From the NCBI GenBank assembly GCA_947170195.1, contig CAMVSS010000009.1:1-32444 (forward strand): 32,444 nucleotides of DNA. The letters are read 5' to 3'. Numbering within the stretch: the stretch's first letter is position 1; each line of letters begins with the position of its first letter. The position numbers were made by a program, and so were the translations under genes. The notes under the pieces are model-generated. The model did not search any database, was not told the origin of the DNA, and worked only from the letters and a program-made list of their open reading frames with translations. Source of the DNA: an uncultured Treponema sp. (GTDB taxonomy: Bacteria > Spirochaetota > Spirochaetia > Treponematales > Treponemataceae). Of the stretch, positions 1-32,444 are shown in pieces.

Positions 1-2
1 GG

Positions 3-218
3 GAACGACAGAGAGCCTATGACCATGACGCAGGCTTCGAGGAAGGCCGAGCAGAAGGCGCGCAGGCAAAAGCCATCGAAAACGCACGGAACCTGCTGAA
101 GCTCAACAAACTAACCTCTGAGGAAATTGCCCAGTGTTGCTCTCTCCCCCTCGAGCAGGTTGTTGCGCTCAAGGAAGAGATTGAGGCTGATCTTTCTTGT
201 GAAAAAGTTGTCCGATAA
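3..218 (+). CDS. Rpn family nuclease / putative transposase, C-terminal fragment
   Basis: An open frame enters from the left edge and ends at TAA 216-218, giving the last 71 residues of a larger protein. The visible part starts with a charged stretch rich in Glu, Gly, Arg and Ala (DAGFEEGRAEGAQAKA), followed by a helical tail containing LTSEEIAQCCSLPLEQV. This is the usual C-terminus of the Rpn (recombination-promoting nuclease, PD-(D/E)XK) or TIGR01784 family: a repeat-like E/G/R/A hinge and then a small helix-turn-helix-like segment resembling 'T.eeIA...gls.eeV'. The catalytic PD-(D/E)XK part lies outside the window, so activity cannot be judged. Family members are often multi-copy in Treponema genomes. 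The assignment rests on this tail alone. Confidence 0.6.
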   Translation, partial: ERQRAYDHDAGFEEGRAEGAQAKAIENARNLLKLNKLTSEEIAQCCSLPLEQVVALKEEIEADLSCEKVVR

Positions 219-629
219 TTTACCTGACTTTACAACGTACTAAAGCCTCTAGAAAAGCCATGCTCCGCCGTGGAGTCACTTTTATGCTCCGCCCTCCATG
301 TCGTCGCAAAAAGTGGACGACTTTTGTTCCAAAACTCGCTTTGCTCTATGCCACATCCTTGTGGCAAATTTGCTGTAAATGTTTTGGAAAGACCGCGGGT
401 TATCAAGCAACGTAAGGGAGCAATGAGCGTCAGCGAAGTGAAATCGAGCGCGACAACGAGAGCGCTCGCGCAAGGGCGGCTGTTAGAAATGGCTGCTTTT
501 TGGCATAGAGAATCTTTGTTATTTAGTGATGCCGGCAGATTTTTTATTATTTTTTTATGCTTGAATCAATGGGTGTTTTTTGATAGTATTCTCAATTAGA
601 TTAATCTAAATCCCATTAATGAGGTAATT
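219..629. other. Gene-poor, hairpin-rich intergenic region
   Basis: No convincing gene lies here. The open frame at 270-599 has no ribosome binding site and an unnatural Cys/Arg/Ser-rich composition, and the opposite strand is also open over part of it. What is visible is a series of perfect short inverted repeats: GTCGTC/GACGAC (300-321), TGCCACA/TGTGGCA with a 4-base loop (349-366) and GAGCGC/GCGCTC (446-467). The segment up to about 500 is G+C-richer than the A+T-rich stretch from about 530 onward. It may be an interspersed repeat beside the Rpn gene. That is an inference, since only one copy is seen here. Confidence 0.35.
561..589 (+). promoter_or_regulatory. Putative sigma-70 promoter for the 47-aa gene
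   Basis: TTGAAT (561-566) is followed after 17 bases by TAGTAT (584-589), the latter preceded by TGA. The start point would be near 596, giving a leader of about 35 bases before the ATG at 630. Each box matches consensus at four or five of six positions, so this is plausible but unproven. Confidence 0.35.
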
Positions 630-773
630 ATGAGACTTGCAAATCGTTTCAGACCACAGCATGTTGTAAATAGAACAACTCGTGCAAACTCTAAGAAAAA
701 TTCAAAGAGACTTGCCGCTAACTATGCTGTTCTCGCTGCATTGGCAGCTGCTGATTCAAAATCAAAAAAATAA
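630..773 (+). CDS. Small basic hypothetical protein (47 aa)
   Basis: An ATG at 630 preceded by GAGG (621-624, 5-base gap) opens a 47-codon frame ending in TAA 771-773. The product starts MRLANRFRPQHVVNRTTRAN, is strongly basic over the first 30 residues, has an Ala/Leu-rich segment (YAVLAALAAA) and ends SKSKK. There is no signal peptide or Cys, and the Ala-rich part is too short to be a clear membrane span. A promoter-like pair lies upstream and a strong intrinsic terminator 76 bases downstream, so it looks like a monocistronic expressed gene. I do not recognise the family. The composition (basic head, short helix) would suit a nucleic-acid-binding or ribosome-associated peptide, but that is speculation. 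Confidence 0.6.
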   Translation: MRLANRFRPQHVVNRTTRANSKKNSKRLAANYAVLAALAAADSKSKK

Positions 774-849
774 GCAAAAGATCTTTCAATGATTTTTTTT
801 GCATGAGAATTTTCTTTTCTATATTGATAGAAGATTCTTTCTGTTTTTC

Positions 850-880
850 CCCCACATGAATCCGTGTGGGGTATTTTTTT
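850..880 (+). terminator. Rho-independent terminator after the small gene
   Basis: CCCCACA (850-856) pairs with TGTGGGG (865-871) around an 8-base loop, and the hairpin is followed by TATTTTTTT. It closes the transcript of the 47-aa gene and isolates the pectate lyase gene downstream. Confidence 0.85.
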
Positions 881-920
881 GTTTTTTTCCTTTTCTAAAT
901 TAATATATAAAATAGTACAT

Positions 921-941
921 AAAGTGATAAAATATCACTTT
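921..941. promoter_or_regulatory. Operator-like perfect palindrome upstream of pectate lyase
   Basis: AAAGTGATA (921-929) and TATCACTTT (933-941) form a perfect 9-bp inverted repeat with a 3-base centre. No T-run follows, so it is more like a dimeric-regulator site than a terminator. The half-site ATCACTTT recurs at 974-981, just upstream of the putative -35 box at 991. This arrangement suggests control of the pectate lyase gene by a dimeric transcription factor that is not encoded in the window. The regulator family is unknown. Confidence 0.45.
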
Positions 942-990
942 ATAGAAAAATTAACTTCGGAATAGTCCAAAAAATCACTTTTTTTGATAT

Positions 991-1019
991 TTTACAACTT
1001 TTTCCTTTGGGACGATATT
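991..1019 (+). promoter_or_regulatory. Putative promoter for the pectate lyase gene
   Basis: TTTACA (991-996), 17 bases, then GATATT (1014-1019). The -35 box matches five of six consensus positions and the -10 box four of six. The start point would be near 1026, about 29 bases before the TTG start codon. Confidence 0.3.
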
Positions 1020-1054
1020 TGTTATGGTTTTCAAAGTAAAAAAAGGGGGCTATT

Positions 1055-3937
1055 TTGAAAAAAGTATTGGGTAAAAAAGTTTTTAAAAGACTCCGGTCTT
1101 CTGGGCTTGCTGTTTGTGCGGCTTTGCTTTGCGCAGGCTGCTCGATGGAAACGGATTCTGGAAACGGGCTTGCAGCTCTTATGCTGGCTTCGAATTCCGG
1201 TGCGCTTGCATCGGTTTCTGGTGAACAGACTCCGTCTTCTTCCTCGGATTCGAATGCAACTCAAGGCTCGGGAAAGAGCGCAAGTTCCAGCAGTTCTGCT
1301 TCTTCTGCGGTCGGTGCTGCTCCGACTGTGGCTGATGTGTCAAACACAAATGTAAAAATCGTAAAATCGGAAGGGTGGCTCAACAGCGCATACATCATCT
1401 TTGAGCAGGTAGAGGGGGCAACGTACAAGGTTCTCTGCGACGACAAGGAAATCGACGCTCCTCTCATCCGCTACTACGACACATACACTTACTACGAAAA
1501 CTCGGAAAGCAACGGTCAGACAGCTTGGACAAAAAAGACTCTTTCAAAGATTGTCCGCGCTGATGCACTTGGTCTTGCGGCTGGAAATCACACGATTAAG
1601 GTCTGTGCAGTCGGAACCGAGAACACGAGTGGATACTCGACCGCTACGATGAATGTCGTTGACCACGACAGGAGCGGATTTGCATTTGCGCCGAGCGCGA
1701 TTACGACGCCGGGTGCTTATAAGGCAGACGGAACTTTGAAGGACAACGCGATTGTCCTCTATGTGACAGGCGCGACTGCCAAGACTGTTTCTTATACAGC
1801 CAAAAAAGGAACGAACTCAAGCAAGGATGCAACATTCACTGGCTTGCAGGATGTTTTGAGTGAAACATCACTAAAAAACCTCACCGTTCCTCTTTGTATT
1901 CGCATCGTAGGAACAATCACAAAAGACCAGATGGATTCGCTCGGATCTTCTGCTGAAGGTGTGCAGATCAAGACGACTTCGGAAAACGGCGTTACGGTCG
2001 AAGGTGTAGGACACGATGCGGCAGTATACGGATTCGGCTTTCTTATCAGAAATGCAAAGTATACAGAACTCTGTAATCTCGGCGTGTTCAACTTTATGGA
2101 CGACGGAATTTCCGTTGATACGGACAACAGCTACCTCTGGATTCACAACAACGACATCTCTTACGGTGCAGTCGGCTCTGACTCCGACCAGGCAAAGGGA
2201 GACGGCTCGCTCGACTTCAAACTGTCAACTTACAGCACTCTTTCTTACAACCACTTCTGGGATTCCGGCAAGTGCAATCTTCTTGACGCTTCTCCTTCTT
2301 CTAGCGGTTCAAACTACCTTTCATACCATCACAACTGGTACGATCACTCCGATAGCCGTCACCCGCGCGTCCGCAACGCTACAGCCGTTCATGTCTACAA
2401 CAACTATTACGACGGTAACGCAAAATACGGTGTCGGCGTAACGAGCGGTTCTTCTGCATTCGTCGAAGGCAACTACTTCAGAAACGCACACGACCCTATG
2501 ATGCAGGCAGGACAGGGAACCGACGCGCAGGGAAGCGGAACATTCTCAGGTGAAGACGGCGGCGTCATAAAGGCATACAACAACAAGTTTGCTGGGAACA
2601 ACACAAACGGAGTCAAATTCCAGTTTGTAACGAACAAATACGACTACACGAACAATGTTGCCGTAACCGAGCCTCAGACTCATACGGAAAGCCTCGGAAC
2701 TGCAAATGATGACGGAACATACACAATCTACACTTGGGCATACGGAGATTCGTTCCCGTCATTCATTACGAAAAATGATGCTGCCGACAAAGGTGCAACT
2801 GATTCGACAAAAGCTTACTATCAGGTTTCAAAGGGAAAGACCGCATTCGCGCTTACAGTTCCTGCAAATGCAAGCAAGGTCGTAATCAAAGCCAAGTCTG
2901 CTTCGAGCGGTGTTTCATCTGCGACTCTCAAGGTCGGTGGCGTAAGCCGGTCCGTAACGGCAGACAACTATCCTGAATACGAATTCGACGTAAGCTCGGT
3001 TTCTTCTACTTCGCTTGCAGTCGTTGCAGGTTCGGAAGGCTCAATCAACATCACGTCAATCAAGGTCATCGCTCCGACAGCGTGGGAAACGACATACACA
3101 ACGGGAATTTCTCTAAGCGACATCGACGCATACGAAGTTGACGACCGCAGCACTCAGGTTCCTGGCACTGTGACTACAAAGCTCGGCGGAAACAAGTATT
3201 CAAATTTCGATGTTCAGCTCGGCGACAGCGGACTTGGACTTTCTGCGGCTCCGACCACACCTGACGTGGCAAAAGCAGATGTAATCAAGTATGCAGGCCG
3301 CCACAATCCGGACTTTGCCTACACATTCAACAATGCGACGGACGACGCTGACTACGGCGTGAACTCGGCACTCAAGGCACTTGTCGTCGGCTACACTGGC
3401 GGACTTTCGGCAGTTCAGGGAAGCAGTTCCGGCGCGTCGTCTGGCAATGCCGGTAACAGTGGAAACGCTGAAAGCGGCGAGAGCGGAAATGAATCTGGAA
3501 GCACTGGTACCGGAGAAAGCGGCAGCGCAGAAAACGGAGACAACGGCGGCACTTCTGGCGGAACGGAAACTCCGGCAACACTTCCAGAAGGAACTGTTGT
3601 CGTGACATTCGACAGCTTTACAAGCGGTGCTACCGTGAACGGCGTTACTGTAACGGGAAGCCTCAAAAGTGGTGTTGCTGAAAAAACTTATAATGGTACT
3701 ACTTACAAAACCGCTCTCAAGATGGAATCTAAGACGAGCATAACTTTTACAACAACCGAGGCAAAGACTCTTACAATTGTAACGGATACTGCTTCTAAAA
3801 AGATAAGCATAGATGGAACAAAAGTTTCCACAGATTCTGACGGAGTTGTAACTCAATCGCTTGCTGGTGGAGATCATACAATCTCAAAGGGCGATGCAAT
3901 GAATGTCTACGCAATCATAATCTCCCCGGCCGAATAA
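1055..3937 (+). CDS. Pectate lyase (PL1 family) lipoprotein, multidomain
   Basis: A secreted enzyme expected to cleave polygalacturonate by beta-elimination. The TTG start at 1055 is supported by AAAAGGGGG six bases upstream. Residues 1-29 form a lipoprotein signal (LLCAGC, lipidated Cys29), followed by a long Ser-rich linker (about 50-88). A beta-rich domain (about 95-205) precedes the parallel beta-helix (about 215-540). The PL1 hallmarks are present: candidate Ca2+ ligands Asp383 and Asp387 in GDGSLDFK, a SYNHF strand, and SRHPRVR (434-440), whose Arg435 and Arg440 match the spacing of the catalytic and substrate-binding arginines of PelC. After the helix come a carbohydrate-binding-like beta domain (about 580-680), a Gly/Ser/Asn/Glu-rich linker (about 790-850) and a C-terminal beta domain (about 850-960) of the kind often attached to pectinases. 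At 960 residues it is far longer than simple PL1 enzymes (350-450). It stands alone with its own regulatory region and terminator. Confidence 0.88.
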   Translation: MKKVLGKKVFKRLRSSGLAVCAALLCAGCSMETDSGNGLAALMLASNSGALASVSGEQTPSSSSDSNATQGSGKSASSSSSASSAVGAAPTVADVSNTNVKIVKSEGWLNSAYIIFEQVEGATYKVLCDDKEIDAPLIRYYDTYTYYENSESNGQTAWTKKTLSKIVRADALGLAAGNHTIKVCAVGTENTSGYSTATMNVVDHDRSGFAFAPSAITTPGAYKADGTLKDNAIVLYVTGATAKTVSYTAKKGTNSSKDATFTGLQDVLSETSLKNLTVPLCIRIVGTITKDQMDSLGSSAEGVQIKTTSENGVTVEGVGHDAAVYGFGFLIRNAKYTELCNLGVFNFMDDGISVDTDNSYLWIHNNDISYGAVGSDSDQAKGDGSLDFKLSTYSTLSYNHFWDSGKCNLLDASPSSSGSNYLSYHHNWYDHSDSRHPRVRNATAVHVYNNYYDGNAKYGVGVTSGSSAFVEGNYFRNAHDPMMQAGQGTDAQGSGTFSGEDGGVIKAYNNKFAGNNTNGVKFQFVTNKYDYTNNVAVTEPQTHTESLGTANDDGTYTIYTWAYGDSFPSFITKNDAADKGATDSTKAYYQVSKGKTAFALTVPANASKVVIKAKSASSGVSSATLKVGGVSRSVTADNYPEYEFDVSSVSSTSLAVVAGSEGSINITSIKVIAPTAWETTYTTGISLSDIDAYEVDDRSTQVPGTVTTKLGGNKYSNFDVQLGDSGLGLSAAPTTPDVAKADVIKYAGRHNPDFAYTFNNATDDADYGVNSALKALVVGYTGGLSAVQGSSSGASSGNAGNSGNAESGESGNESGSTGTGESGSAENGDNGGTSGGTETPATLPEGTVVVTFDSFTSGATVNGVTVTGSLKSGVAEKTYNGTTYKTALKMESKTSITFTTTEAKTLTIVTDTASKKISIDGTKVSTDSDGVVTQSLAGGDHTISKGDAMNVYAIIISPAE

Positions 3938-3993
3938 AAATCGTTCATAATCCGCTCCTTGACCAGGGCGGTTATTAGAAAAATCTCCTTTTT

Positions 3994-4026
3994 GACCTCT
4001 CCTTGCAAGGGGGAGGTCTTTTTTTT
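3994..4026 (+). terminator. Rho-independent terminator after pectate lyase
   Basis: GACCTCTCC (3994-4002) pairs with GGGGAGGTC (4010-4018), with one T-G wobble, over a 7-base loop and is followed by eight T. A weaker inverted repeat lies just upstream at about 3950-3976. Confidence 0.88.
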
Positions 4027-4092
4027 GTGCGGATGTTTTTCCGTGTGCGCTAAAATCAACATTTGGTTGAATATTTATCATTTTAAAAATTA

Positions 4093-4121
4093 TTGACAAA
4101 AATGCTAGAAGCCTTTTGAAT
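4093..4121 (+). promoter_or_regulatory. Putative promoter of the liv operon
   Basis: A perfect TTGACA (4093-4098) lies 17 bases before TTGAAT (4116-4121). The predicted start near 4128 leaves about 26 bases of leader before the livK ATG at 4154. The -35 box is strong and the -10 box weak, which would fit an activated promoter. Confidence 0.45.
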
Positions 4122-4153
4122 ACTCGTAATAAAAAATGAAAACGGAGATCACT

Positions 4154-5311
4154 ATGAAAATCTTGAAACTTCTTGCTGCATGTGCTGCAGCGGCTCTCGT
4201 CTTCTCTGGTTGTAGCGAAAAATCAGATGTAATCAAAATTGGTTCTATCGGACCTCTCTCTGGTCCTGTCGCCGTTTACGGTTCTGACTGCAAAAACGGA
4301 ATTGAACTCGCCGTATCAGAGATCAACGCTGCTGGTGGAATTAACGGAAAGCAGATTAAACTCATCGTCGAGGATGATGAAGGTGATTCTGTAAAATCTC
4401 AGAACGCATATCGAAAACTCGTAACCTCAGATAAAGTAAAATTTATCGTAGGTTCTTTGACATCAGGCTGTACACAGGCAATCACTTCTTTGGCTGAGGC
4501 TCAGGGCACTGTGCTTATCGCTCCTGCAGCAACCGCAGAAAGCATCACTATGTCTGAAAAGGGAACTCCTTTCCGCTATGTTTTCCGTGCTTGCTTTATC
4601 GACCCGTTCCAGGGAACTGTAGGTGCTAAATTTGCTTCTGAAAACCTCGGTTCAAAAAAGGCTGCCATCCTGTACGACATCGGAAATGACTATTCAGTAG
4701 GCCTTCAGGAGAATTTCGTAAAGACATTCGAAGCTGCTGGCGGAACAATTGTCGCAAAAGAGTCTTATAACACCGGAGATAAGGATTTCAACGCTCAGAT
4801 TACAAAAATCAAGAACGCAAATCCTGATGTAGTTTATCTTCCAGACTATTACGGAACTGTCGCTCTCATCGCAAACCAGCTCCGAGCACAGGGGGTAAAG
4901 GTTCCTTTCGTTGGGGGCGACGGTTGGGATGGTCTTACAGAGAATGCCGGTGACGAAGTTCTTAACGGCTTCTACTCAAACCACTATGCGGCTGACTCAA
5001 CTGATCCTGCCGTTCAGAAATTCGTAGCAACTTACAAAGAGAAATATACTCTCACACCAACTGCTTTTGCGGCTCTTGGTTATGATGCAGTCTACATGTT
5101 CAAGGATGCCATCGAGGTTGCTGCAAAGAAAGGCGATGTTACAGCTGATTCTGTACGCGATGCTCTTGAGGCAACTGACGGAACTTATGTTACAGGTCAT
5201 CTCACATTCAACGAGAAACACAATCCTGTAAAATCTGCCGTTATCGTAGAACTCATAAAAAATGCTGCAGGCAAACTTGATACGGTTTACAAGACTACTG
5301 TTAATCCGTAA
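4154..5311 (+). CDS. livK: Branched-chain amino acid ABC transporter substrate-binding lipoprotein (LivK/LivJ type)
   Basis: Extracytoplasmic binding protein that delivers a branched-chain or other amino acid to LivHM. The ATG at 4154 is preferred to the in-frame ATG at 4136, because GGAG (4144-4147) sits six bases before it and the protein then begins with a clean lipoprotein signal (FSGC, Cys20). The mature part is a periplasmic-binding fold type I (Peripla_BP_6). It opens with IKIGSIGPLSGPVAVYG and carries INAAGGINGKQIKL and the GSLTSGCTQAI ligand-loop region, all typical of LivJ/LivK. Length is 385 residues, normal for the family. It is the first gene of livKHMGF and is separated from livH by two hairpins, one a terminator-like attenuator. 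The true ligand cannot be deduced from sequence. Confidence 0.92.
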   Translation: MKILKLLAACAAAALVFSGCSEKSDVIKIGSIGPLSGPVAVYGSDCKNGIELAVSEINAAGGINGKQIKLIVEDDEGDSVKSQNAYRKLVTSDKVKFIVGSLTSGCTQAITSLAEAQGTVLIAPAATAESITMSEKGTPFRYVFRACFIDPFQGTVGAKFASENLGSKKAAILYDIGNDYSVGLQENFVKTFEAAGGTIVAKESYNTGDKDFNAQITKIKNANPDVVYLPDYYGTVALIANQLRAQGVKVPFVGGDGWDGLTENAGDEVLNGFYSNHYAADSTDPAVQKFVATYKEKYTLTPTAFAALGYDAVYMFKDAIEVAAKKGDVTADSVRDALEATDGTYVTGHLTFNEKHNPVKSAVIVELIKNAAGKLDTVYKTTVNP

Positions 5312-5330
5312 AATATAAGAATGAAAGTTG

Positions 5331-5351
5331 GCTCCCGAAATCACCGGGAGC
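5331..5351 (+). repeat. Intercistronic stem-loop after livK
   Basis: GCTCCCG (5331-5337) and CGGGAGC (5345-5351) pair perfectly around a 7-base loop. No T-run follows. It lies between the livK stop and the attenuator, so a likely role is to protect the 3' end of the livK message. Confidence 0.6.
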
Positions 5352-5372
5352 TAAAGAAATTGATTGCAATGG

Positions 5373-5409
5373 AGCACGATTCTTTTTTCAGGAAGCGTGC
5401 TTTTTTTTT
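5373..5409 (+). terminator. Intra-operon terminator/attenuator between livK and livH
   Basis: AGCACG (5373-5378) pairs with CGTGCT (5396-5401), extended by an inner TTC/GAA after a mismatch, and runs straight into nine T (5401-5409). The livH ribosome binding site begins two bases later. Partial termination here would make more livK than livHMGF mRNA. Confidence 0.75.
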
Positions 5410-5423
5410 GAAAAGGAGTCGCT

Positions 5424-6320
5424 GTGAATTTCATAACCTTTTTTCAGCAGCTGATAAACGGGCTTTCCCTTGGCAGCATTTACGCCCTGATTGCCCTTGG
5501 TTACACAATGGTTTACGGCATCGTCAAGCTGATTAACTTTGCACACGGCGATGTAATGATGGTCGGAGCTTACGCAGGATTTTTTGTACTCGTTGCTCTT
5601 GGTGTTTCTCCTGCAGGTCTTGTGTGTGCTTTTATCGCCGCAATGACGGCATGTGCTTTTTTGATTCTTATTATTGAGCGTGTCGCTTACCGTCCGCTTC
5701 GTGCGGCTCCGCGACTCAACTCTTTGATCACTGCGATTGCAGTTGAACTTATCTTGCAGAATACTATGCGCGTCCTTCCGTTCGTAGGTCCGAATCCGCG
5801 CCAGTATCCTCGCATGGCTCCTCTTGAATTTCATCTGGGAGCTATTTCAGTTTCGAATATTCAGCTTGTAGTAATAGTTTTGAGCGCAATACTGATGATT
5901 CTTCTCAACTATATCGTAAACTACACTAAGACAGGAAAGGCAATGCGCGCCGTTTCTTTTGATCTCGGAGCCGCAAGCCTGATGGGAATCAGCGTAAACA
6001 AGACGATCGCCATCACTTTTGTGCTCGGTTCCGTGCTTGCGGGTGCTGGCGGCGTTCTCTACGCGACGGCTTATCCGCAGATTGATCCTGTCATGGGATA
6101 TATTCCTGGTCTTAAGGCATTCGTTGCTGCCGTACTCGGTGGAATCGGTTCGATTCCTGGAGCTGTGGTCGGAGGAATCATCCTCGGAATCGCAGAGACT
6201 ATGGCAAAAGCTTATATTTCTTCTCAGTATGCGGATGCAATTTCGTACTGCATTCTGATTGTTATCCTGCTCGTAAAACCTGCCGGTCTTTTGGGCAAGA
6301 AGACTCACGTAAAGGTATAA
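5424..6320 (+). CDS. livH: Branched-chain amino acid ABC transporter permease LivH
   Basis: One of the two membrane subunits of the importer. The GTG start at 5424 follows AAAAGGAG (5411-5418). The 298-residue protein is almost wholly hydrophobic with about eight membrane spans. It carries family signatures: an N-terminal LINGLSLGSIYALIALGYTM, then VKLINFAHGDVMMVGAY, and near the C-terminus PGLKAFVAAVLGGIGSIPGAVVGG, the cytoplasmic loop that contacts the ATPases. Length is normal for LivH. It is followed 12 bases later by livM. Confidence 0.93.
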   Translation: MNFITFFQQLINGLSLGSIYALIALGYTMVYGIVKLINFAHGDVMMVGAYAGFFVLVALGVSPAGLVCAFIAAMTACAFLILIIERVAYRPLRAAPRLNSLITAIAVELILQNTMRVLPFVGPNPRQYPRMAPLEFHLGAISVSNIQLVVIVLSAILMILLNYIVNYTKTGKAMRAVSFDLGAASLMGISVNKTIAITFVLGSVLAGAGGVLYATAYPQIDPVMGYIPGLKAFVAAVLGGIGSIPGAVVGGIILGIAETMAKAYISSQYADAISYCILIVILLVKPAGLLGKKTHVKV

Positions 6321-6332
6321 TGGGGGCTAGAG

Positions 6333-7313
6333 ATGAATAAATTTTGGAGACAAACTTCTATATTAATCGGAATTTCTGCCTTCTGTATCGTCATTCCTTT
6401 TTTTCTGATAAAAACTGGTCTCATCAACGGTTATGTTGCCGGAATTTTGACGCTCGCCGGGCTTAATGCGCTCATGGCTCTCAGCGTCAACATGGTCTGC
6501 GGAATCACAGGTCAGCTCAGTCTCGGTCAGGCATGTTTCGAGGCAATCGGGGCATATTCGACCGTGCTTCTCTGGCAGAAAGGCATTCCGCTTCCGCTCT
6601 GCATGATTTTCGGGGCTGTTTCAGCGGCTTTCTTTGGCTTCCTCATCGGATTCCCGACTTTGAAGCTCGAGGGTGATTATCTTGCTATAGTTACGCTTGC
6701 GTTCGGAGAAATTACGCGCGTCGTGCTCATGAATTTAAAATCAGTTACGAACGGACCATACGGAATGAAGTGCACGACTTTCTTTACCGTCGATTTTTCA
6801 TGGGGACCATCTCTTTCATTCGTGCTTGTAATCGCGTCATTGATTTTAGTGATTACCGGAATTCAGAATTTTATCCGCTCGTCTTATGGCCGGGCAATTC
6901 TTGCAGTCCGCGAGGACGAGATTGCCGCCAACTCGAACGGAATCAGCGTGTTCAAGTACAAGATGATAGGCTTTGTAATAGCTGCGTTTGTGGCTGGAAT
7001 TGCCGGAAGTCTCTATGCGCCGATCATCGGTTATTTTAAGCCGGATCTCGCCTCGTTCAACAACAGCATCAACGATTTGATTTTCGTCGTTCTCGGAGGA
7101 ATGGGAAGCGTCACAGGCTCTGTCCTTGCGGCTTTTGTCCTTACATCGCTTCAGGAATTCCTGCGCTTCCTCGGAGATTTCAGAATCCTGATCTATGCAG
7201 TTCTTCTGATTGTCGTAATGCTTTTCAGACCACAGGGCTTGCTTGGCATGAAAGAATTCTCATTCATCAGAGCATTTGAAAAAATCATTCCTTTCAAAAA
7301 AGAGGTCCGCTAA
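6333..7313 (+). CDS. livM: Branched-chain amino acid ABC transporter permease LivM
   Basis: Second permease subunit, partner of LivH. The ATG at 6333 is preceded by TGGGGG (6321-6326). The 326 residues hold about nine to ten membrane spans with LivM signatures: LSVNMVCGITGQLSLGQACF, the KLEGDYLAIVTLAFGEI segment, and the ATPase-contact loop NDLIFVVLGGMGSVTGSVLAA. It overlaps the livG start by one base (TAATG at 7311-7315), indicating translational coupling. Confidence 0.93.
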   Translation: MNKFWRQTSILIGISAFCIVIPFFLIKTGLINGYVAGILTLAGLNALMALSVNMVCGITGQLSLGQACFEAIGAYSTVLLWQKGIPLPLCMIFGAVSAAFFGFLIGFPTLKLEGDYLAIVTLAFGEITRVVLMNLKSVTNGPYGMKCTTFFTVDFSWGPSLSFVLVIASLILVITGIQNFIRSSYGRAILAVREDEIAANSNGISVFKYKMIGFVIAAFVAGIAGSLYAPIIGYFKPDLASFNNSINDLIFVVLGGMGSVTGSVLAAFVLTSLQEFLRFLGDFRILIYAVLLIVVMLFRPQGLLGMKEFSFIRAFEKIIPFKKEVR

Positions 7314-8116
7314 TGAAACCGAATAAACTGATTTTAAAAGCTTGTGACATTTCCATCGTTTTTGGCGGACTTCAGGCTGTAAGCAACTTCAACATGGAGC
7401 TGTATGAAGGTCAGCTTGTCGGTCTTATCGGCCCGAACGGAGCTGGAAAAACTACGGTCTTCAATATGCTTTCCGGAGTCTACACGCCGACGTCGGGAAC
7501 GATCACTTTCATCGATAAAAAGAAAAATTCATATCTCGTTAACAAGAAAAAGCCGTACAGACTGAATAAAATCGGTATTGCGCGCACGTTTCAGAATATC
7601 CGACTTTTCGGAAACCTCACCGTCGCCGACAACATTCGCGTCGCAATGCACTCAAAGCGAAAGAGTGGCGTAATCGCTGCCATTTTGCGCCTGCCTGCAT
7701 ATTTCCGTGACGAGGCTCACATGAACGCGCGCGTCGGTCACCTTCTGAAACTTTTCGGGCTTACGGCGAAGCGCAATGAGCTGGCAAAAAATCTGCCGTA
7801 TGGAGAGCAGCGCAAGCTTGAGATTTGCCGCGCTCTTGCCTCAAATCCTCGGCTGCTCCTTCTTGATGAGCCTGCTGCCGGCATGAATCCTCAGGAAACA
7901 AAAGAGCTGATGGATTTGATCGCTCTCATCCGAAACCGCTTCAAGCTTACGATTCTTCTGATCGAACATGACATGAAGCTGGTAATGGGAATCTGCGAGG
8001 AAATCTACGTTCTCAACTACGGAAAAGTTCTTGCCGTCGGAAAGCCGGAAGAAATTCAGAAAAATCCCGAAGTCATTAAGGCATATCTTGGCTCGGATGC
8101 GGAGGTGCTCTCATGA
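7313..8116 (+). CDS. livG: Branched-chain amino acid ABC transporter ATP-binding protein LivG
   Basis: Cytoplasmic ATPase that forms a heterodimer with LivF and powers import through LivHM. The 267-residue protein has Walker A GPNGAGKTT (40-48), the LivG-type signature LPYGEQR (161-167) in place of the usual LSGGQ, Walker B RLLLLDEP (180-187) and the switch His in LIEHDM. The ATG shares its A with the last base of the livM stop codon, and its own stop overlaps the livF start (ATGA, 8113-8116). Confidence 0.94.
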   Translation: MKPNKLILKACDISIVFGGLQAVSNFNMELYEGQLVGLIGPNGAGKTTVFNMLSGVYTPTSGTITFIDKKKNSYLVNKKKPYRLNKIGIARTFQNIRLFGNLTVADNIRVAMHSKRKSGVIAAILRLPAYFRDEAHMNARVGHLLKLFGLTAKRNELAKNLPYGEQRKLEICRALASNPRLLLLDEPAAGMNPQETKELMDLIALIRNRFKLTILLIEHDMKLVMGICEEIYVLNYGKVLAVGKPEEIQKNPEVIKAYLGSDAEVLS

Positions 8117-8820
8117 TGCTTGAAGTAAAAAATCTGGTGGTGAATTACGGAGCAATCCGCGCTCTCAAGGGCATAAATTTTAATGTCGAGAAAGGCGAGA
8201 TCATCTCTCTGATCGGATCGAATGGTGCTGGAAAGACTACGACTCTGCACGCCCTTTCTAACCTTATAAAAAAGACTGATGGTCAGGTTACTTTCAACGG
8301 CGAGGATATCACCGATCTTTCGCCGAATCATATCGTGGAGCGCAGGTTGATTCAGGTGCCGGAAGGCCGCCGCATTTTTGCGAATATGAGCGTAAAAGAA
8401 AATCTTGAGATGGGTGCTTTTTCGCGCTCGGACAAGGCCGGAATCAAGGCTGATATGGAGCATGTCTTTGAGCTGTTCCCTCGCATGAAGGAACGCGTCC
8501 GCCAGCTCGCCGGAACTCTTTCTGGTGGCGAACAGCAGATGCTTGCAATGGGACGTGGGCTTATGTCCAAGCCTGATCTTTTGCTTCTCGATGAGCCGAG
8601 CATGGGTCTTGCCCCGATCCTCGTTGACGAAATCTTCGAGATCATAAAAAAGATAAACTCGGAGGGAACCACAATCCTCCTCGTTGAGCAGAACGCATAC
8701 AAGGCGATGAGCATTGCGAACCGCGTCTACATCCTTGAGACTGGAGAAGTGACCGGAAGCGGCATCGCCCAGGATATGATAAAAGATCCTTCCGTTCAGA
8801 AAGCTTATCTCGGTGGCTAA
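8113..8820 (+). CDS. livF: Branched-chain amino acid ABC transporter ATP-binding protein LivF
   Basis: Second ATPase subunit. The 235-residue protein has Walker A GSNGAGKTT (35-43), signature LSGGEQQ (136-142), Walker B LLLLDEP (156-162) and the LivF-specific LLVEQN, where Gln takes the place of the switch His. GGAGGTG (8101-8107) precedes the start. ATG at 8113 and ATG at 8116 are both possible, and the first gives the usual 4-base overlap with livG. No terminator follows: the next gene begins only 12 bases after the stop, so the transcript probably continues into the sensory genes. Confidence 0.94.
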   Translation: MMLEVKNLVVNYGAIRALKGINFNVEKGEIISLIGSNGAGKTTTLHALSNLIKKTDGQVTFNGEDITDLSPNHIVERRLIQVPEGRRIFANMSVKENLEMGAFSRSDKAGIKADMEHVFELFPRMKERVRQLAGTLSGGEQQMLAMGRGLMSKPDLLLLDEPSMGLAPILVDEIFEIIKKINSEGTTILLVEQNAYKAMSIANRVYILETGEVTGSGIAQDMIKDPSVQKAYLGG

Positions 8821-8831
8821 AAGGCAGTTTT

Positions 8832-9749
8832 GTGAAGAATCGTGCGCCTGCTTTTTTTTCAGCACTGTTTTTCTCTTTTTGCCTTTTTGAGTCGTGCTAT
8901 TTGCCGGGAAGGGAAGTGAAAAAATCTGCTCCCAGAACAAAAACGATGGTTCTCCGGCTCGCCGAGCAGTCGTCGAAAACAAATCCTCAGTCGCGCGCAA
9001 GCGAATATTTTGCTAAGCTCGTGAATGAGGAATCTGACGGAAAAATCAGCATAAAAGTGTATTGTGACGGCTCGCTCGGAAACACTGAGCAGGTGATAGA
9101 GCAGCTTCGTTTTGGCGGAATCGCGCTCGGAAGAATTGGTTTTGCCGAGCTTTCGGAGGCGGTTCCTGCCATAAAGCCTTTCACCGAATCTGTGATAACG
9201 CAGACGTCCACCTGCCATGACAAAATCGTGCAGAATCTTGATTTTATCTCCAACAGCTTCCAGGCCGAAAAACTTTATCCGCTGTCGGTTTTTTATCCAG
9301 ATACCAGGTGTTTTTATACGGATTCCCCGAAGTATTTTTTTTCGTCCGCCATGATCTTTCGGGGGGTAAAAATCGGTACGGTCTCAAGCTCAATCGTTCA
9401 TGACATCCTGAAAAAATACGGGGCGATCCCGGTTGATGTAATTTCGGCTGACAACTATCAGTCCATGCAAAAATCTTACCTTAATGTCGTGGATTCTGAT
9501 TTGTGCGATTTTTTGATGGGCAGCGACTATCGCTTTGCACGCTACGTTATGCTCAGCGACTACATTTCTAATCCGAAAGTGCTCGTCATAAGCAACGAGG
9601 TTTGGAGCCATCTTTCAATCGAGCAGCAGAAAATCATGCGCGAATGTGCCGAAAGAACCGTCGCCTATCAGCAGGCTTTGATGACCAGATTTTATACCGC
9701 CAATCTTCCTGAAGTAAAAAAACAAAAATCCCTTCTTTATTTGGATTAG
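8832..9749 (+). CDS. TRAP (DctP)-like binding lipoprotein, probable sensor component
   Basis: A 305-residue exported protein of the DctP/TRAP solute-binding family. The GTG start at 8832 follows AAGG (8821-8824). A lipoprotein signal ends at LFESC (Cys22). The mature part aligns without gaps to the neighbouring DctP around the domain hinge (FRGVKIGTVSSS here, LKGLKMRTNGMD in DctP). However, the conserved ligand-carboxylate Arg of TRAP binding proteins (Arg177 in the neighbour) is Gly182 here, and the DGQEN motif is not kept (region NVVDSDLC). It is followed 15 bases later by a histidine kinase and then a response regulator, not by permeases. I infer that it is a ligand- or partner-sensing subunit for the kinase and not a transport protein. 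A degenerate transporter component is the alternative. Confidence 0.75.
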   Translation: MKNRAPAFFSALFFSFCLFESCYLPGREVKKSAPRTKTMVLRLAEQSSKTNPQSRASEYFAKLVNEESDGKISIKVYCDGSLGNTEQVIEQLRFGGIALGRIGFAELSEAVPAIKPFTESVITQTSTCHDKIVQNLDFISNSFQAEKLYPLSVFYPDTRCFYTDSPKYFFSSAMIFRGVKIGTVSSSIVHDILKKYGAIPVDVISADNYQSMQKSYLNVVDSDLCDFLMGSDYRFARYVMLSDYISNPKVLVISNEVWSHLSIEQQKIMRECAERTVAYQQALMTRFYTANLPEVKKQKSLLYLD

Positions 9750-9764
9750 TCAGGGGGAGGATGC

Positions 9765-11294
9765 ATGAAGATTCTGCGGACTTTTTTCTTTTCTATCGGA
9801 AGACAGATTTTAGCTCTTCTCGCCCTTCTTCTCATTCTCTTCCTGTGCTTTTTGGCTTTTAACCGCCGGACCCTTTCTTTTTTTATAGACACTTACGAAA
9901 AGCAGACTGTAAGGCTCGATTCGATTCAGACACTCAGAAATCAGTTTTTTGACGGAAATACTTATTTTGCTGATTTTTTGAAGACAGGAAACAGAGCTAG
10001 TCTTGCCGAATTCAACCAGTCTGCGAACAAATCTTTCGATCTGATTTCGGAGATCGTGGAGGAACTGCACACCGACGACGGAGTTTACCTTTTGAGAAGT
10101 ATCGAGACAGGTTTTTCGTTTTATTTTTCGCAGTGCTGCCAGGCTTCTTTTTCGTTCTCAACTAAAAATTATGAAGACTCGTTCGGATATTACGGTCAGT
10201 TTCAGTATGCGCAATCAGTTCTAAACTACCTGCTCAAATATTGCGACGAGCTTCTGGAGATGGTGATTGCCGAAAACAAAATCACCTACGGGAAAATGAC
10301 TCAGAAAGAGCAGGTGCTCAACGTTTACAACGTGGTATTTGTTTCTCTGCTGATATTGTTCTACCTTTCTTTCCTTCTATATATATCAAAGAAGCTGACG
10401 TCTCCGCTTTCTCAGCTCGTCAGGTTCTCAAATTATGTCGCGGACGGAGATTTTTCCCACCGGATCCCTGAGTACAAGACGGCGAATTCTGTCGGCGTTC
10501 TGATCCATGCGTTTAACAAGATGTGCACCGATTTGCAGCGTATGATGGATTCCCTCAAGGAGACTGTAAAAACGGAAGAAAAACTTTTGAGGGAGCAGCG
10601 AAAAAATCTTGAGTACAAGGAGCTTTTGAATCAGGCGAATTTTCTGGCGCTTCAGAGTCAGACGAACCCGCACTTTCTTTTCAATACGCTCAACTCAATC
10701 TCTCGTACGATAACGCTTGGAAAAAGCGAGCAGTCCCTTGAGATGATTGATTGTCTTTCCGACCTGTTGCGGTACAGCCTTTCGGAAGCCGAGATTCCTG
10801 TCGAGCTGGAGAGCGAGCTTAACGTTTCTGAGGAATACATACACATCCAGCAGCTGAGGTTTGGCGAGAGAATCAAATACGTCGAGAAAGTCGAAGAGTC
10901 GCTCAGAACGGAAGTCCGGCTTCCAAAATTTACGCTTCAGCCTCTTATCGAAAACGCTATAATTCACGGACTTGAGCCGAAAGAGGGCGGGGGAATGGTC
11001 GTCCTGAGCGCAAAAAGGCGCGGAAAATATGCGGTCATCAGGATTTTTGACAACGGAAATGGAATTCCGAAATCAGTGCTTGAGCAAATCGCTGGCAAAA
11101 AATATGAATCAAAAAAGGGAAGGATCGGCGTGCTGAACACACAAAAGCGTCTTGAGCTGCACGAGAAATCTTCCAAAAAAGTTTTTTCAATCATCAGCCG
11201 TGAGGGTAAATGGACAAGGATTTCAATCAGGCTTAAAATAAAGAGCGTCTCAAAAGACAGAGGAAAAAATGTACAGACTCCTGTTGGTAGATGA
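9765..11294 (+). CDS. Sensor histidine kinase, YesM/LytS type with HAMP domain
   Basis: Membrane kinase of a two-component system. A GGGGGAGG box (9753-9760) precedes the ATG. The 509 residues comprise a first membrane span (about 13-32), an extracytoplasmic helical domain (about 35-185) with no recognised ligand domain, a second span (about 187-207), HAMP (about 208-262) and a coiled linker. The His_kinase domain follows, with phosphoacceptor His303 in QSQTNPHFLFNTLNSIS. The HATPase domain has N-box LIENAIIHG (394-402), DNGNG (429-433) and GRIGVLN (452-458). All catalytic motifs are intact. The helical sensor domain looks suited to reading a protein partner such as the lipoprotein encoded just upstream. 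The 3' end overlaps the response-regulator gene by 26 bases. Confidence 0.9.
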   Translation: MKILRTFFFSIGRQILALLALLLILFLCFLAFNRRTLSFFIDTYEKQTVRLDSIQTLRNQFFDGNTYFADFLKTGNRASLAEFNQSANKSFDLISEIVEELHTDDGVYLLRSIETGFSFYFSQCCQASFSFSTKNYEDSFGYYGQFQYAQSVLNYLLKYCDELLEMVIAENKITYGKMTQKEQVLNVYNVVFVSLLILFYLSFLLYISKKLTSPLSQLVRFSNYVADGDFSHRIPEYKTANSVGVLIHAFNKMCTDLQRMMDSLKETVKTEEKLLREQRKNLEYKELLNQANFLALQSQTNPHFLFNTLNSISRTITLGKSEQSLEMIDCLSDLLRYSLSEAEIPVELESELNVSEEYIHIQQLRFGERIKYVEKVEESLRTEVRLPKFTLQPLIENAIIHGLEPKEGGGMVVLSAKRRGKYAVIRIFDNGNGIPKSVLEQIAGKKYESKKGRIGVLNTQKRLELHEKSSKKVFSIISREGKWTRISIRLKIKSVSKDRGKNVQTPVGR

Positions 11295-12024
11295 TGAAAA
11301 GCTGGAGAGAGATGCGCTTTCTCTTTTTGTAAAAAAGTCCTTCCTGAACGGCAAGATTTCTCAGATAGAAGAATGCGCGTCCGGCTCGGAGCTTATAAAG
11401 AAGGTCCCTGATTTTAATCCTGACATAATCGTGCTGGACATAAACATGCCTGCCCTCAACGGCCTTGATGCGCTCAAAAAACTGAGGGAGATTGGTTGCG
11501 GTGCCGTGGTCATAATCTCGTCGGCATACAATCAGTTTGATTATGCTGTCACGGCGATGCAGCTCGGCGTAATCAATTTTCTGGTAAAGCCTGTAAAAGA
11601 GACGGTTTTTATCGATGCGCTTGCCCAGGGTGTTTCCATGCTCGAAAAATCAGATGGAAAAACTCATAAGGAAGATTCTTCGGAAGCTGTGGCAGATGCT
11701 AAAAAAATGCCAGAGAGCATGCAGAAAGTTTGCCGCTATATCGAAGAAAATTATCAGAAGCAGATTCAGCTCGATGATATCGCTGATTACTGCGGATACA
11801 GCCGCTATCACTTGTCGCACATGTTCCGGGATGTGTCCGGCTTTACGGTTTTCAGCTATCTCCTCGAAGTCAGAATGAAAAAAGCGAAGGAGCTGCTTAA
11901 GACCACGAACCTGAGCATAAAAGAAATCAGCGCGGAAATCGGTTTTACAGACCAGAACTATTTTTCGAACGTCTTCAAGAAGCAGACGGGGCTTTCCCCG
12001 ATGGATTTTCGCAATAATTTCTAG
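11269..12024 (+). CDS. Response regulator, REC plus AraC-type DNA-binding domain
   Basis: Cognate transcription factor of the upstream kinase. The 251-residue protein has a receiver domain with acidic pocket Asp8/Asp9, phosphoacceptor Asp57 (VLDINMP) and Lys107 (LVKPV). After a charged linker (about 125-145) comes an AraC/XylS domain with two helix-turn-helix units: LDDIADYCGYSRYHLSHMFRD, then IKEISAEIGFTDQNYFSNVFK. It ends with the family tail TGLSPMDFRNNF. The start at 11269 lies inside the kinase gene with AGAGGA just upstream. YesN-type regulators usually control an adjacent transporter, here most simply the TRAP genes starting 110 bases downstream. Confidence 0.92.
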   Translation: MYRLLLVDDEKLERDALSLFVKKSFLNGKISQIEECASGSELIKKVPDFNPDIIVLDINMPALNGLDALKKLREIGCGAVVIISSAYNQFDYAVTAMQLGVINFLVKPVKETVFIDALAQGVSMLEKSDGKTHKEDSSEAVADAKKMPESMQKVCRYIEENYQKQIQLDDIADYCGYSRYHLSHMFRDVSGFTVFSYLLEVRMKKAKELLKTTNLSIKEISAEIGFTDQNYFSNVFKKQTGLSPMDFRNNF

Positions 12025-12133
12025 AAACTCAACAATTTCCTATAGTGTGAGATTCAAATTCCGCCCTTAGAATTAAAATGCGTTGAAAAATTATCCGAAA
12101 GTTTTATTCGGCTTAATTCAAAAAGGAGGAATT

Positions 12134-13153
12134 ATGAAAAGAATTATCAGCGCAGCCCTGGCAATAAGCTGCATTTTTATGATTGCCGGCTGCAACAAAA
12201 AGGACGCTTCAACAGCATCTGAGGCTGCTAAAAAGGTGTACACGATGCAGATCGGTCACGCCCAGCCAATCGACAACCCTCGTCACGTTTCTCTTGAGAC
12301 TTTCAAGAAGATTGTAGAAGAAAAAACCAATGGCGGCATCAAGGTAGAGATCTATCCTGCCGGCCAGCTTGGTACAGAAAAGGAAATGCTTGAGCAGACT
12401 TGTTCCGGCGTTATTCAGGGATTCCGCGGTGGTCAGTTTGACTTCCTGCCGAAACTTTTGATTTTCTCTCTCCCGTTCCTTACGGAGAATTCTGATGAAA
12501 TCACCCGCCTCATGAGCTCGGATTTTGCAAAAGAGGTTTGTAAGGATTCTCAGAAAGACGGAGCTATCATCCTCGGTCTCGGCGATGCGGGCGGCTACCG
12601 TCAGTTCTCTAACGGAAAACACCCGATTACAAAACCGGATGATCTCAAAGGTCTCAAAATGCGAACTAACGGCATGGACACAATCGACAAGACATTCAAG
12701 GCTCTCGGTGCAAGCACTGTTTCTGTTCCGTATAATGACCTTTACATGGCTCTCAAAACTGGCGTTGCTGACGGTCAGGAAAATCCGTGGGTAAACGTAA
12801 CTGGAATGAAATTCTACGAGGTTCAGAAATACTTCACGGATATCCGCTATCAGTTCCATCCGGATCCATTCTATGTAAACGTCGAGTGGTTCAACTCGCT
12901 TCCGGCTGAATATCAGCAGGTTATCCGCGATGCTACTGACGAGATGTTCAAAGTAAACAATCAGAAGATTGCCGACATGCAGAACGACGCTCTTGAGACA
13001 ATCAAGAAGAATGCCGAGGTTTACACCCTTACACCGGCTGAGCGCGAAGCATTCAAACAGGCAACGGAAGTCGTCTATGATCAGTACCTCAAGGAAGGTC
13101 GCCTCACACAGGCTGAGCTCGACACGATGCGTGCTATCGTAGCCGGAAAATAA
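12134..13153 (+). CDS. dctP: TRAP transporter substrate-binding lipoprotein DctP
   Basis: Captures an organic acid or related anion for the DctQM permease. The ATG at 12134 is chosen over the in-frame TTG at 12083, because AAGGAGG (12123-12129) precedes it and the product then begins with a lipoprotein signal (IAGC, Cys20). The 339-residue protein has family motifs intact: LKGLKMRTNG with the carboxylate-binding Arg177, and VADGQENPW (211-219). Length is normal. It is followed by a strong hairpin and then dctQ and dctM. The leader (12025-12133) has a short inverted repeat CCGAA/TTCGG (12095-12111) but no convincing promoter that I can name. Confidence 0.93.
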   Translation: MKRIISAALAISCIFMIAGCNKKDASTASEAAKKVYTMQIGHAQPIDNPRHVSLETFKKIVEEKTNGGIKVEIYPAGQLGTEKEMLEQTCSGVIQGFRGGQFDFLPKLLIFSLPFLTENSDEITRLMSSDFAKEVCKDSQKDGAIILGLGDAGGYRQFSNGKHPITKPDDLKGLKMRTNGMDTIDKTFKALGASTVSVPYNDLYMALKTGVADGQENPWVNVTGMKFYEVQKYFTDIRYQFHPDPFYVNVEWFNSLPAEYQQVIRDATDEMFKVNNQKIADMQNDALETIKKNAEVYTLTPAEREAFKQATEVVYDQYLKEGRLTQAELDTMRAIVAGK

Positions 13154-13176
13154 CATCCCGCGTTTCTCAGATTCAT

Positions 13177-13220
13177 TCGGCAGCATATTCAGCAAAAAGA
13201 GCATGCTGCCGATTTTTTTT
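13177..13220 (+). terminator. Intra-operon terminator/attenuator between dctP and dctQ
   Basis: TCGGCAGCAT (13177-13186) pairs perfectly with ATGCTGCCGA (13203-13212) around a 16-base loop and is followed by eight T. It should stop most transcripts after dctP and leave a fraction to read into dctQM, matching the layout between livK and livH. Confidence 0.85.
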
Positions 13221-13244
13221 GATGACGAAATAGGTGAGGTAAAA

Positions 13245-13754
13245 ATGAACGGTTTAAAAAAAGCAGGCTCAATCCTGTACAAGATATATCTTTCGATAGG
13301 TATCGCTTCCATTGCCGTTATGACATGCTGTGTTATTTTTGCGGTAATTGCGCGATATTGCTTTGGATTTTCGCACAAATCCCTTGAGGAATTCATCACG
13401 ACGGTCTTTGCGTTCAGCACGTTCTGGGGAATCGGAATCTGTTTTATCGAGAACGAGCATGTCACCATCAATTCAATCTTTGATATGTTCCCTAGGAAGT
13501 TTCAGATTTGTGCAAGTTTCTTCAATTATATCGTGACGCTCTGTGTTCTTTTTGTGATGATGAAATTCGGTGCGCACTATGCACTTAAATTTGGTTCTCA
13601 GATTTCATCGGGAATGGAAATCCCTTACATCTATATGTACGGAATCATTCCGGTCGGATGTTTCCTCGGAATTATCTGCGTGCTGATAAAACTTATAGGC
13701 TTTGTGGAATCTTTGTTCTGCCCGGCAGAAAATCCTGCCGTTAAGGAGGCGTAA
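13245..13754 (+). CDS. dctQ: TRAP transporter small permease subunit DctQ
   Basis: Small membrane subunit that joins DctM to form the importer. The ATG at 13245 is preferred to an in-frame TTG at 13203, which lies in the terminator stem; AGGTGAGG (13232-13239) precedes the chosen start. The 169-residue product has four membrane spans (about 12-36, 48-66, 86-108 and 124-148), with the DctQ-typical ARYCFGFSHKSLEEF after span 1 and FWGIGICFIENEHVTI between spans 2 and 3. It ends 2 bases before the dctM start codon. Confidence 0.9.
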   Translation: MNGLKKAGSILYKIYLSIGIASIAVMTCCVIFAVIARYCFGFSHKSLEEFITTVFAFSTFWGIGICFIENEHVTINSIFDMFPRKFQICASFFNYIVTLCVLFVMMKFGAHYALKFGSQISSGMEIPYIYMYGIIPVGCFLGIICVLIKLIGFVESLFCPAENPAVKEA

Positions 13755-13756
13755 TC

Positions 13757-14992
13757 ATGGCAATGGTAATTCTTCTTTTGTTTCTTGTTGTTTTTGCTGT
13801 ATTGGGAACGCCTCTTGCTTTCTCCATCGGTGCTTCATGTCTTTCTTATATTCAGATTTATGCTCCTAATTTCATGCAGATGCTGCCGCTGTTCATGCTC
13901 GCCGGTGAGCTGATGAACCGGGGCGGTATTACCCAGCGAATCGTTGATTTCAGCATGTATCTTGTCCGACCTATTCGCGGCGGACTTGGTGAGGTCAATG
14001 TAATCGGAAGCATGATTTTTGGCGGAATCTCAGGCTCGTCTGTTGCTGACACGTCTGCTTTGGGATCAATACTGATTCCTGCGATGGAAAAAGAGGGCTA
14101 TCCGTCCAATTTCTCTGCCGGTGTAACGGTCGCGTCATCAACAATGGGAATGATTATTCCTCCGAGCGTACCTATGATCGTCTACGCTATGGTTTCCGGG
14201 GAATCAGTCGGAAAACTCTTTATCGCGGCTCTTATTCCAGGAATTTTGATCGGTTTTTCCCAGCTCCTGATTGTATTCATCATCTCAAGAAAAAAAGGCT
14301 ATCATCCTGAAAAAACTGAGTTTGATGCAAAACATTTTGTCCACACTATGCTGTACGGACTTCCTGCGGTATTGATGCCTGTCGTAATCGTCGGATTTGT
14401 AAGCTTTGGTGTTTGCACTGCAAGCGAATCTGCCGGAATTGCCGTTTTGTATGCAATCTTGATCGGATTTTTCTTCTATCGCGAGCTGACACTGAAAGAT
14501 GTTTTGGACAGCCTCAAGCGAACGCTGATTTCTTCCAGCTCGATTATGATTATCATCGGATTTACCACAATCTTCACATGGCTTCTGACGATGGCGAATG
14601 TTCCTGCTACAATCGCAAACTTCTTCCTCGCGCTGAATCTTCCGCGGGCCGGATATGCGCTTTTGTTCGATGTGATCATTCTTTTCATCGGTACTTTCAT
14701 CGATGTATCACCTGCAATTCTGCTCCTCTCACCGATTTTGCTTCCTGTAATGAAGAGCGTCGGAATCACAGGGCTTCAGTTTGGTGCGATGATGATTACA
14801 GGTCTTGCCATCGGACTCGTAACACCTCCTGTCGGAATGTGTCTGAACGCTTGTACAAAAATCAACAAGATGCCGATCATTGACATCTTCAAGGGTGCGC
14901 TTCCGTTCATAGTCTGCAACCTGATCGTTCTGATTTCAATCAGCGTGTTCCCGGTTCTTACGACATGGCTTCCTCAGTTCATTTCGTACTGA
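13757..14992 (+). CDS. dctM: TRAP transporter large permease subunit DctM
   Basis: Main transport subunit, using an ion gradient (normally Na+) to import the DctP-bound solute. AAGGAGG (13743-13749) precedes the ATG. The 411 residues form about 11-12 membrane segments with family signatures: PLFMLAGELMNRGGI, IFGGISGSSVADTSALGSI, the ASSTMGMIIPPSVPMIVYA loop, and GLAIGLVTPPVGMCLN near the C-terminus. Length is slightly below the usual 425. It is the last gene of the cluster and is followed by a terminator. Confidence 0.94.
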   Translation: MAMVILLLFLVVFAVLGTPLAFSIGASCLSYIQIYAPNFMQMLPLFMLAGELMNRGGITQRIVDFSMYLVRPIRGGLGEVNVIGSMIFGGISGSSVADTSALGSILIPAMEKEGYPSNFSAGVTVASSTMGMIIPPSVPMIVYAMVSGESVGKLFIAALIPGILIGFSQLLIVFIISRKKGYHPEKTEFDAKHFVHTMLYGLPAVLMPVVIVGFVSFGVCTASESAGIAVLYAILIGFFFYRELTLKDVLDSLKRTLISSSSIMIIIGFTTIFTWLLTMANVPATIANFFLALNLPRAGYALLFDVIILFIGTFIDVSPAILLLSPILLPVMKSVGITGLQFGAMMITGLAIGLVTPPVGMCLNACTKINKMPIIDIFKGALPFIVCNLIVLISISVFPVLTTWLPQFISY

Positions 14993-15058
14993 TTTGAGAA
15001 TCGATTTGGGCGACCCTTAAACAATATGTCCTGATGTGATATAGTTTTATAAAATGAG

Positions 15059-15101
15059 GCGGAGAAAATAGTGCACCTAGCCCGTTTTCTCCGCTTTTTT
15101 T
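15059..15101 (+). terminator. Rho-independent terminator after dctM
   Basis: GCGGAGAAAA (15059-15068) pairs perfectly with TTTTCTCCGC (15085-15094), followed by TTTTTTT. A clear end to the TRAP transcript. Confidence 0.88.
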
Positions 15102-15108
15102 ATCACAA

Positions 15109-15144
15109 GGGAATCTCTGGAAGCTTAACTTTTTAGAGATGCCC
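15109..15144. repeat. Hairpin element, copy A (upstream of the zinc peptidase)
   Basis: GGGAATCTCTGGAA (15109-15122) pairs with TTTTAGAGATGCCC (15131-15144) with one mismatch and two G-T pairs. No T-run follows. Its arms resemble those of the element at 15999-16040 on the other side of the gene, so this looks like a small repeated palindromic unit. Confidence 0.5.
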
Positions 15145-15167
15145 ATAATTTATGACAGAGGTGCGCG

Positions 15168-15905
15168 ATGTATTTTGGTGGCTATGGTCTCGACATGACT
15201 TATATGATTTTTGTTCTTCCGGCAGTGTTGCTGAGCATTTGGGCTTCTGCAAGCGTAAAATCACGATTTTCCCAGTATGACAAAGTGATGTGCAAAAAAG
15301 GTCTGACCGGTGCTCAGGCCGCTGCTATTTTGCTTCGCGCAAACGGCATAACTGACGTAAAAATAGTCAGAATCAGGGGGCATTTGACCGACAATTACAA
15401 TCCTGTGAACAGAACCCTGAGCTTGAGCGAAGCGACGTATGCAAGCTCGTCTATCGCCGCTGTTGGTGTGGCCGCACATGAGACGGGACATGCTATCCAG
15501 CACAACAAAAACTATTTTCCGCTGGTTTTCCGCCGGACGCTGGTTCCGGTTGCAAATATCGGTTCCCGATTCGGACCTCTTCTCGCCATCCTTGGAATCG
15601 GATTCGGTTTTTCGAACTACGCCGAGCAGTATCTTCCTGTCTGTCAGCTTATCACAAACTTGGGGCTGCTTTTGTTCGCAATGTCCGTTCTGTTCTATCT
15701 CGTTACGCTTCCTGTTGAATTCGACGCGTCGTTCCGTGCAATAAAAATCCTGAAAGGTGCCGGTGTCCTCGTGGATAAAAACGAAGTTCGCGGTGTCGAA
15801 AAAGTTCTTTGGGCTGCGGCAATGACATACGTCGCGTCTGCCCTTACGGCTGTCGGTTCTTTTATCCGTCTCTTGCTCCTGACAAACAGCCGCCGAAGAC
15901 GATAG
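15168..15905 (+). CDS. Membrane zinc metallopeptidase, YugP family
   Basis: Integral membrane protein of the neutral zinc metallopeptidase family (PF04298, YugP-like). The 245 residues include an N-terminal membrane span (about 10-27), a cytosolic or membrane-adjacent region, the zinc site HETGH (His104-His108) inside VGVAAHETGHAIQH, and two to three further spans (about 130-150, 156-178 and 215-236). NRTLSLSE and PVEFDASFRA are also conserved in the family. AGAGGTG lies a few bases upstream of the ATG at 15168. It is monocistronic. Its substrate is unknown; the family is usually proposed to act in membrane protein quality control. Confidence 0.88.
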   Translation: MYFGGYGLDMTYMIFVLPAVLLSIWASASVKSRFSQYDKVMCKKGLTGAQAAAILLRANGITDVKIVRIRGHLTDNYNPVNRTLSLSEATYASSSIAAVGVAAHETGHAIQHNKNYFPLVFRRTLVPVANIGSRFGPLLAILGIGFGFSNYAEQYLPVCQLITNLGLLLFAMSVLFYLVTLPVEFDASFRAIKILKGAGVLVDKNEVRGVEKVLWAAAMTYVASALTAVGSFIRLLLLTNSRRRR

Positions 15906-15998
15906 GTATGTGGACGCCCGCAGTGGGATGTTTCGGAGGAATAAAAAATGATAAGGAAAAATATAATACAAAAAAAACTGTGCCGTGTTATGGAAATC

Positions 15999-16040
15999 GG
16001 CATCTCTAGAAAGTCGCTTTAACGAATTCCTGGAGATGCC
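15999..16040. repeat. Hairpin element, copy B (downstream of the zinc peptidase)
   Basis: GGCATCTC (15999-16006) pairs perfectly with GAGATGCC (16033-16040), and pairing continues through TAG-AA with one wobble and one mismatch to a stem of about 14. No T-run follows. The left arm ATCTCTaGAA and right arm gAGATGCC match copy A at 15109-15144. The remaining bases of the 15906-16215 gap are A+T-rich with no open frame of note. Confidence 0.5.
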
Positions 16041-16155
16041 ATATATTTGATAAAATAAGGCATGACATGAGGTTCGAAAATATCTGAGGCTGTTTTATCA
16101 CTGCTGGCGATTTTTGAAACTTGTTAAAGCTATCGATTTTTATTAAATAGTATTC

Positions 16156-16161
16156 TATAAT
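16156..16161 (+). promoter_or_regulatory. Possible -10 box before the solute-binding lipoprotein gene
   Basis: A perfect TATAAT with no good -35 partner at 16-18 bases. The predicted start (about 16168) would fall in the hairpin 16165-16193, so either the promoter is not used or the hairpin serves upstream transcripts. Confidence 0.3.
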
Positions 16162-16164
16162 ATA

Positions 16165-16201
16165 AAGTGGCTCTGCTTTTTGCACCGCCACTTAGTTTTT
16201 T
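16165..16201 (+). terminator. Terminator-like hairpin just upstream of the solute-binding gene
   Basis: AAGTGGC (16165-16171) pairs perfectly with GCCACTT (16187-16193) and is followed by AG and six T. It ends 14 bases before the start codon at 16216. It may end the zinc-peptidase transcript or act as a leader attenuator. Confidence 0.6.
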
Positions 16202-16215
16202 ATTGGGGCGTATTG

Positions 16216-17784
16216 ATGAAAAAGTTTTTTAAAATCATTTCTTCTTTCCTTGCCTTAGGCGTTCTTTTCATTTCCTGCGAACGCATTGACCTTGAAGGTA
16301 TCAGTGAGCTTAACCATATCGAGCTTTGGTATTCTCCATATACAAGCGATGCTCCGCCGCTCCCTGATGATTGTGAGCTTATCGACCGTATTGCCGGCGA
16401 CCTTGGTATTGAGCTTAAGACTGTTGCTCTTCCTTCTGACAAAAGTGAACAGATTGAGATGATTTTTCAGGCTGCTCAGACGAATACACTTCCTGACATC
16501 TTTATGGTCAACCGCGATACACTTACCAAACTCGTAAAAGAGAACAAAGTTGCTCGCCTTGATTCAATGTTCAACATGATGCCTGAACGAACTGCACAGA
16601 TGTATGATCAGGCGGCAAAAGATTTTACATCATACGATGGTCTCTGCTACGGACTTTCCCACACCGGTTCAATCGACCGAAACGAGGGTGTCCTTATACG
16701 AAAAGACTGGCTCGATAAACTGGGCCTTTCGGTTCCTGTAACTACTGACGATTTCATGCGCGTAATGCGTTCGTTTACGTTTGAAGATCCTGACGGAGAC
16801 GGAATCGCGAACACTTACGGGTTCGGTGCTTACCTCGACACAAACTCTATTGACGAAGGTCTCGGAAAGAGATTCGCACCTTTCTTCGGCGCTTTTGGCG
16901 TTGAGGGAACTTACAATGCGACAAAAGAAAATTGCGGTCTCAATATTCATAAGCCTGCATATTACGAGGCTGTCGATTACATCCGCCAGATGATGAGCGA
17001 CGGCCTTGTTGATCCTCAGTGGCTTTTCTACAACAAGAACTCATTTCGTGATGGTTGGAAGAGAGGTCGTTTTGGAATCATGAGGGAGCAGAACGGTGCT
17101 TTTGCGGCAGAGGCAAACTATAAACCTTTTGATGAGAGATTCCCTAATGGTGAATGGATTTTGATCGCTCCTCCGAAAGGTCCTCGCGGAGAATCTTCTG
17201 TCGGCGTATATGCGACCGGATACAGAACTTATGCTGTTTCTCGACGTGCGCAGGAGCTTGGAAAGCTTCCTATTATTGCCAGACTCCTTGAATGGATGAG
17301 CACGGACGGCTACAACTCTGTCGTTTATGGTGAGGAATCTGTAAACTTCAATATTGATGATTCCGGAAACATAACAACGGAAGATCTTCCGGATCCTGAT
17401 TTAGCATATACTAAAAATGCTGCGGCTCCTCTGCTCCAGCTCAGAAACATGGTATTTTACAACAGCAATGCCGAGCTGGTTGCCCGCTATCCGACCTGGT
17501 ATTCAATCAACGGAAAGGAGATGAGCCCTCTCAAAATTCTTCGTGCGATGCAGAAATATCCTTGGACGATCGCAATCGCAATCCCTGATAAGTCAGATGA
17601 GCTTAAGGCTTTTTATCAGCGCGGCGTTATGGACTTCGTAACTGGCGAGCGCACTTTGTCACCAGAAAACTGGCAGGGCTGGCTTGATGAATTCGATAAG
17701 ATGGGCGGCGCAGACTGGGAAGCTCGCTGCAAAATCTTTGTAGACGAAAACAATCTTCTTATGGATTCAAACAAAATAGAGTAG
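16216..17784 (+). CDS. Extracellular solute-binding lipoprotein, family 1 (sugar/oligosaccharide type)
   Basis: A 522-residue ABC-type binding lipoprotein. The ATG at 16216 follows GGGG (16205-16208) and gives a lipoprotein signal ending in FISC (Cys21); an in-frame TTG at 16180 would add 12 residues that spoil it. Motifs typical of the large family-1 (LipO/YtcQ-like) proteins are visible: the calcium-site-like DPDGDGIANTYGF, GLCYGLSHTGSIDRNEGVLIRKDWLDKLG, and a C-terminal domain with YPTWYSINGKEMSP. Such proteins usually bind oligosaccharides and sit beside two permease genes. None are present here, so it is an orphan that must share permeases encoded elsewhere or act as a sensor. It is monocistronic. 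Confidence 0.85.
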   Translation: MKKFFKIISSFLALGVLFISCERIDLEGISELNHIELWYSPYTSDAPPLPDDCELIDRIAGDLGIELKTVALPSDKSEQIEMIFQAAQTNTLPDIFMVNRDTLTKLVKENKVARLDSMFNMMPERTAQMYDQAAKDFTSYDGLCYGLSHTGSIDRNEGVLIRKDWLDKLGLSVPVTTDDFMRVMRSFTFEDPDGDGIANTYGFGAYLDTNSIDEGLGKRFAPFFGAFGVEGTYNATKENCGLNIHKPAYYEAVDYIRQMMSDGLVDPQWLFYNKNSFRDGWKRGRFGIMREQNGAFAAEANYKPFDERFPNGEWILIAPPKGPRGESSVGVYATGYRTYAVSRRAQELGKLPIIARLLEWMSTDGYNSVVYGEESVNFNIDDSGNITTEDLPDPDLAYTKNAAAPLLQLRNMVFYNSNAELVARYPTWYSINGKEMSPLKILRAMQKYPWTIAIAIPDKSDELKAFYQRGVMDFVTGERTLSPENWQGWLDEFDKMGGADWEARCKIFVDENNLLMDSNKIE

Positions 17785-17799
17785 AACACTGTTCAAGAA

Positions 17800-17882
17800 G
17801 GGGCTGTCCAATAAGTTTAGGAGATGTCATTTTCGGGGCGAACTCGGCAATGGCGCAGACTTATTGGGCAGCCCCTTTTTTT
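17800..17882 (+). terminator. Very long stem-loop terminator, possibly MITE-derived
   Basis: GGGGCTGTCCAATAAG (17800-17815) pairs with CTTATTGGGCAGCCCC (17860-17875), 16 bp with a single T-G wobble, over a 44-base loop. Seven T follow. It ends the solute-binding gene. The stem length, large loop and transposon-like ends are unusual for a plain terminator and resemble terminal inverted repeats of a miniature element. No target duplication is visible. Confidence 0.7.
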
Positions 17883-17949
17883 TGCGCGGAATCGATTTTT
17901 TTAAAACGTCGGAAAAGTAAAATATTTGGCCAGATTGTGTTTTTTCCGT

Positions 17950-17977
17950 TTGACATTTAAAGGAATAACTATATAAT
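17950..17977 (+). promoter_or_regulatory. Near-consensus sigma-70 promoter of the GGDEF-EAL gene
   Basis: TTGACA (17950-17955), 16 bases, TATAAT (17972-17977): both boxes are perfect. The start point near 17984 gives an A+T-rich leader of about 110 bases before the ATG at 18094. No riboswitch motif is evident in that leader. Confidence 0.8.
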
Positions 17978-18093
17978 TAGACTGATTATTAGAGATTTTG
18001 GAGAAAAATCTTGCTAAAAAATTAAAAAAGTGACTTCATTTTAACAAAGTGTTCAGAAAAAATTATTTTTGCGTTTAAAAAAAGGAGTCCGAA

Positions 18094-20646
18094 ATGTTTC
18101 GCAAGGGCGGAAAAACCATCATTATTACCATTATCGTTGCTGCCAGCATGGGAATTTTTGGTGGATTGTCATATTTGATTTATGATTCTGTTTCCATGGC
18201 CAATGCGAAAAAAAACGACCGCGAAGCCATTTCAGAGCTTGCAAACGATTATCTTACAGACAACCGAAAAACAGTCCTTATAATCAGTTCCTTTGATTCC
18301 ATGATGCCGGCTGCCGTCCAGGAGATAAACGGCGTAACCGAAGTCCTTCTAAAAAATCTTATAAATTTTGATGTTGAATATATGGATGCCCTCGTTTTCC
18401 CGACGGAGGAGAACGAAAAACTTTTCTACAATCTTTTGAAGCACAGGATGCTGAATCATGCTCCGTACGATGCTGTCCTTGCATTTGGAGATCCTGCTCT
18501 TAAATTTGTCAGAACTTACCGAGACGATCTTTTTGACGATCATATCTTGTTCTTTGCTGATGTTACAAATCCTGAGCTTGCTGTCCAGAGCGTGAGGGAT
18601 TTTGGAATTTCTGGAATCTTAAAGACTGATACATTCGACAAGACTTTAAAATTCGCCATGCAGCTGATTCCGGACGCAAAAAAGATTGTCGCTCTCACGG
18701 ACGATACGCCGGTCGGCAATGCTTCTCTCTCCGCGCTGAGTTTTGCAGCCAGGGATTACACCCATCTGCCATTCGAAGTTATCAATGCGTCAAAATATTC
18801 TTTTAATGAGCTGGTTTCAAAGCTGCGCTCTGTGGAAAGTGACAGCATATTCATCTTCCTGGGATTTTCCACCGACAAGAACGGAAAGCGTTACTCAATC
18901 GCTGATTCATACAAAATCGCATCAAAGTATGTGACAAATGCCCCGATGTTCAGCGCGACGAACGGTGTTGCCGGAAGAGGAATCCTGGGTGGCAGCGTAT
19001 ATGATTTCAGAAAAGCTGGCGAGCTTGCGGGCATTATTATTTCCAAGGGACTTCTCGACGGCGTGAATATTTCATGCTACGGAGTGATTTCTGATTTCGG
19101 CAGCTACAATTTTATAGATCACGAAATTCTTGAAAAATTCGGCTTTGACAAACGGCTTGTAGATTTGCAAGTGACTGTCATAGATAAAAATATTGCGCTG
19201 GCTCGTACAAAAATCATCATTCCGTTCATCATAATTTCGATTTCTCTGATGGTTCTTCTTCTTATTTCGAGCATTCTTTACGTAAAGGCAAATCGCGCGC
19301 AGATTCTTGTAAATTTGCGCAACAAGGCAATCGGCAGAAAAAACAAGCTCCTGAAGGAATCTGAGGAAAGGTTCAAGCGGATGAGCCAATACGATTTCCT
19401 GACATCTATTCCGAACCGATCCTTTGCTGACCGTGAAATAAATGCATGTTTCAAAAAAAATCTTCCGTTCAGCATTTTTCATATCGACATCGACGGTTTT
19501 AAGAATTTCAATGACTACTATACCCACGATTGTGGCGACTTCGTTTTGAAGGAAATCTCTTCCCGACTCTCTTATCTTTCTGAGCAGCTCGGCTGTTTTG
19601 TCGCGAGGTATGGCGGAGACGAATTCCTTCTGATTTATACAAAAGGCTGTCTCGAGAACGGCAGTCCGGATTTCGCGCTCATAAAATCGGTCATGAACAA
19701 ATCCTGCGTTTACAAAAATCTGAACCTTGACCTGACTATAAGCGGTGGCGTTGCAAATTATATCGAAGGGATTTCTTTTGATGAGCTTGCGAGCAATGCT
19801 GACCTTGCGATGTATGAGGCGAAAAAGCGTGGAAAAGGAAATATATGCTTCTTCCGCCCTGAAATGAAAGACGAGATAGTGGAAAAAAATAGAATTTCGA
19901 AAATGCTTGAGCATGCATGCGCCGAAAAACTTTTCTCAATATTGTATCAGCCGCAAATTGACACTATGACAGGAAAAGTGTGCGGTTATGAAGCGCTGGT
20001 TAGGTTGAACGGAGATTCTGTTCCGCCGTCGAAATTCATTCCTGTGGCGGAGGAAAGCGGCTATATCACGACGATCGGTCGCATAGTAATCGAAAAAGTT
20101 ATTTCGCAGATGGCACAGTGGCGTCTGGAAGGTATGGAAATCAAAAAAGTCGCGGTGAATTATTCCATCGGTCAGCTCGTGGACTTGGATTATGTTGATT
20201 ACCTTGATTTCCTGCTAAAAAAATATGACATTTCTCCGAAGTTTGTTGAGATTGAAATCACGGAAACCCTTCTTATGGAGAACAAAAAACTTGCCAGGAC
20301 ACTCTTTGATTCACTTGCAAAAATCGGAGTCGGTCTTGTACTCGATGATTTTGGAACGGGCTACTCTTCTCTGAGTTATCTGACCTATCTTCCGGCGAAA
20401 AAGGTGAAAATCGACAAATCTCTTATCGACAATTATCTGATTGAGGGAAAAGAAAGTTTTATCAGCAATATCGTTCGGCTCGTGCATGACCTTGGAATGG
20501 AGCTGACCATCGAGGGCGTTGAGCAGCAGTGGCAGTATGATCTTCTCCGAACTCTCAAGTGTGATTATATTCAGGGATATTACTTCAGCAAGCCGATTCC
20601 GGGCGAAGATGTAGCTGCTTTTGTGCCTGATGTCGCCGCATCTTAA
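18094..20646 (+). CDS. Periplasmic-sensor diguanylate cyclase/phosphodiesterase (GGDEF-EAL)
   Basis: Inner-membrane enzyme expected to make and/or degrade cyclic di-GMP. The 850 residues comprise span 1 (about 8-30), an extracytoplasmic domain (about 58-365) resembling the ABC-type substrate-binding fold of PF04392 (KTVLIISSFDS at the start, YDAVLAFGDPAL within), span 2 (about 374-396) and a short coil. GGDEF follows (about 428-590; ARYGGDEF, 504-511) and then EAL (about 600-845). The GGDEF active site is intact, but the allosteric RxxD site is absent (QLGC at that position). The EAL catalytic set is complete: EALVRL (633-638), VNYS (688-691), EITE (721-724), DDFGTG (751-756), KID (772-774), EGVE (807-810). 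Both activities are therefore possible, with no product inhibition of the cyclase. AAAAGGAG precedes the ATG. Confidence 0.9.
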   Translation: MFRKGGKTIIITIIVAASMGIFGGLSYLIYDSVSMANAKKNDREAISELANDYLTDNRKTVLIISSFDSMMPAAVQEINGVTEVLLKNLINFDVEYMDALVFPTEENEKLFYNLLKHRMLNHAPYDAVLAFGDPALKFVRTYRDDLFDDHILFFADVTNPELAVQSVRDFGISGILKTDTFDKTLKFAMQLIPDAKKIVALTDDTPVGNASLSALSFAARDYTHLPFEVINASKYSFNELVSKLRSVESDSIFIFLGFSTDKNGKRYSIADSYKIASKYVTNAPMFSATNGVAGRGILGGSVYDFRKAGELAGIIISKGLLDGVNISCYGVISDFGSYNFIDHEILEKFGFDKRLVDLQVTVIDKNIALARTKIIIPFIIISISLMVLLLISSILYVKANRAQILVNLRNKAIGRKNKLLKESEERFKRMSQYDFLTSIPNRSFADREINACFKKNLPFSIFHIDIDGFKNFNDYYTHDCGDFVLKEISSRLSYLSEQLGCFVARYGGDEFLLIYTKGCLENGSPDFALIKSVMNKSCVYKNLNLDLTISGGVANYIEGISFDELASNADLAMYEAKKRGKGNICFFRPEMKDEIVEKNRISKMLEHACAEKLFSILYQPQIDTMTGKVCGYEALVRLNGDSVPPSKFIPVAEESGYITTIGRIVIEKVISQMAQWRLEGMEIKKVAVNYSIGQLVDLDYVDYLDFLLKKYDISPKFVEIEITETLLMENKKLARTLFDSLAKIGVGLVLDDFGTGYSSLSYLTYLPAKKVKIDKSLIDNYLIEGKESFISNIVRLVHDLGMELTIEGVEQQWQYDLLRTLKCDYIQGYYFSKPIPGEDVAAFVPDVAAS

Positions 20647-20679
20647 AATCGTCTACTTTTGCTGTTTTTTTTCCGCCTA

Positions 20680-20708
20680 TAGTCATTAAAATCTTTTACC
20701 GCTATAAT
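20680..20708 (+). promoter_or_regulatory. Putative promoter of fabF
   Basis: TAGTCA (20680-20685), 17 bases, then a perfect TATAAT (20703-20708). The start point near 20715 leaves a 26-base leader carrying AGAGG (20731-20735). Confidence 0.5.
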
Positions 20709-20740
20709 TAAAACTTCAAAAAAATTCAATAGAGGTTTTT

Positions 20741-22003
20741 ATGTCTAGAAGACGCGTTGTGATTACAGGACTTGGTGTGGTTTCACCGGTCGGAAACAAT
20801 GTTGAGGAAACTTGGAACAGCGTAAAAAACGGAAAATCTGGAGTTACCAGAATCTCTTTGTTTGATCCGAGCCGTCTGCCAGTTCAGATTGCCGCTGAAG
20901 TCAAAAATTTTAATATTGAGGATTATGGAATCGATAGCAAGGCTGTCCGCAAGATGGCGCGCTTTTCTAAATTCTGTCTTGCTGCTTCTAGCCAGGCAAT
21001 TGCCGATTCAGGTTACACAAAAGAAGCTTTGCAGGCAGAGAAGGCTGCCGTCATGGTAGGCTGCTGTATCGGCGGCATGGACGCAACAAGCGAAGCATTT
21101 GCAAAACTCGATGACCCTGAGGCTGGTCCGATGAGGATGCCGCCTCTTACCACTCCGCTGATGATTTCAAATGAGGCTGCTGCAAACGTCAGCATCTATT
21201 ACGGGCTCCAGGGATTGTCATGGACGCTCAATACGGCTTGTGCTTCGGGAACTGATGCGCTCGGTCTCGCCGTTGACCTGATCCGCTCTGGACGCACCGA
21301 CGTGTGCATTTCCGGCGGAACTGAGGCTGCCATCACAGAATTTGCTGTTGCCAGCTTCGTAAAGCTTCAGGCTCTCGCCTCAAAATTCAATGACTGCCCG
21401 GAAAAGGCAAGCCGTCCGTTTGACCGAGACCGCGATGGATTCATCCTTGCGGAAGGTTCTGCAATGTTCATCCTTGAGGAGCTTGAGCATGCAAAGAAAC
21501 GCGGCGCAAAGATTTATGCTGAAGTAGCTGGCTTTGGTTCAAGCTGCGACGGATATCACATTACGGCTCCGTTAAAGGACGGAAGCGGTGCTGCCCTTGC
21601 CGTAAAGGAAGCTCTTGCAGATGCCGGAATGAGCGGAGAAGAAGTTCAGTATTACAATGCGCATGGTACTTCAACTCATGCAAATGATGTTGGTGAGACA
21701 AACATGCTCAAAGTTGCTTTCGGCGACCACGCAAAGAAGCTCCACATATCATCAACAAAGTCGATGACCGGTCACCTCGTTGGTGCTGCGGGTGCAATCG
21801 AAGCTTTGTTCTGCGTAAAGGCAATCAACGAAGGTTTTATTCCGCCGACAATCAATATCGAGAATCAGGATATCGAGGGCGGATGTGACCTTGACTACAC
21901 CCCGAACAAGGGAATCGAGTGCAATGTTGACGTTGCCGCAAGCGCGTCGCTCGGTTTTGGCGGTCACAACGGCTGCATAATCATCAAGAAATATAAGGAC
22001 TAG
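20741..22003 (+). CDS. fabF: Beta-ketoacyl-ACP synthase II
   Basis: Condensing enzyme of type II fatty acid synthesis, adding malonyl-ACP units to acyl-ACP. The 420-residue thiolase-fold protein opens with RRVVITGLGVVSPVGNN. It has nucleophile Cys167 in NTACASGTDALG, catalytic His308 in NAHGTSTHANDVGET, Lys340 in STKSMTGH and His345, and the C-terminal SLGFGGHNG glycine loop. All catalytic residues are intact and the length fits FabF. It stands alone, outside a fab cluster, with its own promoter and terminator. Confidence 0.96.
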   Translation: MSRRRVVITGLGVVSPVGNNVEETWNSVKNGKSGVTRISLFDPSRLPVQIAAEVKNFNIEDYGIDSKAVRKMARFSKFCLAASSQAIADSGYTKEALQAEKAAVMVGCCIGGMDATSEAFAKLDDPEAGPMRMPPLTTPLMISNEAAANVSIYYGLQGLSWTLNTACASGTDALGLAVDLIRSGRTDVCISGGTEAAITEFAVASFVKLQALASKFNDCPEKASRPFDRDRDGFILAEGSAMFILEELEHAKKRGAKIYAEVAGFGSSCDGYHITAPLKDGSGAALAVKEALADAGMSGEEVQYYNAHGTSTHANDVGETNMLKVAFGDHAKKLHISSTKSMTGHLVGAAGAIEALFCVKAINEGFIPPTINIENQDIEGGCDLDYTPNKGIECNVDVAASASLGFGGHNGCIIIKKYKD

Positions 22004-22019
22004 TTCCTCAAAAACAAAA

Positions 22020-22057
22020 ACGGGAAAGTCGGATCATCCGTCTTTCCCGTTTTTTTA
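22020..22057. terminator. Bidirectional terminator between fabF and the convergent binding-protein gene
   Basis: ACGGGAAAG (22020-22028) pairs with CTTTCCCGT (22042-22050), with further CGG/CCG pairing inside. It is followed by T on the plus strand (22050-22056) and, because A-rich DNA precedes it (22010-22019), by T on the minus strand. It serves both convergent genes. Confidence 0.88.
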
Positions 22058-22072
22058 TGCCACAAGATTTTA

Positions 22073-23068
22073 TCAGTTTTTCAGCGTCCGGATTTCCTGT
22101 ATCAAATCTTCGTAGCCTTTTCCGTATTTTTCGTAGAGCGGCTGGATTTTTTCTTCAAATTCTTTTTTCTGCTCAGGAGTGTATTTGATCACGGTATTTC
22201 CGCTGTCCATGACGAATTTTTCCGAGCTGCTTTCTTTTTTTGCCCACTGTTCGAATTCAAAAGCCTGAGTTTTGGTTGCGCAGCTTTTTATTATCGCTAT
22301 GTATTTTTCGTCCAGGGATTTCAGGCATTCCGTTGATGCGACAAGTATGTCCGGAATGCGGGCGTGCTCATCGAGATTGTAGTATGGCGCGGCAAGATAG
22401 TCGCCCATTGATTCATAGGTCGGCCAGTTGTTTTCCGCGCCGTCTATTATTCCGTTGAGAAGATTCGTGTAGACATTCGCCGTTCCGATGTCCGTTATGC
22501 CGATGCCGCCCAGAAGCTCGACCATTTCTATCATCATCGGGCTGTCCATCACGCGGATCCTCATATTCTGCATGTCGGATATAGAGTTGATTGGCTTTTT
22601 CGTATAGAACGAGCGCACCCCTGAGTCGTAGAAACAAAGCCCCATAAGTTTCGGCTCTTCTTTTTCGATGCTGGTGAGGAAAAAGTTTCCGATTTGTCCT
22701 GTGAGAACCGCTTTCATGTGCGATTCGTCGCGGTAGAGGAACGGCAGCTGCAGGATATTCATTGATTGAACGTATTTTGTCAGTGGCGAGCACGATACTC
22801 TTGCAAAAGCGATTTCGCCTTTCTTTAGCGCTTCGAGAGCTTCGCTTTCGGTCTGATAAAGCTCGCTTCCGCTGTGAACTTCAATATTGATTTTTCCGCC
22901 AGTCCGAGCTGATACGAGGCGGGCGAACTCATAGTCTGCCTGTGTGGTCGGGTATCCCTCGATGTGAACTTCCGACAAGATCAGCGTTGTCGTTTTTTTA
23001 TTGCAGCCGGAAAACATAACAACAGCGAGGGAAATAATAACAGAAAATAGAATCTTTAACCATTTCAT
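22073..23068 (-). CDS. Orphan TRAP transporter substrate-binding lipoprotein (DctP family)
   Basis: A 331-residue exported binding protein. The signal peptide ends in FSGC (Cys22). Unlike the sensor-like homologue at 8832, it keeps the ligand-binding Arg172 in MRIRVM and an IDGAENNWPTYES motif, so it should bind an anionic ligand. No dctQ or dctM gene lies nearby; it must work with a permease encoded elsewhere or serve sensing. The start ATG (23068-23066) has no visible Shine-Dalgarno sequence, and a promoter-like pair lies so close that the leader would be only a few bases. It is transcribed divergently from the DUF3943 gene. Confidence 0.88.
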   Translation of the reverse strand: MKWLKILFSVIISLAVVMFSGCNKKTTTLILSEVHIEGYPTTQADYEFARLVSARTGGKINIEVHSGSELYQTESEALEALKKGEIAFARVSCSPLTKYVQSMNILQLPFLYRDESHMKAVLTGQIGNFFLTSIEKEEPKLMGLCFYDSGVRSFYTKKPINSISDMQNMRIRVMDSPMMIEMVELLGGIGITDIGTANVYTNLLNGIIDGAENNWPTYESMGDYLAAPYYNLDEHARIPDILVASTECLKSLDEKYIAIIKSCATKTQAFEFEQWAKKESSSEKFVMDSGNTVIKYTPEQKKEFEEKIQPLYEKYGKGYEDLIQEIRTLKN

Positions 23069-23079
23069 TGCAATTTATA

Positions 23080-23108
23080 ATTATGTTGCCTAAATTGAAA
23101 TAAGGCAA
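23080..23108 (-). promoter_or_regulatory. Putative promoter of the orphan TRAP binding-protein gene
   Basis: Read on the minus strand: TTGCCT (23108-23103), 17 bases, CATAAT (23085-23080). The transcript would begin near 23073, about five bases before the start codon. It overlaps the divergent promoter at 23095-23123. Confidence 0.4.
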
Positions 23109-23123
23109 GTTTTTTAGTAAAAT
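23095..23123 (+). promoter_or_regulatory. Putative promoter of the DUF3943 gene
   Basis: TTGAAA (23095-23100), 17 bases, TAAAAT (23118-23123), each five of six to consensus. The predicted start near 23130 leaves about three bases before the ATG at 23133, so the mRNA would be nearly leaderless. Confidence 0.55.
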
Positions 23124-23132
23124 GTAGCAATC

Positions 23133-24722
23133 ATGAGAAAATTTTGTATTTTGATAACCGCATTGCTTTTATCTTCTCCTTTTTTTGTTTTTGCACAGAA
23201 TGAAAACCTTGCGGAAGAGGACATTGAAAACGGAAAGTCTGTGGCAGAAAATCAGTCTGAGCTGGCGGTTTCAGAATCAGAAGAATCTGCTGATATAGCT
23301 TCAGAAATTGAATCAGAAAACTCAGCATCATCATCGCTCAACTTCAAGGGACTTGTTCCTTTTGTACCGTACCATGAAAACGACGGAAAAAAGCATTATA
23401 TATCTGCCCTCACCGGTATGTTTATCTTCAATCTCGGAATGTCAACATGGAATCGCTATGTTATAGGTTCCAGCTGGGCGCAGACTGGTCCTGAACAATG
23501 GTCATATTTTTGGCGCAGGCGGCTTTCATGGGATAACGACTGGTATTGGACGAATTTTGTTCTTCATCCGTATCAGGGAAACCTCTATTACATGTCGTCG
23601 CGAAACTCAACCCTTAACTTCTTTGAGTCGATGGGCGTGACCATTATCGGTTCTTGTATCTGGGAATACCTTTGCGAGACAAACGCTCCATCCAAGAACG
23701 ACATGATTTACACAACGCTCGGCTCTTTTGCCGTCGGAGAGATGCTTTACAGGCTCTCGATGTGTGCTGATGAAAAAATCCCGTGGCTCGGTTACATCAT
23801 AAACCCGATCCGTCTCATCAACGAGCCGATTACCCGTCAGAAACCGCGAAATCCGCACGGAAACATTCATTCTCTTTCTCTGAGTTTTGGCGGTGGATTT
23901 ACTACGGCATACACAAATCTGATTGACTGCACGGATTATGATTGGAAAAAATTAGAGCTTTACCCTGGTTTTGCGACCCCGGAGCTTTTTGTCGTCTACA
24001 ATGATCCTTTTACGAACGATTCAAATTCGCCTTTCTCGCATTTTGAGCTGAAAATTAAGGGAGCAATTGGTGCCGGCTCTGGAAAAGGTGCGGACTGTGA
24101 ATACAAAAAGCTTGATAAGCAGATGATGTACAACCTGCGCATAGAGAGCAACGGATATATCTGGTCTCGCTCGCCTAGATCTAGCGATAATGTTGATACT
24201 TCCATGGGTATCGTTCTTCTCTATGATTTTGACTGGCACTCTTTCTATGAGCTTTCTTCACTTGCCCCTGGTGTCGCAATCAAACAGAGAATTTCTTTTG
24301 ATAAATCTCGGATTGAATGGCAGGTTCACGAGGCGGGTATCGTTCTCGGAACAACTGATTTCTATTATTTCCACCGTCAGCTTGTTGATCCTATGACTGT
24401 CACATCAAGAAATTACAGCTATACGATTGGCGCTCAGGCTGTTACAAAATTCAAATTCCAGACTGATCGAGGTTTCGCGGTTAATTTCGGTTTCCGCGGA
24501 TATGCTATGTATGATTTTTACAATCAGCTTCAGCCAAGGGCGTCTGTCGGCTGGGAATTCATCGGAATCGGAAATCTCGGATTGGAATTCCCTGTCTCAA
24601 GGATTGTCAGAATCGGAATTGCTGATGAAGCCTATGCAAAACGAACTTATTACAAAAAATACGATGATGTTTTCCAGTTTGTAAACACTGGAAATCTATA
24701 CGTAAAATGGCAGATAAAATAG
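23133..24722 (+). CDS. DUF3943 family outer-membrane protein
   Basis: A 529-residue exported protein with a classical signal peptide (about 1-21, cleavage after FVFA-Q). An acidic Ser/Glu-rich linker follows (about 22-68). The DUF3943 core (about 85-215) contains aromatic motifs WSYFWRRRLSWDNDWYWTNF and HPYQGNLYYMSSRN. The C-terminal half (about 235-529) is made of alternating aromatic beta strands, as in an outer-membrane beta barrel, ending in YVKWQIK. The biochemical role of the family is unknown; members are common in spirochaetes and Bacteroidetes. No ribosome binding site is seen before the ATG. The threonine-synthase-like gene begins 14 bases after its stop, so the two are probably co-transcribed. 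Confidence 0.82.
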   Translation: MRKFCILITALLLSSPFFVFAQNENLAEEDIENGKSVAENQSELAVSESEESADIASEIESENSASSSLNFKGLVPFVPYHENDGKKHYISALTGMFIFNLGMSTWNRYVIGSSWAQTGPEQWSYFWRRRLSWDNDWYWTNFVLHPYQGNLYYMSSRNSTLNFFESMGVTIIGSCIWEYLCETNAPSKNDMIYTTLGSFAVGEMLYRLSMCADEKIPWLGYIINPIRLINEPITRQKPRNPHGNIHSLSLSFGGGFTTAYTNLIDCTDYDWKKLELYPGFATPELFVVYNDPFTNDSNSPFSHFELKIKGAIGAGSGKGADCEYKKLDKQMMYNLRIESNGYIWSRSPRSSDNVDTSMGIVLLYDFDWHSFYELSSLAPGVAIKQRISFDKSRIEWQVHEAGIVLGTTDFYYFHRQLVDPMTVTSRNYSYTIGAQAVTKFKFQTDRGFAVNFGFRGYAMYDFYNQLQPRASVGWEFIGIGNLGLEFPVSRIVRIGIADEAYAKRTYYKKYDDVFQFVNTGNLYVKWQIK

Positions 24723-24735
24723 CCAAAGAGAGAGT

Positions 24736-26043
24736 ATGAAATTAATTAGCACAAGAGATCCTGAAAATCGCGTGAGTTTTCAAAAGGCTGTCCTCGACTG
24801 CATGCCGGAGGATGGTGGATTGTACGTTCCGTCGGATTTTGCTGATTTGCGCCGATGGCTTTTGTACACCGATGAGAACACGACGTTCCAAAGCATCGCC
24901 GGAAGTCTTACGTCATCTTTAATAAAAGAAGAATTCTCTCCGATCATATCAGAAACGATTGCGACAAAGGCATTTCCGTTCGAGCCAAAAGTCCGTCAGC
25001 TTGACAACAATCTTTTTACGCTCGAACTTTTTCATACTCCGACCGGAAGTCATAAGGATTTCGGAATTTCTTTTCTTGTAAACTGTCTGGAAACAATTCT
25101 CACGATCAAGGGCGAGACGGCAACGTTTTTGGATGCGACCGTCGGTGAGCTTGGTGCAAGCCTTTCTCGCTGCATCCGTGGCAAAAAACATCTGAAAGCG
25201 GTGCTCATTTACCCGCGCGGATATGTTCGCGGCCTGAGCGAGGAAGATTTTGTCTGGAACGGCGGAAATGTCCTTCCGATTGAAGTCGATGGAAGTGAAT
25301 ATACCTGCCATGAAATCGTCCGTGAGATTTTTGCGAACCATGATTTTGTCGAAAGATATAATCTGACCGTGGCGAACACCGCCAACATCGGCCGGCTCCT
25401 TCCGCAGACTTTCTTTTACCCGTTTGCGTTCAGCCGCATAAAAAAATTGGTGAACGGCGATATCTATTACACAATGCCTGGCGGAAATTATTCAAATCTT
25501 GTGGCAGGCCTTTACAGCTGGCGTTTTGCCCTTCCTGTAAACGGATTTATATGCCCTTCGACCGACGAAATCAAAAACGACGTCCTCGGAAACTGCACGA
25601 TAATGGACAGCCTCGTTGATGTCAGAAATCGCGAGAAAGCAGATCCGGCAAGCCCTTCAAATCTTGAGCGGCTTGAGGAAATCTTCAACTCGAATTCAGC
25701 CATGCTCAAGCATTTTATCTACCCTGCAGATGTGAGCAATGCGCAGGCCGAGGATGCGACCCGCGAGCTGTTCATGAAATACAAGCTGTTTGCAAACCGC
25801 GCTACCGGAGCTTCCTACCATGCAGCCCTTCAGAAATCTTCCATGCTTAGCGAGGATGATTCCGCTCTCGTGCTAGTAATGAGAGATCATCCGGCGCTTA
25901 ACTCAGATTATATCCGCCATGCAATCGGCGAGGCTCCTGAAATGCCGGAAAGAATCAGCCAGGCACTCCGCCACAATGAACTGAAACGTCCGTATGTGAG
26001 CAGCGTGGCGGAAGTCCTTCTGACCATGGCAGATGAGTTTTAG
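24736..26043 (+). CDS. Threonine synthase-like PLP protein with diverged active-site motifs
   Basis: A 435-residue cytoplasmic protein that follows the long ThrC class along its length: N-terminal STRDPENRVSFQKAVLDCMP, LELFHTPTGSHKDFG with the PLP-binding Lys107, and IYPRGYVRG. Authentic ThrC makes threonine from O-phosphohomoserine. Several signatures differ from the E. coli-type protein: ATSGDTG reads ATVGELG (134-140), PSGNFG reads PGGNYS (248-253), the GTAHPA segment reads MRDHPA (382-387), and EPHAA reads ATGAS (356-360). PLP binding may persist, but catalysis on the usual substrate is doubtful. GAGAGAG precedes the ATG. I avoid the symbol thrC for that reason. Confidence 0.75.
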   Translation: MKLISTRDPENRVSFQKAVLDCMPEDGGLYVPSDFADLRRWLLYTDENTTFQSIAGSLTSSLIKEEFSPIISETIATKAFPFEPKVRQLDNNLFTLELFHTPTGSHKDFGISFLVNCLETILTIKGETATFLDATVGELGASLSRCIRGKKHLKAVLIYPRGYVRGLSEEDFVWNGGNVLPIEVDGSEYTCHEIVREIFANHDFVERYNLTVANTANIGRLLPQTFFYPFAFSRIKKLVNGDIYYTMPGGNYSNLVAGLYSWRFALPVNGFICPSTDEIKNDVLGNCTIMDSLVDVRNREKADPASPSNLERLEEIFNSNSAMLKHFIYPADVSNAQAEDATRELFMKYKLFANRATGASYHAALQKSSMLSEDDSALVLVMRDHPALNSDYIRHAIGEAPEMPERISQALRHNELKRPYVSSVAEVLLTMADEF

Positions 26044-26200
26044 AGGAGAAGCCTCTCCCCGTGGAGATGGTCGCCGTTAGGTGACTCTCGGTAAAGACTA
26101 TGCCCAAATCTGGAGGCTCCTAAAGAATCGGGGTCCCTCCTATAAAAACTCCGCGTTTGCGCCATAGCGTGGCGTTGCACGGAGGCAATGAATATGCAAG
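26044..26200. ncRNA. Candidate structured RNA or repeat element, strand uncertain
   Basis: This G+C-rich stretch begins one base after the preceding stop codon and has no credible gene. It can form three local stems: CCTCTCC/GGAGAtGG with a CCGT loop (26052-26070), GGTCGCC/GGTGACT with a GTTA loop (26069-26086, two G-T pairs, competing with the first stem at 26069-26070), and CTCCG/CGGAG (26149-26184) enclosing CGCCA/TGGCG (26160-26174). CCCCG (26057-26061) could also close with CGGGG (26129-26133). It does not match the conserved cores of TPP, SAM, FMN, cobalamin, lysine, glycine or purine riboswitches, nor tmRNA, SRP or RNase P cores as I know them. It could be a small RNA, a 3' UTR structure or a multi-copy repeat. 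Confidence 0.35.
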
Positions 26201-26264
26201 TTTTTGCTAACGGAAAAAACTTGGCCGTGATAAAAAATACATCAGTGTAATTTTTATCACGGCC
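26197..26264 (-). terminator. Strong terminator of the minus-strand glucan operon
   Basis: GGCCGTGATAAAAA (26223-26236) and TTTTTATCACGGCC (26251-26264) form a perfect 14-bp stem. On the minus strand it is followed by six T (26219-26214). An alternative inverted repeat CAAGTTTTT/AAAAACTTG (26197-26223) overlaps it. It lies 25 bases past the stop codon of the GH13 gene and may also stop plus-strand transcripts. Confidence 0.85.
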
Positions 26265-26289
26265 TGCTAATTTCGCCTGTAGCGTCCGC

Positions 26290-29200
26290 TTATTTTTTCT
26301 TTCCCTCAACAAGCTTTACGAATTCCGCGCACTTGTATTCGGCTTTTTTCTGCGCCGCATTCAATTTCTTGAAGAGCGAGTCGATTGTCGCCTGCTTTGC
26401 GTCTTTTGCGTCCAGCGAGAGAATAGACTTGTAAAGCGCGAGGCTTGCTTCCATCTTTTCCTTGTTGAACCATTTTATGCCGTCATATTCGTTTGCACCA
26501 GCCAGAAGCCAAGCGTCATTTGATTCCGCGAGCTTTTGTGCGACGAGAAGCAAGTCTTCTTTTGTGGATTTTTCTGTGAGGTGCGGCTGTTCTCCTTCGG
26601 TAAGCGCAAATGCTCGGTCGAAGAAGCTGTATGAGGCCATGTCTCCGATTTTTGTGTTTCCCGTGAATTCCGCGATTTTTCGTTGCAAACTCCACTTACG
26701 TGCGAAACCTGCTTTTGCCAGCGGCTCAAGCGCAGCGAATATGTAGAGATAAATATCGTCGAGCATGACTTTTGTGCCTTTCTTTGCTGCGAATGCAAGC
26801 GTTTTCGGAGGCGCGATTTTAGTGAATTTCGGAACGATTTTTTCAAGCTCGGCAAGGCGTTTTTCGAGTTTGACAAGCTCCGGTGAAGAGAGTTTCTTCG
26901 CTTTTGGAGCAACTTTTGTAGCTTTTGCTGATTTCGCGCCTTTCTTTGCTTTTGAAGAAGGAATTGCGTTTGCTTTCAGTTCTTCTTCTGCAGAAAGCTT
27001 TGATGTTTCTTCCTCTATCCGCTGCTTTATCGTGGCGATTTCTTTTGCGATTCTTGCTTTTTCTTCTTCGATGAACTCAACTTCAGCAAATTCGTTTGCG
27101 ACGGTGTAGAAATATTCGAGCGGAGAAGAAATGAGCTTTTTGAGCTGAGCGGCAGTTGCCTTTTTCAAGCCAGCCTCTTTCAACTCTTTTGTGCTCATGC
27201 GGAGCGTGCCCAAAGATGTGCAAAACTCGTTTCCGATTACATTCTGGAATGCCTGATACAATTTCTTGTAGTGAAGTTCCTGCCATGCGGTGTGAAGGTC
27301 AGGAGTTCCCTTTCCGTTCAAGAAGTCGTGGAGTTCTTTGAGTGAGCCGTCGACATCTTTTTCCTGGCGGATATCCATGAAAATCTGTGTTTCAAAGCCG
27401 TTCAATGCGATGAACATACCCTGATCGCAGATGTCCTTTGATTTTCGGATGTACCAGAGGTTGCTTCTGTCTTCTCGGAAAATCATGTAGAAGTCTTCTT
27501 CGCCCCAAAGACCTAAGCCTTCTGAAATCGAGCGGGTGACGAGTTTTTTGTCGTTTTCGCCGCTTCCTGTTTTGACTGCGTATTCACAAGACTGCTTGAT
27601 CCAGCCTGAAGCGCGCTCATATTTGTTGTTGTAGAAGACAACGCTGTATTCTGAGCCGCATCGGTTTGAATATGCAAAGACATTTTCGTTTACGCTGCCG
27701 TTGTTCCACACGTCATAGAACAAGAAATCTTCAACGCCTGCAAAGAGATAGCGTTTTTTGAGAAGAGGGAAAATCTCGCGCTTGTGGCGGTCGATGAGAT
27801 ACTGGTCAGGAACTTCGTCGCGATAAGCACGGGTGTATTCCATGCCGTATTTTTCTTCAAAGCCTTCGATCTGACCGTGACCGAACATCGGCAAGCCAGG
27901 CATTGTTGCCATAAGTGTACAAACACCGAAATATTTGTCGCCTTTTCCGAACTGAGCGACTGCCGTTTCTTCGTCAGGGTTGTTCATGAAGTTGACATAA
28001 CGCTTCAAAATCTGCGGGTCGAAGTTGATTGTATTTTTGACCGTCTGGCGGTATTTGTAGTTTTCTTCTTTTTTGAGCATGTTCATGAATGCAGAGTTGT
28101 AGACACGGTGCATTCCGAGAGTGCGCGTAAAGTAGCCTTCCATCATCCAGAAAGCTTCGGCAAGAAGAAGCGTATCAGGCACTTCTTTTGCAACGCGGTC
28201 AACGACTTCACGCCAGAATTCGTTCGGAATCCGGTCTTCAAACTGCTGTGCCGTGAGCGCGAATTCTGAACGGGTTGCAATATCGCCGCCTTTTCCCGGC
28301 TCCGGATACCACAATCGCTTGATGTGCTTTTTTGCCAGAACCATTGCCGCATCGAATCGGATAATCGGGAAGTTTCGGGCTACATGCAGGATTTTCTGCA
28401 TGACTTCTTCGCGAGCAACAGGATTCAAAAAGTCAATCTGAGCCGTATCGTTCCACGGCATGCCTGTGCCGTCGTTTCCATGATAGATGTATCGCGTGTC
28501 GCCCGTGGCTGTATCGACGCGCTTAAAACAGACAGCACAGTCGTTTTTGGAGTAGTAGTGGTCTTCGAGGTAGATTGCAACACGGCTGTCGTGGCTTAAG
28601 TTTACGCCGTTATAAGTGTACTGCGGGAACGGATTGTCGCGCCGCTGAACGAATAAATCAGGCTTTTCAACGACCCATCGTGCGTCCATACCTGTGTGAT
28701 TCGGAACCATGTCACTTGCAAGGCGGATACCTCGCTGCCACAAGCGGGTGCGCAGGTTTGAAAGGGCATCCCAGCCGCCCAAATTCCATGCAATTTCGTA
28801 GTCATCGAGAGAATACGCCGAAGCCGCAGCCTCCGGGTTTCCGCAAATCTGCTTGATTGTACGGCTTGCAGGGCTTCGCTCCCAGAGACCGATGAGCCAC
28901 AATCCGGTAAAGCCTTCGTCACGGAGCAAATCAAGCTCTTCATCAGGAATCTGGTCGAGACGGTTGATTTCGCGGTTGTATTTTTTTGAAAGCTGGTAGA
29001 GCCAGACAAGAACGGTTTTTGCCATGAGGACGACCCGCGGCATCCATTCTTTGTCGGCAGAAAAACGTTCGTATTCGCGCATGAGATAGTCGTAGTTCGG
29101 AGGAGACATGTCGGGACTGCCTCCGTTCGTCGGGTGCCATGCAGGCTTCCATTCTTCTGAGAGCAAATCCATTCCGCTGAAAAGCCGCTTTAGCCAGTAA

Positions 29201-29943
29201 TCTTCTCCCTCGCCATCGCCAGGAACGAGCAGATCTGCCCAATGAACGCGCACGTAATCCAGCTGCTGCTGAATGTTGTCCGGCGCATATAAAACCGGTT
29301 CTCGCAGGAATGAAATCAAATCGTGGCCGAAAGTGCCCCAGTACGGCAATTTTTTGAAATAGGCCTGAATCTTCTTCCAGGAGTCGTTCCAGACCGCGTT
29401 TTTGGAGAGATTGTCGTCGTTGAACAGTGGCTTGAACGGTTTGAATGCCGGGTTTTCGTTCGCCAGATGAAGCATGATGATTTCTTCGAGAGTCTGCTCC
29501 CTGTTCGTGCGCACGCGACCCGTTTTTCGTTCGGTCAGCTCCGTGTTGAGGTACTCTTCGATGGAGCACTGCCCCTGATATACTGCGACCGGCGGGAATT
29601 CCTCGCAAAACTGAACGAGCATTTTTTCAATCTCAGCTTTTCCGAATGTGTTTTCAAGCTCCGAAAGCAAATCCTTGAAAGCCGTCTGAAATTTCTGGCG
29701 GCGGTAAATGTAACAGGCAAGATGGAAGATTTCATCGAGAAGTCCCATCGCATTGAGCGTTCCCGCGCTAATCTGTACTGCATTATTCTTCTTGAGATAT
29801 TGATTTAATTTTTCCGCAAAAGTTCTGACGGCACCGATATTTGCCAGAATGACATTTCCTGAAGATGCGTAGAGTGATTTAGAAAAGCCACACGCATCTC
29901 TGACACTTTTTGATACATGAAACTCGTTAAAAGAATACATCAT
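26290..29943 (-). CDS. Large cytoplasmic GH13 (alpha-amylase family) protein
   Basis: A 1217-residue alpha-glucan enzyme with no signal peptide, so probably cytoplasmic. An uncharacterised helical N-terminal region (about 1-320) precedes the (beta/alpha)8 barrel (about 330-760). GH13 region I is DMVPNHT (411-417). Region II is IRFDAAMVLAKKH with nucleophile Asp531. Region III is LLAEAFW with acid/base Glu596. Region IV appears as MNNPDEE, keeping the transition-state Asp657 but with Pro in place of the usual His. The C-terminal part has a Lys/Ala/Glu-rich coiled-coil-like insert (about 955-1040) and a helical tail. Its ATG overlaps the malQ stop (ATGA, 29943-29940), so the pair is translationally coupled. 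It probably hydrolyses or rearranges glycogen or maltodextrin; exact specificity cannot be stated. Confidence 0.82.
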   Translation of the reverse strand: MMYSFNEFHVSKSVRDACGFSKSLYASSGNVILANIGAVRTFAEKLNQYLKKNNAVQISAGTLNAMGLLDEIFHLACYIYRRQKFQTAFKDLLSELENTFGKAEIEKMLVQFCEEFPPVAVYQGQCSIEEYLNTELTERKTGRVRTNREQTLEEIIMLHLANENPAFKPFKPLFNDDNLSKNAVWNDSWKKIQAYFKKLPYWGTFGHDLISFLREPVLYAPDNIQQQLDYVRVHWADLLVPGDGEGEDYWLKRLFSGMDLLSEEWKPAWHPTNGGSPDMSPPNYDYLMREYERFSADKEWMPRVVLMAKTVLVWLYQLSKKYNREINRLDQIPDEELDLLRDEGFTGLWLIGLWERSPASRTIKQICGNPEAAASAYSLDDYEIAWNLGGWDALSNLRTRLWQRGIRLASDMVPNHTGMDARWVVEKPDLFVQRRDNPFPQYTYNGVNLSHDSRVAIYLEDHYYSKNDCAVCFKRVDTATGDTRYIYHGNDGTGMPWNDTAQIDFLNPVAREEVMQKILHVARNFPIIRFDAAMVLAKKHIKRLWYPEPGKGGDIATRSEFALTAQQFEDRIPNEFWREVVDRVAKEVPDTLLLAEAFWMMEGYFTRTLGMHRVYNSAFMNMLKKEENYKYRQTVKNTINFDPQILKRYVNFMNNPDEETAVAQFGKGDKYFGVCTLMATMPGLPMFGHGQIEGFEEKYGMEYTRAYRDEVPDQYLIDRHKREIFPLLKKRYLFAGVEDFLFYDVWNNGSVNENVFAYSNRCGSEYSVVFYNNKYERASGWIKQSCEYAVKTGSGENDKKLVTRSISEGLGLWGEEDFYMIFREDRSNLWYIRKSKDICDQGMFIALNGFETQIFMDIRQEKDVDGSLKELHDFLNGKGTPDLHTAWQELHYKKLYQAFQNVIGNEFCTSLGTLRMSTKELKEAGLKKATAAQLKKLISSPLEYFYTVANEFAEVEFIEEEKARIAKEIATIKQRIEEETSKLSAEEELKANAIPSSKAKKGAKSAKATKVAPKAKKLSSPELVKLEKRLAELEKIVPKFTKIAPPKTLAFAAKKGTKVMLDDIYLYIFAALEPLAKAGFARKWSLQRKIAEFTGNTKIGDMASYSFFDRAFALTEGEQPHLTEKSTKEDLLLVAQKLAESNDAWLLAGANEYDGIKWFNKEKMEASLALYKSILSLDAKDAKQATIDSLFKKLNAAQKKAEYKCAEFVKLVEGKKK

Positions 29944-31994
29944 AAGTTTATTTTACCATGAATTTGAACAATCTTGCTTATATTATTGCATAATTTTTTG
30001 TTTTCGGAGAGCTTTTCTGCGGTAACGCCCATTCTCCAGGTCCAGTTAAACTTTGTTACCGTTCCAGGAATATTGATCCTTTCATCCGAAGCTTTTTTTG
30101 CATAATATTTTTTGTCGAGGTAGAGCCAGTCCTGAATCGGATTGATAAACCATGCGCCGTTCGTTTTTGCGCAGAGAGTCAGGAAATCAGAGGCTGTCTC
30201 CGGAGTGAATTCATCTCCTGTCTGATAAAGTTTTTTCGTCTCCCCGGTGATTTTTGTGTAGAGCGAGTTGAGTTCGGCACATTCCAGAGTTTCCATGGTT
30301 TCAAACCATTCCCTCATCGTGGATGAATCATGCACGCTCGTCGTTACTACGCTGTTTTTTGGGTAGGATTCAAAATCTTCAAAGGGCTGATTTTTTTCTT
30401 CCCATTTTTTGCACCATCGCACGACCTTAAGCCCCAGAATGGAGAATTTGCGGAGTATCTCATCCATGGACTGAATCCGAACCCCAAGATTTTCTCCGCA
30501 CGGAACCATGTTTACGGCAGGAACGAGAGATTTGAACAGCGCTTCGGCCTGATTCTTCCAAAGTTCCTCCTGCTTTGCGTTTGTCTTTTGAAATAGAGCG
30601 GAGAGTTTTTGGCGCTCGTCATCTGAAAGCGAAAACCAAGCCCGCGATTCACCATATTTATAGTACGGAACGAAAGAATTTTTCTTGATTTCGATGAGAG
30701 TCCTGTTTTTCCAATATGCTCTGAGCCGTCTGAAAATCTCTTCCTGAATCGATGAGTCGATGGCGAAAGCATCAAGATTGATTGAATTTATGTCGCTCTC
30801 GGTTTTTACATCCGGTTTGAAAAGCCAAAGTTCCTCCCGCCCGATTCTTTCGCACAAAATGGAAAGAATTTCACGGGTTCGTTCAGGATTTCCTACCAGC
30901 CGGACAAAATCTTCCGTCGGAATGTGAGGCTGACTGAGCCATCGTATTCGCTCCTTTGAGAATCCTTCCTTTTCGAGCGCGGAATGGCTGATCGGTGCGT
31001 ATGGTTCCGTGTGTCCCATTTCCGCCGTGCTCTCTCCGTCTGGAATCGTCCACAATCTGAAAAATCCGGGAATATGATCCAGTCGGTATGCCCCAAAAAA
31101 TTCTTGAGCCGTCAAAAGTCTCTGCTTCCACCACTCAAAGCCGTTTTTTTCTTGCTCCTTGAAGTTGTAGCACGGGAAACCCCAGTTCTGCCCGGTCGGA
31201 TTTTCTGAATCTGGAGGGGAGCCTGCCCTGAATTTATGCGTGAATACATCAGGTCTGGACCATACGTCGCAGCTGTCTTCATTCAGCAGAATAGGGATGT
31301 CCCCTTTGAGAATTATTCCGTCTCCGCGTACTTTCTCCGCAGATTTCTTCAGCTGAGCGAACGCTGTATATTGCAGCCAGGCATAGAACAAGTTTTGTGT
31401 GCGCATGGAGCTTGACTTCCAGAGGCGTTCTATCTCGTCCGCGGAAAGATTCTTGTCTTTTGTCTTCCATTCTTTCCAAGATGCCTGCATGTATTTATAT
31501 TTGAGAGTTTTATAGACACAGTAAGGAATAATCCAGAATGATTCTTGCTTTATGAAGCGTATCAGGTCTGTGCCAAGTGTATCGCTCTTTTCTTTTCCCG
31601 CAGAATAGACTGTCGTCATGAAAATTTTTCTCAGAAGCTGATTTTTTGCTTCCAGAATGAAGTCGTAGTCAAAGCGTTCGTCTTTTTTATGCGAGAGAAG
31701 TTCATCGTATGTTTTTTTGAATGCAGAATCGTTTTCGTAGCAGCCGTCAAATCCATCGACCTCAGAGACGTTTATATAGATCGGATGAAGTGCAAATGCG
31801 CTCAATGCGTCGTATGGAGAGCTTGAAGTTCCTGTGTCCAAAACGGGAAGAAGTTGAATTATCGAAAAGCCGCAGTTTTTTGCAAAATCAGAAAGTTCTA
31901 TGAGGGATGTGTATTCCCCGATGAAAGGGGAGTTTTCAGTTCGCACAGCTCCCAGGGGAACGGCGAATCCTGACCGATTCTTTTTTTCAAACAT
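29940..31994 (-). CDS. malQ: 4-alpha-glucanotransferase (GH77, amylomaltase)
   Basis: Transfers alpha-1,4-glucan segments between maltodextrins, releasing glucose. The 684-residue protein has GH77 landmarks: LLPVLDTGTSSSPYDALSAFA (48-68), LKGDIPI (229-235), the nucleophile region YRLDHIPGFFRLW with Asp306, the acid/base region PCGENLG with Glu501 (usual form AEDLG, here Asn for Asp at 502), and TTSVHDSSTMREW with Asp556. There is no signal peptide and no starch-binding module. It is first in the minus-strand operon with the GH13 gene. No clear Shine-Dalgarno sequence precedes the ATG, and a TATAAT lies only six bases from it. Confidence 0.92.
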   Translation of the reverse strand: MFEKKNRSGFAVPLGAVRTENSPFIGEYTSLIELSDFAKNCGFSIIQLLPVLDTGTSSSPYDALSAFALHPIYINVSEVDGFDGCYENDSAFKKTYDELLSHKKDERFDYDFILEAKNQLLRKIFMTTVYSAGKEKSDTLGTDLIRFIKQESFWIIPYCVYKTLKYKYMQASWKEWKTKDKNLSADEIERLWKSSSMRTQNLFYAWLQYTAFAQLKKSAEKVRGDGIILKGDIPILLNEDSCDVWSRPDVFTHKFRAGSPPDSENPTGQNWGFPCYNFKEQEKNGFEWWKQRLLTAQEFFGAYRLDHIPGFFRLWTIPDGESTAEMGHTEPYAPISHSALEKEGFSKERIRWLSQPHIPTEDFVRLVGNPERTREILSILCERIGREELWLFKPDVKTESDINSINLDAFAIDSSIQEEIFRRLRAYWKNRTLIEIKKNSFVPYYKYGESRAWFSLSDDERQKLSALFQKTNAKQEELWKNQAEALFKSLVPAVNMVPCGENLGVRIQSMDEILRKFSILGLKVVRWCKKWEEKNQPFEDFESYPKNSVVTTSVHDSSTMREWFETMETLECAELNSLYTKITGETKKLYQTGDEFTPETASDFLTLCAKTNGAWFINPIQDWLYLDKKYYAKKASDERINIPGTVTKFNWTWRMGVTAEKLSENKKLCNNISKIVQIHGKINL

Positions 31995-32000
31995 TCTTTG

Positions 32001-32006
32001 ATTATA
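32001..32006 (-). promoter_or_regulatory. Putative -10 box of the malQ operon
   Basis: On the minus strand a perfect TATAAT (32006-32001) ends six bases before the malQ ATG (31994). A start about seven bases downstream would coincide with the ATG itself, giving a leaderless message. No good -35 box is found 16-18 bases upstream, which weakens the call. Confidence 0.35.
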
Positions 32007-32047
32007 TCATAGTATTTTCATAAAAGCGAAAACTCGTGGAAGTTTTG

Positions 32048-32443
32048 CTATATACACCACCCATGTTTCCAGTGCCAGACGGGTTTTGCGAGCTTGTAGC
32101 TGAATGGTTGTTTTCTTTCGAAGTCGGGGAGCCATTCCGTGTCTGCGCACAAATCCTGATAGAAGAGATAGTCGAAGTCGTATGCCTCGATGAGGTCGCG
32201 CAGGTCTGCGTCTTCCGACGTGTTTACGAGCCTGTTTTCGATTGCGGAGAGAGCTTTTTTTCGTCGTGCAAGCTCATCGTCGCTGCCTTTGAACGGAACC
32301 GGCGTGTACTGGGACATCAGCGAGATGACAGCCTTGCCGTCCGCATTTCCCTTGAGCCATTCGAGCACGTCCGCCGTTTCGATGAATTTTCCCGGCAGAA
32401 AGAGGTGCCGCACGATGACGCCCTGAAGAATCTTTTCTTTTTT
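32048..32443 (-). CDS. PflX-like radical SAM protein, C-terminal part
   Basis: The frame enters from the right edge and ends at TAG (32050-32048), giving about 131 residues. The segment LQGVIVRHLFLPGKF followed by VISLMSQYTPVPF matches the C-terminal half of the PflX/COG1313 radical SAM group (consensus near 'RHLvLPG' and 'lMsQY.P'), putative activating or modifying enzymes. The CxxxCxxC cluster motif lies outside the window. The final YKLAKPVWHWKHGWCI is a variable tail. The gene ends 53 bases before the malQ start on the same strand, so the two could be linked, although a -10 box lies between them. Confidence 0.75.
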   Translation of the reverse strand, partial: KKEKILQGVIVRHLFLPGKFIETADVLEWLKGNADGKAVISLMSQYTPVPFKGSDDELARRKKALSAIENRLVNTSEDADLRDLIEAYDFDYLFYQDLCADTEWLPDFERKQPFSYKLAKPVWHWKHGWCI

Positions 32444-32444
32444 T

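Follow-up and report, generated by a model that had tools for sequence, protein, structure and literature searches.

The window, by which we mean the whole analysed stretch of 32,444 nt from an uncultured Treponema sp., probably encodes a three-component system that works like XylFII-LytS-YesN, with a sensor from the family of the TRAP transporter binding proteins. "Works like" and not "is" is the appropriate wording, since the sensor belongs to PF03480 and the transporter is DctQM. Most likely, the extra binding protein is devoted to nutrient sensing and controls uptake genes. The genes were found where the initial annotation had placed them, with a kinase and an AraC-type regulator directly after the lipoprotein and no permease between them (Table 1). 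The conserved gene order, the homology of the kinase ectodomain to LytSN and a conserved element before dctP lend good support to the proposal made there that a DctP-family protein acts as the sensor of a three-component system.

Table 1. Features of the sensor-kinase-regulator unit and of the adjacent TRAP transporter genes (positions in the window)
Feature	Position	Strand	Remarks
Sensor lipoprotein, DctP family	8832..9749	+	GTG start, 305 aa, lipobox Cys22, C-terminally truncated
Arg159 codon, retained first clamp Arg, equivalent to IseP Arg156 by alignment	9306..9308	+	invariant in sensors and DctPs
Gly182 codon, replaces the selectivity-filter Arg, equivalent to SiaP Arg147	9375..9377	+	Gly in 6/6 orthologues
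Sensor histidine kinase, 509 aa	9765..11294	+	His_kinase PF06580, HATPase_c, HAMP (Pfam)
Kinase ectodomain, about residues 37-186, LytSN-type four-helix bundle	9873..10322	+	Foldseek, VIA, sequence profile
Response regulator, YesN-like, 251 aa	11269..12024	+	receiver (Asp57) and AraC-type HTH (Pfam)
Conserved element TATAGTGTGAGATTCAAATTCC, proposed regulator site over the dctP -35 region	12041..12062	+	5/5 loci
-10-like TAGAAT	12068..12073	+	17 nt after GTGTGA; read from sequence
DctP, transport solute-binding protein	12134..13153	+	PF03480, 260 bits; Arg and DGQEN
DctQ, small permease	13203..13754	+	PF04290
DctM, large permease	13757..14992	+	PF06808, TIGR00786

The PF03480 match of the sensor (E 2.5e-27) lies with 96.4 bits above the curated cut-off of 23.4 and covers profile positions 2–257 of 286; the neighbouring DctP reaches 260 bits. 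In a BLASTP comparison these two proteins are 20% identical, and the gap-free alignment reported earlier is seen in the C-terminal half of the matched region. A recent duplication of the neighbouring DctP is ruled out as the origin of the sensor by this low identity and by their placement in separate clades, the latter based on quick trees with long branches. Therefore, the annotated "former transport protein" has to be understood as a member of the DctP family of older origin and not a recent copy of the neighbour.

A search of 196 genomes of the same genus yielded five more sequences clearly nearer to the sensor than ordinary DctPs (35–53% identity; E ≤3e-50; next 2e-28). Cys22 is invariant across these orthologues and all reading frames are intact. 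No orthologue was found beyond the genus in the order or phylum samples, which are samples and not complete sets, and a scan of genome contigs gave distant DctPs only. Between diverged loci the sensor is 35–55% identical, compared to 70–88% for DctP, and hence is the faster-evolving protein, several of the genomes in these comparisons being incomplete. With a dN/dS of 0.12 in the closest pair, the gene is nevertheless under purifying selection and not decaying. Structure prediction from the six sequences gave a mean pLDDT of 45.

Five complete loci (that in the window, L039, L041, L042 and L043) share the order sensor, kinase, regulator, gap, DctP, DctQ, DctM. The sensor gene is present in all of them, and the first three genes overlap or lie at most 20 nt apart. 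The contig of L040 stops at the sensor gene, hence the sixth orthologue is without a complete locus; there (L040:1-3003) an MCP gene is located about 10 nt before the sensor orthologue. The genome, 74% complete, yielded no DctP orthologue. The genes upstream of the sensor vary by locus (an SDF symporter gene, a divergent gene with a ribosomal-protein-S4 domain, others), and dctPQM is the sole constant neighbour of the sensor-kinase-regulator unit among the sampled loci. In the window, a branched-chain amino acid-type ABC operon (SBP, LivH, LivM, LivG, LivF) occupies positions 4136-8820.

In TRAP binding proteins, the acid group of the ligand is held by two Arg and one Asn, which in IseP are Arg156, Arg177 and Asn217 (PMC11668362). 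Both residue changes noted initially could be reproduced. The sensor stretch 'GVKIGT', containing Gly182, aligns with 'GLKMRT' of DctP, and the position of 'DGQENP' reads 'NVVDSD', so that a DGxEN motif is unrecognisable. The clamp Asn is likewise lost in the sensors, which carry Ser, Gly or Ala at position 222, and Pro at 120, invariant elsewhere, is missing. Judged by the alignment, half of the carboxylate clamp persists, with Arg159 kept and the second Arg and the Asn lost. Residue 221 is still acidic and, together with the retained Arg159, weakens the simple inference of a non-acidic ligand.

It had been suggested to examine if the Gly is fixed wherever the kinase is adjacent. The Gly is present in six out of six orthologues, and no orthologue keeping the Arg was found. 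Of the DctP-family rows in the alignment, 75 have a residue at this site, which is Arg in 68 and Gly in seven, namely the six sensors and L119_6886; every transport DctP adjoining a sensor orthologue keeps the Arg. L119_6886 (L119:6886-7902) is a DctP-family protein with intact DGAEN and without a permease beside its gene. As a second sensor it was rejected, because it keeps this motif, groups with transport proteins and adjoins a mannitol-dehydrogenase-like gene.

Tp0957, a TRAP binding protein of Treponema pallidum, works with a TPR protein. No TPR match was found in the neighbouring proteins scanned here, and Tp0957 was not among the best 60 PDB matches listed for the sensor. It is also a DctP-family member without the Arg, with Ala there instead of the Gly of the window sensor (PMC4646407). 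An equivalent of Arg147 occurs in 96.8% of 6142 members (PMC4646407) and is thus a common trait of the family but not a strict criterion, as 3% are without it. In SiaP, high-affinity binding is lost in R147A and R147K, whereas closure around the ligand persists in R147A (PMC4646407).

The C-terminus provides another distinction. Beyond position 298, the five complete sensors have 7–9 residues, all other complete family members sampled at least 37; about 30 C-terminal residues are absent from all complete sensor orthologues. The equivalent segment of IseP is part of domain II (PMC11668362), the complete C-terminal segment of which the sensor lacks.

The phospho-acceptor of the kinase is His303, in PHFLFN. 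Its two hydrophobic segments (6-41 and 183-211) leave about 145–150 residues outside the membrane, and the model of the N-terminal region, built with 31 homologues, is an all-helical four-helix bundle (mean pLDDT 86), in line with the helical extracytoplasmic domain of 150 residues annotated before. Its best domain match in Foldseek was 5xsj_L, the LytSN of the XylFII-LytSN complex (TM 0.92 of the target, 1.3 Å), and VIA-align superimposed all 122 residues on this LytSN (Z 19.9, 1.1 Å). The ligand-binding bundles of McpS and PcaY have a similar fold (Z 15–18), McpS with succinate or malate reaching Z 18.0 at 1.5–1.6 Å. Since helical bundles match easily, the sequence test is important beside the fold. 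With a profile of 31 kinase sequences, LytSN was the first PDB match (E 6e-12, residues 48–179), and so it was with the profile of the window clade alone (E 5e-9). PcaY was matched by the order-wide profile only (E 2.5e-9, residues 95–258) and was absent with the window-clade profile, which found no directly ligand-binding ectodomain in the PDB; most of the remaining good matches covered mainly TM2-HAMP. Fold and sequence profile together lead us to regard the ectodomain as a homologue of LytSN. A docking footprint, in the form of conservation concentrated at its membrane-distal tip, was not evident.

Twelve further kinases from the same order, related in their N-terminal regions, were inspected. 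The kinase gene of ten of them is directly preceded by a Peripla_BP_4 gene, often with an overlap of the two (L180-L183, L185-L187, L189-L191). In the eight loci scanned for both copies, this upstream protein scores 43–98 bits, compared to 138–198 bits for the one after the regulator. The arrangement Peripla_BP_4-HK-RR-Peripla_BP_4 is the layout of XylFII-LytS-YesN, and the window system therefore looks like the same layout with a TRAP-type sensor. L180-L191 also point to many apparently uncharacterised XylFII-LytS-like systems in the order. Kinases with related ectodomains are often found, too, in HK-RR-DctP-DctQ-DctM clusters that lack an additional binding protein; these were retrieved by searching for such genes and hence give no frequency.

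A different situation was observed in L122-L127, six loci of one family. Here the regulator is followed by an extra gene of the DctP family (overlapping it by 4 nt in three of the six; the other three ORFs are overlong as called), after which comes another DctP-family gene, mostly with DctQM. The extra protein keeps the Arg and, save one exception, DGxEN, and in the quick trees it groups with kinase-linked transport proteins, the second binding protein coming from elsewhere in the tree. This is apparently an independent split of binding proteins into sensing and transport, with the binding residues kept.

XylFII-LytS-YesN of Clostridium beijerinckii, which senses D-xylose (PDB 5xsj, 5xsd), shares with the window the LytSN ectodomain, by fold and sequence, a regulator with YesN-type receiver and AraC-HTH, and a sensor binding protein beside the kinase in addition to a second one with the transporter. 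However, it combines a Peripla_BP_4 sugar sensor with an ABC transporter, instead of a PF03480 sensor with TRAP DctQM. Moreover, half of the clamp is lost in the window sensor, and its complex with the kinase is putative. Regarding dicarboxylate sensing in Bacillus subtilis, DctB is a DctP-type protein, and the kinase DctS belongs with CitA and DcuS, not with LytS. The kinase of the window is a PF06580 kinase with a LytSN ectodomain and thus differs from DctS, the CitA/DcuS-type kinase that goes with DctA. In DctB-DctS-DctR an extracytoplasmic co-receptor, there for C4-dicarboxylates, is needed by the two-component system, as proposed here, although the partner transporter is DctA and not DctPQM (PMC6978683). 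CuaD-CuaS-CuaR of Ruminiclostridium cellulolyticum, responding to cellobiose, has a second binding protein dedicated to sensing, together with a kinase and an AraC-type regulator by which the transporter operon is induced, in the same layout as in the window; unlike the window sensor, CuaD is an ABC-type sugar-binding protein with known ligand (PMC10384115). CuaDSR and XylFII-LytS are precedents for binding-protein sensing by a two-component system (PMC10384115).

The gap before dctP carries TATAGTGTGARATT or a close variant in all five loci, which would link the regulator to the transporter. In a shuffle test with the four diverged loci, none of 500 shuffles matched the conservation of this element (maximum 47, observed 52). 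The copy in the window is the sole exact match in its own genome, and none turned up ahead of the sensor gene. In 5/5 loci a TAG precedes the element at a distance of 21 bp (12022-12024 in the window) and is the regulator stop codon in three of them; this spacing would suit tandem AraC-type half-sites. TTAGAAT or TTACAAT is present at three loci. The TAGAAT of the window may be regarded as a putative -10, and the element would then overlap the -35 region of dctP. The most plausible candidate for binding the element is the regulator.

From these data the following model can be drawn. The lipoprotein would be tethered outside the inner membrane, where it would dock on the LytSN-type kinase ectodomain. 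Binding of a small molecule akin to the transported substrate is the most likely event to change the docked lipoprotein and thereby the kinase, which would then phosphorylate the AraC-type regulator. The latter might bind the element before dctP and presumably switch on dctPQM. Because the equivalents of Arg147 and Asn187 are missing, the ligand may be held differently. Counting for the model are direct observations, namely the family memberships, the conserved gene order, the homology of the ectodomain to LytSN, the loss of residues and of the C-terminus, purifying selection and the conserved element, as well as the Peripla_BP_4 analogues and the precedents CuaDSR and XylFII-LytS. Counting against it, the four-helix bundle is a widespread fold, and bundles that bind ligands directly reach similar scores, as McpS with Z 18.0. 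Sensor and kinase could also be mere neighbours without contact.

Both a neutral ligand and an adaptor role of the sensor are possible. As an adaptor, a degenerate, ligand-free lipoprotein would dock on the LytSN ectodomain and report the loading or abundance of DctP or DctQM. Such a role would fit a protein that evolves faster than DctP and in which Pro at 120, the C-terminal part and the counterparts of Arg147 and Asn187 have been lost. We consider it unlikely, as Arg159 and the acidic residue 221 are kept, R147A SiaP closes around its ligand nonetheless (PMC4646407), and characterised sensor binding proteins of the same layout do bind ligand, CuaD with a KD of 20 nM (PMC10384115). Direct sensing by the kinase bundle, as by McpS and PcaY with organic acids, would leave the lipoprotein to sharpen the sensitivity or make it dispensable. 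R. cellulolyticum CuaSR indeed perceives cellobiose without CuaD (PMC10384115), and McpS is close in fold; the best sequence match to LytSN, the missing hits to directly ligand-binding ectodomains with the window-clade profile and the retention of the sensor gene in all complete loci make this quite improbable here.

Two further readings concern transport. A family member encoded near a DctQM pair might be a second receptor bringing a different substrate to it, which is very unlikely for a gene grouped with the kinase instead of dctPQM, whose product is without both the Arg required for high-affinity transport in SiaP (PMC4646407) and the C-terminal segment of domain II. Finally, the lipoprotein might be part of the upstream liv-type operon and co-sense its substrate: the gap between livF and the sensor GTG is just 12 nt, and the + strand from 8600 to this GTG showed no sigma-70-like site. 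Yet this arrangement is not conserved at the other sensor loci, where the upstream gene differs and only dctPQM is constant, and there is hardly any likelihood left for it.

Under the preferred model of a dedicated TRAP-family sensor, the LytSN ectodomain, solved in complex with a sugar-type binding protein, is indicated to sit with TRAP-type binding proteins, too. In the literature searched, no paper was found that combines TRAP transporters with LytS/YesN-type three-component sensing. The selectivity Arg has undergone a natural, fixed change in a protein that no longer seems to serve transport, so that the part played by this residue in signalling could be tested separately from that in uptake. 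If the adaptor reading were true, the system would sense transporter activity through a degenerate binding protein.

DctP-family genes without permease were also seen beside other signalling genes. They adjoin chemoreceptor (MCP, Cache) genes in L134:88-3225, L133:8031-11160 and L048:3784-6896, in addition to L040:1-3003 mentioned above. On another contig (C55) of the genome of the window (L045:2799-6379), two tandem DctP-family genes, with the motif AEQP instead of ENxP and without a permease, overlap the gene for a GGDEF protein; a binding-protein-controlled diguanylate cyclase is possible there. The window itself holds a further DctP-family protein (22073-23068, - strand; 222 bits) with the Arg kept and no DctQM beside it, flanked by a ketoacyl-synthase gene and a DUF3943 gene. 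The product of 1055-3937 resembles pectate lyases and carries a CBM77 module, which suggests the use of pectin.
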